This document shows, piece after piece, positions 1 to 64,000 of a stretch of DNA of 64,000 nt. The number at the start of each line of letters is the position of its first letter. Position 1 is the first letter of the stretch. The DNA is from Winogradskyella psychrotolerans RS-3 (lineage in GTDB: Bacteria; Bacteroidota; Bacteroidia; Flavobacteriales; Flavobacteriaceae). A program made the translations under genes and the position numbers. The notes beneath the pieces are model-generated. The model was given only the letters and a program-made list of their open reading frames with translations. It was not told the origin of the DNA and searched no databases. The stretch is taken from contig NZ_ATMR01000037.1 in the NCBI RefSeq assembly GCF_000427335.1, forward strand, positions 1 to 64,000. Direction: 5' to 3'.

Positions 1-1
1 T

Positions 2-271
2 AATAAAACTTATGGTACGCTTTATATTGGAGTCACTAATGACCTAGAGCGTCGTATGTTTGAACACAAGAATAAATTAGTTGAGGGTTTTAGTAAAAAG
101 TATGGCTTATATAAGCTAGTTTATTTTGAAAGCTTTCAGTATGTTAATGATGCTATTACCCGTGAAAAGAATATGAAAAAATGGAAAAGGCAATGGAAAA
201 TAGATCGTATTGAAAAAGAGAATTTCAATTGGGTTGATTTATCTAAAGATTGGAGAGTTTTTGATGATTAG
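2..271 (+). CDS. GIY-YIG nuclease family protein, 5' end outside window
   Basis: The reading frame is already open at the window edge and reads NKTYGTLYIGVTNDLERR before the first internal ATG at 56, so the true start lies upstream. The visible part has the second half of the GIY-YIG core (LYIGVTNDL), the catalytic-type Arg, an EHK motif and a basic tail ending in DWRVFDD. This resembles the small stand-alone GIY-YIG proteins (COG2827/UPF0213-like), roughly 80-100 residues, whose cellular role is not established. A near-identical second copy lies at 587-899. Both sit among short palindromic repeats, which suggests local duplication. Family assignment is firm; function is unknown. Confidence 0.75.
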   Translation, partial: NKTYGTLYIGVTNDLERRMFEHKNKLVEGFSKKYGLYKLVYFESFQYVNDAITREKNMKKWKRQWKIDRIEKENFNWVDLSKDWRVFDD

Positions 272-308
272 AACTGTTATTAGAGAGCTTGTGGCTATTT
301 TTTTATGG

Positions 309-393
309 TGTGGATTCCTGCCTTCACAGGAATGACAGCGGCGCTAGAGTTTTGTTTATGGTCTGTGGATTTTTGCTTTTGCAGGCATGACAG
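309..393. repeat. Two copies of a short palindromic dispersed repeat
   Basis: Copy one (309-337) reads TGTGGATTCCTGCC then TTCACAGGAATGACA. Its arms ATTCCTG and CAGGAAT pair. Copy two (365-393) is a degraded version beginning TGTGGATTTTTGC and ending GCAGGCATGACAG. A third copy in reverse orientation is at 525-551, and a truncated arm sits at 937-949. I see no real gene in 272-586 besides these repeats. Confidence 0.7.
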
Positions 394-524
394 CGCTCTT
401 CTGAATTATACGTTTTTAAGAAGACAGTATGTTTTATTTCAGTTTTCTGTAATAGCATTGTTGAAATGTAAATGGTTGGTTTTTAGTTTTGATAATTATT
501 ATATTTATTAAAGATTCCTGTTTT

Positions 525-551
525 GTCATTCCTGCGAAGGCAGGAATCCAC
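525..551. repeat. Inverted copy of the palindromic repeat
   Basis: This reads GTCATTCCTGCG then AAGGCAGGAATCCAC, the reverse complement of the repeat at 309-337. ATTCCTGC and GCAGGAAT form a perfect 8-bp stem. It ends 35 bases before the second GIY-YIG copy. Confidence 0.75.
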
Positions 552-586
552 TCGTGTTTCATTTAGCTAAAATCAAATGTCCATTC

Positions 587-899
587 ATGTTTAAAACCAT
601 TCATCAATATTACCTTTATATTATTACTAATAAAACTTATGGTACGCTTTATATTGGAGTCACTAATGACCTAGAGCGTCGTATGTTTGAACACAAGAAT
701 AAATTAGTTGAGGGTTTTTAGTAAAAAGTATGGCTTATATAAGCTAGTTTATTTTGAAAGCTTTCAGTATGTTAATGATGCTATTACCCGTGAAAAGAAT
801 GTGAAAAAATGGAAAAGGCAATGGAAAATAGACCGTATTGAAAAAAAGAATTTCAATTGGGTTGACTTATCTAAAGATTGGAAGGTTTTTGATGATTAG
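587..899 (+). pseudogene. Second GIY-YIG nuclease copy, frameshifted
   Basis: Starting at ATG 587 the frame reads MFKTIHQYYLYIITNKTY and carries the full GIY-YIG core. It then hits a stop at 719-721 because the run after GAGGG has five T where the copy at 2-271 has four. Shifting one base restores the rest (SKKYGLYKLVYFE to DWKVFDD) up to 899. Nucleotide identity to the first copy is very high and continues about 50 bases past the stop, so this is a recent duplication. The extra T may be a true inactivating insertion or a homopolymer read error. Confidence 0.75.
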
Positions 900-988
900 A
901 AGTGGTATTAGGGAGCTTATGGCTATTTTTTTATGGTGTGGATTCCTGTATACGTCAAGAAATAAGTAGGGATCAAAAATAACGATAT

Positions 989-1960
989 TTAGTCTTCAAA
1001 TACTTTTAATTCAGTTCCTAAAGTGATGTTGTTAATTCTGTCTTTTTTTGATTCATTAAGATAAAATAAAGTCCATGTTTTGTCATTTTCAAAGCGAGAC
1101 CGACTATAGGTGTTATTTTTGCTTTCACTATAATTTACAGGAAAATAGGGTTTAATATGCTTTGGGAATTTATATAGACCTTCTGTAGTTTCCTTTTCAT
1201 GAAATGGTGACGTTGGAATGAGGTTGCCTTCAACATCTGCAGGACCTAAGTTTAATAACGATAGGTAAAACCCATTTTTTGGTAAGTAAATTTGATGCTG
1301 TTCTAAATTGACGTTTAACTTATCCGTTTTTTCATTGAAGAGGATAACAATTGATTCCGTTGTGATCTCTTTCCCAGGTAAACCATTCTCATTAGTATAA
1401 AAACTCAGGCTATACAACGTAGTAAATGGATGTCGCTTTAAAACTTGCTTTTTCTTCCCCGAAAAATCCATAGTTTTATTATAGCTTGGAATGGTGATAG
1501 ATTTTACCTGAACCTCTTTATCACCAAAATTATTTTCAATTAGGCAAGCAATTTCACTTCCTATAGGATTTCGGTAAGAGTTTAAGAAATCCTTATCGTT
1601 AATGGGTTTCGTTTTTTCTGTTTTAAACTTTCGCTTTTTATCAGATAAAACAACTTCCTCTAATTGTGTCGCAACAGGATTTAAAACTATAAGTTGCTCT
1701 TTTATGGAGTTAACAAAAACGATTTTTGTTTCATAGCCTAATGCAGAGAGTTGCATACTATCAGACGCGATGAGACTTAAGTTAAATTGCCCATTTTTAT
1801 CTGTATAAATGCCGTCTTTATCTCCAAAGGAGATGTTTACATAAGCAATAGGTAGCGCTGTTAATTCATCACTAACAGTAATAATAGTTTCATTTTGCCC
1901 AATAATAGGACTAAGCTTGAGAAGCAAACATAAGCTTAAAATAAAATATTTGGAGTTCAT
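989..1960 (-). CDS. Exported protein with carboxypeptidase-regulatory-like domain
   Basis: The 323-residue product begins with a signal peptide (MNSKYFILSLCLLLKLSPIIG) and has an N-terminal beta-sandwich of the CarboxypepD_reg-like type (residues about 25-100: PIAYVNISF, YTDKNGQFNL, LSALGYE). This module usually heads TonB-dependent receptors, but no barrel follows. The remaining 220 residues are not recognised. It is likely periplasmic or outer-membrane associated. It lies 53 bases downstream of lptB on the same strand and may be the last gene of that operon. Specific function unknown. Confidence 0.6.
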   Translation of the reverse strand: MNSKYFILSLCLLLKLSPIIGQNETIITVSDELTALPIAYVNISFGDKDGIYTDKNGQFNLSLIASDSMQLSALGYETKIVFVNSIKEQLIVLNPVATQLEEVVLSDKKRKFKTEKTKPINDKDFLNSYRNPIGSEIACLIENNFGDKEVQVKSITIPSYNKTMDFSGKKKQVLKRHPFTTLYSLSFYTNENGLPGKEITTESIVILFNEKTDKLNVNLEQHQIYLPKNGFYLSLLNLGPADVEGNLIPTSPFHEKETTEGLYKFPKHIKPYFPVNYSESKNNTYSRSRFENDKTWTLFYLNESKKDRINNITLGTELKVFED

Positions 1961-2013
1961 TTATAATAGATGAGAGTTTCAGGAGCCTTGATGGTTCTCC
2001 TTACGATAAGTAA

Positions 2014-2754
2014 TTAGAATTCTAACTTCTTCTTACGCAACTCAAAATTTTGACCCAAGTAAACTTTACGTACCATTTCATCACTCGCTAATTCTTCAGG
2101 TTTACCAGCTTTAAGAATGGTACCTTCAAACATTAAATATGTTCTATCTGTAATCGCAAGAGTTTCTTGTACGTTATGGTCGGTAATAAGAATACCGATA
2201 TTCTTTTTCGTCAATTTTGCAATAATACGCTGAATATCTTCTACCGCTACCGGATCGACTCCTGCAAAAGGTTCATCCAATAATATAAAATTAGGATCGG
2301 TTGCTAGCGCACGTGCAATTTCAGTTCTACGACGTTCTCCTCCCGAAAGTAAATCACCTCTGCTAGTTCTAATATGACTTAAACCAAATTCTTCAATAAG
2401 CGATTCCATTTTAAAGTGCTGTTCTTTCTTACTCAGTTTAGTAAGTTGTAATACGCTTAAAATATTGTCTTCAATACTCAGTTTTCTAAATACAGACGCT
2501 TCTTGAGCTAAGTAGCCAATTCCGTTTTGAGCACGCTTGTACATTGGGTATTTTGTGATATTGGTATCATCTAAAAAAATATTACCACCATTGGGTTTAA
2601 TAATCCCAACAATCATATAAAAAGACGTGGTTTTACCAGCTCCATTAGGGCCTAATAAACCAACAATCTCTCCTTGATTCACCTCTAAAGAGACATCCTT
2701 TACTACTTTTCGTCCGCTGTAGGACTTCATTAAATGTTCTGCTCGTAACTTCAT
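2014..2754 (-). CDS. lptB: LPS export ABC transporter ATP-binding protein LptB
   Basis: This 246-residue cytoplasmic ATPase powers the LptFGC complex that extracts lipopolysaccharide from the inner membrane. It has Walker A GPNGAGKT (residues 35-42), a Q-loop glutamine (84), the ABC signature LLSGGE (135-140), Walker B FILLDE (156-161) and the H-loop histidine (193). The [10 protein letters not shown] stretch after the signature and the overall length are typical of LptB rather than other ABC ATPases. It follows the AhpD-like gene by 73 bases. Upstream kdsD supplies Kdo for LPS, so the operon has an envelope theme. Confidence 0.93.
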
Positions 2755-2827
2755 ATATGGTGTAAGAACGCTAAAAATAACAAAATCATATAGATTCTAT
2801 TCGCTTTGGCTATCATTTATTAAAAGT

Positions 2828-3184
2828 TTAACCTTGTGAATTGTGGTGTTCTATGGCGTCCCAATATTCATGAGCGCGTCTTAAATGAGGAATCACAATA
2901 GTACCGCCAACCAAAGTTGCAATACCTAGTGCTTCACTAATTTCTTCTTTGGTTATACCTTCATTATAAGAGGCTTCTAAATGGTATTTTACACAATCAT
3001 CACATCGTAGTACGGTTGAGGCTACCAAACCTAAAAGCTCTTTGGTTTTTTTATCTAGCGCTCCTGCTTGAAAGGCATTGGTATCTAGATTAAAAATTCG
3101 TTTTACAATTTTATTATTATCAGCTAATATTTTATCGTTCATTTTAGCACGATAATCATTGAATTCCTTTACAATATCAGACAT
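2828..3184 (-). CDS. Carboxymuconolactone decarboxylase/AhpD-like protein
   Basis: The 118-residue protein has the CxxC and downstream His of the AhpD-like fold (C61, C64, H68 in RCDDCVKYH). These residues act in thiol-dependent peroxide reduction or related redox chemistry in studied members. The GGTIVIPHLRRA tail is typical of the flavobacterial version. It starts three bases after the tatC stop and is probably translated from the same message. The partner reductase is not evident here, so the substrate is unknown. Confidence 0.85.
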   Translation of the reverse strand: MSDIVKEFNDYRAKMNDKILADNNKIVKRIFNLDTNAFQAGALDKKTKELLGLVASTVLRCDDCVKYHLEASYNEGITKEEISEALGIATLVGGTIVIPHLRRAHEYWDAIEHHNSQG

Positions 3185-3187
3185 AAT

Positions 3188-4030
3188 TTAGGACTTAACT
3201 TTTGATTTTTTATTTTCTCTTGCAGCTCTTCGCTTTTGTTTTCTAATAACTAAAGCCGAAATATAAATGCTTATTTGGTACAATAATAATATAGGAATCG
3301 CCACAATAACCTGACTCGCAATATCTGGAGGTGTAATCACAGCAGATAAAATCAGTACAATAACTAAGGCGTATTTTCTATATTGTCTTAAGAATTGAGG
3401 TGTTACCAATCCGATTTTGGTTAAGAAATAAATAAGTATAGGTAATTCAAAAACAAAACCAGCGGCTAAAGATGATGATCTCACTATAGAATTATAGGAA
3501 CTTAAATCAAAAGCGTTTGAAACCTCCTCGGCAAAAGTATAGTTCGTTAAAAAGTTTAATGATAAAGGAGTAATGACATAATATCCAAATGCAACACCTA
3601 AAAAGAAAAGTAATGATGCAATTATTATAAATCCTCTAGAATTTCTACGTTCATTTGTTTGCAACCCAGGACTAATAAAACTCCATAATTGATATAATAC
3701 ATAAGGGAAAGCAATGACTAAACCTGCATAAATTGATGTCCAGATATGTGCAGAAAACTGCCCACCAACAGATCTTACTTCAATAACAAAGGGTAACTCA
3801 CTGGCGCAAAACGACATGTCCATTCCAAAGAATTTAGACATTTCACACAGTGCAACGTATGTTGGAAAATCCATGTGCTTTGGAGCCATTATAATTCCAA
3901 CAATAAAATCTTTAAAAATAAAAGCTAAGATGGCTGCAACCATAATACTAGCTACAGCTCTAACTAAATGCCATCGCAATTCTTCGAGATGGTCTAAAAA
4001 AGACATCTCATCTACATTCTTTTTTGCCAT
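3188..4030 (-). CDS. tatC: Sec-independent translocase subunit TatC
   Basis: TatC is the multi-spanning receptor of the twin-arginine translocase, which exports folded proteins. The product begins MAKKNVDEMSFLDHLEELRWH, and the FLDHLEELR motif is the conserved TatC N-terminal signature. Six hydrophobic segments follow, with the SPGLQTNERR loop typical of the family. I place the start at 4030, where ATG shares its A with the TAA stop of kdsD (TAATG), giving 280 residues; a start 16 codons upstream would add an unrelated basic leader lying inside kdsD. The C-terminus is basic (KRRAARENKKSK). No tatA is in the window. Confidence 0.93.
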   Translation of the reverse strand: MAKKNVDEMSFLDHLEELRWHLVRAVASIMVAAILAFIFKDFIVGIIMAPKHMDFPTYVALCEMSKFFGMDMSFCASELPFVIEVRSVGGQFSAHIWTSIYAGLVIAFPYVLYQLWSFISPGLQTNERRNSRGFIIIASLLFFLGVAFGYYVITPLSLNFLTNYTFAEEVSNAFDLSSYNSIVRSSSLAAGFVFELPILIYFLTKIGLVTPQFLRQYRKYALVIVLILSAVITPPDIASQVIVAIPILLLYQISIYISALVIRKQKRRAARENKKSKVKS

Positions 4031-4995
4031 TATATAATGCCTTCTTTTATTAAATCGTGAAGATGAACTACACCACAATACTTACCATCGTGCTCTACCA
4101 ATAATTGAGAAATACCAAATTCTTCCATAACTTCCTTAGCGTCAACTGCCATGGCGTCTTCTAAAATCCGTCTTGGGTTGTTACTCATTATATCTTTAGC
4201 TTTTAAAGCTGTAAGATCATCACTTTTGCTCAGCATTCGTCTTAAATCTCCATCTGTAATAATTCCTACGATTTTATCATTTTCAACTACAGCTGTCACT
4301 CCTAACATTTTTTCAGTGATTTCAACAATCACTTCTTTTAATGACGCTTCAAGACCAACTTGTGGTTTTTGATTTTGAGAGGATAAATCATTTACTCTTA
4401 AATATAAACGTTTACCAAGTGCACCACCAGGATGGTATTTTGCAAAATCTTTACTCGAAAACCCTCTTAATTCCAATAAGCAAACCGCTAAAGCATCTCC
4501 AATTACGAGCTGTGCAGTAGTACTTGTTGTAGGTGCTAAATTATTAGGACAAGCTTCTTGTGCGACAAAAGCATTCAAAATAAAATCGGCTTGTTGCCCT
4601 AAAAAGGAGTCGATGTTGCCTGTAATCGCAATCATTTTATTATTTGCATTCTTAATAAGTGGTACTAAAACTTTAATTTCAGGAGTATTTCCACTTTTTG
4701 AAATGCAAATTACAACGTCGTCTTGGAGAATTAATCCGAGGTCTCCATGGATGGCATCAGCAGCGTGCATAAAAACCGCTGGAGTTCCAGTTGAATTTAA
4801 TGTAGCAACGATTTTGTTAGCAATAATGGCACTTTTGCCGATTCCGGTGATAATAACACGACCCTTAGAATTGTAGATTAATTCTACTGCATCAGCAAAA
4901 TCTTCTGTTAATAATTCAGCCAAATGGTCTATAGCTTTGCTTTCTAATTTTATGGTAGACGCTGCAGTTTTTAAGATAGTTTGCTTAGTGTTCAA
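4030..4995 (-). CDS. kdsD: KpsF/GutQ family arabinose-5-phosphate isomerase
   Basis: The 321-residue protein has an N-terminal SIS sugar-isomerase domain (GIGKSAIIANKIVATLNSTG, then ISKSGNTPEI) and two C-terminal CBS domains (around GIITDGDLRRML and VVHLHDLIKEGII). This is the architecture of D-arabinose 5-phosphate isomerases that convert ribulose 5-phosphate for Kdo synthesis. It is first in a minus-strand operon with tatC, the AhpD-like gene and lptB, and is translationally coupled to tatC by TAATG. A TACATTTG box at 5054-5061 fits its promoter. Which isomerase paralogue it is cannot be settled from sequence alone. Confidence 0.88.
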   Translation of the reverse strand: MNTKQTILKTAASTIKLESKAIDHLAELLTEDFADAVELIYNSKGRVIITGIGKSAIIANKIVATLNSTGTPAVFMHAADAIHGDLGLILQDDVVICISKSGNTPEIKVLVPLIKNANNKMIAITGNIDSFLGQQADFILNAFVAQEACPNNLAPTTSTTAQLVIGDALAVCLLELRGFSSKDFAKYHPGGALGKRLYLRVNDLSSQNQKPQVGLEASLKEVIVEITEKMLGVTAVVENDKIVGIITDGDLRRMLSKSDDLTALKAKDIMSNNPRRILEDAMAVDAKEVMEEFGISQLLVEHDGKYCGVVHLHDLIKEGII

Positions 4996-5053
4996 AACTT
5001 ATTATTTATTGAGTTTTCTAGGTTTAAAGAATTTGTTATCTTTAAACTTGTTG

Positions 5054-5061
5054 CAAATGTA
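5054..5061 (-). promoter_or_regulatory. TAnnTTTG -7 element for the kdsD-tatC-lptB operon
   Basis: The minus strand reads TACATTTG, matching the Bacteroidota housekeeping -7 consensus, 58 bases upstream of the kdsD start. I see no well-spaced -33 TTG. Confidence 0.5.
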
Positions 5062-5083
5062 TATAAAATACCAATAGGGATTA

Positions 5084-7285
5084 ATGAGTATTGCAGAAAT
5101 TGACTTACACTCCGCATTAAAAAAGTACTTTGGATTTTCAGAATTCAAAGGCCTTCAAGAAGAAGTAATAAAGAACGTCGTAGCCGGTAATAACACTTTT
5201 GTTATTATGCCAACAGGTGGTGGAAAATCTTTATGTTATCAACTACCAGCTTTAATTGCTGAAGGTACTGCTATTGTAGTATCTCCTCTTATTGCTCTGA
5301 TGAAGAATCAAGTAGATGCTATAAGGGCTGTGTCTGAGCACGAAGGTGTGGCACATGTCTTAAACTCTTCTTTGAACAAAACTGAAGTAAAACGTGTTAA
5401 AGACGACATTACAAATGGCATTACAAAGTTGCTATATGTAGCACCAGAGTCGTTGACAAAAGAAGAATATGTTGACTTTTTAAGAACCGTAAAAATTTCT
5501 TTTATGGCTGTCGATGAAGCCCATTGTATTAGTGAATGGGGACACGATTTTAGACCAGAATATAGAAATCTTAAGACGATTATTAAGCGTATTGGCGATA
5601 ATATTCCAATTGTTGGACTTACAGCAACAGCAACTCCGAAGGTTCAAGAGGATATTTTGAAGAGTTTAGGGATGCCAAATGCCGTAACTTTTAAAGCGTC
5701 CTTTAATAGACCTAACTTGTATTATGAAGTACGACCAAAAACTAAAACAGTAGATGCCGATATTATTCGTTTTGTAAAACAGAACGATGGTAAATCTGGT
5801 ATTATATATTGTTTAAGTCGGAAACGTGTTGAAGGCTTAGCACAAGTTCTTCAAGTCAATGGAGTAAAAGCAGTGCCGTATCATGCTGGTTTAGATGCTA
5901 AAACACGAGTGAAACATCAAGATATGTTCTTAATGGAAGATACTGATGTTGTTGTAGCAACTATAGCCTTTGGGATGGGTATTGATAAACCAGATGTCCG
6001 CTTTGTAATTCATCATGATATTCCTAAAAGTATAGAAAGTTATTATCAAGAAACGGGTCGTGCTGGTCGTGATGGAGGAGAAGGTCATTGTTTGGCGTAT
6101 TACGCTTATAAAGATATAGAGAAACTTGAAAAGTTTATGGCAGGTAAACCTGTTGCAGAACAAGAAATTGGCCACGCCTTACTACAAGAAGTGGTCGCTT
6201 TCGCGGAAACTTCGGTATCTCGACGTAAATTTATTCTTCATTATTTTGGTGAAGAATTTGATAATGAAACTGGTGATGGTGGTGATATGGATGATAATGT
6301 TCGTCATCCGAAAAAGCAAGTTGAAGCTCAAGATGATGTTAAAATTCTTTTAGATACTGTTGCTAAAACGAATGAAAAATATAAAGCTAAAGATTTAGTA
6401 CAAGTACTTGTTGGCAATTCAAATGCACTTATTTCTTCGCATAAAACGGATTTACAAAAGCACTTTGGAGTTGGTAAAGCTAAAGATCCTAGATATTGGA
6501 TGGCATTAATCCGTCAGGTTTTAGTGGCGCGTTTTTTAAAGAAGGATATTGAAACCTATGGTGTTTTAAGGTTAAGTAACGAAGGAAAAGATTTTATAAA
6601 TAATCCAACATCTTTTATGATGGCTGAGGACCACGTGTTTGATGAAGAATCAAACGACGGTATCGTTACTAACTCTAAAGGAGGAGGAGCCGTTGCAGAC
6701 GAAAAGTTAATGAGTATGCTTAAAGACTTACGTAAGCGTAATGCTAAAAAGTTAGGAGTGCCTCCATTTGTGATTTTTCAAGATCCATCATTAGAAGATA
6801 TGTCTTTAAAGTACCCTATTAATATAGAGGAATTATCTAATGTCCATGGAGTAGGTGAGAGTAAAGCAAAAAAATACGGAAAGGACTTTGTCGGTTTAAT
6901 TGCAGATTACGTAGAAGACAATGATATTTTACGACCAGAGGATATGGTAGTGAAGTCTACAGGAACTAATTCTGCTATAAAATTATATATCATTCAAAAT
7001 GTAGATCGAAAATTACCTTTAAGTGATATTGCCTCTTCTAAAGGTATGGGAATGTCTGCTTTTATAAAGGAAATGGAATCTATTGTGTTTTCTGGAACAA
7101 AGTTGAATATCAATTATTGGATTGATGACATTTTAGATGAAGATCAACAGGAAGAAATCCATGAGTATTTTATGGAAACTGAAAGCGATAAAATAGATGA
7201 TGCTATTGAAGAGTTTGATGGTGATTACGACGATGAAGAATTACGCTTGTATCGAATAAAGTTTATGAGTGAAGTGGCGAATTAA
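5084..7285 (+). CDS. recQ: ATP-dependent DNA helicase RecQ, long flavobacterial form
   Basis: This 733-residue 3'-5' helicase acts in recombination and replication-fork repair. It shows Walker A PTGGGKS (43-49), DEAH (144-147) followed by CISEWGHDFRPEY, and motif VI QETGRAGRDG. An HRDC-like region lies near residues 570-650 (VPPFVIFQDPSLEDMS, NVHGVGESKAKKYG). Where E. coli RecQ has a four-cysteine zinc site, this protein has SRRKFILHYFGEEFDNETGDGG and no cysteines, so the zinc site is absent. It is about 120 residues longer than E. coli RecQ, with an acidic tail. It is divergent from kdsD. Confidence 0.93.
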   Translation: MSIAEIDLHSALKKYFGFSEFKGLQEEVIKNVVAGNNTFVIMPTGGGKSLCYQLPALIAEGTAIVVSPLIALMKNQVDAIRAVSEHEGVAHVLNSSLNKTEVKRVKDDITNGITKLLYVAPESLTKEEYVDFLRTVKISFMAVDEAHCISEWGHDFRPEYRNLKTIIKRIGDNIPIVGLTATATPKVQEDILKSLGMPNAVTFKASFNRPNLYYEVRPKTKTVDADIIRFVKQNDGKSGIIYCLSRKRVEGLAQVLQVNGVKAVPYHAGLDAKTRVKHQDMFLMEDTDVVVATIAFGMGIDKPDVRFVIHHDIPKSIESYYQETGRAGRDGGEGHCLAYYAYKDIEKLEKFMAGKPVAEQEIGHALLQEVVAFAETSVSRRKFILHYFGEEFDNETGDGGDMDDNVRHPKKQVEAQDDVKILLDTVAKTNEKYKAKDLVQVLVGNSNALISSHKTDLQKHFGVGKAKDPRYWMALIRQVLVARFLKKDIETYGVLRLSNEGKDFINNPTSFMMAEDHVFDEESNDGIVTNSKGGGAVADEKLMSMLKDLRKRNAKKLGVPPFVIFQDPSLEDMSLKYPINIEELSNVHGVGESKAKKYGKDFVGLIADYVEDNDILRPEDMVVKSTGTNSAIKLYIIQNVDRKLPLSDIASSKGMGMSAFIKEMESIVFSGTKLNINYWIDDILDEDQQEEIHEYFMETESDKIDDAIEEFDGDYDDEELRLYRIKFMSEVAN

Positions 7286-7287
7286 GT

Positions 7288-7329
7288 GTTCAGTGGGCAG
7301 TCTTCAGTAAGCAGTGTTCAGTATGAAGT
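7288..7329. repeat. Seven-base tandem repeat, nnnCAGT type
   Basis: Directly after recQ come five heptads, GTTCAGT, GGGCAGT, CTTCAGT, AAGCAGT and GTTCAGT, then a decayed ATGAAGT. The last four bases are constant while the first three vary. The same pattern recurs at 19868-19895. Confidence 0.75.
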
Positions 7330-7390
7330 AAGAACTCTCCGTTTATGAGTTTTCTCAGTTTGAGCGAATTTAGTGACTGTTAATTATATA

Positions 7391-7431
7391 TTTTGTATCG
7401 AGAAAATCTTTTTAAAGTTCTCGATACAAAA
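7391..7431. terminator. Perfect 14-bp inverted repeat between convergent genes
   Basis: TTTTGTATCGAGAA (7391-7404) pairs perfectly with TTCTCGATACAAAA (7418-7431) across a 13-base loop. It lies between the convergent recQ and the gene at 7488, where a two-way terminator would be expected. The stem is AT-rich, and it could instead be part of a dispersed repeat. Confidence 0.5.
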
Positions 7432-7487
7432 TTAAATTTTTCACTACGTTTCAATTTTAATTCCACTCGAACTGACAAACACAATTT

Positions 7488-7946
7488 TTATTCTTCTTCA
7501 TCAGTCGCCTCAATAACCACATATTTACTAAATAGAATATCATGCTTCTTTACTTTTATTTGAATGCTTCTAAGTGTGGCACTTTCTAAATTTTTAACAT
7601 CACTTTCTTCAATCTGAAAATCAATTTTAGTAACATTTCTACCTTTAGTATCTGAGTTCTCTGATTCAAATTCTGGCATATCAGCTTCTAATTTTAATTT
7701 GAAGTCATCTCCAACAAAGTATAATTGTGCTCCATTTTTAGATTTCACATTGAGCGCACCAACAATAACGGTTTGAAAAAAGAAATAGCCTCCCAATTCA
7801 TTTAAGCCTGCGAACAGGACATTATTTTCAGAGACACCAAAAGGTCTGTTTTCAACATCATTAATGATAGCTTCAATAGTATCACCAGACTGAGATGTTG
7901 TTTCAGAATTTTTAGAACCAAAGAGTTTAGATAACGAAAATGCCAT
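7488..7946 (-). CDS. Hypothetical protein, 152 residues
   Basis: I do not recognise this family. There is no signal peptide or membrane segment, so it is probably cytoplasmic. The N-terminus (MAFSLSKLFGSKNSE) is followed by a low-complexity Ser/Thr stretch, then a predicted all-beta region (residues about 40-150) with an acidic end (EATDEEE). A single gene between convergent recQ and the divergent immunophilin gene gives no functional hint. Codon usage looks like its neighbours. Confidence 0.6.
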   Translation of the reverse strand: MAFSLSKLFGSKNSETTSQSGDTIEAIINDVENRPFGVSENNVLFAGLNELGGYFFFQTVIVGALNVKSKNGAQLYFVGDDFKLKLEADMPEFESENSDTKGRNVTKIDFQIEESDVKNLESATLRSIQIKVKKHDILFSKYVVIEATDEEE

Positions 7947-8051
7947 GTGATTTGTTTTTTCAAAACTAAAAAAAGAATCAGAACCCGAAATCGAATTTGA
8001 AGTTGTTTTATTTCGATTTCAATTTCAGATTCGATTTCAAGTTAACTTTCT

Positions 8052-8059
8052 TATCTTTG
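8052..8059 (+). promoter_or_regulatory. TAnnTTTG -7 element of the immunophilin gene
   Basis: TATCTTTG lies 25 bases before the ATG at 8084. Just upstream (7987-8039) are paired GAAATCGAA and TTCGATTTC tracts that could form a hairpin. Confidence 0.6.
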
Positions 8060-8083
8060 CACCCTTAAACAAATTAAAAGATA

Positions 8084-9016
8084 ATGCAAGACGGTATATA
8101 CGCAAAATTCAACACTACAAAAGGTGCAATTTTAGTAAATTTAGAGTTCGAGAAAGCTCCAGGAACAGTTGGTAACTTTGTTGCTTTAGCAGAAGGAAAT
8201 TTAGAAAATTCAGTTAAGCCACAAGGAAATCCTTACTACGATGGATTAAAATTTCATAGAGTTATTCCAGATTTTATGATACAAGGTGGTTGTCCACAAG
8301 GAACAGGAACTGGGAATCCAGGTTATAAATTTGATGATGAATTTCATCCAGATTTAAGACATAGTGGTCCTGGTGTTTTAGCTATGGCAAACTCTGGTCC
8401 TGGTACTAACGGAAGTCAGTTTTACATTACGCATATTGCAACAGATTGGTTAGATAATAAGCACACTGTTTTTGGAAATGTAGTAGAAGGACAAGATATT
8501 GTTGACGCTATTGCACAAGGTGATAAAATTGAGACTATTGAAATCATAAGACAAGGTGATGCTGCTGAAAAGTTTAATGCTATTGAGGCGTTTAGAACCT
8601 TTGAAGGGTCTCGTGAAAAGCGTATCGCTGAAGAACGCGAAGCTTTAAGAGCAGAATTAGATAAATTAGCTGTAGGTTTTGATGAAACGAAATCTGGTTT
8701 ACGTTACCAAATCATCCAAAAAGGAGATGGTAAAAAAGCAGAAAAAGGAAATACAGTTTCTGTACATTATAAAGGTCAGTTAGCTGACGGAACGGTTTTC
8801 GATTCGTCTTACAAAAGAAATTCTCCACTAGATTTTCAAGTTGGAGTAGGTCAGGTAATTGCAGGATGGGATGAAGGTATTTGTCTTTTAAATGTCGGAG
8901 ATAAAGCACGTTTGGTAATTCCTAGTGATTTAGGTTATGGTGCTGCTGGTGCTGGAGGAGTTATTCCACCTAATGCAACTTTAGTATTTGATGTAGAATT
9001 AATGGGTGTGAAATAA
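8084..9016 (+). CDS. Dual-family immunophilin: cyclophilin fused to FKBP
   Basis: This 310-residue peptidyl-prolyl isomerase joins two unrelated folds. Residues about 1-165 are a cyclophilin (FHRVIPDFMIQGG, NSGPGTNGSQFYIT). After a charged helical linker (EGSREKRIAEEREALRAE), residues about 215-310 form an FKBP domain (VSVHYKGQLADGTVFDSS, VIPSDLGYGAAGAGG, VFDVELMG). Catalytic-type residues of both families are present: Arg of FHR, and Phe, Gln and Asp at the expected FKBP positions. Such fusions are known from Flavobacterium and as mirror-image proteins in Toxoplasma. No signal peptide is seen, so it is likely cytoplasmic. It is monocistronic with its own promoter and terminator. Confidence 0.93.
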   Translation: MQDGIYAKFNTTKGAILVNLEFEKAPGTVGNFVALAEGNLENSVKPQGNPYYDGLKFHRVIPDFMIQGGCPQGTGTGNPGYKFDDEFHPDLRHSGPGVLAMANSGPGTNGSQFYITHIATDWLDNKHTVFGNVVEGQDIVDAIAQGDKIETIEIIRQGDAAEKFNAIEAFRTFEGSREKRIAEEREALRAELDKLAVGFDETKSGLRYQIIQKGDGKKAEKGNTVSVHYKGQLADGTVFDSSYKRNSPLDFQVGVGQVIAGWDEGICLLNVGDKARLVIPSDLGYGAAGAGGVIPPNATLVFDVELMGVK

Positions 9017-9048
9017 TCACATTGTATTAGATACATACTTAATAAAAT

Positions 9049-9084
9049 TAAAAAAGTCTCACTTAATAGTGAGGCTTTTTTTTT
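9049..9084 (+). terminator. Rho-independent terminator after the immunophilin gene
   Basis: The stem CTCAC/GTGAG, closed by flanking AAAAAG and CTTTTT pairs around TTAATA, is followed by a long T-run. Confidence 0.85.
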
Positions 9085-9294
9085 GCTCTTATTTATAATT
9101 AATTAAACCAAGATGAAATCTAAAGCTTTAATAGTATTAATTGTAATTGAACATCTGAACTAGCTATAAGATTGTAATTGGTTTATCTCTAGTTATTTTG
9201 GAAGGGTTACGCATTTTTTACGATAAATCTTCTTTTTTAACAGTAATTTCTTACATTATTATTTAATTTTAGAGAAAATCAAAACATATAATTT

Positions 9295-10767
9295 ATGAAA
9301 CAACTATTACTCAATTTTTTTGCAACAATCGGTATGATTGGTATGGTAACTGCTCAAGGTTACACAACACCAGATACAAATAGTACTTTTACTTTAGATG
9401 ACCTTGTATCAGCGAGTCCGTCTACCATTTCGGTGAGCGGAACGACGTATACCTTAGTGGAAGATCTTACAATCTCTGCAAGTGACACTTTTAATATCAG
9501 TGAGGATGTCACTTTAGAGATTGGTGCAGATATACTAATAACTATTTATGGAGTTTTTAATGTAAATGCGGATAATGCTGTTTTTACTGCTATTGATATT
9601 ACAGCTCCTTATGATGGTTTTCGTTTTCAAGAATTTTCAGATATTACGATTCAAAATGCCACGATACAATACGGAGGTGGTCTACGTGTGCTTACAGAAA
9701 CATTTACTATTGATAATTGTTTAATAACCAATAATGTTTCGGGAGTTTCTACAGGTGGTGTTATTGGAGTTTCAAGAGGTAAACCTCAAATTACTAATAA
9801 TACTATAATATTTAATCAAACGACTGCTATTGGGTCTGGCGCTACAAACCAAGTTTCTCCTTATATATTTAATAATTATATTGAAGGGAATAACCAAGAC
9901 AATTCTAACCGTCCTCAGATTAATTTAGGACCGACATTAGAAGATCCTACACAAATTATTCAGAATACTATTAAAGGTGATCGCAGTTTATCACAAGTAG
10001 GAGGGATTTCTGTTTCTGACTTAATAAGTGCAGGTGTCGTGAATGCTGTAATCGATGATAATATTATAACTGACAACCGTTATGGTATGGTAATACAAAG
10101 TAACAATGTGTCTGCATTTATTAGAAATAATGTGATTGAAGACAATAATACTCAAAATAATCCTAATCTTGGTGGAAGTGGTATTTCATTGGTTGCTGCG
10201 TTAGAAGGCAATGTTATTGTGGCTAGTGGTAATGAGATTCGTAGAAATTTATGGGGAATTACACTTCAGGGCGAGTCTATGATTAACTTAGGTGACGATG
10301 TTGATAACATTGGACAAAATGTATTTTCTGAAAATGGTAATGGTGGAGCGATATATGCAGTTTACAATAATACAGATAACCCATTGACAGCGATGCATAA
10401 CTGTTGGGATGAAACTAATGTTCCAAATACATTAGCTGATGCTGAAGCTGTAATTGTACATCAAAATGATATTGCAACTTTAGGATTGGTAACGTTTGAT
10501 CCGGTGAATTGTGGTTTTTTAAGTTTAGATGAACTTGCTTATAATGAGATGGCTATTTATCCTAATCCTACTTCTGGTCAATTTGGTTTAACAAACAATA
10601 CGTTGTTTGATCAGATGAACGTTTATAGTATTGATGGAAAACTTATCATGCAAAAAACGCTTCAATTAGGTTCTAATGACTTATATCTAGATTTAAATAC
10701 AGGTTTATATCTATTAGAATTTAACGGATTAAATGCAAAAGCAACTAAAAAGTTAGTGATTAAATAA
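9295..10767 (+). CDS. Secreted beta-helix protein with T9SS sorting domain
   Basis: The 490-residue product has a signal peptide (MKQLLLNFFATIGMIGMVTAQ). Residues about 100-380 form a right-handed parallel beta-helix with repeated N-rich turns (NNTIIFNQTT, NNYIEGN, DDNIITDNRYG, RNNVIEDNNT). The C-terminal 75 residues are a type A sorting domain (MAIYPNPTSGQFGLT to ATKKLVIK) used by the type IX secretion system for export and surface anchoring. Beta-helices of this kind are common in polysaccharide-binding or lyase proteins, but I see no catalytic signature. It stands alone, with a strong terminator after it. Confidence 0.85.
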   Translation: MKQLLLNFFATIGMIGMVTAQGYTTPDTNSTFTLDDLVSASPSTISVSGTTYTLVEDLTISASDTFNISEDVTLEIGADILITIYGVFNVNADNAVFTAIDITAPYDGFRFQEFSDITIQNATIQYGGGLRVLTETFTIDNCLITNNVSGVSTGGVIGVSRGKPQITNNTIIFNQTTAIGSGATNQVSPYIFNNYIEGNNQDNSNRPQINLGPTLEDPTQIIQNTIKGDRSLSQVGGISVSDLISAGVVNAVIDDNIITDNRYGMVIQSNNVSAFIRNNVIEDNNTQNNPNLGGSGISLVAALEGNVIVASGNEIRRNLWGITLQGESMINLGDDVDNIGQNVFSENGNGGAIYAVYNNTDNPLTAMHNCWDETNVPNTLADAEAVIVHQNDIATLGLVTFDPVNCGFLSLDELAYNEMAIYPNPTSGQFGLTNNTLFDQMNVYSIDGKLIMQKTLQLGSNDLYLDLNTGLYLLEFNGLNAKATKKLVIK

Positions 10768-10787
10768 TTTAAGACTTATAAAATTTT

Positions 10788-10823
10788 AAAAAAGCTCTAC
10801 CGTAGTTGGTAGAGCTTTTTTTT
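10788..10823 (+). terminator. Rho-independent terminator after the beta-helix gene
   Basis: A 9-bp stem AGCTCTACC (10793-10801) and GGTAGAGCT (10808-10816) with a 6-base loop is followed by eight T. Confidence 0.9.
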
Positions 10824-10941
10824 GTGGTTTAAAGTATACTTGGTTTAGCTTATTGATAACAACGGTAATATTTCAGATCAACAGGGTAAAACATAATTAG
10901 ACTAACATTTAGTAAGCTATGTTAAAACGTGTGTCGCCGAT

Positions 10942-12150
10942 TTATCGATTTCTTTTTGTTAATTCATCTTCGGTAATATAACCGTCCTTATTTTTATCAC
11001 GCATATTAAAGTTCTCTTTTAATTTCCCTTTGGCTTCAGATTTTGAGATTTTGCCATCATTGTTGGTATCCATATTCTCTAGCATTTTACGGAAAGAAGG
11101 AGCTGTATTTTTTGTCTTTTGACTATTAGATTCTTGTTGGTTTTGTTTTACAGGTTTGGTATTAGGTACTGATTGTTGTGTAGTCTCAGTATTTTCTAAG
11201 TTGTTTGTATTTCTAACGCCGCTATTTGAGTTCTCGCTAGACGTACTATTGTGAGAGCTTTGTAAAGTCATTAAGTCTTCTCCATATATAATATTGCCTA
11301 AGTAGTTTTTTCGAAGCTCTGCAGTTGTGGCGTCTTCATCTATATCTGTAACGTTGAAATGTGTTAAAACTAAAGTCTTAACATTGGACTCTTTAGCCAT
11401 TTGAGAGCTTTCCGCTAAATTAACGTGTGCTTTTTCTTTTGCTCCGTTATTTTTCCCATTAGTTTTAGTTTCTTTTCGTTTTGAACCAAGCGCAATGGCA
11501 CCACCAGAATCCATTATTAAATAATCCGCATTTTTAGCCAAAATAGGTAAGGATTCAGAGTAGGTTAAATCACCCGAAATCACAATGGACGTATCACCTG
11601 CGTCAAAACGATAGGCGAGCGTTGCAATAGTATGGTTTACGGGAGTATACGACACGGTAATATCTCCAATTTGAAAGGTATTATTTCCTGTTAAGTTTTT
11701 AGCTTCATACTTAGATGTTACATCGGTTAGAGTTCTTCCTGATTTTGATAATCTATAATCAATGTCTTCTTTATAAATGCTAAGGATGTGATCTATAATG
11801 GAAGTGGTTTGTTCTGGTCCTGCTATAATTGTCCTGTTACCACCAAGAAGTGATTGAATAAAAATAGGAGCCAACTCCTCATTATGGTCTAAATGATGGT
11901 GTGTAAAAAGCAAACCGTCTATGTCTTTAATTTTTGTGTCAATCTTATCTAAATTGGCTTGAGTACCATTGCCCATGTCTACTAAAATCCGGGTATTTTT
12001 ATAAGAAATTAATACCGAAGGCCCTGAACGTTCAGTATTATATTTGGGAGATCCTGAACCAATTATGGTTGCGGTTAATTGCGAATTGTTTTCTTGAGCG
12101 AATAGTTGTGTTCCTAAAAAAAGCAGTATTAAAACCCAGTGGTTTTTCAT
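10942..12150 (-). CDS. Exported metallo-beta-lactamase-fold hydrolase with EF-hand tail
   Basis: Starting at ATG 12150 gives a clean signal peptide (MKNHWVLILLFLGTQLFAQ) and 402 residues; an upstream start eight codons earlier spoils it. The MBL fold shows HxHxDH (H84, H86, D88, H89 in THHHLDH), DLTYSE as the later metal Asp region, and a distal LTHFNV. It resembles the arylsulfatase/RNase Z-like branch. A Ser/Asn/Gln-rich linker (about 300-345) leads to two calcium-type EF-hands (DTNNDGKISKSE and DKNKDGYITEDE). It is probably periplasmic or secreted, with calcium binding in the tail. Substrate unknown. Confidence 0.85.
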   Translation of the reverse strand: MKNHWVLILLFLGTQLFAQENNSQLTATIIGSGSPKYNTERSGPSVLISYKNTRILVDMGNGTQANLDKIDTKIKDIDGLLFTHHHLDHNEELAPIFIQSLLGGNRTIIAGPEQTTSIIDHILSIYKEDIDYRLSKSGRTLTDVTSKYEAKNLTGNNTFQIGDITVSYTPVNHTIATLAYRFDAGDTSIVISGDLTYSESLPILAKNADYLIMDSGGAIALGSKRKETKTNGKNNGAKEKAHVNLAESSQMAKESNVKTLVLTHFNVTDIDEDATTAELRKNYLGNIIYGEDLMTLQSSHNSTSSENSNSGVRNTNNLENTETTQQSVPNTKPVKQNQQESNSQKTKNTAPSFRKMLENMDTNNDGKISKSEAKGKLKENFNMRDKNKDGYITEDELTKRNR

Positions 12151-12612
12151 TTTATATATTTCTTTCTTTGACACTTCGTTTTCTTAAAGGTTTAATTTAA
12201 GAAGGAAATAAAGGTATTTAAATTGGTAAGGGGCTTCGGTATGATGAGTTGTGGTTTTATTTTGCTATAGGTACATTGGAGAAAATAGTTAATGGAGATT
12301 AGAAAAGTGCTTTAGTGAAAAGGTAGTGAGTATTTCTCTTGCCCTCAGTTATTTTGAGCGATAACTAGTCTTACTTTTTCTCCGAAATAGATGTACTTAT
12401 TTAAAAATAGAAGTTGTTATTTCGTAAGGAGGTTTCATTCATGATACTATGAAAGATACGGTCGTTTAAGTTGACGTAAGTAATGAAACGGTGTTTTTTA
12501 ACGGTCACCACATTGCTGTGTGATTGTGCGCTAGTATTTTTAAATAGGAAATAGGATGTAATAAAATAGCATTAATGTTTGATGGAAACTGTAAAAGTGC
12601 TTTAGTTAAAAG
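12151..12612. other. Gene-free stretch with an imperfect direct repeat
   Basis: No convincing gene lies here. A block at 12282-12330 resembles one at 12563-12620, including the identical 14-mer AAAAGTGCTTTAGT at 12303 and 12593. The second block runs into the 3' end of the antitoxin gene, so the first may be a remnant of an earlier copy of that end. Confidence 0.5.
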
Positions 12613-12942
12613 TTAATGAGTTTTTACTACAGTACTTTGTTGCGGTGCGTAATTTTTTGACGCAGACATTGGATTCACTTGTATTTGTCCCCCGATTGCT
12701 TTCAATACTTTCATAATTGTCGAAAATTGTGGTTTCGCACCATCAGATAAAGCTTTGTATAAACTCGGTCTGCTTAATCCTGTTTCTTCCGCAATTTTTG
12801 TCATTCCGATGGCTTTTGCAATATGTCCAATTGCATTAATTATATCCGCATTATTTCCTTCTTGCAAAACGGTATTGAGGTATTCCGCAATCATTTCTTT
12901 GCTTTCTAAATAATCCGCTATTTCAAATCTTGAAGTTCCCAT
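12613..12942 (-). CDS. HigA-like addiction module antitoxin
   Basis: This 109-residue helix-turn-helix protein matches the 'putative addiction module antidote' family: IADYLESKEMIAEYL at the N-terminus, then GMTKIAEETGLSRPSLYKAL as the DNA-binding helices (about residues 46-66) and FSTIMKVLKAIGG. It should neutralise the toxin encoded just upstream and repress the pair. It follows the toxin stop by three bases, the toxin-first order of HigBA-type systems. Palindromes near the toxin promoter are candidate binding sites. The last 15 residues are polar and poorly conserved in appearance. Confidence 0.88.
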   Translation of the reverse strand: MGTSRFEIADYLESKEMIAEYLNTVLQEGNNADIINAIGHIAKAIGMTKIAEETGLSRPSLYKALSDGAKPQFSTIMKVLKAIGGQIQVNPMSASKNYAPQQSTVVKTH

Positions 12943-12945
12943 TTT

Positions 12946-13245
12946 CTATTTATTCAATTTTTTCCAAATTTCTTTCGCTTTTGCAATATCCTTTTGTTGC
13001 GTAGATTTATCTCCTCCAATTAGTAAAACAATTATTTTTCCGTCTTTTTCTTTAAAGTAAACTCTGTAACCTTTCGCAAAATTTATTCGCATTTCACGAA
13101 TTCCATCGCCAACTGTTTTACAATCGCCAAAATGTTCGTCAGTTTCTAATTTCTGAATCCTAAACAAAATTTTTGCTTTTGCCTTAAAGTCTTTTAACTT
13201 TCTCAGCCATTTGTCAAATTCATCTGTTTTTTCAATAAAGAACAT
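12946..13245 (-). CDS. RelE/HigB-like toxin of a type II toxin-antitoxin pair
   Basis: The 99-residue basic protein matches the 'addiction module killer' branch of the RelE superfamily: EFDKWLRKLKDFKAKAKIL, GDCKTVGDGIREMRINF, GYRVYFKEKDGKIIVLL and GGDKSTQQKDIAKAKEIW. Members are ribosome-dependent or free mRNA interferases. I prefer ATG at 13245; a GTG two codons earlier is possible. It lies first in a two-gene operon with its antitoxin. A TAACTTTG promoter element sits 23 bases upstream. Confidence 0.88.
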   Translation of the reverse strand: MFFIEKTDEFDKWLRKLKDFKAKAKILFRIQKLETDEHFGDCKTVGDGIREMRINFAKGYRVYFKEKDGKIIVLLIGGDKSTQQKDIAKAKEIWKKLNK

Positions 13246-13251
13246 AAGCAC

Positions 13252-13299
13252 TGTATCTACTTGGATACAAAGTTAAGAAAAATATTTGAATATATTCAA
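13252..13299 (-). promoter_or_regulatory. Promoter with two palindromes for the toxin-antitoxin operon
   Basis: On the minus strand TAACTTTG (13268-13275) is a -7 element, and TTG (13297-13299) lies 21 bases upstream as the -33. Palindrome one is TGTATC/GATACA (13252-13269, 6-base spacer), covering the expected transcription start. Palindrome two is TTGAATATATTCAA (13286-13299), covering the -33. Placement suits autorepression by the antitoxin. Confidence 0.6.
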
Positions 13300-13409
13300 T
13301 TCAGATTGAGTTTTCAGCAGAGTGAATTTTTATGCACCTCAACTAGTTACAACAATATTAAGATAAACTTCATCTCATCCTTATTTTTGAATAAGCAAAA
13401 CTTTCAACC

Positions 13410-13769
13410 TCATTTCCTTCCAGCCAAAACTAAACTTAACTGCTTTCCGAAAATCGCAGTAATTCCGCCAGCCAAGCCACCAACAACACCTGTAACTAAC
13501 ATTAAAACATAAGGATTACCACCTAATGGTAAGAGCACAGCGATACGCTTCGCTAACGTAAAATCGTTTCCGCTACTTATAAAATAACTCATTACAAACC
13601 AAAATATAAGAATGGCCAAAAACGGAATAAAAAACACGGCTGCTTTTCTTAAGGGTATAAATAAAGCTGTTGCTAATGCGGCTGTCATTACAGACCACCA
13701 TGGTAGAAATAAGGATAATACATATGCTAAGACTATAGTGACTATAAAATTGATGATATTTTTGCTCAT
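13410..13769 (-). CDS. Small integral membrane protein, 119 residues
   Basis: Four hydrophobic segments are visible (about residues 5-22, 25-42, 44-65 and 85-110). The third loop is short and polar (SSGNDFTLAKR), and the last segment is glycine-rich (VTGVVGGLAGGITAIFG). I do not recognise a functional family. Its ATG shares an A with the TAA stop of the penicillin acylase gene (TAATG), so the two are translationally coupled and probably work in the same envelope process. Confidence 0.75.
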   Translation of the reverse strand: MSKNIINFIVTIVLAYVLSLFLPWWSVMTAALATALFIPLRKAAVFFIPFLAILIFWFVMSYFISSGNDFTLAKRIAVLLPLGGNPYVLMLVTGVVGGLAGGITAIFGKQLSLVLAGRK

Positions 13770-16180
13770 TAGTTCGATGGTGTTAGTGTTTGTGTGCCAA
13801 TAATAGCGTCGGTTGCCGTATTGCTTTGTAGAAAATTAAGACTATGGTATTTTCCGGCAGCCCAATCGTCTATAAAATTATCGTAATATTTACTTCCTGG
13901 GTTTCCAGATTGTCCACCTGGATAAATACCAAAAGCAGTAGGAGGTGAGGTCATTTCTACAATCATTCTCCAAGATGGGCCATGGTCTTCGGAAGTCGCA
14001 TTAACAATACTGCGATCTCCACCAATCGGAATATCAAAAACAGAAAAGGCAGGTAAACCTTGTAGTAAATGACTTGCATGAGTGGCTTTATAAGTTAGCC
14101 AAGTGTAGTCGCCTTTTTCGGCTTTAATTTCTATAAGACGTGCGGCAGCTGCTTTAAAGGCTAATAAAAATAAGTCTTTTGCGGTTTCTGTTTCAGGTGT
14201 GTCTACAATATCCATAAAGGCATCATCGCCTTTGTTTTTTAATAAATAAATGGTTTGGTAGGCGAATGGTTGTTCTAAGGCTGTATCTTCTACATCAAAC
14301 TCATCCCAAACCATATCGTAAAGTTTTCCATACCATTGTCTAAAAATACTAGGTCCAACTTCGTTAATATCGTTATTAAATTGCCAAGTCTTTATTTCAT
14401 CATAGATGGCTTTTTCTTCTTCAGTTAAACTAGAATTATCCATGTGCTCTAACATGTATGGTACAATTTCAGCAGCTTTAAGGTTGTAGTTATTGTTGTG
14501 TAAATCCTTGAAATCTTGAACACTAAACTTATCCTTAGAATTGAAGAAATCATTAATTACACGATTTCTATAGGTTTCATAACCATCATTAAAGACATAA
14601 TACGGATAGGTTTCATCAACAGGGTGCTGATTTGCAGAACTTACAAAACCACGTTCCGGATTTTTAGTGTGTGCATTAAACTCTTGTGGAATAAATCCTT
14701 GCCAGTCGTTTTCAGATTTGCTACCGTCCATAATAAACTTACCTTGACCTTCCCATTTATTTGGCAGTAAACCTTGTATCCATAACGCAATATCTCCTTC
14801 AGTAGATGCAAACACAAAATTCTGAGCAGGGGCAATCCAGTTTTTTAAAGCTTCCGTATAGTCATCATAGTTTTTGGCTTTGTTTAATTCGGTAAAGGTC
14901 TTTTGACCATTCCCAGGAATATGACCTGTCCACTGCATCGCATAACCCGCTAATTCTTGGTCAGACTTAAAGTTTTTATCATAGACCACAGGACCATGAT
15001 GTGTGTAGAGTACGGAATCCTTGTAGGTTTCTTTACCTTTTATTTTAATCTCTTCAACGCGTACAGACACATCTTTCCATTGATTGTCGAATTTATATTG
15101 TGTTCTATTGGCATTGAATTCAATTTTATACCAATCAATAACATCTCTTGTGGCGTTGGTTTCGCCCCAAGCAATATGTTGATTAAAACCAGAAATAACA
15201 GCTAATGCACCAGGTAATGTGGCACCAAAGGCGTTGTGGTCTGGAGTGCTCAATTGCATAACAAACCAAATGGAAGGTAGGTTTAAACCTAAATGTGGAT
15301 CGTTAGCTAAAATAGCATTTCCGGTAGTTGATTTTTTACCAGAAACAGCCCAATTATTACTACCGTTATCTGGATTCGGTTTATCGATAGTTTCGGAAAT
15401 AGAATCTAAAACAGGCGTGCTATTTGGGGTTGGAGTTTGTGGCACGTCAATAAAACTCCAATCAGTGTCTTTTGATATTATAGGATCTGTAATGTCGAAG
15501 AAATCTGGAAACAATAAATCGAATCGTTCCTTACCAAACAATCGTAAGGCATTCGTGTTTTCCATGTCGTCATCTCCACCAGCCAACATTTTAGTCATAT
15601 ACATTAATAGTAAAGCCGTTTTTTTAGGTGTCCATGCTTCGGGTTTATAATCCAATAATTTATATTCAACCGGTAAATCTTTTGGCTCTAATTGATTGAT
15701 ATAGCTATTTACACCATCTGCATAGGCTTGTACCATGGCTGAGGTGGTGTCATCGTCCGCCATTTTGTTTAGGGTTTGTTCTGCTCCATAACCCATGCCT
15801 CGTCTACGTTCTTGTCGGTCGTAATTAAGTGCGGCGTCTCCTATAATTTCAGATAAACGACCAGAAGCTGCAAACGTCTGAAATTCCATTTGCCATAACC
15901 TGTGCTTTGCGGTTATGTAGCCTTGTGCTCTGTATAAATCGAGATCGTTTTGAGCAAATACATGTGGAATTAATTCCGCATCATAATGCACGGTGACTTT
16001 ATCTTTTAAATCAGGAATCGAAATCTCTCCAGTAATGGATTCGTCGGTTTCATTTTGCCAGACTCCTGTGTAAGGATTTAAGAATTTACCAATAGGCGGA
16101 ATGGATCCGAACTTAGTGTTTAGCGCAAAGAAAATGCCTATCGTTAGAACGAAGGATAGAATTAGTTTAAAATACTTCAT
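13769..16180 (-). CDS. Penicillin acylase family protein
   Basis: The 803-residue Ntn-hydrolase has a hydrophobic N-terminal segment (residues 4-20) that could be a signal peptide or anchor. The family's autocatalytic site is visible: G273 followed by S274 in NGSNNWAVSGKKS, where Ser becomes the N-terminal nucleophile of the beta chain. NDPHLGL (293-299) and a conserved NFVFAS region also fit. Relatives cleave N-acyl bonds in beta-lactams or acyl-homoserine lactones; the natural substrate here is unknown. It is coupled to a small membrane protein downstream. Confidence 0.9.
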   Translation of the reverse strand: MKYFKLILSFVLTIGIFFALNTKFGSIPPIGKFLNPYTGVWQNETDESITGEISIPDLKDKVTVHYDAELIPHVFAQNDLDLYRAQGYITAKHRLWQMEFQTFAASGRLSEIIGDAALNYDRQERRRGMGYGAEQTLNKMADDDTTSAMVQAYADGVNSYINQLEPKDLPVEYKLLDYKPEAWTPKKTALLLMYMTKMLAGGDDDMENTNALRLFGKERFDLLFPDFFDITDPIISKDTDWSFIDVPQTPTPNSTPVLDSISETIDKPNPDNGSNNWAVSGKKSTTGNAILANDPHLGLNLPSIWFVMQLSTPDHNAFGATLPGALAVISGFNQHIAWGETNATRDVIDWYKIEFNANRTQYKFDNQWKDVSVRVEEIKIKGKETYKDSVLYTHHGPVVYDKNFKSDQELAGYAMQWTGHIPGNGQKTFTELNKAKNYDDYTEALKNWIAPAQNFVFASTEGDIALWIQGLLPNKWEGQGKFIMDGSKSENDWQGFIPQEFNAHTKNPERGFVSSANQHPVDETYPYYVFNDGYETYRNRVINDFFNSKDKFSVQDFKDLHNNNYNLKAAEIVPYMLEHMDNSSLTEEEKAIYDEIKTWQFNNDINEVGPSIFRQWYGKLYDMVWDEFDVEDTALEQPFAYQTIYLLKNKGDDAFMDIVDTPETETAKDLFLLAFKAAAARLIEIKAEKGDYTWLTYKATHASHLLQGLPAFSVFDIPIGGDRSIVNATSEDHGPSWRMIVEMTSPPTAFGIYPGGQSGNPGSKYYDNFIDDWAAGKYHSLNFLQSNTATDAIIGTQTLTPSN

Positions 16181-16605
16181 GAAGTTAAATTATAGAGAAT
16201 TTAAAAATAGGAAAATTATTATTAATGTGAGACACGGACTGCACTAATTATTAGTTGTGTTGAATAAGAATTAGTTACATTGAAATTAGCACGAAATACG
16301 AAGGGGTAGAAGCTTTGCGACTTAACGGTTATACGCGATAGATTATAGTGGTATCTGAGGTTTTTCCTTGAAGTACACGAAGGTTTTACATAGAGTTTAC
16401 ACGGATATTGCACAGAGAAAAAGAAGAAAATTTGAATTTTAATACCTAAATTTAAAATGAAAAATTAATTTGCTAAAGGCTAAAGGCTAAAGGCTAAAGG
16501 CTAAAGGCTAAAGGCTAAAGGCTAAAGACTAAAGACTAAAGGCTAAAGGCTAAAGGCTAAAGACTAAAGACTAAAGACTAAAGACTAAAGACTAAAGGCA
16601 GAAAA
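16181..16605. other. Gene-free stretch ending in the heptad array
   Basis: I see no supported gene between the penicillin acylase start and the DUF721 gene. The first 290 bases are featureless AT-rich sequence, and the rest is the tandem array listed separately. Confidence 0.5.
16472..16598. repeat. Seven-base tandem array, (GGCTAAA/GACTAAA)n
   Basis: About 18 heptads of GCTAAAG alternate in blocks with the one-base variant ACTAAAG. The blocks of variants indicate growth by local slippage or unequal exchange. The array ends within about 10 bases of the DUF721 stop codon. Confidence 0.9.
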
Positions 16606-16902
16606 CTATCGAAGCACCAACTTCTTAACAACTTCCTTTCTCAAGGATTCATTAAGCATCTTTATAATTTTATCTGTACCGTAACTCAATTCTTCACGTA
16701 GCACACTAGAGCTGAGTTGCACATAAAGTGTATCGTGTTTTAGTTCAATTGCGGTTGTGTAATTATTAACTCCGTTTCCCATAAGATTTGCCCAAGCTTC
16801 ACGCACATCTACTTTATCTAAACCGGACTGTAAATTGTTGGTTTGTACAAACTCTTTTAGAATGTCTTGTATGGGTTGGTTATCGTTATTTCGTTTTGCC
16901 AT
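16606..16902 (-). CDS. DUF721 (DciA-like) protein
   Basis: The 98-residue protein fits DUF721: IQDILKEFVQTNNLQSGLDK, VREAWANLMG, then LYVQLSSSVLREELSYG. The family includes DciA, the helicase-loading factor ancestral to DnaC in many bacteria, although short flavobacterial members have not all been tested. It lies 53 bases downstream of a broken lipoprotein gene and near recF, the usual replication/repair neighbourhood of DUF721. Confidence 0.8.
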   Translation of the reverse strand: MAKRNNDNQPIQDILKEFVQTNNLQSGLDKVDVREAWANLMGNGVNNYTTAIELKHDTLYVQLSSSVLREELSYGTDKIIKMLNESLRKEVVKKLVLR

Positions 16903-16955
16903 TTCTAATTGTCTTTACGTATTTTAATCGCTCTGTTTTGCTCAGGTAATTGAAA

Positions 16956-17374
16956 TTATTCTAAATCTAATTTTATAGAAGTGTAACGTTTGTAAAGATA
17001 CACATTTTCATCCTCATTAACGATTTTAAGTTGGGTTGGAGTGGCTTCTAAAATTGTCTCATTCCAATTCGCATAAGGGGTCGTATAGTAAATGTTTAGT
17101 TTGTTACCTTCAATTTTTAGTTGAATAGTCTCCGCATCATCAGATGTAAAATAGGTGTCATTTATGCCTGGCTTTAGTTTTTTCTGAAACCCTTTAAGCT
17201 ATCATTTACGCTGATATAATCTATAGTTTCGTTGAACTTGTATTCTTTCTTACTACCATCTGCCATGGTAACTTCTTCAATTTCCCAATATCCTTCTACG
17301 TGCTCAATGTAGATTTCTGGGTTTGGAGAACAGCTAAATATAAAAAGACAGAGTAGCCAAAAACAGTTTTTCAT
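16956..17374 (-). pseudogene. Lipocalin-like lipoprotein gene with one-base frameshift
   Basis: From ATG 17374 the frame encodes a lipoprotein signal ([17 protein letters not shown]) and EGYWEIEEVTMADG, then stops after GFRKN near 17174. The minus strand there reads CAG, six A, CTAAAG. One more A would continue as KLKPGINDTYFTSDDAE, ANWNETILEATPTQLKIV and YLYKRYTSIKLDLE, ending at the TAA at 16956-16958, for about 139 residues. The WEIEEV/TPTQLKI pattern suits lipocalin-like Bacteroidota proteins. The start overlaps the recF stop by four bases. It is either a true pseudogene or a homopolymer read error. Confidence 0.8.
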
Positions 17375-18450
17375 AATTTGAAAATTTTATAGGATTGGTG
17401 GGTTTGCTTTATCACATCTTCAGTACGTTCGGCATGTGTATCGCTTATAAATATTTGTCCAAAATGCTCGTCATCTACGAGATTGATGATTTGCGCCACG
17501 CGGTTTTCATCTAACTTATCAAAAATATCATCTAATAAGAGAATAGGAGAGACCCCGCTTTGTAGTTTTATAAAATCGAATTGCGCCAACTTCAACGCAA
17601 TTAAAAAGGATTTCTGCTGTCCTTGACTTCCAAACTTTTTAATAGGAAAGTCGTCAATCAAAAAGACTAAATCGTCTTTGTGTGTGCCTACAGTGGTATA
17701 TTGAATCGCTCTATCCTTATTAATCGACTTTTTAAGTAAATCTATTAATTCATCATCAAATAAATCACTTTTATATTGTAGATCGATGGTTTCTTTACTT
17801 TGGCTAATGGCTTCGTAACGTGCTTTAAAAATAGGAATAAACGTTTTTAAGAAAGCGTCTCGTTTTTTAAATATTTCGGTACCGTAGTTATGAAGTTGTT
17901 CATTATATATAGACAGCGTATCATTATTAAAGGTATTGTTGACTGCGAAATATTTTAATAATGCATTACGCTGTGAGAGTACCTTATTATAATTAATGAG
18001 TTCCGTTAAATAGCTTTTATCACTCTGCGAAATAACACTATCTATAAATTTACGTCTGGTATCGCTACCTTCAATAATGAGATCGCGATCTGCAGGAGAA
18101 ATAATAACGAGCGGAATAAAACCAATATGCTCACTAAACTTTTCGTACGCCTTGCCATTCTTTTTAATGACTTTTTTCTGACCACGTTTTAAGGATACAA
18201 TGATTTTTTCGGTGCGTTCATATTTAGAGAAATTACCATCCACCACAAAAAACTCTGCATTGTGGTTGATATTTTGAACCGCAATAGGATTAAAGTAACT
18301 TTTTCCGAAAGCCAGATGATAAATAGCATCTAAGGCATTCGTTTTTCCAATACCATTGGCTCCAACAAAACAATTGATTTTGACGTCGAAATCGAAAACC
18401 TGACTTTCAAAATTTTTATAATTAACTAAAGATAGCGTGTTTAGATTCAT
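17371..18450 (-). CDS. recF: DNA replication and repair protein RecF
   Basis: RecF helps load RecA at single-strand gaps. The 359-residue product has the RecF N-terminus ([11 protein letters not shown]), Walker A GANGIGKT (30-37), [20 protein letters not shown], the ABC-like signature [17 protein letters not shown] and Walker [13 protein letters not shown]. Length is normal for the family. It is followed, with a 4-base overlap, by the frameshifted lipoprotein gene and then DUF721. It is divergent from the TPR gene at 18591. Confidence 0.95.
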
Positions 18451-18560
18451 GAAAAGATAACATTATGCCTAATTTTACTGATGTAGCAAGGTATTTTCAA
18501 CGTGTAATTAATAATTCAAAAATAACAAATAAATAGGCTTTTAAATCCCAATAAAAATTT

Positions 18561-18568
18561 TATTTTTG
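18561..18568 (+). promoter_or_regulatory. TAnnTTTG -7 element for the TPR-ribH operon
   Basis: TATTTTTG lies 23 bases before the ATG at 18591. Confidence 0.6.
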
Positions 18569-18590
18569 CGGACGCACAAAATGACAAGTT

Positions 18591-19355
18591 ATGGCAACGT
18601 ATAAGAAAAGAGGCTACAAACCAAAAACGAAAAAGGAGCAGGAAGAAGTAGTTGATGAAAACTCAACAACTGCTGAGGTATTTAATACTTTAGACGAAGG
18701 AGCTTCGAGAACAGAGGAATGGGCTGTTAAAAATCAAAAATATATTTTAGGTGTTGTTGGAGCTATAGCTTTAGTGGTTCTTGGATATTTAGGTTATAAT
18801 AAGTTAGTAGCAGAGCCACAACAAAAGGATGCTATGAACGAAATGTATACGGCTAAAAAGTATTTTGATGATGCTGTTAGTGGTATGTCTTCAGATTCAC
18901 TTTACAGAATGTCCTTAGATGGAGGTGAAGGTAAATACGGTATGCTAGATATTATTAATGAGTATGGAGGAAGTCCTGCTGCCAATTTAGCAAACTATTA
19001 TGCTGGTATGGCATATTTAAATTTAAAAGATTACCAGAATGCTGTAGAGCATTTAGGGAATTTTTCTAGTGACGATAAAATGTTAAACCCTATTGCTAAA
19101 GGTGGTATTGGTGACGCATTTGCGCAACTCGATCAAAAATCGGATGCTTTAGGCTATTACGAAAAAGCTTTTAAAGCTAACGTTAATGAATTTACAACTC
19201 CTTTATATTTAATGAAAGCAGCACGTGTTGCTATTGATTTAGGAGAAAACGCTAAAGCTTTAGAATATTTAAAGCGTATTAAATCTGAATTTTCTACTTC
19301 AACTGAAGCTAAGAATGCAGATGTTTTAATCGGAAAAGTAGAAGCAAGCTTATAG
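18591..19355 (+). CDS. Membrane-anchored tetratricopeptide repeat protein
   Basis: The 254-residue protein has a basic, charged N-terminus, one membrane segment (about residues 51-70, YILGVVGAIALVVLGYLGY) and a C-terminal helical region with TPR motifs (AANLANYYAGMAYLNLKDYQ, GGIGDAFAQLDQKSDALGYY, KALEYLKRIK). The arrangement matches YfgM-like proteins, which sit in the inner membrane with TPRs outside and assist Sec-exported proteins; I infer similarity in layout only. It is upstream of ribH with a 3-base gap. Confidence 0.8.
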   Translation: MATYKKRGYKPKTKKEQEEVVDENSTTAEVFNTLDEGASRTEEWAVKNQKYILGVVGAIALVVLGYLGYNKLVAEPQQKDAMNEMYTAKKYFDDAVSGMSSDSLYRMSLDGGEGKYGMLDIINEYGGSPAANLANYYAGMAYLNLKDYQNAVEHLGNFSSDDKMLNPIAKGGIGDAFAQLDQKSDALGYYEKAFKANVNEFTTPLYLMKAARVAIDLGENAKALEYLKRIKSEFSTSTEAKNADVLIGKVEASL

Positions 19356-19358
19356 TCT

Positions 19359-19865
19359 ATGGCTACAGTAAATCATAATTTATCGGCTTACGATAAAGCA
19401 ACAATCCCAAACGCGAAAGATTTTCGGTTTGGGATTGTTGTTTCAGAATGGAATGACACCATTACCGAAGGGTTGTGGCAAGGAGCTTTTGATGCCCTCT
19501 TAGATTGCGGAGCAATTAAGCAAAATATTGTCCGTTGGAATGTTCCTGGTGCTTTTGAGTTAACTTACGGTGCAGCCAGGATGAGTAAAAGTATTTATGC
19601 AGACTCCGGAATGTTAGATGCTATTATAGTCATTGGCTGTGTGATTCAAGGTGAGACAAAACATTTCGATTTTGTATGCGAAGGAGTGACTCAAGGCATT
19701 AAAGATCTTAATGTAAAAGGAGATATTCCTGTTATTTTCTGCGTGCTTACAGATAATACACAACAACAATCTATTGACCGTTCTGGAGGTATACACGGTA
19801 ATAAAGGTACCGAAGCGGCAATTGCGGCAATAAAAATGGCGGCTTTACGTAAGGAGACGTTATAA
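19359..19865 (+). CDS. ribH: 6,7-dimethyl-8-ribityllumazine synthase
   Basis: This enzyme condenses the ribityl-aminopyrimidine with dihydroxybutanone phosphate in the penultimate step of riboflavin synthesis. The 168-residue protein shows FGIVVSEWND, VPGAFELTYGA, IVIGCVIQGETKHFDFVCE (the catalytic His region) and VIFCVLTDNTQQQSIDRSGG. Length is typical. It directly follows the TPR gene and shares its promoter. Other rib genes are not in the window. Confidence 0.95.
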   Translation: MATVNHNLSAYDKATIPNAKDFRFGIVVSEWNDTITEGLWQGAFDALLDCGAIKQNIVRWNVPGAFELTYGAARMSKSIYADSGMLDAIIVIGCVIQGETKHFDFVCEGVTQGIKDLNVKGDIPVIFCVLTDNTQQQSIDRSGGIHGNKGTEAAIAAIKMAALRKETL

Positions 19866-19867
19866 GT

Positions 19868-20043
19868 ATTCAGTCCTCAGTCCTCAGTTGGCAGTCACAT
19901 CGCCTTAAAATAATACATACTTATATTTTGTGATAGGCTAAAATTTAATTTTGCACACTGCACACTGCACACTGCACACTGCACACTGCACACTGCACAC
20001 TGCACACTGCACACTGCACACTGCACACTGCACACTGCACACT
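19868..20043. repeat. Two heptad arrays: nnnCAGT then (GCACACT)13
   Basis: ATTCAGT, CCTCAGT, CCTCAGT and TGGCAGT (19868-19895) follow the ribH stop. After about 57 unique bases comes a perfect array of about 13 GCACACT units (19953-20043). The inverted pair TGCCA/TGGCA follows the array. No gene is present in 19866-20153. Confidence 0.9.
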
Positions 20044-20153
20044 GCCAACCCACTCTGGCATCCTTTTTGTTAATAATTTTAAGGAATCCTTAAGGTATAA
20101 TTCCTTGTATTTTCTGTACTTTTGAGATTAATCAAGTTTAATTTAAGAGCCAC

Positions 20154-20369
20154 TTGTTTAAACAAAGAAAAAATAAACGTTTTAACTATAAACCTCGTTT
20201 TCAGGATTCCGAAGAAAAAAAGTCGAGAGCCGACTTCGAAGCAAAATGGAATGATACCAAAGGTGGAGACAAAAGTAGAGGTAAATTGCGCTCTACTTTA
20301 CCAGCTTTAATCATATTATTAGTTTTGATTTTTGTTTTAATTTATATTCTTGAAGAATATATTAGATAA
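20154..20369 (+). CDS. Small single-span membrane protein, 71 residues
   Basis: The frame opens at TTG 20154 with FKQRKNKRFNYKPRF, a very basic start, followed by an acidic/basic middle and one C-terminal membrane segment (about residues 48-66, LPALIILLVLIFVLIYIL). No ATG is available, so TTG is the likely start. The next gene opens with a similar motif (KNKKFNYQPRY), so the two are relatives. It lies between ribH and mutL. I do not know the function. Confidence 0.6.
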   Translation: MFKQRKNKRFNYKPRFQDSEEKKSRADFEAKWNDTKGGDKSRGKLRSTLPALIILLVLIFVLIYILEEYIR

Positions 20370-20385
20370 GAATGTTATGGGATTC

Positions 20386-20660
20386 ATGAAATTGAAAAAA
20401 ATAAAAAGTTTAATTATCAACCACGTTATTACAAAGGGGATGGTAATCCGTTTGAACTTAAGCATAAGTTTGATGAGCATAGAACTTCAATATCTCCTGC
20501 AAAAGGTATTAAAGGAAAATTTAGTGCTGCTATTGATGATTACAAGCACAATCCAGATGATAATGTTAATAAACGTGTAATTATTATTGTTGCAGTTTTA
20601 ATCTTGCTGTTTTTGTTTATTATTGGTTTCGATTTATCTATTTTTCTTCCACAAAGCTAA
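20386..20660 (+). pseudogene. Second small membrane protein, frameshifted near its start
   Basis: From ATG 20386 the frame reads MKLKK and then goes out of phase in a seven-A run (20395-20401). With eight A it would continue NKKFNYQPRYYKGDGNPFE, ELKHKFDEHRTS, and a C-terminal membrane segment (VIIIVAVLILLFLFIIGF) to the TAA at 20658-20660. That stop overlaps the mutL ATG as TAATG, as expected if this frame is the real one. Without the extra A the open frame has no ATG, only possible rare starts such as ATT 20382. It is either a mutated gene or a read error. Confidence 0.65.
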
Positions 20661-22519
20661 TGTCAGATATTATTCAACTTTTACCAGACCATGTTGCTAA
20701 CCAAATTGCAGCAGGTGAGGTCGTTCAGCGTCCAGCTTCTGTAGTTAAAGAACTCATGGAAAATGCCATAGATGCTAATGCTACAGAAATTAAACTCATT
20801 ATTAAAGATGCTGGTAAAACCTTAGTACAAGTTATTGATAATGGTAAGGGTATGAGTGTTACTGATGCTCGTCTCAGTTTTGAGCGTCATGCCACATCAA
20901 AAATTAGAGCCGCTGAAGATTTATTTCAACTCAACACCAAAGGTTTTAGAGGAGAGGCATTAGCGAGTATTGCGGCGATTGCGCATGTTGAGCTTAAAAC
21001 GAAACAAGACGAAGACGATTTAGGAACTGTCATTGTTATTGAAGGTAGTGAGGTGAAATCACAAGAGGTTTCCGTAATTCCAACAGGAACTTCGGTTTCC
21101 GTAAAACACTTATTTTTTAATATTCCTGCAAGACGAAATTTTTTAAAGTCCGATACTGTTGAACTTCGCCATATTACAGACGAGTTTCATCGTGTGGCTT
21201 TAGCGCATCCTAATATCGCTTTTGCTTTTTACCATAACGGTAGTGATTTGTTTAATGTACCACAAGAAAACTACAGACAACGTGTGGTGCATATCTTTGG
21301 AACTAAAACCAATGAAAAATTAGTACCAGTTGAAGAGGAAACGGAAGTGTTAAAAATTTCAGGATTTGTTGGTAAACCTAACTTTTCTAAGAAAACGAAA
21401 TCGGAACAATTCTTTTTTGTAAATCAACGTTTTATTAAGAGTCCTTATTTGAATCACGCGATTAAATCGGCATTCGAAGGTTTATTAAAAGATGGCTATC
21501 ACGCCAGTTATTTTTTAAATCTTACTGTCGATCCGAAATCGATAGATATTAATATTCACCCCACAAAAACTGAAATTAAGTTTGATGATGAGCACACGCT
21601 TTATGCGATTCTGCGTTCAGCTGTTAAACATAGTTTAGGACAATTTAATATTGCACCAGTTTTAGATTTTGAACATCAGAGTAGTTTAAATACTCCGTAT
21701 GATTATAAGGATAAAAAAGCATCCACCCCTGCAATAGAAGTGGATCGCAGTTTTAATCCGTTTGCAGAAGATTCAGGTATAAAACAAAAGACCACAAGTC
21801 ATAATACTGGATTTAAGTCTGCGCCAACAGCATCTTGGGAAAGCTTGTATGTAGGTTTGGAATCGAAAGGTAATAATTCGCAATCCGATTTTAGTCAGGT
21901 GACTTTTGAAAGTGAATCTAAAAACGAGTCTATTTTTAGTGATTCGTCTATTGAAACTAGAAAAACGACGTTTCAATTGCAACAAAAATATATTGTGAGT
22001 ACCTTAAAATCAGGTATGTTAGTTATTGACCAGAATAGGGCGCATCAGCGAATCCTATATGAGAACTTTTTAAGGCATATTACGATAAAGGAAGCGACAA
22101 GTCAGCAGTTATTGTTTCCTTTACAATTGCATTTTACACCTAACGAAATAAAAATTATAGAAGACTTAAAAGCTGATTTAGAACATACAGGTTTTGTGTT
22201 TTCTGAATTAAGTACAAAAGAGATTACTATTAAAGGTGTGCCAGTTGGAGTGCCAGAAAGTGAGGTCTCTATTATTTTAGAACAGTTAATTAGTGATGTA
22301 GAAAATGATGTGCCAGACACTAACTTTAGTGCTGCAGATTTGTTAGCTAAATCTATGGCAAAGAGTTTAGCGATTAAAAATGGTCAATCATTAAACAGCA
22401 CAGAACAAGAACATATGGTAAATAGTTTGTTTGCCTGTAAGGAACCAAATGTATCACCAACCAATAGACCAACGTTTATTACGATGGCAGTTGATGATAT
22501 TGAAAAAAAATTCATGTAG
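20660..22519 (+). CDS. mutL: DNA mismatch repair protein MutL
   Basis: The 619-residue protein couples MutS mismatch recognition to strand incision. The GHKL ATPase shows ELMENAIDAN (31-40), DNGKG (60-64) and GFRGEALASIA. The C-terminal dimerisation domain carries DQNRAHQRILYE where endonuclease-type MutL has DQHAxxExxxxE: the His is Asn and the first Glu is Gln. The late CPHGRP-type motif reads SPTNRP. This suggests the metal-dependent nicking activity is absent or altered. It is translationally coupled to the small gene before it and followed by a rhomboid gene. Confidence 0.95.
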   Translation: MSDIIQLLPDHVANQIAAGEVVQRPASVVKELMENAIDANATEIKLIIKDAGKTLVQVIDNGKGMSVTDARLSFERHATSKIRAAEDLFQLNTKGFRGEALASIAAIAHVELKTKQDEDDLGTVIVIEGSEVKSQEVSVIPTGTSVSVKHLFFNIPARRNFLKSDTVELRHITDEFHRVALAHPNIAFAFYHNGSDLFNVPQENYRQRVVHIFGTKTNEKLVPVEEETEVLKISGFVGKPNFSKKTKSEQFFFVNQRFIKSPYLNHAIKSAFEGLLKDGYHASYFLNLTVDPKSIDINIHPTKTEIKFDDEHTLYAILRSAVKHSLGQFNIAPVLDFEHQSSLNTPYDYKDKKASTPAIEVDRSFNPFAEDSGIKQKTTSHNTGFKSAPTASWESLYVGLESKGNNSQSDFSQVTFESESKNESIFSDSSIETRKTTFQLQQKYIVSTLKSGMLVIDQNRAHQRILYENFLRHITIKEATSQQLLFPLQLHFTPNEIKIIEDLKADLEHTGFVFSELSTKEITIKGVPVGVPESEVSIILEQLISDVENDVPDTNFSAADLLAKSMAKSLAIKNGQSLNSTEQEHMVNSLFACKEPNVSPTNRPTFITMAVDDIEKKFM

Positions 22520-22522
22520 TTT

Positions 22523-23275
22523 ATGAGACAAGGAATAACGGATGCCGTAAAGCATTTATTGATTATAAATGTAGTCATGTTTATAGGTACTTTGGTAATT
22601 GGTAATGGAGAAGCCTTTTATCAATGGTTTGCGCTTTATTTTCCTCAGAATCCAAATTTCCAACCTTGGCAGATTTTGACTCATATATTTATGCACGGTA
22701 ATTTTATGCATATCGCATTTAATATGTTTGCATTATGGATGTTTGGTACAGCTGTAGAACAGGTTTTTGGATGGAAAAAATTTATAGTATTCTATTTGCT
22801 TTCAGGTTTTGGTGCTGCTTTAATACAACTTGCATTTTTGTATTTTCAGTACAATACAGGTTTAACAACGTTAATAGACTCTGGGATCTCTCAAACAGAA
22901 GTGGTAAGCATTTTAAGTGAAGGTAAGTATAGTACGGCTTGGGTTCCACTTTTAGGTGATCATTTTGATAGCTTTATTGGTGCATTTAACGGTACTATGG
23001 TGGGCGCATCTGGTGCTATTATGGGAGTTTTAGTAGCTTTTGGAATGCTATTTCCTGAAAATAAATTAATGCTTATTTTCTTACCTATACCAATTAAAGC
23101 GAAGTATTTTATTCCTGCGATTATTGCGTTAGATTTGTTTTCTGGTTTAACAGGGCAATCCATTTTTAGCCCAAGTAATACAGCGTATATGGCTCACGTT
23201 GGTGGCGCACTTACAGGATTTTTATTGATGTATTTCTGGAAGAAAAATGAAATGGATAAATACCGTTGGAACTAA
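22523..23275 (+). CDS. Rhomboid family intramembrane serine protease
   Basis: The 250-residue protein has six or more membrane segments. The rhomboid catalytic serine lies in GASGAIMGVL and the histidine in AHVGGALTG. HGNFMHIAFNMFALWMFG supplies the conserved HxxxN oxyanion region. An insert of about 45 polar residues follows the third segment (QYNTGLTTLIDSGISQTE). It starts three bases after mutL and ends three bases before a second rhomboid. Substrates are unknown. Confidence 0.92.
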   Translation: MRQGITDAVKHLLIINVVMFIGTLVIGNGEAFYQWFALYFPQNPNFQPWQILTHIFMHGNFMHIAFNMFALWMFGTAVEQVFGWKKFIVFYLLSGFGAALIQLAFLYFQYNTGLTTLIDSGISQTEVVSILSEGKYSTAWVPLLGDHFDSFIGAFNGTMVGASGAIMGVLVAFGMLFPENKLMLIFLPIPIKAKYFIPAIIALDLFSGLTGQSIFSPSNTAYMAHVGGALTGFLLMYFWKKNEMDKYRWN

Positions 23276-23277
23276 TT

Positions 23278-24150
23278 ATGAGCACGATTCAAGATTTAAA
23301 ATACAAGTTTAAGAACCTCGATGTTTTTGGTAAGATCATTGCCATTAACGTTGTTGTGTTTTTTATTGGTCTTATTTTTAAATCATTGTTGCGATTTAAT
23401 CTGTTTAGCTATTTTGAATTGCCATCAGATATCCTAGATTTTATAATGCAACCATGGTCCTTAATTACATATGGCTTCCTACATAATGGATTGTTGCACT
23501 TGGCGTTTAATATGTTGTTTCTTTACTATCTATCTAGAGTGACAACAAATCTATTTCGCCAAAAAATGGTTCTTAATATTTATTTCTTAGGAATTATTTT
23601 TGGTGGTTTAGCCTATTTAGCGGTTGCTAATTTGGTGCCACTGAGTTTCTTTAATGCTTCAGGAGTACTCGTAGGTGCATCTGCAGGAGTCAGTGCGTTA
23701 TTACTTTTTGTGGCTGCTTATATGCCTAATAGCGAAATTAGATTGTTTAATTCCTTTAATGTGAAATGGAAACATATCGCTATGGTTATCGTTGGTTTAG
23801 ATGTGTTTAGAATGTCTTTAGGACTTAATCAAGGTGGTTATGTTGCGCATTTAGGAGGGTATTTATTAGGTTATGTTTATGCGACTAAACTGCTTAAAGG
23901 GACAGATATAGGAAAAGGGTTTGAGCGGACTATGGATGGTTTCATGAATTTATTTAAACCTAAGTCTAACTTAAAAACGGTTCATAAAAATAAATCTAAA
24001 AGTACAACGACTAAGAAGACTAAAAATCCTTCTGATACGTTAGATAAACAGAAGAAGATTGATACTATTCTCGATAAGATTAGTAAAAGTGGTTATGAGA
24101 GTTTAACAGCCGACGAAAAAGCATTTTTATTTAAAGTAGGTAAAGACTAA
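23278..24150 (+). CDS. Second rhomboid family protein
   Basis: I place the start at ATG 23278, giving MSTIQDLKYKF; a TTG twelve bases earlier overlaps the previous gene. The 290-residue product has HNGLLHLAFNMLFLYYL, the serine motif GASAGVSALL and the histidine in VAHLGGYLLGY. A basic cytosolic tail (about residues 225-290, KNKSKSTTTKKTK) follows the membrane domain. It is immediately downstream of another rhomboid, and the pair lies between mutL and an EEP-family protein. Confidence 0.9.
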   Translation: MSTIQDLKYKFKNLDVFGKIIAINVVVFFIGLIFKSLLRFNLFSYFELPSDILDFIMQPWSLITYGFLHNGLLHLAFNMLFLYYLSRVTTNLFRQKMVLNIYFLGIIFGGLAYLAVANLVPLSFFNASGVLVGASAGVSALLLFVAAYMPNSEIRLFNSFNVKWKHIAMVIVGLDVFRMSLGLNQGGYVAHLGGYLLGYVYATKLLKGTDIGKGFERTMDGFMNLFKPKSNLKTVHKNKSKSTTTKKTKNPSDTLDKQKKIDTILDKISKSGYESLTADEKAFLFKVGKD

Positions 24151-24155
24151 AACGC

Positions 24156-25177
24156 GTGAAAGGTTTAAAATTTGGTAGTAAAATTGTGTTTATCATCAAT
24201 TCGTTGGTGGCATTTTTATTGCTCATATCTTATATCTTACCTTATGTTTCACCGAGAAGTTTTGCGTCACTATCTGTTCTGAGTTTAGGTGTTCCTTTAT
24301 TGATCTTATTCAATATTGTTTTCTTTATTTACTGGTTACTTCGTGTAAAGAAACAAATGCTGTTATCGTTAATTGTGTTGTTGTTGGGCTGGAATTATAT
24401 AAATTCAATGTATAAGTTTTCAGCATCAGAAGATACTAAAGATGAAGCTAGTTTTTCCGTGATGTCGTTTAACGTCAGACTTTTTAATAAATATGATTGG
24501 TTGAAGGATAAAACAGTAAAGGAGACTATTCTCGATTTTATAAAGAGAGAGCAGCCAGATGTTTTGTGTCTTCAAGAATACCCAAGAAGCGAACAAGTAA
24601 AACTTGAAGGATACAATGACTTTAATGCTACTTACAATAAAGGTGTTAAAGGTGGTCAAGCTATTTACTCCAAATTTCCAATTGTTAATTCGGGTTCGTT
24701 AGAATTTCCTAATACCTATAACAATGCTATTTTTGTCGATATTGTAAAACAAAAAGATACCATTAGAGTTTATACATTTCACTTGCAATCGTCAGGTATT
24801 GAAACTGATGTAGAAAAACTAAAAAGGAAACATCTAGTCATTTGTTTAAGCAAGTTGGTGCGACGTTTAAAGCACAACAAGATCAAGTGGAATTGTTTTT
24901 AGAGCACAAGTCAAAAACAAAATATAAAACGATAGTAACTGGTGATTTTAACAACACGCCTTATTCTTATATCTACAGAATGATAAAAGGTGATGACTTA
25001 AAAGATACGTTTGAAGCTGCTGGTAATGGTTTTGGTAGAACTTACGATTTTAAATTTTTTCCAATGCGAATCGATTTTATTTTAGCGGATGAAGATTTTA
25101 CAGTTAATGGTTTTAAAACTTTTGATGTAAAATTATCTGATCATTACCCTATAAAAACCACGCTTAGTTTAGAGTAA
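24156..25177 (+). pseudogene. Endonuclease/exonuclease/phosphatase family protein, frameshifted
   Basis: From GTG 24156 the protein has three N-terminal membrane segments and then the EEP domain (FSVMSFNVRLFN, VLCLQEYP, GGQAIYSKFPI, TFHLQSS). The frame derails at five A (24821-24825). With six A it continues EKLKKETSSHLFKQVG, into IVTGDFNNTP, DFILAD and KLSDHYPIKTTL, ending at 25177. Both halves carry conserved family residues, including the terminal SDHYP. The intact protein would be about 340 residues. It is a true pseudogene or a homopolymer read error. Confidence 0.85.
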
Positions 25178-25178
25178 A

Positions 25179-25487
25179 CTACATTAGCCAGCAATCTGCG
25201 GTGTCTGCAATAATATGAATTACCAATCCAAGACCAACCAATCGTACCTTTTTAGGAATTAGTAGCGCTATATAAACCACAATAGCATAGTAGGAGTGGA
25301 GTGTGTGAAAGTTAATACTGCAACGGTTAGGGTCAAAAATAGGATTTGCTAATAAGTGATCTAAATCTATTAACATGCCTAAAATCATAATGCCATAAGC
25401 CTTTAACCAATACGTCTTATAAAACACGATAGCGACTACCAAAGGTAAGCCAAAGTGTATGCCGTAATGAATAGAGGATTGAAGCAT
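25179..25487 (-). CDS. DUF6122 family membrane protein
   Basis: The 102-residue protein has four hydrophobic segments and conserved polar residues (HYGIHFGLP, MLIDLDHLLANPIFDP, FHTLHSYY, HIIADTADC). The DxDH and His residues near the membrane suggest metal binding, as in membrane-bound metal-dependent hydrolase-like families; this is an inference. It is convergent with the EEP gene, with one base between the stops. It may be the last gene of the parA-to-lepB run, 82 bases after the WbqC gene. Confidence 0.8.
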   Translation of the reverse strand: MLQSSIHYGIHFGLPLVVAIVFYKTYWLKAYGIMILGMLIDLDHLLANPIFDPNRCSINFHTLHSYYAIVVYIALLIPKKVRLVGLGLVIHIIADTADCWLM

Positions 25488-25569
25488 TATTTATTTTATT
25501 GAGTACTGTTTTAGTTAAGACTTAGACAACGTTCTTTCACTATTGAAAATTGCAAAAAAAATAATTCAG

Positions 25570-26190
25570 TTAAATGATTAGTAATTCCTGCTTTTTTAAA
25601 TACAATTCTGTGTTTGGTCCTTCATTAAATAACAGATCTAAAATACTAAGATTAGGAATAAACCCATGCTTTTCAGTAAAAACTTGGGTGTATGACTCAA
25701 AGGTTTTGACTTCAGAATTTCGCTTTACTAAATTTCTATAATCTGTTTTATTAATAGGTTCTTTTTCAAATACAGTCGATTGAATAGGTCTGATGTTTAA
25801 TTGAAGACTGCTTATTATAATATCTAAACATTTCAAATTAAAGTCTAATATGTAATCGAATTTATTTTCAAAAAGCGGCATGAAGTCATCGATATAGAAC
25901 TCAAAAAACGGTGACATACTGTAAGCCGATTGTAGCGACTTTAAATGGAGGAGTTGCCATTGTTCTTCATTGGCAATCTTCACATTTTTATAAAGCTGTC
26001 TGTTCTTCTGTGTGTAACTCACAGGAACTGTTAAAGCCAACTTACCATTAGCACCATAAATTTCGGTCCGGTTTCTGTAGGATTGTTTTTGATAATTATC
26101 AAAGACCTCAAGATGTATCGAATCCGCATTCACAACAGCCCAAAAGTGTGCAATATTTGGGAAATATGTCGGATGTATAAGACCTGTCAT
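25570..26190 (-). CDS. WbqC family protein
   Basis: The 206-residue cytoplasmic protein matches the WbqC-like family: IHPTYFPNIAHFWAVV, FDNYQKQSYRNRTEI, and NGKLALTVPV. Members occur in polysaccharide biosynthesis loci, but in flavobacteria the gene commonly follows lepB. No catalytic role is established that I can support. The gap to lepB upstream is 21 bases. Confidence 0.88.
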   Translation of the reverse strand: MTGLIHPTYFPNIAHFWAVVNADSIHLEVFDNYQKQSYRNRTEIYGANGKLALTVPVSYTQKNRQLYKNVKIANEEQWQLLHLKSLQSAYSMSPFFEFYIDDFMPLFENKFDYILDFNLKCLDIIISSLQLNIRPIQSTVFEKEPINKTDYRNLVKRNSEVKTFESYTQVFTEKHGFIPNLSILDLLFNEGPNTELYLKKQELLII

Positions 26191-26211
26191 AGCGACTAAT
26201 TTAGTCTGTTT

Positions 26212-27816
26212 TTATGATGTTGCCTTTTTCTTCTTTCTCCATTTGTTAAAGAATGTGATTCCTAAAACAAGGACAATAAACGGAATTAAATAAGACGTAC
26301 GTTCATTACCACCACTGACAGTTGTGAATATTCGGTCCCAACGGAAACTCCAGTTTTTAATACCATCGTTAATACCATCAATACTCATCCAAATGAATAC
26401 AGGTTTACCAAAAATATGATCGTTAGGCACAAATCCCCAATAACGGCTATCAATAGAATTGTGTCTGTTGTCACCCATCATCCAATAGTAATCTTGCTTA
26501 AAAGTATATGAAGTAGCCGGTTGGTCGTCAATAAAAATTTGATCACCTCTAGTCACAACGTTGTGACCTTCGTATTCTCCAATCACACGTTTATATATAG
26601 AAATATTTTCAGTAGTTAAATTTACAGTACCACCAGCTTTAGGAATCCACATTGGTCCAAAGAAATCTGAATTCCAAGGGTAATTCTTGTCTTTAGGGAA
26701 AATATTGCCATCAACGCCTTTTTCTTGTTTTGTAGGTACAATAGATGCGACTTCAGGATGTAATCTTAATTTAGCAATGGCATCATCCGTTGCAGCAGGT
26801 ATAGAATAAGAGCCTTCAGTAGTTCCATAACCTAAACCATCTGTAATATCATATTTCTTTAAAATATCAATAATTCGCATGGGTTGTAATTGCCTCTTAA
26901 ACGTAATGTCGTAAGAAAATTGAAGATGAGATCTTGGTGGTAACTTATTTTGTTTCCCGTTAATAAAGACATACCCATTTCTAATTTCTAAAGTATCACC
27001 AGCGACACCAACACAGCGTTTTACTAAGTTGGTTTTTTTATCGATAGGCTTGTAATAATTTCGGTCTGGATTAAAATCATTCATGTTCAGCAAGGTATCT
27101 GCTGGCTGATTAAAAACGACGATATCATTACGTTCTACATTTTCAAATCCTGGTAATCTTAAAAAAGGCAGTTGGAGTTTATTAATCCAAGAGGTGTTGC
27201 GTTCTTCGAAATTATCGTTATATAGGTATGATTTCTTTCCTAAAACAGGAATCGTATCATGTACCATTGGTGCGCCAACTGTGGTCATTGGAGTACGTGC
27301 ACCATAATGAAACTTACTCACAATTAGAAAGTCACCAACCAATAAAGACTTTTCTAAAGACGATGAAGGAATCACAAAAGGTTGAAAGAAATACGTATGT
27401 ACAATCGTTGCGGCTACTACAGCGAAAAGAATAGAGCTAATCCATTCTCCTGATGATGTTTTTGGCTTAAGTTGTCTGTCTTCAATATAATTAACATCGG
27501 CAACATAATTGAGATAGAACAGGTAAAAACCTAAAGTAACAATGCATAAAAGGGCATCGATTTTACTGTCTTTTCCAAAAGAACGAGCGGTTTCTACCCA
27601 AACTGCAGGAATCATAATAAGGTTTACAATTGGTAAAAACATTAAAATTACCCACCACCAAGGGCGTGAGATAATTTTCATTAATACCACTGCATTATAA
27701 ATTGGCACAAATGCTTCCCAAGCTTTTCTGCCGGCTTTAATATATAATTTCCATGTCGCTAGTCCATGTATAATTTGTAAAATGAGTATAAAAATAAACC
27801 ATTGTGTCCAGGTCAT
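26212..27816 (-). CDS. lepB: Signal peptidase I, long flavobacterial form
   Basis: The 534-residue enzyme removes signal peptides from exported proteins. An N-terminal membrane region of about 120 residues (several segments) precedes a further segment and the catalytic domain. The nucleophile is S153 in IPSSSLEKS, where the usual SM is SL, and the general base is K266 in LVKRCVGVAGD. MMGDNRHNSIDSRYWGFV marks the C-terminal conserved box, and a final membrane segment follows (FIVLVLGITFF). A large insertion separates the two halves. It lies in the dapB-parAB gene group. Confidence 0.93.
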   Translation of the reverse strand: MTWTQWFIFILILQIIHGLATWKLYIKAGRKAWEAFVPIYNAVVLMKIISRPWWWVILMFLPIVNLIMIPAVWVETARSFGKDSKIDALLCIVTLGFYLFYLNYVADVNYIEDRQLKPKTSSGEWISSILFAVVAATIVHTYFFQPFVIPSSSLEKSLLVGDFLIVSKFHYGARTPMTTVGAPMVHDTIPVLGKKSYLYNDNFEERNTSWINKLQLPFLRLPGFENVERNDIVVFNQPADTLLNMNDFNPDRNYYKPIDKKTNLVKRCVGVAGDTLEIRNGYVFINGKQNKLPPRSHLQFSYDITFKRQLQPMRIIDILKKYDITDGLGYGTTEGSYSIPAATDDAIAKLRLHPEVASIVPTKQEKGVDGNIFPKDKNYPWNSDFFGPMWIPKAGGTVNLTTENISIYKRVIGEYEGHNVVTRGDQIFIDDQPATSYTFKQDYYWMMGDNRHNSIDSRYWGFVPNDHIFGKPVFIWMSIDGINDGIKNWSFRWDRIFTTVSGGNERTSYLIPFIVLVLGITFFNKWRKKKKATS

Positions 27817-27879
27817 AACCTTATATTTTGTCTAGTGTAGGTTGAAAATTATTTTAATTCGTTGCAATACATTGGCAAA

Positions 27880-28581
27880 TTAACCAATGTTTAACACATC
27901 TTTCATACTAAAGATGCCTTTTTTGTTTTTAATCCATTCTGCAGCGATTACAGCTCCCATAGCAAAACCTTGTCTACTGTGCGCTGTATGTTTAATGCTT
28001 ATAGCATCTACTTCAGAATTATAGGTAATCTCATGTGTGCCAGGCACTCCTTCAATGCGTTTAGCATCAATCTGAATTTCGGTAGGCTTTGGTTCGTCTA
28101 AAGTCCAATTGTTATAATTGGTATGCTCTATAATCTGCTCTGCCAACGTGATTGCAGTTCCACTTGGTGCGTCTAATTTTTGTGTATGATGAATTTCTTC
28201 TATTTCTGTTGTGTATTCAGAAAAGCCAGACATTAATTCAATCAATTTTTTGTTGAGTTCAAAGAAAAGGTTAACACCTAAACTAAAATTTGAAGCATAA
28301 AGAAAAGTACCTTCTTTAGAGTTGCAGTAGTCAATAATCTCATCGTAATGATCTAACCAACCTGTTGTTCCTGATATTACAGGAACGCCAGCATCCAAAG
28401 CTTTTTTTATGTTAGCGACGGCAACTGATGGAATACTAAAGTCTATGGCAACATCAGCATCGGCAAAATCATAATTAGAATCTGCATCTGATACTTTCAA
28501 TACAATACTGTGACTGCGATTTACTGCGATAGCCTCAATACTTTTGCCCATTCTTCCATAACCGAGTAAAGCTATTTTCAT
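27880..28581 (-). CDS. dapB: 4-hydroxy-tetrahydrodipicolinate reductase
   Basis: DapB reduces the dapA product with NAD(P)H in the lysine/diaminopimelate pathway. The 233-residue protein has the N-terminal nucleotide-binding GYGRMGKSIE, SGTTGW, the catalytic EIHHTQKLDAPSGTA motif and a C-terminal GAVIAAEW. Length is slightly short for the family, as in other Bacteroidota. It starts one base after the DUF5683 stop and precedes lepB. Confidence 0.95.
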   Translation of the reverse strand: MKIALLGYGRMGKSIEAIAVNRSHSIVLKVSDADSNYDFADADVAIDFSIPSVAVANIKKALDAGVPVISGTTGWLDHYDEIIDYCNSKEGTFLYASNFSLGVNLFFELNKKLIELMSGFSEYTTEIEEIHHTQKLDAPSGTAITLAEQIIEHTNYNNWTLDEPKPTEIQIDAKRIEGVPGTHEITYNSEVDAISIKHTAHSRQGFAMGAVIAAEWIKNKKGIFSMKDVLNIG

Positions 28582-28582
28582 G

Positions 28583-29170
28583 TTAAAATTTAAAATTAAA
28601 CGTTAGTCCCAAATCCGAAGTGTTTTCCATTTGGTTATACTGATAATGTGGACTAAGACTTAGGTTTTCGTCGACATTAAATTGAAGTAAATGTGCGTCT
28701 ATATTAGCATCAATAATATTTAGAGCATATAAGCCTAAAGTTATTAAAACAGACATTTCTTTATTTCGCCTAAACTGTTCTTGTGCTCTAATAAGTCCCT
28801 CATCAGAAATTGAACCATAAAATTCGTCTGTTGTATAACCTGCTAAACGACTTTTATAAGCATCTCTATAACGGTCAAACTGCTTATCATTATTAATAAA
28901 GAAATATACTCCTGTACCTATGGCTCCCCAAACAATCGGAATTTTCCAATATTTTTTATTGTAAGCCTGACCTAAACCAGGAAGTACTGCAGAGTAAAAA
29001 GCAGCCTTAGAAGGTCTTAAAGGATCTATTTCTTTTTTAATTAAGGTTTCGTTCGCAATAATTGGACTTTCTTCTATGGCAATACTAATGCTGTCTTTTT
29101 CTATTTGTGAAAATGAAAAAAGTACAGAAAACAAGCAGGCTAAAAGACTGTAAAACCCTCTATTTGTCAC
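28583..29170 (-). CDS. DUF5683 family exported protein
   Basis: The 195-residue product begins at GTG 29170 inside the end of parB. It has a signal peptide (MTNRGFYSLLACLFSVLFSFSQ) and the DUF5683 core: PSKAAFYSAVLPGLGQAYNK, KYWKIPIVWGAIG, and DANIDAHLLQFNVDENLS. It is likely inner-membrane or periplasmic; function is unknown. Its location between parB and dapB is a common flavobacterial arrangement. Confidence 0.88.
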   Translation of the reverse strand: MTNRGFYSLLACLFSVLFSFSQIEKDSISIAIEESPIIANETLIKKEIDPLRPSKAAFYSAVLPGLGQAYNKKYWKIPIVWGAIGTGVYFFINNDKQFDRYRDAYKSRLAGYTTDEFYGSISDEGLIRAQEQFRRNKEMSVLITLGLYALNIIDANIDAHLLQFNVDENLSLSPHYQYNQMENTSDLGLTFNFKF

Positions 29171-30062
29171 GTTGAACTAATTTTTTAATTCGGTTAAAAT
29201 CTTCTTCAGAATGGAACGGTATTGTTATTTTTCCGCTTCCTGTCTTAGTAACCTTAACGTCTATCTTATGACCGAAGTATTCTGAAAAGTCTCTTACCCC
29301 TTTTTTAATATGCTTGGGAATTTCGAAAGTAGGTTCTTCTGTTTTAGCTGGTGCATCAGAATTTAAGTTCTTTACTAATTGTTCCGTAGCTCTAACGGAT
29401 AATTTATTGGTAATGATTTTTTCGTAAACTTCTAGTTGATCTACTTGGTCTTCAATATTGACCATAGCTCTCCCATGACCCATGCTAATAAAACCATCTC
29501 TCATACCTGTTTGTATGATTGGATCTAGCTTTAATAAACGTAAATAATTTGCAATTGTAGAACGTTTTTTTCCAACACGTTCGCTCATTTGCTCTTGTGT
29601 TAGTTGAATTTCATCAATTAAACGTTGATACGATAAAGCAATTTCTATTGGGTCTAAATCTTGACGTTGAATATTCTCTACCAAAGCCATTTCTAATGAC
29701 TCTTGGTCATTAGCAATTCTTATATATGCCGGAATGACTTCTAATCCAATTAGTTTTGAAGCTCTAAAACGACGCTCACCAGATACTAATTGGTATTTGT
29801 TAAATGCTAATTTTCTAACCGTTATAGGTTGAATAACTCCAAGCTCGCGAATGGAAGACGCAAGTTCTTTTAATGTTTCTTCATTAAAATTAGTTCTTGG
29901 TTGAAATGGATTGACCTCAATACTTTCAATATCGAGTTCTACAATATTACCAACCACTTTATCTGCATTGATATCTTCGGCAGAATTTATATCGTTATCA
30001 GGATCTTTTAGTAAGGCAGAAAGACCACGTCCTAATGCTTGTTTTTTTGTCGCTTTCGCCAT
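29160..30062 (-). CDS. parB: Chromosome partitioning protein ParB
   Basis: ParB binds parS sites near the origin and, with ParA, segregates chromosomes. The 300-residue protein has the CTPase motif GERRFRAS, IQPITVRKL upstream and NIQRQDLDPIE, followed by the HTH (LTQEQMSERVGKKRSTIANYL). The C-terminal dimer region is short and basic. Its ATG shares its A with the parA stop (TAATG), and its end overlaps DUF5683 by 11 bases. I did not notice a canonical parS in the window. Confidence 0.95.
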   Translation of the reverse strand: MAKATKKQALGRGLSALLKDPDNDINSAEDINADKVVGNIVELDIESIEVNPFQPRTNFNEETLKELASSIRELGVIQPITVRKLAFNKYQLVSGERRFRASKLIGLEVIPAYIRIANDQESLEMALVENIQRQDLDPIEIALSYQRLIDEIQLTQEQMSERVGKKRSTIANYLRLLKLDPIIQTGMRDGFISMGHGRAMVNIEDQVDQLEVYEKIITNKLSVRATEQLVKNLNSDAPAKTEEPTFEIPKHIKKGVRDFSEYFGHKIDVKVTKTGSGKITIPFHSEEDFNRIKKLVQRDK

Positions 30063-30829
30063 TATAATTCATTTTTCTTTATCAGCTCCTTTGCTAGGCT
30101 CAAATAATTTACTGCTCCTTTGCTGCTTACATCATAATTAATAATGCTCTCTCCATAACTTGGTGCTTCACCTAAGCGTACGTTTCTTTGAATAATCGTA
30201 TCAAACACCATATCACTAAAGTGTTTCTGAACTTCTTCTACGACCTGGTTAGATAAGCGTAAACGAGAATCGAACATTGTTAATAATAAACCTTCTATGT
30301 CTAACGCTTCATTATGGATTTTCTGTACACTTTTAATAGTATTTAACAGTTTACCTAAACCTTCTAATGCAAAATATTCACATTGAATAGGTATAATTAC
30401 TGAATCTGCGGCTGTTAAGGCATTTAACGTAAGTAATCCTAGGGACGGCGCACAATCAATTAAAATGTAATCATATTCCGTTTTTAAATCGGTAATAGCC
30501 TTTTTAAGCATGTATTCACGCTCTTCTTTATCTACTAACTCAATTTCTATAGCTACAAGATCGATATGAGCAGGTAAAATATCTACATTGGGTGCATTAG
30601 AAGCTACAATGGCGTCTTTTGCTAAAGCAGTGTGTTCTAAAACCTGGTAGGAGCCTATCTCAACAGCGTCTACATCAATACCTAAACCCGAACTTGCGTT
30701 GGCTTGAGGATCGGCATCTATAAGCAGCACTTTCTTCTCTAGGGCACCTAGTGAAGCGGCTAAATTTACTGAGGTTGTTGTCTTACCAACTCCTCCTTTC
30801 TGATTTGCTATCGCAATGATTTTACCCAT
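30062..30829 (-). CDS. parA: Chromosome partitioning ATPase ParA
   Basis: The 255-residue Soj/ParA-type ATPase has the deviant Walker A KGGVGKTT (residues 11-18), the Walker B-like YILIDCAPSLG, and QCEYFALEGL. This short form without an N-terminal HTH is the chromosomal type. It leads the operon parA-parB-DUF5683-dapB-lepB-WbqC. Confidence 0.95.
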   Translation of the reverse strand: MGKIIAIANQKGGVGKTTTSVNLAASLGALEKKVLLIDADPQANASSGLGIDVDAVEIGSYQVLEHTALAKDAIVASNAPNVDILPAHIDLVAIEIELVDKEEREYMLKKAITDLKTEYDYILIDCAPSLGLLTLNALTAADSVIIPIQCEYFALEGLGKLLNTIKSVQKIHNEALDIEGLLLTMFDSRLRLSNQVVEEVQKHFSDMVFDTIIQRNVRLGEAPSYGESIINYDVSSKGAVNYLSLAKELIKKNEL

Positions 30830-30909
30830 TAAATGATTTGGTTAAATATAAGGGCTTAAAATTACGATTATTTACGACTTTAAGAAATTGAAGTTGTTAA
30901 CAGTTCTAT

Positions 30910-30949
30910 AAAAAAAAGCAGCCTTCTATAGAAATATAAAAGGCTGCTT
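30910..30949 (-). terminator. Rho-independent terminator of the M16 protease gene
   Basis: A 10-bp stem AAGCAGCCTT (30916-30925) with AAGGCTGCTT (30940-30949) has a T-run on the minus strand. It lies 19 bases past the protease stop. Confidence 0.9.
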
Positions 30950-30967
30950 AATATTAAGAGGATAATT

Positions 30968-33811
30968 TTATTTTTCTGGATTATGAATACCAGTGATATA
31001 ACCTTGAGTTAAATATTTTTTTGCCGCATCGTGCAGGTCGGCTACGGTTAAGCTATTTACAGCATCTTCAAATTTTAAAATGTTATGTGCATCTTTTTTG
31101 AGGTAGTCTGCATTTTTAAGCTGCCCTAACCAAAATCTATTGGTTTTTAAATCTTCTTTATAATCTAAGATTTGAGCTTTTTTTACTTTTTCTAAATCTT
31201 TTTCTGTTGGGCCTTCTTTTACTAAAAGATCGACTTCTTTCATCGTTGCTGTTATAAGTTTATCAACATTTTCCGGACCGCAAGGAAAGCTAATGTTAAA
31301 CCTAAACCAATCATAAGGCATATTACTAATACTCGCATTGGCACCAGCTCCGTATACGCCTCCTTCTTCTTCACGTAACTTTTCAATTAATTTAATTGAT
31401 AAAACTTCAGCTAAACTTTTTAAGGCATGAGCTTCTTTTTCACTGTAATCGGTTGGACCGTGATAAGTTATTCTTACTGAGCTTTTTGGATCTTCGCCTT
31501 TCTCAATAATCTTTTTATGAGAACCTGTTAAGGGTCTAAAATCGCTTACGTTATAAGATTCGTTGCTTTTAGTTGAAGGTAAACTAGCTAAATAAGTTTC
31601 GCATAATTCAACAAACTTAGTTTCGTCAATATTACCTACAAAATAGAAATGGAAATCACCTGCATCGGCAAAACGTTCTTTGTATTTTTCGTATGCTAAA
31701 TTATAATCTGCGTTATCCATGTCTTCAGCAGTTGGGAATCCGGTATATCTTGGGTTTTTTCCATAAATAAACTCTGACAATTGATCTTGAAAATAAAATT
31801 GTGGACTAGATAGAAGATTGCCTAAAAACGCCTTTTGTTTATCAGCAAAACTTTTAAAGGCGTTTTCATCTTTATTTAAAGCCGTAAAGTGTAGATGCGT
31901 TAATTGAAATAGTGTTTCTAAATCTTTAGGTGTTGTATTGCCTGATAACCCTTCGCTATAAGTGCCAATTGACAATCTTACATTTGCAATTTTACCAGAC
32001 ATCATTTTTCCTAATTCAATCTTATCAAAACCATTAACTCCAGCTTCTGTTAAACCTCCATTAGCATTAGAAGTTGCTTTGTAGTCTTCATCAGTATATA
32101 ACGAAGTTCCTCCATAGCTAAACGCGTCAAATAAAATTTCATCATTCTTAAAATCAGTCTTTTTGTAAGTTACTGTAGCTCCATTGCTTAATAATAACGT
32201 GGTTGTGCCTAGTGTTTCATCTGTTTTATAGTCTGCGATACTGCCTTTTGATGGCATTTTAGTCATTAAAGATGAAGCAACAGCCTTGTCTTCATAAGGT
32301 TTTAAATCCATTGCATTAACAGAATCTAATAATTCTAATACTTCCGCTTCTTTAACTTGTTCTAAATCGTCTTTTTCTGGACCTGTAAGTATAATAACGC
32401 GGTTGTCTTCTTTGATATAAGATTTAATCAATGCGTTAACTTCATCTAATGTAATAGTTGGTAATTGTGCATTCATAAAGTCGAATCTCCAATCCATACT
32501 AGGAATAGGGTTTTGCTCTAAGAAATTACTAACGTAACGGCCGACAATTCTGTTAGATTCCATTTTGTCTCTATCTTTAAAGGCGCGTTCCATATTGGCA
32601 ATGATGTCTTTTTTAGCACGATTAAATTCTCCTTCAAAAAAGCCATGTTGAAGAACACGTTGATTTTCTACTAAAAGTGTTTTTAATGCGTCTAATTGTC
32701 CGGTCGGACTCGTCATAGCAGAAGATTGAAAAGCATTCTTAGTACGTGCATACGTGCCGCCGTAGTAAGTAAAGCCATATACAAAAGGAGGATTGTCTCC
32801 ATTTCTAATTTCATCTAGTCGATTATTTATCATTTGAGAGAATAAATTCTCAACCATAGATTTTCTATAATCAGCGTAAGTAACATCTGGTTTAGAGTTT
32901 ACTTTATCTTTAAACATTAATTGTACGTTTGAAAATGGTGCTTCCTTATCGGATTCAATGGCAACAAAGGTTTCCTTATGGTTAGGTAAATCGAATGATG
33001 GTCTTGGTTTTGGGTTTTTCGGATTTTTTATATGTCCGAAATGTGACTTTATTTTTTCTTCTAATACTGATACATCAATATCTCCCACGGCAATTACGGC
33101 CATTAAATCTGGTCTGTACCAATCTTTATAAAAACGCTTTAGGCTTTCGTATTTAAAAGTTTCTAAATTCTCTTTTGTGCCAATAGGAAGTCGTTCTGCA
33201 TACATGGAACCATGCATCATTTTTGGTAAGTATTCTTGCATCATGCGTTCGTCAGCTCCTTTACCTAAACGGTATTCTTCTAAAACAACACCACGTTCAT
33301 TGTCTATCTCTTCATCGGTTAAAAGCGCGTTGTGCGCCCAATCTTCTATGATTTGAAAACCTTTTTCAAGTTTTTCCGGATCATCGCTAGGAATAGGGAG
33401 GATGTAAACAGTTTCATCGAAACTAGTATAAGCATTTAGGTGCGCTCCAAACTTTACACCAATACTTTGAAGGTAATCAACTAACTCATTTTTTTTGAAA
33501 TTTTTGGTGCCATTAAAGCACATATGTTCCATAAAGTGTGCTAAGCCTAATTGGTCTTCGTCTTCTAGAATAGAACCAGCATTAATAACAAGTCTCAGTT
33601 CGACTTTGTTTTCAGGTTTTGGGTTGTTTTGAATGTAATAAGTGAGACCGTTTGATAAAGTGCCTGTTTTTACATTAGGGTCTGTGGGAATGAGATCTGA
33701 TGGATTGTAAGTAACTTTTGAATCTGGTGTTGTGGCTACAACCTGAGCATTTAAGGGAAATACAAAGGTTAGACACATTATTACTAATGTACCAATACTA
33801 AATTTTTTCAT
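30968..33811 (-). CDS. M16 family zinc metallopeptidase, two-domain
   Basis: The 947-residue exported protein starts with a signal peptide (MKKFSIGTLVIMCLTFVFPL). The N-terminal M16 domain has the inverted zinc motif HFMEH (H92, E95, H96) and a downstream NERGVVLEEYR supplying the third ligand. The second M16 copy in the C-terminal half lacks HxxEH, as in pitrilysin-type proteases where it only closes the chamber. It likely degrades peptides in the periplasm. It is monocistronic, with its own terminator. Confidence 0.93.
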   Translation of the reverse strand: MKKFSIGTLVIMCLTFVFPLNAQVVATTPDSKVTYNPSDLIPTDPNVKTGTLSNGLTYYIQNNPKPENKVELRLVINAGSILEDEDQLGLAHFMEHMCFNGTKNFKKNELVDYLQSIGVKFGAHLNAYTSFDETVYILPIPSDDPEKLEKGFQIIEDWAHNALLTDEEIDNERGVVLEEYRLGKGADERMMQEYLPKMMHGSMYAERLPIGTKENLETFKYESLKRFYKDWYRPDLMAVIAVGDIDVSVLEEKIKSHFGHIKNPKNPKPRPSFDLPNHKETFVAIESDKEAPFSNVQLMFKDKVNSKPDVTYADYRKSMVENLFSQMINNRLDEIRNGDNPPFVYGFTYYGGTYARTKNAFQSSAMTSPTGQLDALKTLLVENQRVLQHGFFEGEFNRAKKDIIANMERAFKDRDKMESNRIVGRYVSNFLEQNPIPSMDWRFDFMNAQLPTITLDEVNALIKSYIKEDNRVIILTGPEKDDLEQVKEAEVLELLDSVNAMDLKPYEDKAVASSLMTKMPSKGSIADYKTDETLGTTTLLLSNGATVTYKKTDFKNDEILFDAFSYGGTSLYTDEDYKATSNANGGLTEAGVNGFDKIELGKMMSGKIANVRLSIGTYSEGLSGNTTPKDLETLFQLTHLHFTALNKDENAFKSFADKQKAFLGNLLSSPQFYFQDQLSEFIYGKNPRYTGFPTAEDMDNADYNLAYEKYKERFADAGDFHFYFVGNIDETKFVELCETYLASLPSTKSNESYNVSDFRPLTGSHKKIIEKGEDPKSSVRITYHGPTDYSEKEAHALKSLAEVLSIKLIEKLREEEGGVYGAGANASISNMPYDWFRFNISFPCGPENVDKLITATMKEVDLLVKEGPTEKDLEKVKKAQILDYKEDLKTNRFWLGQLKNADYLKKDAHNILKFEDAVNSLTVADLHDAAKKYLTQGYITGIHNPEK

Positions 33812-33911
33812 TGATTGCTGGATTTAATGGATTAGTGTTTATAAGAAATTTCCACTAATTTAAACATAAAATCATGAAAGTTAAAGGAATAACGATATTT
33901 TAACTAAACAC

Positions 33912-34850
33912 TTAGTTTGAAGATAGAGCTTGTCTGTTCAAAAATTTTAGAACTGAATTAAAGTAATCTTCGCCTCCAGTTTCCCAAAGATCTGAATGGC
34001 CAGCTGATTCTATTTCTATAAATTCTTTATCAATACTTTTAATCCTAGAGAAGTTCGCTTTGCCATTTGTGATTGGGATTGGTTTGTCTTTTCCGCCGTG
34101 AACAACTAGTATCGGTTGTGTAATATTTTCACTGTATTTGTATGGGTTAGCGTCATCGGGATTGAAATCGGCAATACGTCCTGCTCTGTCAACTAAATAA
34201 TTACTGAATAATTCTAGGTTGAACCCTGCGTGACGCTTAAAATAATATTGAATATTTGTTTTTAAGTTTTTATATGAACTTTCTGCAATGCCGTATTTAA
34301 TACGCTTATCCATTCCCATTGCTTGTAATGTAAACGCACCTCCTATGGATTGTCCCCAAAGACCGATGTTGCCTAAATTTTCATCTTTAATTAATTGGCT
34401 AATTAGTGTCTGAATGTCTTTTGTTTCTTTAACTCCATACGTAAGAAACTGACCTTCGCTTTCGCCAAACCCTCTAGAATCTAACGCTACCGAGTTAAAG
34501 CCATTTGTAGCTAAAAATTCACTTAACCCGAGAAAATGATCTTTATTATGGCTACTACCATGCAATAATATTATTGTGCCTTTAGTGTTTTGTAAGCTCG
34601 AGTATGTTAATAGGGCAGATAGCTTAAGGTTGTCAAAGGTTATAATCGTTAACTTCTTTCTTTTGAATTTAGAGTTGTCGTTAGATTCTAATTGGGCATT
34701 TATAACTTTTTCTGTTTTAAACAGTTGAGCAATAGGATTTCTTGTTTGCATTATAAAACGAGGGAAAACAAAATGTATAAGTATTAATCCTGCTATAGTT
34801 AGAATTAGTAAAACACGTTTTATGAATTTTGTTTTTCTGTTTTTTTTCAT
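33912..34850 (-). CDS. Alpha/beta hydrolase with N-terminal membrane anchor
   Basis: The 312-residue protein has one N-terminal membrane segment (about 11-30, VLLILTIAGLILIHFVF). The hydrolase fold shows LLHGSSHNKDH, the nucleophile elbow GQSIGG, VVHGGKDKPIP and the final histidine in SAGHSDLW. It belongs near the BAAT/prolyl-oligopeptidase-like hydrolases; the substrate cannot be predicted. It stands alone between the M16 and mutase genes. Confidence 0.85.
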   Translation of the reverse strand: MKKNRKTKFIKRVLLILTIAGLILIHFVFPRFIMQTRNPIAQLFKTEKVINAQLESNDNSKFKRKKLTIITFDNLKLSALLTYSSLQNTKGTIILLHGSSHNKDHFLGLSEFLATNGFNSVALDSRGFGESEGQFLTYGVKETKDIQTLISQLIKDENLGNIGLWGQSIGGAFTLQAMGMDKRIKYGIAESSYKNLKTNIQYYFKRHAGFNLELFSNYLVDRAGRIADFNPDDANPYKYSENITQPILVVHGGKDKPIPITNGKANFSRIKSIDKEFIEIESAGHSDLWETGGEDYFNSVLKFLNRQALSSN

Positions 34851-34903
34851 GCAGGATTGGAGCTATTTAGTGGGGTATGAAATTTGAAAAGAAAAGCGAT
34901 ATA

Positions 34904-37027
34904 CTAGTCAATCAGTATTTCCAAAATCTGAATAGCGGCTTCACTAATTTTAGTTCCCGGCCCAAAGACAGCAACAGCACCAGCGTCGAATAAATATTGG
35001 TAATCTTGTTTCGGTATCACACCACCAACGATGACCATAATATCATCTCTACCGTATTTTTTTAGTTCTTCTATTACTTGAGGCACTAGAGTTTTATGTC
35101 CTGCTGCTAAGGAAGATATGCCAAGTATGTGAACGTCATTTTCAACGGCTTGCTTTGCGGCTTCTTTTGGTGTTTGAAAGAGTGGTCCAATGTCTACATC
35201 AAACCCTACATCTGCATAACTCGTAGCAACAACTTTAGCACCTCTGTCGTGTCCATCTTGTCCCATTTTGGCAATCATAATTCGAGGTCTTCGTCCGTCT
35301 TGCTCTGCAAATTGATTTGCTAATTCTCTTGCTTTTTGAAAGCTTTTGTCGTCTTTTATTTCTTTGCTATACACGCCTGAAAATGATTTAATTTGTGCTT
35401 TATATCTGCCAAACTCAACTTCTAGAGCATCGCTTATCTCTCCTAAAGTTGCACGTTTTCTTGCAGCATCTACTGCTAAAGCTAATAAATTTCCTTCACT
35501 TGTCTTTGCGGATTCTGTTAGTTTTAACAATGCCTCTGTGACGGCGGTATTATCACGACTTGCTTTTATGCTGTTTAAGCGCTCAATTTGCTGTAGTCTT
35601 ACGGTTTGATTGTCTACTTCGAGAGTGGATATTGGGTCTTCTTGTTCTAAGCGGTATTTGTTAACTCCAACAATAATGTCTTGTGTTGAGTCTATCCTGG
35701 CCTGTTTGCGAGCCGCAGCTTCTTCGATGCGTAGTTTGGGTATGCCAGCCTCAATAGCTTTGGTCATGCCACCTAGTTCTTCGACTTCCTGTATAAGTTT
35801 CCACGCTTCTTTCGTAATGTCGTCAGTCAGTTTTTCAACATAATAACTACCAGCCCAGGGATCTACAGTTTTTGTGATCTGCGTTTCTTGTTGTAAATAT
35901 ATCTGTGTATTTCTTGCGATACGAGCAGAAAAGTCTGTTGGTAAAGCAATAGCTTCGTCTAAAGCGTTAGTGTGCAAGCTTTGTGTGCCGCCAAAGGCTG
36001 CTGCTGAGGCTTCAATGCAGGTTCTTGCTACGTTGTTAAAAGGGTCTTGCTCGGTAAGACTCCAGCCAGACGTTTGGCAGTGGGTTCTTAGTGCTAACGA
36101 CTTCTGATTCTTTGGGTTGAATTGCTTTACGAGTTTTGCCCATAACATTCGCGCAGCACGCATTTTGGCGATTTCCATAAAGTGATTCATGCCAATTGCC
36201 CAGAAAAAGGATAATCTCGGGGCGAAAGTGTCAATGTCCATACCTGCTTCAAGCCCTTTTCTTATATACTCTAGGCCATCTGCTAAGGTGTATGCTAATT
36301 CGATATCACAAGTGGCTCCTGCTTCTTGCATGTGGTAGCCTGATATGCTAATACTGTTGAACTTTGGCATATTCTTGCTAGAGTATTCAAATATGTCAGA
36401 GATGATCTTCATAGATGGAGTAGGTGGGTAGATGTAGGTATTTCTCACCATAAACTCTTTTAGGATGTCATTTTGAATCGTTCCTGCGAGTTGATCTGGT
36501 TGAACTCCTTGTTCTTCTGCAGCTACAATATAAAATGCCATAATGGGTAACACGGCTCCGTTCATTGTCATGGATACCGACATTTTATCTAATGGGATTT
36601 GGTCGAAGAGAATTTTCATGTCTTCAACCGAGTCTATGGCTACACCTGCTTTACCAACATCTCCAACTACACGTTCGTGATCAGAATCATAGCCTCTGTG
36701 TGTGGCTAAGTCGAAGGCTACTGATAATCCTTTTTGGCCTGCGGCTAGATTTCTTCTGTAAAAAGCATTACTCTCTTCTGCTGTAGAAAAGCCTGCATAT
36801 TGTCTAATCGTCCATGGTCTGCGGACATACATAGTTGAATATGGTCCACGAAGATTTGGTGCGATGCCAGCAACAAAATTGAGGTGTTCTAAATCTTGAA
36901 TATCAGCTTTTGAATAGTACGATTTTACGGTGATATTTTCGGCTGTTAAAAAGTCGTTTTCTTCTTCAGGATTTATGCTTCTCGCTTCGTTCTTTAGGGT
37001 TATATGTTGAAGGTTTTTTCTTGACAT
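34904..37027 (-). CDS. scpA: Methylmalonyl-CoA mutase, large (catalytic) subunit
   Basis: This B12-dependent enzyme interconverts methylmalonyl-CoA and succinyl-CoA. The 707-residue subunit has the TIM-barrel substrate domain ([46 protein letters not shown]) and a C-terminal cobalamin-binding domain with DGHDRGAKV (the DxHxxG lower-ligand motif) and [10 protein letters not shown]. It lies 55 bases downstream of the small subunit. Its cofactor need links it to the B12-uptake locus at 41-47 kb. Confidence 0.95.
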
Positions 37028-37082
37028 TATGAATGTGTTTTTAAGGGTGTAAAGCTACTATAGGTTTTTTCTATAGTGAGTT

Positions 37083-38471
37083 TTACTCCTTGCTTAATCT
37101 TTTGATTTCCAATTTTTCAGATAATCTTTTCTCAATAATTGGTTCAATTAAAGTTTTGCGCTTTTCGATTTTTAAAAATGGACTAACTTCTAGGTCAGCT
37201 TTCATTTTGTCTTCTGAATTGGGATGCTTGTTGGTGCCTAATAGGACTAATTTTTCAGCATCAAAATCGGCTTGTTCTTTAGCGGCACTTTCTTTAATTT
37301 TTCGCTGAATGGTGCCTTCTTTCATCTGACTTAAAAAACCTCCATTCGCTTCAATATCTTTAAAAAGTTCTAATGCTTTTTCGGCTAATTGTTCAGTTAA
37401 ACTTTCAATATAATAAGCTCCATCTGCAGGATTATTTACTTTGTCAAAGTAGCTTTCATTCTTTAAAACTAAGAGCTGGTTTCTGGCAATGCGATCTCCA
37501 AATTCATTTGGTTTATGGAATAAAGCATCATAAGGTAGGTTGCAAATTACATTTGCACCACCAAGAATGGCACTCATGCATTCCGTTGTGGTTCTCAACA
37601 TATTAATGTTATAATCGTAAATGGTTGTATTGCGTTTACTCGGTGTGGCAATGATTCTACATTCTGTATTTACACTATATTCGGAAGCTAGTGTTGACCA
37701 TAATTGGCGTAAAGCTCTAATTTTTGCTATTTCGAAGAAGTAGTTTGAACCGATTGATATGTTAAATGTCACGTTTACTTCACTTAAAGACGTGTCTTTA
37801 TGTTCTTCGTAGATATTTAAATACTCATTAACATGAGCTAAACTGTATGCTAATTGCTGTACAATTGTAGCTCCGGCATTTTGGTATAACCCCAAATCTA
37901 TACTGATTTGTTTTGTTGATTTTACAATCGCTTTAAATTTACTAAAATCATCATTGAGGTTGCTAAACCAGTTTCCTGTTTTGGCTAGATTTCCTATGAT
38001 GTCTGTGTGGATATGAATTTCACTTTGACTTGGCTCAGTGATCATGCTCCGAGTAGCAGAAAGGGTGTTTTCAATATAGTCTTTAGAAAGAAAATCACAC
38101 TTAACATCAACACTTGTTTTAGTTAAATCAATATTTTGAAACAAATCTTTAGTGGAGACAGTTTCTGATTCAATATTGAAAATTAAACTTTCAGCACCGC
38201 GATAAATAGCATCTATAGCTTTTAAATTAGCGACTTTAGCATCTGTAACTACAATAGATTGACATATTTTCCATTTGGTTGCCTTGCTTTTTGAAACTTC
38301 AGGTAAGGTTTCAAATTCATCTGCATGGTAAAACGGTTTTACATTGATGTCTTCATTGGTTTTCCAGATTAGTGTATCGTTATAATCTGCACCTTTGAGA
38401 TCGACTTGTATTTTTTGTTTCCATGCTTTTGAAGACACAGAATCAAAATCTTTAAATAATGATTTACTCAT
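37083..38471 (-). CDS. Methylmalonyl-CoA mutase, small subunit
   Basis: The product is related to the large subunit (LFKDFDSVSSKAWKQKIQ, DRIARNQLLVLKNES, DGAYYIESLTEQLAEKAL) but has no DxHxxG, and at about 460 residues it lacks the B12 domain; the subunit is thought to be structural. I place the start at ATG 38471, giving MSKSLFKDF and an 8-base overlap with the end of the FtsB/DivIC-like gene; an ATG 12 codons earlier lies deeper inside that gene. Confidence 0.92.
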   Translation of the reverse strand: MSKSLFKDFDSVSSKAWKQKIQVDLKGADYNDTLIWKTNEDINVKPFYHADEFETLPEVSKSKATKWKICQSIVVTDAKVANLKAIDAIYRGAESLIFNIESETVSTKDLFQNIDLTKTSVDVKCDFLSKDYIENTLSATRSMITEPSQSEIHIHTDIIGNLAKTGNWFSNLNDDFSKFKAIVKSTKQISIDLGLYQNAGATIVQQLAYSLAHVNEYLNIYEEHKDTSLSEVNVTFNISIGSNYFFEIAKIRALRQLWSTLASEYSVNTECRIIATPSKRNTTIYDYNINMLRTTTECMSAILGGANVICNLPYDALFHKPNEFGDRIARNQLLVLKNESYFDKVNNPADGAYYIESLTEQLAEKALELFKDIEANGGFLSQMKEGTIQRKIKESAAKEQADFDAEKLVLLGTNKHPNSEDKMKADLEVSPFLKIEKRKTLIEPIIEKRLSEKLEIKRLSKE

Positions 38472-38790
38472 CTTGTTTGTTTTTCGGAATACTGTCTTCG
38501 TATTCAATAATGAAAATATCTTCGTTAGATTTCTTCATATAGTAAGTTTCGCGCGCTGTACGCTCAATACCTTCGTCTGTACTTAGTTCTTTAATGGCTT
38601 TGTTGTCTTTAGCCATCTCTTTACGGTAGTGTTTTTTTTGGTATTCTAATTCGTTAATATCTCCATTTAACTCATGATGAAATAACCATGAATGCGCATC
38701 AAAAAATAACATCCAAACCATGAAAACGACAAGAACTATAACATAGATGTTCTTAAGAGGTTTTAGATATTTAATATTGAATTTAGACAT
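38464..38790 (-). CDS. FtsB/DivIC-like septum formation initiator
   Basis: The 108-residue protein has a short cytosolic start, one membrane segment (about 14-32, IYVIVLVVFMVWMLFF), then a coiled coil (ELEYQKKHYRKEMAKDNKAI) and GIERTARETYYMKKSNEDIF, a signature of the FtsB/DivIC family that bridges the divisome. It is coupled on both sides: its ATG overlaps the udk stop (TAATG) and its end overlaps the mutase start. Confidence 0.9.
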   Translation of the reverse strand: MSKFNIKYLKPLKNIYVIVLVVFMVWMLFFDAHSWLFHHELNGDINELEYQKKHYRKEMAKDNKAIKELSTDEGIERTARETYYMKKSNEDIFIIEYEDSIPKNKQDE

Positions 38791-39395
38791 TATAAGCGTT
38801 CGTTGATTATGGTTTTAACGATATCTACAGCAACGGTGTTGTATTTGTTGTTTGGTATAATGATATCAGCGTATTCTTTCATTGGCTCAATAAATTGCTG
38901 ATGCATGGGTTTTAATGTCGACTGATAGCGTTGAAGCACTTCGTTGATGTCACGGCCTCGTTCTGTAATATCTCGTCTTAAACGTCGTATTAAACGTTCA
39001 TCGGAATCCGCATGTACATATATTTTGATGTCAAAAAGATCTCGGATCTCAGCATGAGATAGTATTAGTATCCCTTCAACAATCATAACTTTCCTTGGTT
39101 TTGTAACAATAACATCGCCTGTTCGGTTGTGTTTTACAAATGAATATACAGGTTGATTAATACTGTTTCCTGCTCTTAATTCTATGAGATGTTGCTCTAA
39201 TAATTCAAAATCGATAGACCTTGGATGGTCAAAGTTAATTTTAACACGTTCTTCAAAACTTAAATGCGAGGTATCCTTATAATAGGAATCTTGGGATATT
39301 ACTCCAACTTCACCTTCAGGTAATTCTTTTAAAATAGTGTTTACGACTGTTGTTTTTCCGCAGCCTGTACCACCTGCAATTCCTATAATAAGCAT
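38790..39395 (-). CDS. udk: Uridine kinase
   Basis: Udk phosphorylates uridine and cytidine for salvage. The 201-residue protein shows Walker A GGTGCGKT (8-15), SQDSYYKD, NFDHPRSIDFELL, the lid region DERLIRRLRRDITERGRD and QFIEPMKEYADIIIP. It leads the operon udk-ftsB/divIC-mutase. A TAAATTTG element at 39423-39430 on the minus strand is a plausible promoter. Confidence 0.95.
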   Translation of the reverse strand: MLIIGIAGGTGCGKTTVVNTILKELPEGEVGVISQDSYYKDTSHLSFEERVKINFDHPRSIDFELLEQHLIELRAGNSINQPVYSFVKHNRTGDVIVTKPRKVMIVEGILILSHAEIRDLFDIKIYVHADSDERLIRRLRRDITERGRDINEVLQRYQSTLKPMHQQFIEPMKEYADIIIPNNKYNTVAVDIVKTIINERL

Positions 39396-39422
39396 ATTTA
39401 ATTTTGATTTGTTTGAATGCTA

Positions 39423-39430
39423 CAAATTTA
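39423..39430 (-). promoter_or_regulatory. TAnnTTTG -7 element upstream of udk
   Basis: The minus strand reads TAAATTTG, 28 bases before the udk start. No clear -33 TTG is seen at the usual distance. Confidence 0.45.
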
Positions 39431-39453
39431 ATTATTTATGTAGTATAGTTCAT

Positions 39454-39897
39454 TTATAATTCGGAAACTTTCTCGGGTGTTACAAAGTTGTTAATAGCAT
39501 TTCCCCAGCTGTTATTGATGTAATTGATAACATCAGCGACTTCTTTATCTGAAAGGCCTAATGGTGCCATTGTACTATTGTAAGTGATGCCGTTTACTAC
39601 AATTTCGCCAGACATGCCGTATTTTGCAGCTTTGATGCTTTCGGTTTGGTTTTCTCTTAAAAAATCTGAATCGGCTAGGGGAGGAAACGCCCTAGGCACA
39701 CCTTCACCGTTTGGTAAGTGACAAGTGATGCACATATCATTATAGGTAATTTTGCCACGTTCAATGCTTGCTGTAAGTTTAGGATTGTCTTGACTTACGG
39801 TATTATAATTTTGAGCTATTGTATTCGTTTTTTTAGTGTTTGAATTACATGATACAACAGTTAGCATCAAAATTCCGAGAATAATTATGTTTTTCAT
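39454..39897 (-). CDS. Cytochrome c lipoprotein
   Basis: The 147-residue protein has a lipoprotein signal (MKNIIILGILMLTVVSC, lipidated C17) and one haem c site CITCH (56-60) with a distal methionine candidate in STMAPLGLSDKE. It is a class I cytochrome c. Its start overlaps the end of the PQQ-dependent dehydrogenase gene by four bases, so it is a likely electron acceptor for that enzyme. Confidence 0.9.
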   Translation of the reverse strand: MKNIIILGILMLTVVSCNSNTKKTNTIAQNYNTVSQDNPKLTASIERGKITYNDMCITCHLPNGEGVPRAFPPLADSDFLRENQTESIKAAKYGMSGEIVVNGITYNSTMAPLGLSDKEVADVINYINNSWGNAINNFVTPEKVSEL

Positions 39898-40994
39898 TTT
39901 CTTATCAATTTTACAATTCCTAAATTTTCTATAGCTACGTAAATGAAGCCATCAGGACCTTGCTCTACGCATCTTACGCGTCCTAATCCATCTAGCAAGC
40001 GTTCTTCTTTTATTACCTTATTATCTTTGAGAGTACACATGTCTAAATATTGAAATTTTAGGGAGCCTACGAGTAGGTTTCCATCCCAATCACCATACTT
40101 GTCACTTTTAATAAACGCCATTCCACTTGGTGCAATAGAAGGATCCCAATAGTGAATTGGCTGTTCCATGCCTTCTTTTTCGGTAATATCGGTAAATTTT
40201 GTACCAATATAATTGACTCCGTAACTAATTACAGGCCAACCGTAATTTTTGCCAGCTTTGATAATGTTTATTTCGTCACCACCTTTTGGGCCATGTTCGT
40301 GAGTCCATATTTGTCTTGAATCTGGGTGAATTGTCATGCCTTGAGGATTTCTGTGGCCATAAGAATAAATAGCTGTTTTTGCTTCAGATTCATTAATAAA
40401 GGGATTGTCTTCTGGGATAGAGCCATCATCATTAAGACGGTAAATTTTTCCACCATCTCTAGTGATATCTTGTGGGTTTTCATCTCTATTTCCTCGGTCT
40501 CCGACGGAAAAGTATAAATAACCATCATCGTCAAAAGCTAAACGAGAGCCAAAATGTTGACCTTTGGTAGTGTCGGGTGAAGCCTTATATAAAACTTGTA
40601 AATTAGTTAAGGTATTGTCTTTTAGTTGCGCTCTTGCTATAGTTGTATTTCCACCTGAATCATCACCTTCAGAGGAGGCATAAGAAAAATATACCCAACC
40701 ATTTTTATCGTAATTAGGGTGTAGAATAACATCCAATAAACCGCCTTGCCCACGAACATAGATTTCTGGCAGTCCGGAAATACTTGTTTTTGTTCCATTC
40801 TTAAAATGAATAAGCTCACCTGATTTTTCGGTAATTAACATCGAATTATCAGGAAGAAATGCAAAACCCCAAGGAATATTAAGGTCTGAAACTATAACTT
40901 CGTGTGTGTTTTCTAAATTTTTAGGATTTTGATCTTGTGCACAAGCTAGTGTGCTAGAGAGGATTAATCCGATAATGATAGTTTTCGTATCCAT
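39894..40994 (-). CDS. PQQ-dependent sugar dehydrogenase-like protein
   Basis: The 366-residue protein has a signal peptide ending in a Cys (MDTKTIIIGLILSSTLAC), so it may be a lipoprotein, and a six-bladed propeller of the glucose/sorbosone dehydrogenase family: NIPWGFAFLPDN, GQHFGSRLAF, YSYGHRNPQGM, WTHEHGPKGGDEIN and PSGMAFIKSD. The HRNPQG and EHGPKGGDE motifs are those of soluble PQQ aldose dehydrogenases. The adjacent cytochrome c is its probable partner. The sugar substrate is not predictable. Confidence 0.88.
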   Translation of the reverse strand: MDTKTIIIGLILSSTLACAQDQNPKNLENTHEVIVSDLNIPWGFAFLPDNSMLITEKSGELIHFKNGTKTSISGLPEIYVRGQGGLLDVILHPNYDKNGWVYFSYASSEGDDSGGNTTIARAQLKDNTLTNLQVLYKASPDTTKGQHFGSRLAFDDDGYLYFSVGDRGNRDENPQDITRDGGKIYRLNDDGSIPEDNPFINESEAKTAIYSYGHRNPQGMTIHPDSRQIWTHEHGPKGGDEINIIKAGKNYGWPVISYGVNYIGTKFTDITEKEGMEQPIHYWDPSIAPSGMAFIKSDKYGDWDGNLLVGSLKFQYLDMCTLKDNKVIKEERLLDGLGRVRCVEQGPDGFIYVAIENLGIVKLIRK

Positions 40995-41063
40995 AGATTA
41001 TTGTCTAAAAAAGATTAAGAGTTTAAAGTTAGACAATTGTTGTTGGATTGTAAAGAAAAATTA

Positions 41064-41071
41064 TATATTTG
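41064..41071 (+). promoter_or_regulatory. Promoter of tRNA-Pro
   Basis: TATATTTG is the -7 element. TTG at 41043-41045 lies 18 bases upstream, a good -33 spacing. The tRNA begins 27 bases downstream. Confidence 0.7.
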
Positions 41072-41097
41072 CAGTCCGAAATAGGGAAACCAAAATT

Positions 41098-41172
41098 CGG
41101 GGTGTAGCGTAGCCCGGTTATCGCGCCACGTTTGGGACGTGGAGGCCGCAGGTTCGAATCCTGCCACCCCGA
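41098..41172 (+). tRNA. tRNA-Pro (anticodon TGG)
   Basis: The acceptor stem CGGGGTG pairs with CACCCCG. The anticodon stem CCACG/CGTGG encloses TTTGGGA, with anticodon TGG. The T-arm contains GGTTCGAATCC. The discriminator is A and no CCA is encoded. A terminator follows. Confidence 0.97.
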
Positions 41173-41192
41173 CTACTTTATCCCAAATAAAG

Positions 41193-41227
41193 AAACTCTG
41201 TAAGTCTAAAGATTTACAGAGTTTTTT
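41193..41227 (+). terminator. Rho-independent terminator after tRNA-Pro
   Basis: An 11-bp stem AAACTCTGTAA (41193-41203) with TTACAGAGTTT (41214-41224) leads into a T-run. Confidence 0.88.
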
Positions 41228-41295
41228 GTTTTTAATTATGATTATAAGTTGTTGATTATTAATGAATAATCTACTTGTAATCAATACGTTTTTAT

Positions 41296-41335
41296 ATAAA
41301 AAAAATGCTTTCCAAAGTAAAAAGGAAAGCATTTT
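41296..41335 (-). terminator. Rho-independent terminator of the B12-uptake operon
   Basis: A 12-bp stem AAAATGCTTTCC (41302-41313) with GGAAAGCATTTT (41324-41335) has a T-run on the minus strand, just past the last gene of the operon. Confidence 0.9.
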
Positions 41336-41347
41336 ATAAACTATCTA

Positions 41348-42322
41348 CTAGTTTTTAATGAGTCGATGTTGACTTATTTTTCCATTTAGTGCAATTCTAA
41401 CTAGGTAAATACCACTTTTAAGCTCTGATATTTCAATAGCATTATTAGAATCAACTTTTTCTGAAATTACCAATTTACCAAGGATGTCATAAATACTTAC
41501 ATCAACTTTTTCAGTAGAATTGATGTGTAATTCATTTGAAGCAGGATTAGGATAAATAGAGATCGCTAGATATTCTTCATTATCTATACTTAATGATTGC
41601 TGATTGATAACTCCGATGCCATCCAAATCAAACCCACTAGAATAAAAAGGGGTTGAAAAAGGATCATTAATAGCGTTGCCAAAACTATCATATCTGGCAT
41701 AAGCTGGATCAATACTTCCGACAACATCAATTATCTTGATGTGCGTAATATTATTTTTGTTTAATAAAGCATCCTCTTCTAAGTCTGATAAATTAAAAGG
41801 TGTTCCGAATAACCCTTTGTATTTTCCTGCGAGGTTGTTGATATATGTAGGATCAATAGTTCCAAACCCACCAACTTGTGTTTCTGTTTGCGTTTCGCTA
41901 TGAGACGGAAACCTAAAATAATTCACACCATCAGAACTCACTTCAACAAAGGCTAATTCTAAAAAAGTAGCACTAAAACTATTTTCAAAAACAGCAAAGT
42001 CAAAACCATCACCATCGGTAATTGGTGTCTCAAAGGTTAAGGTGGCTTCACCAGCATCTCCTAAGCTTACCACGCTATTGGTTGCGGGCCCTAGAGCGTC
42101 TTCAGCAGTTCCATACGTCGCATAGTTGCTACCCTCATGTTCAAATGTAGGGTTAGAAATATCAACATGTCCGCGTTGTACTTCTATGCCAGTTGCCCAA
42201 GCTACAAAAACAGGACTATCAGCAGAAATAGCAGTAGAACCTGGTTCACCTGCGGCAGGAGCGTAACTTTGGGCTTGTAAAATAAAGCTAGAACACAGAA
42301 AGAGAAGAACCGTTTTTATCAT
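41348..42322 (-). CDS. T9SS-exported surface protein of the B12 locus
   Basis: The 324-residue protein has a signal peptide (MIKTVLLFLCSSFILQAQ), a beta-rich body with conserved acidic and aromatic motifs (VVSLGDAGEATLTFETPI, GDGFDFAVFENSF, ELAFVEVSSDGVNYFRFP, SGFDLDGIG), and a type A sorting domain (ISIYPNPASNELHINS to QHRLIKN). The body resembles the cell-surface proteins that accompany BtuB in Bacteroidota. It overlaps the preceding gene by four bases and is the last gene under the cobalamin riboswitch. A role in capturing corrinoids at the surface is an inference. Confidence 0.75.
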   Translation of the reverse strand: MIKTVLLFLCSSFILQAQSYAPAAGEPGSTAISADSPVFVAWATGIEVQRGHVDISNPTFEHEGSNYATYGTAEDALGPATNSVVSLGDAGEATLTFETPITDGDGFDFAVFENSFSATFLELAFVEVSSDGVNYFRFPSHSETQTETQVGGFGTIDPTYINNLAGKYKGLFGTPFNLSDLEEDALLNKNNITHIKIIDVVGSIDPAYARYDSFGNAINDPFSTPFYSSGFDLDGIGVINQQSLSIDNEEYLAISIYPNPASNELHINSTEKVDVSIYDILGKLVISEKVDSNNAIEISELKSGIYLVRIALNGKISQHRLIKN

Positions 42323-43605
42323 TTCACAATTAGTTTTAGAGTTGTAGTATGTCCTTCCACTTCAACATTAACTAAATACATTCCGGTTTCTATACCTTCT
42401 AAAGAGATTGGTTGCATGTTTGTGTTTTTTACGTCTTTTACTAATTTCCCTGATACATCGTATAGCTTTACAGTAGCATTTTCTGTAAGGTTTAATTCAA
42501 AACTTCCTGATGCAGGATTAGGAAATAGAGTTGTATTTTCAAAAGCATAGTTATTAACGCTTAGAGTTCCTTCGTTTTTGTAAACTCCATTAGGAAGTGG
42601 TCCTACGGTGTATTGTGTTAGTAAAAGTCCGCTTTCGTCATATACAAATACTTTTCCTGGGCTTACATAATCTATAGCATCTAATAAATAGAGCTTGTCG
42701 TCAACCTTGTCAAAACCATAAGTGAGTTGTGCGTCACTCGTTGTATTAAAGGCAACTGTTGGAAGTGTTGTATCGGTTGTAGCCATTTTATAAATATCTC
42801 CATTTAAAACATAGTATAAATCAGTAGCATCTAATGCTAAAAAACTTGGGTGCTCTGACGTTTGAAAATCAATGGTAACATGGTTTTGATAATCTGATAA
42901 ATCTATTTTGTGAATACTACCTAAAGTTTCATCACCTGTCCAAGCTTGTTTTCCACTAGCAAGTACATATAAATAATCATTGTCAACTTTTAATGATGAT
43001 GGTACGTCGCCTACAGTGATTGATTCTACAGCACTTGTTGCTATATCAATTACAGAAACAGAATTACCATAACCATAGCCACCTTGGTGCGCCACAAATA
43101 ATTTTCCGTTTTTCTGAACAATCTTTTCAGGACCTTCAGCTACAGGAATAGTTTCAGCAATGGTATTTGTTGCTAAATCTATTACAGCAACGTAATCATC
43201 AGTTGTATCTGATGGATCTCCCCAATTAGTCACATAACCATAACCATCATAAAACGCGATATTACGTGGGGCACTTAATTGATCTGTAATGCTAGCCGAA
43301 AAAGCAAAAGTCGTACTGTTCATTACTTTTATTTCGTCACTATAATGAAGGATGACATAAGCAAAATCGCCATAGAAGCCCATTCCTTGTCCTGTATCTC
43401 CTAATGTCATACTTGGATTTTGAGTCGTGAAAATATCATTTTCTAATGTTCCATTGGCATCAATATGTGAAACGGAAGCCGTATTGGTGCCAAATAAACC
43501 TTCGTTTAAAATAAACAGACCATCAGAGTAGTCTTGAGCGTAGGTTGTCGCAGATAATAAAACAGCGGATAGAATGTAAAGTGTTTTTTTGTAATAGTTT
43601 TTCAT
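42319..43605 (-). CDS. BtuG-like beta-propeller with T9SS sorting domain
   Basis: The 428-residue product has a normal signal peptide (MKNYYKKTLYILSAVLLSA) with no lipobox, a YncE/DUF5074-like propeller, and a C-terminal type A sorting domain (TTLFPNPASGSFELN to TTLKLIVK). The propeller is a paralogue of the next gene upstream: shared LFILNEG, VTNWGDPSD, PVAEGPEKI, HQGGYGYGNSVSVID and ASGKQAWTGDETLG. BtuG of Bacteroides is a lipid-anchored propeller that binds B12 very tightly on top of BtuB. Here one copy appears to have changed anchor to T9SS. Its role is inferred from the operon. Confidence 0.82.
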   Translation of the reverse strand: MKNYYKKTLYILSAVLLSATTYAQDYSDGLFILNEGLFGTNTASVSHIDANGTLENDIFTTQNPSMTLGDTGQGMGFYGDFAYVILHYSDEIKVMNSTTFAFSASITDQLSAPRNIAFYDGYGYVTNWGDPSDTTDDYVAVIDLATNTIAETIPVAEGPEKIVQKNGKLFVAHQGGYGYGNSVSVIDIATSAVESITVGDVPSSLKVDNDYLYVLASGKQAWTGDETLGSIHKIDLSDYQNHVTIDFQTSEHPSFLALDATDLYYVLNGDIYKMATTDTTLPTVAFNTTSDAQLTYGFDKVDDKLYLLDAIDYVSPGKVFVYDESGLLLTQYTVGPLPNGVYKNEGTLSVNNYAFENTTLFPNPASGSFELNLTENATVKLYDVSGKLVKDVKNTNMQPISLEGIETGMYLVNVEVEGHTTTLKLIVK

Positions 43606-43629
43606 AGTTTAATGGTTTTTAAATAATTA

Positions 43630-44718
43630 TTATAAGTTGTTGAAATAGAATGCATTCGGAATGATTTGAACTGAGAATTGATTCTGTAAATCGCCATTAA
43701 GATTATAAATAAATGCTTCTCCATTGGAAACATAATCTTTAGCATCAGCGATATAGATAGCACCTTCGTGCACCTCAAAACCATAAAGAATTTCAACACC
43801 ATCTGCTGCTGTTGAAAAAGAAGGGGTTTCTGGAAGTTGAAAACCATTGCTGTCTAAACTGTATACAGCATTATCCATAGTGTAATACAATATTCCATTT
43901 TCAAATTCAAGATGACTAGGATGTTGACCTGCTGAAAAAGTGAGCGCCGTTACACCATTAATGTCAGATAGATTAATCTTAAAAAGTTTGGCTAGAGTTT
44001 CATCCCCAGTCCAAGAGGCTTTACCAGAACAAATGACGTAGAGATATCCGTTGTCTATTACCATGCCATCAGGTACATCTGCTACCGAAATAGTATTTGC
44101 TAGACTTTGTGATGCCACATCAATGACACTTACAGTATTGCCATAGCCATAGCCACCTTTGTGCGTTATGTAAAGTTTATCATTATTCAATAGTATTTTT
44201 TCCGGACCTTCAGCTACCGGAATTGTGGCTTCAATAAGATTTGTATCTAAATTTAAAACTGCGATGTAGTCATCGTTGACGTCATTTGGATCTCCCCAAT
44301 TAGTTATATAGCCTTTGTTGTCGCTAAATTCAATGTATCTTGGGTTAACAATCATATCACTTACTGTAGCGATAAATTCAAACGTATAGCGATTAACAAT
44401 CTCAATGGTAGATGAGTTGTTGACTACTAAATAGGCATTGTCACCATTAAAACCCATACTTTGTGCGGTGTCTCCAAGATTCATACTGTTAACTTCAGTA
44501 TAAATGGAATTATAAACGTCTCCTGTTTCTGCAAAAAAAGAAACTGAAGCATTAGAATAGCCATACCCACCTTCATTCAAAATAAATATACCGTCCGTAT
44601 AATTTCCAGAGGGTGGTTGTACAGTAATAGGATCGTCTCTGTCATCACTAGTACAGGATGTTATACTTAGTGTCGCTATGATTAAGAGGCTTGCTAATTT
44701 GTGAAAATGGTTTTTCAT
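43630..44718 (-). CDS. BtuG-like beta-propeller lipoprotein (DUF5074/YncE family)
   Basis: The 362-residue product has a lipoprotein signal (SLLIIATLSITSC followed by TSDDRDD, acidic residues that favour surface export in Bacteroidota) and a propeller with repeated motifs: GIFILNEGGYGYSNASVSF, ITNWGDPNDVNDDY, AEGPEKILL, HKGGYGYGNTVSVID, ICSGKASWTGDETL. BtuG in Bacteroides binds cobalamin and hands it to BtuB. The gene starts three bases after the btuB-like stop, under the same riboswitch. Homology to BtuG is judged from family, layout and context. Confidence 0.85.
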   Translation of the reverse strand: MKNHFHKLASLLIIATLSITSCTSDDRDDPITVQPPSGNYTDGIFILNEGGYGYSNASVSFFAETGDVYNSIYTEVNSMNLGDTAQSMGFNGDNAYLVVNNSSTIEIVNRYTFEFIATVSDMIVNPRYIEFSDNKGYITNWGDPNDVNDDYIAVLNLDTNLIEATIPVAEGPEKILLNNDKLYITHKGGYGYGNTVSVIDVASQSLANTISVADVPDGMVIDNGYLYVICSGKASWTGDETLAKLFKINLSDINGVTALTFSAGQHPSHLEFENGILYYTMDNAVYSLDSNGFQLPETPSFSTAADGVEILYGFEVHEGAIYIADAKDYVSNGEAFIYNLNGDLQNQFSVQIIPNAFYFNNL

Positions 44719-44721
44719 ATT

Positions 44722-46557
44722 TTAAAATTTTAGATGTAAATAGAAGTTGAAATTCCGCCCAGGCATTGGTCGGTTGAGAACGCTTTCGTAAGATTCGTTC
44801 CAGAAATTTAGTATTTGCGCACCTAGTTTATAGTCACGTTTTTTTCCTAATGTGTATTCTGCTCCCAAATTAGCCACCATATAGCTGTCCAAAATATGTT
44901 CGGTAGCATGGTCGGTAGTTGTAAATACCTCATCATTATTGAGGTATTGGTAATAAGCTGAAATTCTTTTGTAATTGTAACCCACTGAAGACGTGAATTT
45001 GTAAAACGGCACATAAATTAGCTGCTTTCCTGTTTCTTTATTCTCTGAAACCGTGTATGCAAAGGTTGCAGAACCTGTGAATTTATGATTTCCAAATGAT
45101 TTTTGAAGCGTAACGACCGATTCTAATCCGTAAATTTCAACCTTATTCGTGTTTTCTGGCCTAAAAATACCTGAACTATCCGGAACCCAACGCAACAAGT
45201 TTTCGACATAATTATAATAACCAGTTAACGAAATGGATAGGTTTTTAAAGTTGAAATTATTGCTGATTTCACCTTGATAAGAGGTTTCGGGTTTTAAATC
45301 CGTATTTCCAACGCCTTGCCAATACAGATCATTATAAGTCGGGATTCTAAAATTCTTGGACGTGTTAACCTTTAATTGATAAACGTCGGTGAGTTTAGCA
45401 CTAAAACCTGCAGAATATAAAAGTGGATTCCCATACTGCTCATTGGTTTCTTGGCGTAATCCTAATTCGTATAGAAAATTTTCTGAAAGCACATGTTTAA
45501 AACTCACTAAAGCAGCAGACAAATTGCGGGTTTCTGAAGCGATATTAGAACCTTGACCATCATTGTGTGTGTAATTAAGTCCAGCGGTAAGTAACATTTT
45601 ATTAGACAGAACGTAGTCTAGCCCGTATTTAGCTATGAAACTAGTGACCTTTCCATAGGTATAGAAGTTATTATCAATATTTCCGAAATAACGGTATTCT
45701 TCGGTGGTGCTGGCAACTTTAAGATTGGATTTAAATGCACTAAAATGACTTTCCCATTCTATTAATGAGCGCGTGTTGAAGTCGGTATATTTTGTTTTTA
45801 AAGCATTTGGTGTTGGTACTGAAAAATTCCGTCTACCATCATAAACATTAGCAAAAACTTTAAGTGTGTTATTTAAATTCAATTTTGAAGTCGCTGCAAA
45901 ACTGACATTAGTATTGTGGTATTGGCCATTAATATTGATGCGTTCGGTTTTGGGATACGGATAATTATTGTCAGAAGCATTTCTTGTAATACCTAAAAGC
46001 ATACTGAATTTCTTTGAAGAATAATTGGTTTGGTAATCTATTCCGTAGGTATTAAACTCACCATAATTAGCAAAGAGTTCATTATGAAATCCTTTGTTAA
46101 AGCCCAATTCATTTACTAAATTAATAGAGCCTCCAATAGCGCCACTACCATCAGCAACACTAGAACCTCCTGGTTTTATTTCTATTTTGTTATAGCCACG
46201 TGTATTAATAGTGTTAAAATCAGTTTGACCAGTAGTTTGTGAATTGATGTTAATACCGTTCCAAAGCACTGAGGTTTGCGATGCTGTAGTCCCTCGAAAC
46301 GACGGAGAAGAAACCATACCTAAACCATTTTCCTTAAAATAAACAGTACTATTAAAGTTTAGAAAATTGGTTAATGAAGCTTGGTTTTGTTTTAGAACAC
46401 TGTCTTTAACTACAATAACGTTTCTGGTGTAAGTAGAATCTTTAAGTCGATAAGCAATAAGACGTACCTCTCTCAAAGCCGTTATAGAGTCGGTTTGCGA
46501 ATGAAGCATAGAACAAAAACCTATGCAAAACAAAATGGTGCATACAAAATATCTCAT
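44722..46557 (-). CDS. btuB: BtuB-like TonB-dependent cobalamin receptor
   Basis: The 611-residue outer-membrane receptor has a signal peptide (MRYFVCTILFCIGFCSMLHS), a TonB-box-like TALREVRLIAYR, a plug domain (SFRGTTASQTSVLWNGININ, GSSVADGSGAIGGSINLV) and a 22-strand-type barrel ending MPGRNFNFYLHLKF. Its length matches BtuB rather than SusC. A cobalamin riboswitch covers its leader, and BtuG-like partners follow. This makes corrinoid import much more likely than other TonB substrates. Confidence 0.9.
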   Translation of the reverse strand: MRYFVCTILFCIGFCSMLHSQTDSITALREVRLIAYRLKDSTYTRNVIVVKDSVLKQNQASLTNFLNFNSTVYFKENGLGMVSSPSFRGTTASQTSVLWNGININSQTTGQTDFNTINTRGYNKIEIKPGGSSVADGSGAIGGSINLVNELGFNKGFHNELFANYGEFNTYGIDYQTNYSSKKFSMLLGITRNASDNNYPYPKTERININGQYHNTNVSFAATSKLNLNNTLKVFANVYDGRRNFSVPTPNALKTKYTDFNTRSLIEWESHFSAFKSNLKVASTTEEYRYFGNIDNNFYTYGKVTSFIAKYGLDYVLSNKMLLTAGLNYTHNDGQGSNIASETRNLSAALVSFKHVLSENFLYELGLRQETNEQYGNPLLYSAGFSAKLTDVYQLKVNTSKNFRIPTYNDLYWQGVGNTDLKPETSYQGEISNNFNFKNLSISLTGYYNYVENLLRWVPDSSGIFRPENTNKVEIYGLESVVTLQKSFGNHKFTGSATFAYTVSENKETGKQLIYVPFYKFTSSVGYNYKRISAYYQYLNNDEVFTTTDHATEHILDSYMVANLGAEYTLGKKRDYKLGAQILNFWNESYESVLNRPMPGRNFNFYLHLKF

Positions 46558-46604
46558 AAACCCGATGCCTTTTACCCGAAAGCGGTTGTGTTAATTGTTG
46601 GTAA

Positions 46605-46807
46605 AATTGGCAGGTCTCCTGACTCGTGTCCTACTAATGGTCCTTCCCATTCTAAAAAGAACAGTGGATGTTGAAGATTTTCATTAGAGGCATCCCAAAA
46701 AGGGACTAAACTTACAGTTGCGGGAACAGTTCAGGATTATTAAGTTAATAACTATTTTACCTGATTCCCTTTTAATTATATCTATAAAATTATAGACGTA
46801 AACCAAT
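46605..46807 (-). ncRNA. Cobalamin riboswitch
   Basis: On the minus strand the leader contains AAAAGGGAATCAGGT, then AATCCTGAACTGTTCCCGC, then AACTGTAAG, and ends GTCAGGAGACCTGCC, the conserved core and 3' end of AdoCbl-type riboswitches. The order and spacing fit the class, and a hairpin (TCTATAA/TTATAGA) occupies the expected upstream arm. It precedes the btuB start by about 50 bases, so control of translation or of early termination is possible. Exact ends are approximate. Confidence 0.92.
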
Positions 46808-46813
46808 AAAGTG

Positions 46814-46821
46814 CAAAGGTA
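46814..46821 (-). promoter_or_regulatory. TAnnTTTG -7 element for the riboswitch-btuB operon
   Basis: The minus strand reads TACCTTTG immediately upstream of the riboswitch. Transcription would begin near 46807, at the aptamer's 5' edge. Confidence 0.6.
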
Positions 46822-46969
46822 GATAATTGTATTCTTATTTAGATGAAAACACCTTCTTATTTAGTGTGAATATTGAAATTGTATGATGATAGATTAAATG
46901 CCTTTTTGGTGGCATTTTTAGATCTCGATTATAATGGGTAAATCGTCGTGAGTAGAAGAATTTTCACAT

Positions 46970-47013
46970 AAAAAAAACAGTGCCAGTATGTGGTTTCTGG
47001 CACTGCTAAAAAA
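46970..47013 (-). terminator. Rho-independent terminator of the putative zinc-uptake operon
   Basis: A 9-bp stem CAGTGCCAG (46978-46986) with CTGGCACTG (46997-47005) is flanked by A- and T-runs on both sides. It follows the last DUF4625 gene. The space between it and the riboswitch promoter holds nothing else I can name. Confidence 0.9.
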
Positions 47014-47072
47014 ACATCAAAAATCTAACCCAATTTTAATGTAATTGTTTATGTCTTTTAATAGGTAAATAT

Positions 47073-47552
47073 CTAATCTATGATTTTGATGTCAACAGAA
47101 GTTCTGCTTTGCCAACCTGTTTCATCGGTTACTGAATATGAGCAATGGTAATCTCCTGTGTCTATATCATCTGGGATAGTAATACTGATGTTAATCTCAT
47201 AAGTTGTTAATCCTCCTTCGATTTCGAAATTTTCCATGTATATGAATGGATTTACGGCTCCTTTTAAAGATTCTAAATCACAAGTCTCTCCTTGGTCATC
47301 ATGAGTATGGTGATCAAAATTATGGTGAAGGTCTAAGCTATATGAAGCCACTACTTTGTTGTCTGCGACCTGTGCTTTAAAGATATAAGTTTCCCCTTTT
47401 AGGAGTTGTTCGCAAGCTTGCGGAAAACCTTCAGCGTAATTAATACTTATAGTAGGCTTTTCTTCATCAATAGTATTACTGTCGTCGCTAGAACATGAAG
47501 TAAAAAGTACTATCACTAAGATTAGATTAAAATATTTGGCAATCCATTTCAT
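47073..47552 (-). CDS. DUF4625 lipoprotein, single domain, His/Asp-rich loop
   Basis: The 159-residue lipoprotein (LVIVLFTSC followed by SSDDS) carries one DUF4625 beta-sandwich. A metal-ligand-like loop DLHHNFDHHTHDDQGETCD contains five His. Paired cysteines occur elsewhere (C47 region, DYHCSY). It follows a two-domain DUF4625 protein by 55 bases and ends the operon. The His-rich loop and the nearby Zur-like regulator suggest zinc binding on the cell surface or in the periplasm; this is inferred. Confidence 0.85.
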   Translation of the reverse strand: MKWIAKYFNLILVIVLFTSCSSDDSNTIDEEKPTISINYAEGFPQACEQLLKGETYIFKAQVADNKVVASYSLDLHHNFDHHTHDDQGETCDLESLKGAVNPFIYMENFEIEGGLTTYEINISITIPDDIDTGDYHCSYSVTDETGWQSRTSVDIKIID

Positions 47553-47607
47553 GGTAAAAAGTTTGAAACCGCATAGTATGTGCGATACTATGCGGAATAA
47601 TTAATGT

Positions 47608-48426
47608 TTAAGATGCTGTAACATCGATATGTGTTTCGTAAGATTTTGTGTTTCCATTTTCATCTTCAACAGTAAAAGTTATATGATATTCCCCTGCAGG
47701 TGCAGTTGCTGGGACATCAATATGCTCGTGGAATTCTACGTCTGTTAAGCCATGATAACCTTCTGAGAATATGATTTCAGAATCCCATTCTACTTCACCA
47801 GCACCAACAGGAAGACCGTGCGCATGGATATCTACTGTAATATTGTGAATGCCATTAAGTGCATTAATCATAAATTCAGCATGAAAATCGCTTCCTTTAG
47901 CTACAGCAGCATCTACAGAGAAACCACTTAATATGATGGAATCTAAAATCTCTAAATGACCTTCTATTTCTGTGCTATTTCCAAGCTCGTCAATAACAGT
48001 TAATTCAATGTGGTATTCACCAGAAGGAATATTAGTTGGTACATCTACATGTTCATGAAATGTAGGATTGATGACTTGATAATTACTCCCTGAGTATTCT
48101 TGGAAAAAATCCCACTCAACTTCACCATCAGCTAGAGGTAAATCGTGAGCATGGATCGAAAGCGTAATACTACTGACCACAGCTTCTGCATTTAATTCGG
48201 CTTCTAAATGAATGTCTGATCCTTTAAAAGCAACCTGATCTGTAGAGTGTACGCTGCCTTCCCCATATTCAAAATTCGTTATTTCTGGTGCATTAAGACT
48301 AGGAGAACTAGCGTCATCATCACTGCTACATGAGTTTAAAAGGATTCCGAAAAACGCGATAAGCGCTAAAAATTTAAAATTTGATTTCATAAGTTTTGTT
48401 TTTGTGTTCATAATGGTTGTTTTCAT
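47608..48426 (-). CDS. DUF4625 lipoprotein, two tandem domains
   Basis: The lipoprotein signal (FLALIAFFGILLNSC then SSDDDASS) may start at 48426, or at in-frame ATGs 48408 or 48390; the last gives the most compact signal. Two DUF4625 repeats follow (about residues 45-160 and 165-270), each with IHAHDLPLADGEVEWD or IHAHGLPVGAGEVEWD and a FHEH(V/I)DVP motif. Repeated His-x-His and HEH groups look like metal sites. The gene lies 23 bases after the TonB receptor gene. Together with the next gene it supplies three DUF4625 modules. Confidence 0.85.
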   Translation of the reverse strand: MKTTIMNTKTKLMKSNFKFLALIAFFGILLNSCSSDDDASSPSLNAPEITNFEYGEGSVHSTDQVAFKGSDIHLEAELNAEAVVSSITLSIHAHDLPLADGEVEWDFFQEYSGSNYQVINPTFHEHVDVPTNIPSGEYHIELTVIDELGNSTEIEGHLEILDSIILSGFSVDAAVAKGSDFHAEFMINALNGIHNITVDIHAHGLPVGAGEVEWDSEIIFSEGYHGLTDVEFHEHIDVPATAPAGEYHITFTVEDENGNTKSYETHIDVTAS

Positions 48427-48449
48427 GGTTTATAAATTATTTATGGTTA

Positions 48450-50819
48450 TTAAAAGGATTGTGTGAGTGCTATAGAGATGTTTCTTCCGGCTTCTGGCAC
48501 ATCGATTAAGCGGTAAAAACTCGTATGGTCGTAATATTTAGTATTGAAGACGTTATTGAGTTTAAACTTTAATTCCAATGGTGTCTGAGTTTTAAAGACA
48601 TCGATTTGTGTGAGTAATGCCATGTTTAGGACCTGGTAGCCCTCTGTTTGTTCTTCTGGTGGTACAATGTCATCTTGTGCTGCCGTAATTCTGTAATCGG
48701 CCCTTAGTTGAGGTTGTTTAAAAAAGAGTGCATCTTTAAACTGATAGTTTGCAGAAAACAATCCGGATAATGGTGGAGAAAATGGAATAGTAAAACCTTC
48801 TTTGGGTCCACTGGTTTGTTTAGAGTAAACGTATTCAGCAGAAGCATCTAATTTTAAATTAGGAATAACACTTGTACTCGCTCTTAATTCTCCGCCTGCT
48901 CTAAAAACCTTGTTTTGTGTGTATTCGTAAATTTGTAAGGTCTCATAATAATTTGAAGTCGGATTCAGGTAGATAAAGTTTTCGAAAAAATTGACGAATG
49001 GACTAACTCCGATGCTAAAATCCTTTGTGGTGTGGTCGATATCAATATCTAATTGATAGGATTCTTCAGGATCTAAATTGAGATTACCTTGCTCATAGCG
49101 GTACATGTGATAATTCACGCCATCTGAAGCTAATTCATTAGGTAAAGGCATTCTAAAACTTTTTCCTGCGTTTATTTTAAAGGTGGTATTGTTTAGAATA
49201 TAACTTAAGCCTACAGAAGCACTCACATTTCCAAAATTGAGCGTTTTATCTTCAGCTCTTTGTAAATAGACATATGAGGTAGAACCGTTGGCATTATTAA
49301 TGGTGGAAGGGTACCAATCAAAATATGACTTGCTCTTTATTTGTCCAAAATCATAACGAACTCCAGCTAAAAGATGTAAATCTGAATTGATTTCAAACTG
49401 ATCAAAAGCAAAAGCACCAATCGTAAGTCGGGTGAATTCGGGTATTAAAAATCCCCAGCCGCCAATGTTGTTATCTTGAAATTCTAAATTAATACCGGCA
49501 ACGATATGATGATCATCATTTAACGTAAAGGCATCTTTTACATTTAGGGTCAATGTGTTTTTTTGAAAACTACGTTCCTTGCTATTTGAAGGTGTTGGCA
49601 TATAACCGTGCGGTATTGGCTCGGAATGCTCCTCTCTTAAATTATTTTGAAAACCGAAATCGAGATTAATACTGTGCTTATCTAAAGCTATCGACGTATT
49701 ATTAGTAATTTTAAAATGGTTCACTTTATGATAAGGTAGATCAATATCTCTATTAGACTGGTCGTAATCAATGCGCGATGTTCTCACTTCTAAACCATGG
49801 GCATTAGCGAAAAAGCCATTTTTAGCATTGACGTTGCTCATTGTAGTTTCTGTCGTTAAACGATTTGAAATATACCCGACACTTATACTAGCGTTAGCTT
49901 CTTTTCCTGCGGTGTTACGTAGATTATTGTCGTGTAGCGTAAAAATGTAATTTTCGTAATTTATTTGGTCTGTAGGAACTTTATAATCGCCATAATCTCT
50001 ATAGGTGACGCGTCCATGGTAAAACCATTTCTCTTTTCTGGCTTGGATTCCTGCTGAAATACCTAATAAATCATTGTTGCTTTCTCCTAAGACATTCACT
50101 TCACCACTAAAGGAATTTGCAAGTGGTATTTTATTCGGTTGAATATCTACAACACCAGCAATAGCATCAGAACCATAAACCAAAGAAGCTGGTCCTTTTA
50201 CAATCTGAATATTTTCAATGCCATATTGGTCTATTTCTAAACCATGATCATTTCCCCATTGTTGTGCTTCGTGTTTTATACCATTTTGAACCACAGCAAC
50301 TCTATTAAATCCTAAACCTCGAATGACAGGTTTAGATTGTCCGGAGCCAATTTTAATAGTACTTACACCCGGAATTTTACTTAGGGTTTGCATCAAGCTA
50401 TTTTCTCTATTGCTAGTAAGAAATTCTTTGGAGACCAATTGAGAAACGACAGGCGATTCTTTATGTTCTCTCTTTTTAGTTTTTCCGTTGACCTTTATTT
50501 CGTTGAGTTCGGTGGTAGATTCCTCTAATAAAATTTTAAGGTTTTCGTTATTTGAGCTTGCTTTTATAGTGATTGTTTTAGAAGCGTAACCTAAATGCGA
50601 AATCGTAAAGGAGTAGGTACCTTCAGCAACATTAGGAATGGTGAATGTTCCTGAAGGAGATGAAATCGCATGAAGATTTTCGCCATTAATAGTGGCGCCT
50701 TCGATGGGTTGTAAAGTGTTTTGGCTTATTACGGATCCTTTTATTTGAAAAGAATTCTGTGCAATAGCGATTGTGCTTAGGCTAAAAAATAGCCATAAGC
50801 TCAGGGTTTTGTATAACAT
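48450..50819 (-). CDS. TonB-dependent receptor, probable zinc (ZnuD-like)
   Basis: Starting at ATG 50819 gives a clean signal peptide (MLYKTLSLWLFFSLSTIAIA) and 789 residues. An N-terminal carboxypeptidase-regulatory domain (about 25-110) precedes the plug (IPGVSTIKIGSGQSKPVIRG, GPASLVYGSDAIAGVVDI) and the barrel, which ends AGRNISIALTQSF. The plug-barrel resembles ZnuD-type receptors, with a His-bearing loop EEHSEPIPHGYMP. The DUF4625 neighbours, MerC-like gene and divergent Fur-family regulator support metal, most likely zinc. No experiment here separates zinc from other metals. Confidence 0.82.
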   Translation of the reverse strand: MLYKTLSLWLFFSLSTIAIAQNSFQIKGSVISQNTLQPIEGATINGENLHAISSPSGTFTIPNVAEGTYSFTISHLGYASKTITIKASSNNENLKILLEESTTELNEIKVNGKTKKREHKESPVVSQLVSKEFLTSNRENSLMQTLSKIPGVSTIKIGSGQSKPVIRGLGFNRVAVVQNGIKHEAQQWGNDHGLEIDQYGIENIQIVKGPASLVYGSDAIAGVVDIQPNKIPLANSFSGEVNVLGESNNDLLGISAGIQARKEKWFYHGRVTYRDYGDYKVPTDQINYENYIFTLHDNNLRNTAGKEANASISVGYISNRLTTETTMSNVNAKNGFFANAHGLEVRTSRIDYDQSNRDIDLPYHKVNHFKITNNTSIALDKHSINLDFGFQNNLREEHSEPIPHGYMPTPSNSKERSFQKNTLTLNVKDAFTLNDDHHIVAGINLEFQDNNIGGWGFLIPEFTRLTIGAFAFDQFEINSDLHLLAGVRYDFGQIKSKSYFDWYPSTINNANGSTSYVYLQRAEDKTLNFGNVSASVGLSYILNNTTFKINAGKSFRMPLPNELASDGVNYHMYRYEQGNLNLDPEESYQLDIDIDHTTKDFSIGVSPFVNFFENFIYLNPTSNYYETLQIYEYTQNKVFRAGGELRASTSVIPNLKLDASAEYVYSKQTSGPKEGFTIPFSPPLSGLFSANYQFKDALFFKQPQLRADYRITAAQDDIVPPEEQTEGYQVLNMALLTQIDVFKTQTPLELKFKLNNVFNTKYYDHTSFYRLIDVPEAGRNISIALTQSF

Positions 50820-51069
50820 AATATGATACAATAAGATTTGTGAGATTCGTCAAACGGACGATCCATTATAAAATCTATTTGGTTTGAATGAAATCGGGTT
50901 TTCTATAACGAATCAAATGATTTAAATAGTTAAAGTTTTAGAACTTCACTATAGATGAAAACGTCTAAACGCATTAAATCATGGGGTCTCTGAGTATCTC
51001 GATATTGAAGCGCATAATTCTAAAAATGGAACTAATGCTTCAAAAGCTAAAAGGTATATAGAGAGAGAC

Positions 51070-51363
51070 TTATAGCAAAAAGGGAGGAGGTCTAGACAGT
51101 AGTTGACTAGAAGTAATCGTCTTAGGAGTTACAAAACTGTAAGCGTTAAAGTTGTCTCTAACGATGACCAATTCTGTGTTTTCAATGTAAAACTCTTGTG
51201 TCTCTGGAGTTAGGATAGGTGTTACGTTATTAATTGTAGCATAATCACAAACCTCACAATGTAAATCTTGCTCCTTATCCTCATCGTGAGTTAAGGCGTG
51301 AAGCCCAACCATTTTTAAGGAAAGAAAAAGAATAATAAAGAAGTATGTGATGCTGTTTTTCAT
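51070..51363 (-). CDS. Small exported Cys/His protein, 97 residues
   Basis: The product has a signal peptide or anchor (ITYFFIILFLSLKMVGLHAL), then HDEDKEQDLHCEVCDYAT with an HCxxC group (H35, C36, C39), and ends RPPPFLL. I do not recognise the family. The metal-ligand-like cluster and place between the MerC-like gene and the zinc-type receptor suggest a metal-handling accessory protein. Its proline-rich end recalls the two small proteins at 54303 and 57908. Confidence 0.7.
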   Translation of the reverse strand: MKNSITYFFIILFLSLKMVGLHALTHDEDKEQDLHCEVCDYATINNVTPILTPETQEFYIENTELVIVRDNFNAYSFVTPKTITSSQLLSRPPPFLL

Positions 51364-51411
51364 TTAGTAATTAAAATATTTACGTTTTTAAATTTGTTTA
51401 GTAAGTTTTAA

Positions 51412-51801
51412 TTAGTGGTTTTGCTTAGTCGCTATGCGTAATAATTTCCAATTAGCATAATGTGCTAAAGCGAGTAACGTTGCCCCTATAACCGTATTAC
51501 TAACCTCCCATAAATTTGTGAAGTGAAGTCTGCCTATAGCTATAAATAAAAACCCTAATAAAGCAATCTTTAAAGGTTTGGTTTTATAGTGAATTGTTTT
51601 ATAACTTGGCCAAAGCGAGGTTAATAAAAACACAATTCCTAAACTTATGAATACCCACTCAATGATTGGATTATTTAAAAAATATAAGCTACTCAATGAC
51701 GAAAACGAAAGTAAAATAGGGAATATAGCACAATGAATGGCACAAATTAATGAGCTTGAAAGTGCTATTATATCTAGGGTATTATTTTTTATTTTATTCA
51801 C
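51412..51801 (-). CDS. MerC-family membrane protein
   Basis: The 129-residue protein has four membrane segments and the MerC-like motif CAIHCAIFPILLSF in the first hairpin. MerC carries mercuric ion in mercury-resistance operons, but no mer genes are present here. In Bacteroidota, MerC-like genes often lie beside Fur-family regulators. It is first in the minus-strand operon, directly facing the regulator gene across paired TTGCAAT palindromes. A role in zinc transport or sensing is an inference. Confidence 0.82.
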   Translation of the reverse strand: MNKIKNNTLDIIALSSSLICAIHCAIFPILLSFSSLSSLYFLNNPIIEWVFISLGIVFLLTSLWPSYKTIHYKTKPLKIALLGFLFIAIGRLHFTNLWEVSNTVIGATLLALAHYANWKLLRIATKQNH

Positions 51802-51876
51802 TTTACTAAACGTTAAAGGATTTAAAAGCGACTATGTCGCATTATTAGGTTTTGCAAATATATTATTTATTTATAA

Positions 51877-51908
51877 TATTGCAATGTTGTTGCAATAAAT
51901 TATTGCAA
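51877..51908. promoter_or_regulatory. Overlapping palindromes, probable Zur/Fur operator
   Basis: Two overlapping inverted repeats lie between the divergent merC-like and regulator genes. TATTGCAA (51877-51884) pairs with TTGCAATA (51890-51897). TTGCAATAA (51890-51898) pairs with TTATTGCAA (51900-51908) around one central base. The 7-9 base arms with a short centre match the form of Fur-family boxes. The site ends 13 bases before the regulator ATG. Confidence 0.75.
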
Positions 51909-51921
51909 ATAAATCGCATTA

Positions 51922-52299
51922 ATGATGAAAAGAAGAAATACACCGACTAAAGAAGCCGTTTTAAGTGTTATTACTAAAGCCGGACAAGCCATGAGTCAGG
52001 ATGCGATTGAAGGCGAAATTTCTATTGATATCAATAGGGCAACAATCTATCGTGTGTTAAATCGTTTTTGTGAGGATGGTGTGTTGCACAAAGTTATTGC
52101 AGAAGATGGTAAACAGTATTTTGCTTTATGCGATGGTTGTGATAAAACACATCAAAAGCATCAACATTTTCATTTTAAATGTACGGTTTGTGAAACATTA
52201 GAATGTCTTCCTAATGAGGTTAATTTTTCAATCCCAAGAGGTTACCATGTAGAGAACGTAAATTGTGTTTTAACAGGAGTGTGTAAAAAGTGTTCTTAA
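51922..52299 (+). CDS. Fur-family metalloregulator, Zur-like
   Basis: The 125-residue protein has the winged helix (SQDAIEGEISIDINRATIYR) and metal sites: KTHQKHQHFHF supplies H77, H80, H82 and H84, and CxxC pairs are C87/C90 and C121/C124, the structural zinc site. It is shorter at the N-terminus than Fur. Its position divergent from a MerC-like/TonB/DUF4625 operon, with a palindromic operator between, suggests zinc-responsive autorepression. It overlaps the convergent MbnH-like gene end by four bases. Confidence 0.9.
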   Translation: MMKRRNTPTKEAVLSVITKAGQAMSQDAIEGEISIDINRATIYRVLNRFCEDGVLHKVIAEDGKQYFALCDGCDKTHQKHQHFHFKCTVCETLECLPNEVNFSIPRGYHVENVNCVLTGVCKKCS

Positions 52300-53321
52300 T
52301 CGTTAAAACCTAAAAACTCAGCATCACTCAAAGTCTTCATAAAAGCAATTAAATCTGTTTTTTCTTGAGTTGAAAGCGGTATTCTGTTGTTATTATCTTT
52401 TAAAATAGGATCTAAATTATCGGCTTCTAAAACACCAGTATCTAAATAATTGAGCACATCTTCTAATGTTGCAAATTGTCCGAAGCTGCCGTAAGGAGCA
52501 GTAAATTCTATATTTCTTAAACTAGGCACTCTAAAACGCATATAATCTTCAACAAGACCTGTAATTCTTGTGCGTCCGCCTTCTTCGGGATCCGGATTTA
52601 TAGGGAATCCAATATTTCTAAAACTTTGATCCGTGAATAATTCTGTACTATGACAGCTGATACATTTATCTTGAAAAACAGCATAACCTTGTGCTTCACT
52701 TGTTGTAAATGTTTCACCTTCATTGCGTTTTACTTTATCGTATTTACTGTTTGCCGAAATTAAGGTGTATTCATATTGTGCAATACTATTATAAATACCA
52801 TCAGCGGTAATACCTTCACCTTCAAATGCCTTATTAAAAAGCTCTATATAAGATGGATCTGTTTCAAGTTTACCTATCACTTCTAAAATTGAAGAATCCA
52901 TTTCTTCATGTGTTATAATAGGCACTAGTGGCTGATCTTCTAATTGAAGTTTATTACCATCCCAATTATAAAACTGCATAAACGCCATGTTTTGAACAGG
53001 TGGCGCATTACGAAGTCCTATGCGTCCTTCAATACCGATTCCCTTAGGGTTATGATCCGCAAAAGCACTTTCTTGAATATGGCAACTAGAGCACGAAATC
53101 GTATTATCTGTACTTAAACGTACATCAGTAAATAGTTTTTTCCCTAATTCAACACCAAATTCTGTAGGTATATTGGTGTAAAATGAACTGTTTAGTTCAG
53201 GGAAATCACTAGGAATATTTAATGACACCTCAGGATTGCTATAAGAAACAAGCTCTGAATCATCGTTATTACAACTCGTAATTAGTAATACTATAGCGAT
53301 ATGTCGTATGAGTTTTTTCAT
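52296..53321 (-). CDS. MbnH-like di-haem cytochrome c peroxidase family protein
   Basis: The start at 53321 gives a lipoprotein signal (MKKLIRHIAIVLLITSC then NNDDSE) and 341 residues. Two haem c sites are visible: CSSCH (77-81) and CISCH (220-224). The body matches bacterial di-haem peroxidases (GVELGKKLFTDVRLS, RNAPPVQNMAFMQFYNWDG, MRFRVPSLRNIEFTAPY). MbnH proteins of this family oxidise a tryptophan to kynurenine in their partner MbnP. An MbnP-like gene lies directly upstream, which makes that role likely, although a peroxidase role cannot be excluded. Confidence 0.82.
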   Translation of the reverse strand: MKKLIRHIAIVLLITSCNNDDSELVSYSNPEVSLNIPSDFPELNSSFYTNIPTEFGVELGKKLFTDVRLSTDNTISCSSCHIQESAFADHNPKGIGIEGRIGLRNAPPVQNMAFMQFYNWDGNKLQLEDQPLVPIITHEEMDSSILEVIGKLETDPSYIELFNKAFEGEGITADGIYNSIAQYEYTLISANSKYDKVKRNEGETFTTSEAQGYAVFQDKCISCHSTELFTDQSFRNIGFPINPDPEEGGRTRITGLVEDYMRFRVPSLRNIEFTAPYGSFGQFATLEDVLNYLDTGVLEADNLDPILKDNNNRIPLSTQEKTDLIAFMKTLSDAEFLGFND

Positions 53322-53342
53322 GAAAAAATAGTATGAAACTAG

Positions 53343-53382
53343 TAAAAAGAGTCGGCTAGAGGTAGGCCTCATAGCCGACTCA
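53343..53382 (-). terminator. Hairpin between the MbnP-like and MbnH-like genes
   Basis: A 10-bp stem GAGTCGGCTA (53349-53358) with TAGCCGACTC (53372-53381) is followed on the minus strand by five T. It lies 13 bases after the MbnP-like stop and 22 bases before the MbnH-like start, so it may act as a partial terminator that lowers mbnH-like expression, or as an RNA processing site. Confidence 0.75.
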
Positions 53383-53394
53383 TTAATTTTAGAT

Positions 53395-54261
53395 TTAGTT
53401 TTCTACAGATGTAATAGAAAACATTCCTGTAACATCTGTTGTACCGTTACCTCCAATATTCTCTACAAACTTCATCATTTCAGTAGCTGTATGAGCACTT
53501 GGTGTTGCGTTGTTAGTTATATCTTCAGTTGAAACCAACGTTACTGTGTGGCTATTTCCACTTAATAAATAATCAAAATCTGCATTAATAGCAATTGTTG
53601 GTGCACTATTACCAACAGTTGCAGTAGCAGGTAAGCTTAGTGTAATATCTCTATAAGCATCAACTCCTTGTGTATAATTTTCTTCGTCACCTTCTAAGGT
53701 GCTTCCAGAATGGAAAGACAATTCTTTATTATCTGTATCATAGAAGCCTTCAATTTTAGTAAAACGGTATCCTGTTCCCCATTCCCAATGCATTTCAGTA
53801 TCATTTGATCCTGCGTTATCATAAAACGTTGGGAAACTAACTTGGTCTAAGGTATTTAAGTCTGATCTTACACCTAAACCAAATTTGATTTCCGTGTAAT
53901 CTCCAACAGGAATATCACTTAAAACGTAGCTTAAAGTCTCTGGTTTTGCTTGGTTAACCACCGTTGCGCCTGTATCTAAATTGTTGACGTTATAAGGAAT
54001 TTCAGTACCATCAGCTTTTATAAGACGAATGTTACTGACTACGTATTTTAATTCAGAAAAATGGTGAACTTGTCCTGCATCCGAAGTATTAACGGTAGCT
54101 TCTGCAGAAGTTGCTGCACCAAGAACAATAGGCGTACTGTTAAATGTATTGCTGAATTCTAAAGTCACATTGTTTGCTACGCGGTTGTCGTCATCAGAAC
54201 TACAAGACATAAAAGCAACAAGTACTGCTGCTGATAAAATATATTTTTTAAGATTTTTCAT
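53395..54261 (-). CDS. MbnP-like copper-associated lipoprotein
   Basis: The 288-residue lipoprotein (AAVLVAFMSC, C20, then SSDDDN) has the MbnP family pattern: HHFSELKYVVSNIRLIKADG, FGLGVRSDLNT, and the signature MHWEWGTGYRFTKIEG (M157-G172). In methanotrophs MbnP is the partner of MbnH and binds copper through a site that includes kynurenine made from one of its tryptophans. W159 or W161 are candidate targets. It is followed by the MbnH-like gene. Confidence 0.85.
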   Translation of the reverse strand: MKNLKKYILSAAVLVAFMSCSSDDDNRVANNVTLEFSNTFNSTPIVLGAATSAEATVNTSDAGQVHHFSELKYVVSNIRLIKADGTEIPYNVNNLDTGATVVNQAKPETLSYVLSDIPVGDYTEIKFGLGVRSDLNTLDQVSFPTFYDNAGSNDTEMHWEWGTGYRFTKIEGFYDTDNKELSFHSGSTLEGDEENYTQGVDAYRDITLSLPATATVGNSAPTIAINADFDYLLSGNSHTVTLVSTEDITNNATPSAHTATEMMKFVENIGGNGTTDVTGMFSITSVEN

Positions 54262-54302
54262 TTTTAAATTTGTAATAATTGGTAATTTGTTTTTAAATAA
54301 TA

Positions 54303-54689
54303 TTAAGTGCGATTAAAACCCTGTGTATATATTGGCGGTGGTACCAGGATTTCTAAATAGGGTTCGGTATGCTGAAATTCTTTATAAATCACCAACTCTC
54401 GCTTCTTTGAGATTTTTGGAATTTTTAATTCAATTTCGAAATTTGAACTGAATGCCAAATCGAAATTTCTTGTATTAATAATTTTTTCTGAAGGGCTATC
54501 TTCGGTTTCTTGTAATTCTTTCGTTAAATGACATTTACCATTACATTGTAGTTCTGGTTTGCTTTTATTGATACAAAATTGTTCTATAATGGCTTGTTGG
54601 TTGAGTTTAAAGTTCATAATAACGACGGCTTGCTGCGAAACAACAAACAGAAATATAAAGGTCATTATGAAACTAAAAACACTGCGCAT
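54303..54689 (-). CDS. Small exported CX9CX3C protein (copy 1)
   Basis: The 128-residue protein has an N-terminal signal or anchor (VFSFIMTFIFLFVVSQQ). C39, C49 and C53 form a CX9CX3C motif in FCINKSKPELQCNGKCHLT, with KEL after it, and the C-terminus has VPPPIYTQGFNRT. The same core recurs in the protein at 57908. I know no assigned function for this family. It sits 4 bases after the OprC-like receptor gene and 41 bases before the MbnP-like gene, so a copper-handling accessory is a reasonable inference. Confidence 0.75.
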   Translation of the reverse strand: MRSVFSFIMTFIFLFVVSQQAVVIMNFKLNQQAIIEQFCINKSKPELQCNGKCHLTKELQETEDSPSEKIINTRNFDLAFSSNFEIELKIPKISKKRELVIYKEFQHTEPYLEILVPPPIYTQGFNRT

Positions 54690-54693
54690 CTCT

Positions 54694-56682
54694 TTAGAAA
54701 TTGAATTTTAAAGAAGTGAAAATATTACGTCCCATTCTCGGAATGTTTCCCCAATCGGCATACGTGCTGTAATATTCATTCAATACATTTTCAGCACCAA
54801 CTTGCACGACGGTTTTATAGTCTTTAATGCGGAAGGTGTAATCTGCAGATAAATTCCAAATGGTATAAGACGGTGTTTGGTCTTCACCATATTCTGGACT
54901 GTAATGGATTTGTTCTAAATCTCCATTTATCGATGTTTGAAAACTTAGTTTATGATACTGATAATGAAGTGCTGTTTGATAACTTAAAGGTCTAATAAAC
55001 GGTAAGTTGCTTTCGTTTTCGTCCTTTCCACGTGCGTAAGTTAGAACCCCTTTCCAATGTAAATTATCTAAAATTGAATAACTTCCATTCAGTGAGAAAT
55101 TGAATAACGTTGAATAATCCAAAGACGTGTAGCCTTTAACACCAATAGATTGATAGTTCATTGGGCTACCTAAACTTAAAATTCTACCAATAATATAATT
55201 CTCAATGTAGAAATAATTCACATTAGCTTGAATACTAAATTTATCATCTTTATAACCAGCACTGGCGTTGCCTTCGTATGATATTTCGTTATCAAGATCA
55301 GGGTTTCCAATATAATCGTAACGATCAAAACTATTATAAATGTAATAGCCATAGCCTTCGGAAACCGATGGTGCTCTGTGACCGTAACCACCTCCTACAG
55401 AAAAATTAAATTTATTGATGTTTAATTGATAACCTGCGTGTAGGCTAGGGAGTAGTCTCGTTTTTTCTTGTGGTGTGCCTGGGTGAAATATCCAATTGAA
55501 TTCTACATATTTCGAATGGTTGTAATTGACTCCCAAAGAGCCACCAAAATTCAGTTGACTTTTCTCAGACATTTCCCAAGAATTGTTGATAGAAAGTCCG
55601 GCAAAAGTCGTCGTAACTCCAGGCCAACTGTAAGCAAACATGCTACGCTCGCTTCGGTCTTGAGGATACATGCGCATTTCGGCTGTAGATAAATTATTAT
55701 AAGCATTTAGCTGAATTTCAGAGCTAAAACGATTCTTTTTAATATTGGCTTTAGAGAGCAAACCATACGTGGTACTCCAGCCTGGCATATCCATATGGAC
55801 CAAGTTTTCAGGACGTGTGGTATCATCCATATAATGTTCAATAGCATTAAAATAAATCTTAGTATCTAAGGCTCTGAATAAACCCTTTTCAAAGACTTGT
55901 TTGTATGTTGCTGAGGTAATTAAGGCACGCGATAACCATAAATCCATGGGTAACGCAGGATAGCCAACATCATTCGCTTGGTCATAGATTGCTTCTAACT
56001 TTACAGAAGATAACTCACTTGTTTTGTACGCTAAACCTAAAGACGCATTGAATTTGGTGAATTGTGAATGGTTAACATCATCATTATTTCCGTCCCTATA
56101 ATTTTCTGCGTTACGGAATGCTAAACTTCCATCTACGACAAATTTATCACCAGAATAGGAGGCATTCGCAAGGTTGAAAAACTGCTTATTATTAAATTCA
56201 AAACCTGTCTGGTAAGCACCATTCCATTGCTTTGATAAACCAAAAGGTGTGCTTTTTCGTTTTAAATCAATACTTCCGGCAACGGTTGCACCATGCATAT
56301 TACCTTCTTGCCCAGATTTAATATCAATCGCAGATAAATTATTACTCTCTACATATGAAGTTATAGGGTCCATTTTATCTGTACACGCACCAAAAACGTG
56401 CATACCGTCAATGGTTATTGTAGAGCGTTCCGAACTCATATTGTTTAGTAAAGGTTCCCAAGCATACGCACCGCGTTTAATGAAACTGATATTTTCTGAA
56501 GACGCTAAAAACTCATCAACAGAAACGGCCATTTTCATTTCCGTTTCAATCTTCTTTTTAACGACAGATATTAATTTTACTTCGCTGAGTGCTATAATGC
56601 TGTCTTTCTTTTTTTCTGTGTTTTGTGCCTGGACGAATAATCCTGCAAAAAGCAATAGTATAAGGGGTAGGAATTTCATCAT
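54694..56682 (-). CDS. TonB-dependent copper receptor, OprC/NosA-like
   Basis: The 662-residue receptor has a signal peptide (MMKFLPLILLLFAGLFVQAQ), a plug with FIKRGAYAWEPLLNNMSSER and DGMHVFGACTDKMDPITSY, and a barrel ending MGRNIFTSLKFNF. The CxxxM (C100, M104) in GACTDKM and HxM (H283, M285) in EHYMDD correspond to the copper ligands described for OprC, where a CxxxM-HxM site binds copper ions. MbnP/MbnH-like genes in the same operon agree with copper uptake. Length and motifs separate it from the zinc-type receptor at 48450. Confidence 0.85.
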   Translation of the reverse strand: MMKFLPLILLLFAGLFVQAQNTEKKKDSIIALSEVKLISVVKKKIETEMKMAVSVDEFLASSENISFIKRGAYAWEPLLNNMSSERSTITIDGMHVFGACTDKMDPITSYVESNNLSAIDIKSGQEGNMHGATVAGSIDLKRKSTPFGLSKQWNGAYQTGFEFNNKQFFNLANASYSGDKFVVDGSLAFRNAENYRDGNNDDVNHSQFTKFNASLGLAYKTSELSSVKLEAIYDQANDVGYPALPMDLWLSRALITSATYKQVFEKGLFRALDTKIYFNAIEHYMDDTTRPENLVHMDMPGWSTTYGLLSKANIKKNRFSSEIQLNAYNNLSTAEMRMYPQDRSERSMFAYSWPGVTTTFAGLSINNSWEMSEKSQLNFGGSLGVNYNHSKYVEFNWIFHPGTPQEKTRLLPSLHAGYQLNINKFNFSVGGGYGHRAPSVSEGYGYYIYNSFDRYDYIGNPDLDNEISYEGNASAGYKDDKFSIQANVNYFYIENYIIGRILSLGSPMNYQSIGVKGYTSLDYSTLFNFSLNGSYSILDNLHWKGVLTYARGKDENESNLPFIRPLSYQTALHYQYHKLSFQTSINGDLEQIHYSPEYGEDQTPSYTIWNLSADYTFRIKDYKTVVQVGAENVLNEYYSTYADWGNIPRMGRNIFTSLKFNF

Positions 56683-56684
56683 TA

Positions 56685-57611
56685 TTAGAATAATATATCG
56701 ATATATAGTTCGCTTCTTGCTCCTTCAATTCCTGGTGTGAATTCGGTAGATACTTCTGTGCCTTTTATAATTTCACCAAATTGGTTTTGCAACCTGAAAT
56801 TTAAAGTCCAGTTACCTGTCATAGTATAATTGACGATTCCATAGTACAAACCATCTTCTTGCTGAGTTAAATCTTCATTGTTTAAAGAGGAATGATTCCC
56901 CATTGAGGGTTCTGGCATTCTTGGATCTAATAATAAGGTGTAATCAGCAACTTCAGAATATGAAAACTGAGAAGCATCAGGAAAAGTATCAGCCTCATTA
57001 CTAGGTGGATTGTATGTGTAGATGCCTGCAACCAATTCATTTTGTGCAATTTTGGGTTTCTGTGGTGCTACTAAAGCTATAAAATATTGCTCACCATCAC
57101 TTCCTGTAAAGGAGGTCATGTTTAAATTCATATTAGTTTGCGCTTCTACAATAATATCTTGGTCAACCGTATACGTTTGGTCATTGTCGGTAAATGAGAG
57201 GTATAGTTTCCAGTTTTCTGAATCGGTACTTTCATTGGTGAAGACAGCGTAGCCAGAATAATAATCCTCTGTGGAATTATAATTTAAATTATAACGATGT
57301 GGACCCGAAGAATTATTACCATTATAATTAGTGCTAATAGGTAAGAATGTGATTTCTGACGTATTTAAACTTTCGTTAGTTTGAATGTTGGTAATTTTTA
57401 AACGGAAGTCATTGTAACCTTTATAGAAGGTTCCGTTTAAGGCTTCAATACTAATCTGATAGTCATTTTTAGTGAAGGAAATGACTTCGAGATATTCAAA
57501 ATGCTCTGTAACTATAGTGCTTATTTCAGATTCGTAATCGGTTTTATCTAGAGTACACGATGTAACCGCAACAAGAATTGCAGCCACGAGAAAAATGCTT
57601 TTCTTCATCAC
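56685..57611 (-). CDS. Lipoprotein with Met/His-rich YtkA/FixH-like segment
   Basis: The 308-residue lipoprotein (IFLVAAILVAVTSC, C19) leads the probable copper operon, ending two bases before the receptor gene. Residues about 230-280 (DPRMPEPSMGNHSSLNNED, then GLYYGIVNYTMTGNWTLNFR) resemble the YtkA/FixH-type beta-sandwich. That module often carries MP-x-MG-H residues and is found near copper or cytochrome oxidase genes. The rest is not recognised. Surface or periplasmic copper binding is an inference. Confidence 0.7.
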   Translation of the reverse strand: MMKKSIFLVAAILVAVTSCTLDKTDYESEISTIVTEHFEYLEVISFTKNDYQISIEALNGTFYKGYNDFRLKITNIQTNESLNTSEITFLPISTNYNGNNSSGPHRYNLNYNSTEDYYSGYAVFTNESTDSENWKLYLSFTDNDQTYTVDQDIIVEAQTNMNLNMTSFTGSDGEQYFIALVAPQKPKIAQNELVAGIYTYNPPSNEADTFPDASQFSYSEVADYTLLLDPRMPEPSMGNHSSLNNEDLTQQEDGLYYGIVNYTMTGNWTLNFRLQNQFGEIIKGTEVSTEFTPGIEGARSELYIDILF

Positions 57612-57907
57612 TTATAAGTGTTTTATTAAAAAAATAAGATGTAGCTGCAGCTATTTTAATACTTAAACGCTGTTTAGATAGTAACAACATTAGTATCAAA
57701 TTAAGTACGTAGAAAGACAGAAATTACTGTTAGTTTCGCTGCAAACGAGACGTAGAAACCTTGTCTATGTAGAATAGTAGATATACAGCAAAAGTGTTAG
57801 ATTATTAATTAGCTCTAATTAATGATCTATGGATGCAGTGCATAGCCTAATGATAAATCACTTAGCGACATACTAATTCTATAAGTTACAGAGGTTCTAT
57901 TTTAAAA
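57612..57907. other. Gene-free stretch with hairpins
   Basis: I see no gene here. A perfect AT-rich palindrome ATTAATTAG/CTAATTAAT (57804-57823, two-base centre) and a CTATG/CATAG hairpin just after it are the only structures. The promoter of the copper operon should lie near 57640. Confidence 0.45.
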
Positions 57908-58273
57908 TTAAGCGAGCGGAGGGTGGAAAATAAAATTCATAAAATTGAATTTATATATTTTATGATATGAAGTGTTTATTTTTGAATTTTCTTCTTTTAC
58001 GATACTATCTAAAGTATTAATAAAAATATCTTGAAAGAAAACAACTTGATGTTCCGTGGCAGAAGATTGGTTTTTATCGCTACTTTTTTCAGAATCGGAA
58101 GCCTTAGCTAATTCCTTTTTTAAATAGCATTTACCATTACAACCCATTTCTGGGGTTTCTTTGTTAACACAAAGCTCATTTTTAATGTAGTCATAAAAAG
58201 CAGCATACTCCACAAATGGAATCGTAGGTTTTAAAAGCATAAATAATGCTAAAAAGAGTGTCGCTGTTTTCAC
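57908..58273 (-). CDS. Small exported CX9CX3C protein (copy 2)
   Basis: The 121-residue protein has an N-terminal hydrophobic segment (ATLFLALFMLLKPTIPF) and C35, C45, C49 in LCVNKETPEMGCNGKCYLK, matching the protein at 54303 residue for residue in Cys spacing and in the NK..PE..CNGKC.L.KEL core. A Ser/Lys-rich middle and a HPPLA end follow. It stands alone upstream of the copper operon on the same strand. Function unknown; the shared motif suggests the same metal or thiol chemistry. Confidence 0.72.
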   Translation of the reverse strand: MKTATLFLALFMLLKPTIPFVEYAAFYDYIKNELCVNKETPEMGCNGKCYLKKELAKASDSEKSSDKNQSSATEHQVVFFQDIFINTLDSIVKEENSKINTSYHKIYKFNFMNFIFHPPLA

Positions 58274-58480
58274 AATCCAAAGGTCTTCAATTATTTTAAA
58301 ATTTCCTAATATTTTTAGATTTGAAACCCGTGATGCTATTCCTATAATTGAAAAATCAGTGATTGTTATTTATCGTGTCTTAATTTAGACGCGAATTTAA
58401 TTTTTTGACATTATTTTTAGAGCATTAACTAAAAAGAGTCTTTAATTTGCAGAAAGGATCTATGCGCTCAAAAAACGAAT

Positions 58481-59428
58481 ATGAAGATTGATAAATTCGT
58501 CCTATGTATTATAGGAATTATAATATTAGCTTACTTTTTTCCACAATGGGGAATAGAAAATAGCGAAATTCCAATCGACACAATTAGTGCTATAGGAATT
58601 TCGCTTATATTCTTTTTCTATGGATTGAAGTTACATCCAACCCAATTAAAAGCAGGACTTAAAAATTGGAAGTTGCATCTTTTAGTGCAAGGTTCTACTT
58701 TTTTAATGTTTCCGTTGTTAGTGTTATTGCTACGTCCATTTATTCAAAATGAGGAGCAAGAAACGATTTGGTTAGCCTTCTTTTTCTTGGCAGCATTACC
58801 ATCAACAGTATCATCGTCTGTAGTTATGGTCTCAATGGCAAAAGGAAATATACCAGCAGCGATTTTTAATGCCAGTATTTCAGGGATTATAGGGATTCTT
58901 CTTACTCCACTTTGGATGGGATTATTTGTAGATCCTACGCAAACGGATTTTGATTTTACAGAAATCTACCTAAAGCTCATTATTCAGATTATATTACCTG
59001 TAATATTAGGATTACTCTTACAACGTTTTTGGGGTGATTTTGCTCGTAAACACAGTAGTAAATTAACGTTGTTTGATAAGTCTATTATCTTATTAATAAT
59101 CTACAAAAGTTTCTCGGCATCGTTCTATAACAATATGTTTAGTGCGGTGTCACTTTTTGATTTAGTCTTACTTTTAATTGGTGTAATGGTGCTATTTATA
59201 ATCGCTTTTTCTTTGACTGGTTTTATGGCTAAAAAACTTGGTCTTAATAGAGAAGACAAAATTACAGCTCAGTTTTGCGGCACTAAAAAATCATTAGTTC
59301 ATGGTACTGTTTTTTCTAAGATTCTTTTCGGTAATATGGCGACTATTGGTGTTATTTTATTGCCACTGATGTTGTTTCATGCTATTCAGATATTGGTTAT
59401 AAGCGTCATTGCATCAAAAGATCGCTAA
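58481..59428 (+). CDS. Bile acid:sodium symporter family (SBF-like) transporter
   Basis: The 315-residue inner-membrane protein has nine or ten hydrophobic segments. It matches the SBF-like (PF13593-type) branch: FFYGLKLHPTQLKAGLKNW, ALPSTVSSSVVMVSMAKGN, FNASISGIIGILLTP and QFCGTKKSLVHGTVFSKI. Conserved polar residues of the crossing helices are present (PSTVSSSV). Substrates of bacterial members are mostly unproved. It is divergent from the CX9CX3C gene and has no obvious operon partner. Confidence 0.9.
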   Translation: MKIDKFVLCIIGIIILAYFFPQWGIENSEIPIDTISAIGISLIFFFYGLKLHPTQLKAGLKNWKLHLLVQGSTFLMFPLLVLLLRPFIQNEEQETIWLAFFFLAALPSTVSSSVVMVSMAKGNIPAAIFNASISGIIGILLTPLWMGLFVDPTQTDFDFTEIYLKLIIQIILPVILGLLLQRFWGDFARKHSSKLTLFDKSIILLIIYKSFSASFYNNMFSAVSLFDLVLLLIGVMVLFIIAFSLTGFMAKKLGLNREDKITAQFCGTKKSLVHGTVFSKILFGNMATIGVILLPLMLFHAIQILVISVIASKDR

Positions 59429-59480
59429 ACCATAGAATTGGTGCACCTATAGAGCATAAATTTGATTTGATTACAGGTGA

Positions 59481-59633
59481 TTAAAACCACTTGAAATGTA
59501 TTCCTGAGATTGCTACAGCTGCGACTAAAATTAGTAATACAATTATTATAAACCATGCCCCAAATTTAGTTTTAGCATCTTTTTGAAAAACATAATCTCT
59601 TCTTTTTTCTTCTTCGTCTTTTACAAATTTCAT
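59481..59633 (-). CDS. Small membrane protein, 50 residues
   Basis: A short frame from ATG 59633 to TAA 59481 reads MKFVKDEEEKRRDYVFQKD, then AKTKFGAW, then one membrane segment (about residues 28-45, FIIIVLLILVAAVAISG) and IHFKWF. The charged cytosolic head and clean helix look like a real gene rather than chance. It lies 12 bases before the end of the aldehyde dehydrogenase gene in the direction of transcription, so it is probably co-transcribed with it. Function unknown. Confidence 0.65.
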   Translation of the reverse strand: MKFVKDEEEKRRDYVFQKDAKTKFGAWFIIIVLLILVAAVAISGIHFKWF

Positions 59634-59645
59634 AATTTCTTTCTT

Positions 59646-61007
59646 TTACTTGTTAATATAAGTTGTCTTAATGTTTACAAAGGCCAATATGCCTTCTTTA
59701 GATAATTCCCTACCATATCCTGAAATTTTTGTTCCACCAAAAGGTAGTCTAGGATCAGACTTCACCAACTCATTGATAAAAAAGCCACCGTCTTCAATTT
59801 CTGAAACGCGTTTTGATGCCGCTTCATAATTTGAAGTAAAAACCATAGTTCCCAGCCCAAATTTTGAGTTTGCAGCTGCTTCGTAAGCGTCATCTTCCGT
59901 TTTTACTTTTATAATAGCGGCAACGGGACCGAAAGTTTCTTCTTTAAATACGGGCATTTCAGTAGTTACTTCGGTTAAAATTGTCGGTTCGTAATAAGCT
60001 CCATTTCTTTTATGACCTTTTATGACTTTAGCTCCTAAATCAATTGATTGTTGAACTTGTTTTTCTAAAGTTTCTGCTAAATCTTCACGAGCCAAACAAG
60101 ATATTGTGGTGTCTTCTTCCAATGGATTTCCATATTTTAAACTTTTCACTTTGGAAGTGAATTTAGTCATGAACTCGTCATAAATAGATTCAACAACAAT
60201 AAAGCGTTTTGCAGCAATACAACTTTGTCCAGAGTTTTGCATTCTCGCTTTGACGATAGTGTCTATATATTTGTCTAAATCCGCATCTTTTAGTATGATA
60301 CACGCGTTATTTCCGCCTAATTCTAAAAGCGACGGTTTTAAATTTTTACCTGCCAATTCTGCGATTTTTCGACCTGCTTTTTCGCTTCCAGTTAAAGACA
60401 CTGCTTTTACAGTATCATTTCCCATAAGGTCTTCAATAGTTTCATGATCTGTTACAAGTGTTTGAAAACATCCTTTTGGGAATCCTGCATCTATAAATAG
60501 TTTTTCAATGGCAAGAGCACAACCAGTAACATTAGAAGCGTGTTTTAAAAGTGCCACATTCCCTGCAGTTAATGTCGGGATTGCGAACCGAAATACTTGC
60601 CAAAACGGATAATTCCAAGGCATAATGGCTAACACACAGCCTAAAGGATCATAGCTTATAAAGCTTTCGTGCGCTTCGGTTTCAATAATAGCATCTTGTA
60701 AAAATTGTTCTGCATTTTTGGAATAAAAATCAATGAGATAGATACATTTATCAATTTCAGCTTCACTTTCAAGAATTGGTTTTCCCATTTCTTCCGTCAT
60801 TAGTAAACTCAAGTGTTGCTTGTTTCTGAATACTTCCTCAGCTAAATTTTGTAATAATTCTATGCGTTCTTCAATTTCAAGCTCTTTCCACGTTTTAAAA
60901 GTGGAGTCTGCCAATTCAAGTTTCTCTTTCAATTTTGATTTTGAATCTTGTGTATAGGTCTCAAGATGATTCCCATTAAAAGGGTTAAATGTTTTTATAG
61001 ATTTCAT
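59646..61007 (-). CDS. NAD(P)-dependent aldehyde dehydrogenase, succinate-semialdehyde type
   Basis: The 453-residue enzyme has the general base E229 in LLELGGNN and the nucleophile C263 in NSGQSCIAAKRF. MPWNYPFWQVFRF, LKHASNVTGCA, EETFGPVAAI and DPRLPFGGTKISGYGREL are the family boxes. The short form of about 455 residues and the GQSCIA context match succinate-semialdehyde dehydrogenases of the Sad/GabD2 type. The substrate is a family-level guess. The 50-residue membrane protein follows. Confidence 0.9.
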   Translation of the reverse strand: MKSIKTFNPFNGNHLETYTQDSKSKLKEKLELADSTFKTWKELEIEERIELLQNLAEEVFRNKQHLSLLMTEEMGKPILESEAEIDKCIYLIDFYSKNAEQFLQDAIIETEAHESFISYDPLGCVLAIMPWNYPFWQVFRFAIPTLTAGNVALLKHASNVTGCALAIEKLFIDAGFPKGCFQTLVTDHETIEDLMGNDTVKAVSLTGSEKAGRKIAELAGKNLKPSLLELGGNNACIILKDADLDKYIDTIVKARMQNSGQSCIAAKRFIVVESIYDEFMTKFTSKVKSLKYGNPLEEDTTISCLAREDLAETLEKQVQQSIDLGAKVIKGHKRNGAYYEPTILTEVTTEMPVFKEETFGPVAAIIKVKTEDDAYEAAANSKFGLGTMVFTSNYEAASKRVSEIEDGGFFINELVKSDPRLPFGGTKISGYGRELSKEGILAFVNIKTTYINK

Positions 61008-61122
61008 AGGCGTAGTTATCTTTCAAATTTAGATATATCAAGCAAAACGTGTTAATTCTATTACTAAAATGTTTGACGCTAATAGTAAATAGCATTTCAG
61101 CTAATATTACTATCTAAAGAGT

Positions 61123-61153
61123 CAAATTGTAGCTTGTATTACGTATATCTTTG
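61123..61153 (+). promoter_or_regulatory. Promoter of the YtxH operon
   Basis: TATCTTTG (61146-61153) is the -7 element. TTG (61127-61129) lies 16 bases upstream inside CAAATTGTAGCT (61123-61134), a 12-mer also present in the hemerythrin gene promoter at 63351-63362. Confidence 0.65.
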
Positions 61154-61202
61154 TATCACAGCAACGTGCTGAAGATTAAAAATAATTATAAAATATAATA
61201 TC

Positions 61203-61535
61203 ATGAGTAATAACGGAAATACAGTTTTAGGAATTTTAGCAGGAACAGCAGTTGGAGCAGTTTTAGGAATTTTATTCGCACCGGATAAGGGTAGTGTAAC
61301 ACGACAAAGAATTGCAGACGAAGCAGCAACAAAAAGAGACTTAATGGCTGAAAAAGCGACTGAACTTAGAGATTCTTTAGGTAATACTATTTTATCACAG
61401 AAAGAAAACCTAGATGAGCAAGTAGAATATATTGTTTCTAATGCGAGTTATAAAGCAGAAGATGTGATTACCACACTTGAATCTAAATTAAGAGATTTAA
61501 AAGAAAAGAATAAAACTTTACAGAAAAAAGCATAA
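61203..61535 (+). CDS. YtxH domain protein
   Basis: The 110-residue protein starts with a glycine-rich membrane segment (VLGILAGTAVGAVLGILFAP) typical of YtxH, then DKGSVTRQRIADEA and a long amphipathic helix or coiled coil (VEYIVSNASYKAEDVITTLE) ending basic. YtxH proteins are general-stress proteins in firmicutes; a similar role is inferred. It is the first of three closely packed genes (gaps 3 and 1 bases). Confidence 0.88.
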   Translation: MSNNGNTVLGILAGTAVGAVLGILFAPDKGSVTRQRIADEAATKRDLMAEKATELRDSLGNTILSQKENLDEQVEYIVSNASYKAEDVITTLESKLRDLKEKNKTLQKKA

Positions 61536-61538
61536 TCC

Positions 61539-61886
61539 ATGAGTGTATTTAATGATATAAATCACACAACAGAAAAAGCTTCTCAGATTGGTGAGCGCTA
61601 TATTAGAGCGTCTCACCAATACTTTAAGTTGAAAGTTTTTCAGCAATTAACCCTTTCACTAAGTTTAGTGACAAAGGTTTTGGCTGTTGGTAGCCTTTTG
61701 TTCGCCGGATTGGTTTTTCTGTCTATTGCAGGAGCCATAGAATTAGGTAATGCCGTGAATAGTTATTCATTGGGATTTTTGTTAGTTGGTCTAATTTACG
61801 TAACAATTTCAGTTTTAATCTATTTGCTTAGAGCTAAATTCAACACGTATATTATAAAAAAAGTAGGACTTAAATTTTTTAATTAA
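61539..61886 (+). CDS. Holin-like/DUF1469-type membrane protein, 115 residues
   Basis: The protein has a soluble amphipathic N-terminus (EKASQIGERYIRASHQYFKL) and two membrane segments (about 44-67 and 76-98) with a glycine-rich turn, ending in a basic segment (KFNTYIIKKVGLKF). This layout is common in phage-holin-superfamily or competence-like proteins of flavobacteria and does not by itself imply a phage. It lies between the YtxH and DUF6327 genes. Confidence 0.75.
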   Translation: MSVFNDINHTTEKASQIGERYIRASHQYFKLKVFQQLTLSLSLVTKVLAVGSLLFAGLVFLSIAGAIELGNAVNSYSLGFLLVGLIYVTISVLIYLLRAKFNTYIIKKVGLKFFN

Positions 61887-61887
61887 T

Positions 61888-62094
61888 ATGAAGACATATA
61901 CTACATTTACAGATATAGATAACGATTTAAAACTGCACAAGTTAGAACGCGATATTGCTTGGGAGGAACTTAAATTAATTAAAACGGAGTACAAACAAGA
62001 TTTAGAGCCTCTAAACTGGATAAGCACAGCCTTAAAACTAACAGGAAAATATAGTTTTATCGCTATGATTAGAAACTGGCTTTTTAAAAAGTAA
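61888..62094 (+). CDS. DUF6327 family protein, 68 residues
   Basis: The protein (MKTYTTFTDIDNDLKLHKLE then RDIAWEELKL) is mostly helical with a basic C-terminal amphipathic segment (TGKYSFIAMIRNWLFKK) that could touch the membrane. It closes the three-gene YtxH operon, one base after the previous stop. This gene trio recurs in flavobacteria. Function unknown. Confidence 0.78.
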   Translation: MKTYTTFTDIDNDLKLHKLERDIAWEELKLIKTEYKQDLEPLNWISTALKLTGKYSFIAMIRNWLFKK

Positions 62095-62104
62095 GTTGCT
62101 TAAT

Positions 62105-63127
62105 CTATACTTTGGCAACAATCTGCTTTTTAAACTCATTAGGAGAAATGCCAAATTTTTCTTTAAATATTTTAGAGAAATAACTTCTACTTGTGAAACC
62201 TATGGAATACACGATTTGAGAAATATTTAAATCTGTAGTTTTCATTAGGTTTCTTGATTGTTCTAGTCGGATATGACGAATAAACTCAGTAACGGTACGC
62301 TTGTATATAAACTTAAACCCATCTTGAAGCTTAGCTTGAGATAATCCGTAATCTATAGACAATTGGTCTAAAGAATATTGTTTTGCAGGCTCTTTTTGTA
62401 TAAGATCGCAAATTTTCTTAATAGTCTTTAATTCCTTTGTAGAAACAGAGGTAGGTAGTTTTTTTCCTTTAGTTTGTCTCTCGTGTTGCTGAATGTGCAA
62501 TGAAAGAATTTCATAAACCTTGGCCTCAACTTTTAAGATTCGAAGCATGCCTTTAGATTTAATCTTATGGATAGATTTAACATCATCAGCCATTTTTAAG
62601 TTTAATTCTCCAAAATGGGAAAATCGGTTTTCGTGATCTGTATCTACAAAAACTTCATAAAGCTTTTGATTAAGAGAAGAAACATTAGTGGTTCGTTTCT
62701 TCATAAATTCCTTTCGGACAATCTGAATAAGATTTAGTTGTAGTTTTTCACTTTTTGGAAAATGAATATAGTTAATACCTTCAGACTTATTTGTAAAAAT
62801 CACAGATTGAAATTGCTCTGTTTTATGTTCTTTATTCTGCACTCCAAACCGATGTAAAAAATACCCTTGAAGATTATACATAAAATGGATTGGGTTGAAA
62901 TCTTCACCTTCAATTTTTAGTATAAATTCTTTATTAAATTTAATATCAAAATCTAAGAGGTTAACTCCCCAATCTAAAGGAATATAAATGATTTTACCTT
63001 TAGCATTAGCATTATCGATAGTCATGGTATATTCTCCCCAGCGTTCTTCAATATGTCCACCTAAATCTTTGCTAATTTGAGTAAGAATATCTCTAGTGTT
63101 AGATGGGTTGATTATAATTTCTATCAT
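62105..63127 (-). CDS. AraC family transcriptional regulator
   Basis: The 340-residue protein has a C-terminal AraC/XylS DNA-binding domain with two HTHs (about residues 240-335): YSLDQLSIDYGLSQAKLQDG, then NISQIVYSIGFTSRSYFSKI and FKEKFGISPNEFKK. The N-terminal 200 residues are an unrecognised sensing domain with no membrane segment. It is convergent with the YtxH operon and divergent from the hemerythrin gene, so either could be a target. Confidence 0.9.
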   Translation of the reverse strand: MIEIIINPSNTRDILTQISKDLGGHIEERWGEYTMTIDNANAKGKIIYIPLDWGVNLLDFDIKFNKEFILKIEGEDFNPIHFMYNLQGYFLHRFGVQNKEHKTEQFQSVIFTNKSEGINYIHFPKSEKLQLNLIQIVRKEFMKKRTTNVSSLNQKLYEVFVDTDHENRFSHFGELNLKMADDVKSIHKIKSKGMLRILKVEAKVYEILSLHIQQHERQTKGKKLPTSVSTKELKTIKKICDLIQKEPAKQYSLDQLSIDYGLSQAKLQDGFKFIYKRTVTEFIRHIRLEQSRNLMKTTDLNISQIVYSIGFTSRSYFSKIFKEKFGISPNEFKKQIVAKV

Positions 63128-63350
63128 GCGTCTGGTTAGCTCGTGCTAGGTAGAATAATCATCTGTATAGACTTTAATAAATTACAGATAATGGGTTCTA
63201 ATTAGTTTAGATTTTTTTAAAATGAAACTGAATAATTGTAAAAATAGATGATTTAAAACCATATTTACCTATTGTTTTTACAAAAAACACGAATTGATAA
63301 AACTTTGACCTTTCATTATGGTAAATCAGTTAACTTTTCAACTAGATGAG

Positions 63351-63382
63351 CAAATTGTAGCTAATCTCTATGATTAATTTTG
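63351..63382 (+). promoter_or_regulatory. Promoter of the hemerythrin-like gene
   Basis: TTG (63355-63357) and TAATTTTG (63375-63382) are 17 bases apart, the expected Bacteroidota spacing. The -33 lies in CAAATTGTAGCT, shared with the YtxH operon promoter. AGGAGA lies just before the ATG, one of few Shine-Dalgarno-like runs in the window. Confidence 0.65.
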
Positions 63383-63419
63383 TTGAAGAACAGTATAAAT
63401 CAACCAAAAAGAGGAGACT

Positions 63420-63854
63420 ATGAACATATATGAAGCTATAAGAAAAGATCACGATATTCAACGAAATTTATTAGATCAGTTAGTGGACACCTCTGGCGAT
63501 ACCAAAACAAGACACGATTTATTTAAAGAATTACGCAAAGAATTAACGTTACATGCTAATGCGGAAGAACGTCATTTTTACAAACCATTAATCCCAACAG
63601 ATATGATGCAAGAACATGCCAGACATGGTATTGCCGAGCATCATGAAATTGATGAACTTATAGAACAGTTAGAAAAAACGGAAATGGATTCATCTGCTTG
63701 GTTAAAAGTAGCTAAAAATTTGAAGCATAAAGTAGAGCATCATTTAGAGGATGAAGAGCACACCTTTTTTCAATTATCCGGAAAAGTATTCAATGAAAAA
63801 GAAAAACAGTCATTAGCTACAAAATACAATGCCTATATGGAGGAACATAGGTAA
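63420..63854 (+). CDS. Hemerythrin-like HHE domain protein
   Basis: The 144-residue cytoplasmic four-helix protein carries the HHE pattern: RKDHDIQRNLLDQL, LTLHANAEERHFYKPL, IAEHHEIDELIEQLE and KHKVEHHLEDEEHTFF. These His and Glu residues form a di-iron or related metal site used for oxygen, NO or iron sensing and storage. It is monocistronic, with its own promoter and terminator, and lies divergent from the AraC regulator. Confidence 0.92.
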   Translation: MNIYEAIRKDHDIQRNLLDQLVDTSGDTKTRHDLFKELRKELTLHANAEERHFYKPLIPTDMMQEHARHGIAEHHEIDELIEQLEKTEMDSSAWLKVAKNLKHKVEHHLEDEEHTFFQLSGKVFNEKEKQSLATKYNAYMEEHR

Positions 63855-63873
63855 TAATAACCCTACTAAGACT

Positions 63874-63911
63874 AAGAGCTATCTTTTAAATATTAAAGGA
63901 TAGCTCTTTTT
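63874..63911 (+). terminator. Rho-independent terminator after the hemerythrin gene
   Basis: A 9-bp stem AGAGCTATC (63875-63883) with GATAGCTCT (63899-63907) is followed by TTTTT. Nothing is seen from here to the window end. Confidence 0.88.
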
Positions 63912-64000
63912 ATTTATATGGTAGTAATCATAATTAATTTGCTGTTATGTTGGTTATACGTTTTCCTAAAATATGTTAATATTTAAGCTTGTAATTATTT

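Follow-up and report, generated by a model that had tools for sequence, protein, structure and literature searches.

A flavobacterial copper-uptake operon with two candidate copper-sensing leader peptides

CruR of Bordetella and CutF of Rhodobacter are the closest described counterparts of the small Cys proteins studied here. The published client genes of CruR include a TonB receptor with PepSY_TM, SCO1, PCuAC and MbnPH (PMC9426467). The published list of CutF-like proteins contains Bacteroidota members with TonB and PCuAC neighbours (PMC9973294). According to a survey of 2025, RAPP/RGPP leaders linked to copper occur across various lineages but were not found in Bacteroidota (PMC12992588). 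Here we describe a locus of Winogradskyella psychrotolerans RS-3 that is probably a copper-starvation uptake operon with two built-in copper-sensing leader peptides.

The window, a 64,000-nucleotide stretch of contig NZ_ATMR01000037.1, carries a minus-strand run of six genes, and re-reading the open reading frames confirmed all of their coordinates. The head gene, CysS2 (57908..58273), encodes 121 residues with a hydrophobic N-terminus, the motif C35-X9-C45-X3-C49 and the C-terminus IFHPPLA (Pro-Pro at 118-119). A poorly conserved spacer of 296 bp (57612..57907, minus strand), the proposed site of the on/off decision, separates it from a gene for a 308-residue lipoprotein (56685..57611). Next come an OprC-like TonB-dependent copper receptor (54694..56682) and a second CX9CX3C protein, CysS1 (54303..54689), which has 128 residues, C39/C49/C53 and the C-terminus EPYLEILVPPPIYTQGFNRT and lies 41 bp upstream of MbnP. 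The run ends with an MbnP-like lipoprotein (53395..54261; HWEWGTGYRF, including W159 and W161) and an MbnH-like di-haem protein of the CCP_MauG type (52296..53372; CSSCH at 94, CISCH at 237) with a lipoprotein-type N-terminus. Calculated from the coordinates, the successive gaps from the lipoprotein through receptor, CysS1 and MbnP to MbnH are 2, 4, 41 and 22 bp, whereas 296 bp lie between CysS2 and the lipoprotein gene. On inspection of the genes adjoining the operon, no methanobactin genes were seen.

From its sequence, the receptor is an OprC relative for which copper import is predicted. It matched OprC by sequence (E 8e-10) and by fold (E 6e-37). Its CTDKM aligns with CPNRM of OprC and its HYM with HIM, placing C100/M104 and H283/M285, whose positions in the preliminary description were exact (as were W159/W161), in the same columns as OprC C143/M147 and H323/M325. 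All four residues are kept in 23/23 receptors with identity down to 20%; one receptor comparison covered 22 better matches, with weaker matches and one contig-edge match left out. The top 28 Foldseek matches of the receptor model in the PDB were all OprC (TM 0.80-0.83), and the best superposition had Z 39.7 and an rmsd of 2.3 over 587 residues. The receptor shares with OprC/NosA (TIGR01778) a common fold and CxxxM-HxM ligands in equivalent columns, but identity in structural alignments is only 17-19%, the TonB-copper equivalog TIGR01778 scored 82.9 bits against a cut-off of 472.45, so that the receptor was not classed as a member, and here the receptor shares its operon with a lipoprotein and CysS. 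The lipoprotein may be the receptor's partner. It had been described as a Met/His lipoprotein; with 7 Met and 3 His in 308 residues its composition is weak in this respect, but 13 relatives all keep M232, M237 and H240. In the receptor search set, a nosZ-type match lay within 8 kb of eight receptors, four of which were confirmed as neighbours; NosZ was rejected as a client in RS-3, whose own genome has no NosZ match.

The MbnP-like and MbnH-like proteins are a real pair, even though both fall below the NCBIfam equivalog cut-offs. The former matches PF20243 (E 5e-36, 124.8 bits, Pfam cut-off 27) and contains WEWG, an instance of the WxW motif present in 70/70 matched proteins; its TIGR04052 score is 57.5 bits (cut-off 140). 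The latter has a CCP_MauG domain (E 1e-47) and the two CxxCH haem motifs found in 72/74 relatives, and scores 195.3 bits with TIGR04039 (cut-off 362.85). Like other MbnP/MbnH pairs, which are known outside methanobactin operons, this one combines PF20243 and WxW with an adjacent di-haem MauG-like partner; unlike them, both proteins have lipoprotein-type N-termini, and their genes go together with those of an OprC-like receptor and a CysS candidate leader. MbnP-MbnH lay downstream in 42/80 receptor-fetched named loci (best 80 of 507), and in 26 of these 42 operons a CysS copy ahead of MbnP was missing. The reading as an operon for copper uptake at the outer membrane, comprising an OprC-like receptor together with the MbnP/MbnH pair, is supported.

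The preliminary description had drawn a single island from 51070 to 58273. The copper gene run stood, but the interval holds two units. A small His/Cys protein (51070..51363, minus strand; C-terminus RPPPFLL) upstream of a ZnuD-like receptor, MerC (from 51412) and a Fur-family regulator (51922..52299, plus strand) belong to a separate unit that looks zinc-related; all three lie outside the copper operon. The regulator gene converges with MbnH and overlaps its end by 4 bp. A perfect palindrome, TTGCAATAAATTATTGCAA (51890..51908, plus strand), lies between MerC and the Fur-family gene and is probably the operator of this neighbouring unit. With the Fur-family gene between both units, the palindrome ahead of MerC, and ZnuD second only to OprC among the solved fold relatives of the receptor, the entire 47-58 kb might be one regulon of this gene, responding to zinc or to zinc and copper. 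We consider this highly improbable, as the palindrome has a single exact copy in the genome, no such site lies before CysS2 even with up to 3 mismatches allowed, the Cys/Met ligands are kept in the receptor, nosZ-type matches lie near eight receptors, and CysS accompanies SCO1, PCuAC and MbnPH. Fur-family control of the copper operon was set aside for want of a matching palindrome ahead of CysS2 and is retained only at this low rank. The 51070 protein has matches in its own genome and one other among 119 genomes of the order, and a 97-residue ORF occupies a like place in L055 and L056; that it is the leader of the zinc-type unit is only a guess.

Both the Cys motif and the Pro-Pro were present in 200/203 CysS sequences, which were thinned to 115 representatives. 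Since the CysS profile itself contains the Pro-Pro columns, Pro-Pro counts from profile matches are partly circular. In 24 aligned sequences, invariance is confined to C35, C45, G47, C49, P118 and P119. The distance from the third Cys to the Pro-Pro is 62-74 residues in 115/115 representatives, and conservation across them collapses between the Cys motif and the tail, then rises at the C-terminal end. This end (115 representatives) has aromatic residues at positions -15, -11 and -7, I/L/V at -3, F at -2 and H/R/P at -1, followed by Pro-Pro. CysS1 has VPPP here and 9 residues after the Pro-Pro, and CysS2 has 2. The 17 full-length CysS1 sequences formed one clade without other members (support 0.94; short sequences, midpoint root), and on this ground a recent duplication of CysS2 was rejected as the origin of CysS1. 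The family has no assigned function in Pfam or NCBIfam; 24 CysS gave a weak, sub-threshold DUF6769 match in 3 (best E 0.0036) and otherwise single chance-like Pfam matches.

CysS was upstream of the receptor in 76/76 evaluable loci fetched by receptor (best 80 of 507; L078, L084, L096 and L112 were excluded, as the contig start lay too near the receptor). The order CysS, lipoprotein, receptor was as in the window in 67 of these 76, and in 7 the lipoprotein gene had moved behind the receptor with CysS still upstream. Elsewhere, CysS neighbours include a TonB receptor with PepSY_TM, SCO1, PCuAC and MbnPH (80 neighbour regions hand-picked from the listed CysS places; no CysS ORF was recognised in L196, L221, L234 and L236). 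Among the 150 CysS places listed, 86 lacked both a receptor motif and MbnP inside the set distance limits; the MbnP side of this count used the 98 listed places above the cut-off and left out 3 below it.

In a phylum draw that shares some genomes with the 80-locus set (e.g., L094 is G087), a DNA motif identified 37 receptors, of which 36 were evaluable (in G040 the contig start was too near the receptor). CysS was upstream of 24. The remaining 12 comprised nine with a dissimilar Cys/His-rich ORF ending in F(H/R)PP, one with a CysS-like ORF (by motif) and two without a leader-type ORF upstream, so that CysS or an F(H/R)PP-ending ORF preceded the OprC-type receptor in 34/36. In the replacement leaders the last Cys lies 11-60 residues before the Pro-Pro, and the 62-74 spacing rule is absent. 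A Pfam search with six of the nine gave no match except one at chance level. In a search of the nine sequences with the CysS profile, two scored weakly (at most 7.3 bits, E 0.0028), and remote kinship of some replacement leaders with CysS is therefore possible. A DNA scan for the (I/V)F(H/R/Q)PP tail matched in 156/296 genomes, but alone is no evidence because the reversed-pattern control also matched often; of 30 tail-scan loci read, only 9 had a called ORF of at least 40 residues with that end.

The preliminary description had the small Cys proteins acting in surface capture. Their upstream place, invariant Pro-Pro, unconserved middle and replacement elsewhere oppose this. Alternatively, they could act as copper chaperones, mature proteins in the periplasm or anchored to a membrane, that take copper from the receptor and in which the Pro-Pro is structural. 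Three Cys are able to bind Cu(I), the N-terminus is hydrophobic in 108/115 representatives (hydrophobicity scan), and linkage to the receptor is constant. We nevertheless find this account rather unlikely, given that the middle is unconserved yet the Pro-Pro invariant in the 24 aligned sequences, that the predicted structure (a poor model, mean pLDDT 65) is of low confidence past about residue 60, that CysS is always upstream and not anywhere in the operon (76/76 evaluable, best 80 of 507), and that Cys-rich ORFs unlike it but sharing its tail take its place elsewhere. The tail could also be a degradation or sorting signal and not an arrest motif: after the Pro-Pro it has 1-27 residues in the 115 representatives, often 2-4 with V, S, A or F, and nonpolar C-termini favour degradation according to Roy et al. 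(PMC9426467). This seems quite improbable, because a degron would need neither the 62-74 residue distance to the Cys nor a place before the operon.

We interpret CysS as a probable cis-acting copper-sensing leader because of its upstream place, invariant Pro-Pro, narrow Cys-PP distance, unconserved middle and dissimilar same-tail replacements. CysS2 and CysS1 would be threaded towards the periplasm while ribosome-bound, with the three Cys as copper sensor and the tail, aromatic and of the F(H/R)PP type (in CysS1, VPPP), in the ribosome tunnel, stalling at the Pro-Pro. By analogy with CruR, a ribosome stalled without copper would allow the downstream genes to be expressed, and copper on the Cys motif would release the stall and stop downstream expression. 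The sign of this switch is uncertain because CutF works opposite to CruR. CysS2 would gate the lipoprotein and receptor, and CysS1 MbnP-MbnH. The receptor would import copper via its OprC-type site, assisted by the lipoprotein, and MbnP would be a further envelope copper-binding protein, with a Trp of WxW converted to kynurenine by MbnH.

As for the readout, the spacer between CysS and lipoprotein spans 0-433 bp (longest-ORF starts as called); an alignment of nine relatives averages 50% identity per column and is most clearly conserved beside the lipoprotein start. C exceeded G on the coding strand in 75/97 CysS, 27/80 lipoprotein, 7/86 receptor-type and 50/238 control ORFs. This bias fits Rho only weakly and was rejected as proof of Rho.

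More tentatively, and with slightly less than even confidence, we suggest that Bacteroidota have a modular arrest leader apart from DUF2946/RAPP. It would combine a conserved tunnel-end module, with aromatics every four positions and then I/V-F-H/R-P-P, with exchangeable Cys/His heads, and would precede almost all OprC-type receptors of the phylum draw (34/36 evaluable); in some operons, this one included, two would act in series and gate the receptor and MbnP-MbnH separately. If true, the varied sensor heads with one tail type would be a natural set for separating metal sensing from ribosome stalling, the Bacteroidota gap in the copper-leader survey (PMC12992588) would be filled, and a small-protein family found in 120/296 genomes of the phylum draw would gain a regulatory role. 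The locus also links OprC-type uptake to MbnP/MbnH outside methanotrophs; the role of the pair is therefore testable in tractable flavobacteria.

Compared with known leaders, CysS resembles NSP-stop/NAP-stop, the predicted secA/secDF arrest leaders of Bacteroidota, in small size and C-terminal Pro, but the clients of those are protein-export genes, and the available part of their description mentions no metal motif (PMC10987492). CutF differs from CysS in its CxxxC, stem-loop and copper-induced oxidase expression. The published CutF-like filters (<150 residues, Pro-Pro ≤15 from the C-terminus, same-strand downstream gene within 1 kb) are nonetheless passed by CysS2/CysS1 (121/128 residues, tails of 2/9, gaps of 296/41 bp), and the CX9CX3C family may already be in that list, which has many Bacteroidota members. 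CruR, too, is small, contains Cys and is encoded before a TonB receptor, with a C-terminal Pro-Pro, a narrow range of Cys-PP distances, a long gap in many members and overlapping client genes (TonB receptor with PepSY_TM, SCO1, PCuAC, MbnPH). CysS follows this plan, being ahead of its operon with a narrow Cys-to-PP spacing, but has CX9CX3C where CruR has CXXC, an F(H/R)PP-type or PPP end in place of RAPP, a Cys-PP distance of about 67 and not 45, and two candidate leaders in one operon here. With E values up to 1 allowed, none of the 24 CysS matched DUF2946 (PF11162); the RS-3 genome has no match either, and 5/148 phylum-draw genomes have one, 2 of them above the cut-off. The link to CruR is one of plan and not of descent because CysS lacks RAPP, CXXC and a DUF2946 match.

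The copper operon runs on the minus strand from 58273 to 52296 in the order CysS2, lipoprotein, receptor, CysS1, MbnP, MbnH. CysS2 (121 aa) and CysS1 (128 aa) are both CX9CX3C proteins; the lipoprotein has 308 aa and the OprC-like receptor (54694-56682, minus strand) 662 aa. The 4.34-Mb genome contains 35 TonB-receptor matches and only two CysS, both within this operon. Among the best 80 of 507 receptor matches (hereafter the named loci), the nearest named relatives were Winogradskyella undariae (92% receptor identity) and W. ludwigii (91%), names that place the window in Bacteroidota.

OprC entries were the only solved relatives of the receptor by sequence (E up to 0.001), and a Foldseek search of the receptor model (mean pLDDT 85.6) against the PDB returned OprC for all of the first 28 matches. 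The top structural alignment has an rmsd of 2.3 over 587 residues. The residues C100/M104 and H283/M285, pointed out in the preliminary description, fall on the CxxxM and HxM motifs of OprC in the alignment; the OprC ligands are C143, M147, H323, and M325 (PMC8610252). All four residues are invariant in 23/23 receptors, with identities to the window receptor down to 20%. Sequence and predicted structure both say that the receptor should work like OprC. It scored 82.9 bits on TIGR01778 against the required 472.45 and is therefore not filed in that equivalog. A nosZ-type (nitrous oxide reductase) match lies within 8 kb on the same contig for eight receptors (four are confirmed neighbours); the genome holding the window has no nosZ-type match, so its copper client is something else.

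MbnP exceeds the PF20243 cut-off and falls under that of TIGR04052. A CCP_MauG domain and two haem motifs are present in MbnH, which falls under the TIGR04039 cut-off. In MbnP/MbnH systems a Trp is converted to kynurenine, and WxW is kept in 70/70 matched MbnP relatives. A lipoprotein-type start followed by acidic residues is the rule for surface export in this phylum; both proteins begin in this way (SCSSDDD, SCNNDDS), which suggests export to the surface. MbnP-MbnH lies downstream in 42 of the 80 named loci (best 80 of 507), and a CysS copy precedes MbnP in 16 of the 42, two of them fragments (comparison loci L074 and L087). That such pairs also occur apart from methanobactin operons, in some cases close to TonB receptors, was known by 2013 (PMC3621798).

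We profiled the position of CysS relative to the receptor. A CX9CX3C-type protein was upstream in 21/21 uncut loci among the 22 receptor loci of the order (one, cut by a contig end, was left out); the upstream protein of comparison locus L038 is CX8CX3C. In 76/76 evaluable named loci (best 80 of 507, fetched by receptor), CysS lay on the receptor's strand, no more than 2.6 kb upstream of it. The lipoprotein was between CysS and receptor, or ahead of the receptor, in 67/76, behind the receptor in 7/76, and without a match nearby in 2/76. CysS thus stays upstream even where the lipoprotein gene has moved, as in the seven loci with the lipoprotein behind the receptor.

Only three Cys, one Gly, and two Pro are invariant in 24 aligned CysS. 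We compared 115 representatives, each less than 50% identical to the others over the 74 residues up to the PP. The Cys motif is strongly conserved, conservation drops to 0.1-0.4 bits in the middle and returns in the tail, with an aromatic residue at -15, -11, and -7 (42%, 48%, and 55%), I/L/V at -3, F at -2, H/R/P/K at -1, and then the PP itself. The third Cys is 62-74 residues from the PP in 115/115, and 1 to 27 residues follow the PP. The first Cys loop is variable (CX8 and CX10 forms, CX6 in some genomes). PP was within the last 15 residues in 92/96 profile matches of the named loci and in 84/85 of a second set, counts that lean on a profile itself containing PP; of the four misses among the 96, two were fragments and two had their PP farther from the end. 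The control value was 3/238 for other ORFs of 90-160 aa from the same loci. A hydrophobic start was present in 108/115 CysS versus 81/238 control ORFs.

CysS also heads other genes. For 85 CysS recognised in 80 fetched regions, the next gene (the first labelled or 100-aa gene downstream) was MbnP/MbnH in 25 and receptor/lipoprotein in 19; 2 were followed by another CysS, 38 by an unlabelled gene, and 1 had no such gene. The scanned part of the 38 included a TonB receptor with PepSY_TM, SCO1 with PCuAC, YHS-SCO1-superoxide dismutase, and a COX1 locus. CysS was within 1 kb upstream of 39/98 MbnP places, and 86 of the 150 CysS places listed lacked both the receptor motif and MbnP within the limits set. 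CysS was found in 55/77 MbnP genomes and 23/34 receptor-motif genomes, in both cases more often than in others (Fisher p 5e-12 and p 3e-4, uncorrected for kinship). Several short genes follow CysS in a row in five loci. Those of L179 encode YHS-domain, SCO1-like, and Fe/Mn superoxide dismutase proteins; L180, L181, L185, and L186 were likened to it by matching lengths only. Tandem CysS pairs precede one large gene in L195 and L204 (779 and 719 aa).

Phylogenetic analysis placed full-length CysS1 (sixteen from both locus sets and the window's own) in one clade (17/17, support 0.94), so the second leader looks old; relatives that lack it or have it shortened point to repeated loss. The shortened CysS1 of L087 and L074 (54 and 70 aa) fit loss of the second leader. 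Short ORFs also follow MbnH in Flavobacterium loci (84 aa in L059-L061 and L063, and one in L074). The L074 ORF, about 4.5 kb past the receptor start, ends in FRPPSNFI; it is a CysS-profile match that lacks the Cys motif, possibly a decayed leader.

As a profile-independent test, receptors were found by an exact DNA pattern of the plug motif, giving 37 receptors in 34 of the 296 phylum-draw genomes. CysS was within 2.5 kb upstream of 24, and we read 12 of the remaining 13. Eight loci (L248-L254, L257) have a dissimilar Cys/His-rich ORF of 139-192 aa, 58-222 bp upstream, that ends in (I/V)FHPP plus 2-6 residues. The L255 ORF ends in FRPP, with a lipoprotein gene between it and the receptor, and the ORF of L258, recognised by motif only, is CysS-like with PP farther from the end. 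No leader-like ORF was seen upstream of the receptor in L247 and L256; the upstream ORF of L256 resembles, by eye, an Rrf2-type regulator. A leader-like ORF is thus present for 34/36 evaluable receptors. None of the nine non-CysS leaders scored above 7.3 bits against the CysS profile; two (L249 and L254) pass the hmmsearch inclusion threshold (E 0.0028 and 0.0084, nine-sequence search), so remote kinship to CysS is possible. A Pfam scan of six of the nine gave no meaningful match. Their last Cys is 11-60 residues before the PP, so the CysS spacing is not kept. These leaders have different heads from CysS and the same tail. L270 and L285 hold small ORFs that contain a single Cys or none and end in IFQPPKI and VFRPPVA, 84-91 bp before genes whose first residues resemble RND metal-efflux pumps; these ORFs may be leaders that share the tail and serve other metals.

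Left of the copper operon is a zinc-type unit (47073-51921) with MerC, a small His/Cys protein, a ZnuD-like receptor, and two DUF4625 proteins; a Fur-family gene on the opposite strand diverges from it. The top NCBIfam match of this receptor is ZnuD (158.7 bits, far below the cut-off of 950). The interval between MerC and the Fur-family gene contains a perfect 19-bp palindrome, which has no other mismatch-free copy in the genome and, even allowing 3 mismatches, no counterpart before CysS2. We treated the two as separate units. The small His/Cys protein ends in RPPPFLL, with 54 residues from last Cys to PP, which makes it a possible leader of the ZnuD-like receptor.

In the proposed mechanism, when copper is short, a ribosome on CysS2 would stall at the PP and expression would continue into lipoprotein and receptor; a ribosome on CysS1 would stall likewise, and expression would continue into MbnP-MbnH. 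With enough copper, its binding to the three Cys would pull or fold the chain, ending the stall and stopping downstream expression. We infer that the head, about 67 residues before the PP, would have emerged from the ribosome and, in a threaded chain, would sit close to the inner membrane on its outer face. The coding strand has more C than G in 75/97 CysS, 27/80 lipoprotein, 7/86 receptor-type, and 50/238 control ORFs, which for CysS would weakly fit a Rho site. Spacers after CysS were called at lengths between 0 and 433 bp, and lineages may therefore differ in the readout.

Our searches of open-licence full texts turned up no account of the CX9CX3C family, of an F(H/R)PP tail carrying different heads, or of an operon with two leaders. 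Arrest leaders that sense copper are already known, as are OprC and MbnP/MbnH. CruR of Bordetella is a DUF2946 protein at the head of a TonB-receptor operon. Its CXXC senses copper, which frees the ribosome arrested at a C-terminal RAPP and allows Rho to stop transcription; CXXC and RAPP are 45 residues apart with little variation, and related operons include OprC-type receptors, PepSY_TM, ScoC, PCuAC, and MbnPH (PMC9426467). A later study reports CruR arrest at the two Pro codons in vitro and, in a survey, absence of copper-related RAPP/RGPP leaders from Bacteroidota (PMC12992588). CutF of Rhodobacter has CxxxC and a Pro-rich end, and copper turns its target on; 19% (unnormalised) of 5,334 listed CutF-like proteins are from Bacteroidota, and their common neighbours include TonB and PCuAC genes (PMC9973294). 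That list may already hold the CX9CX3C family. CysS differs from CruR in having neither a DUF2946 match nor DUF2946 motifs, but shares the CruR/CutF plan in its position, size, hydrophobic start, Cys motif, terminal PP, and spacing.
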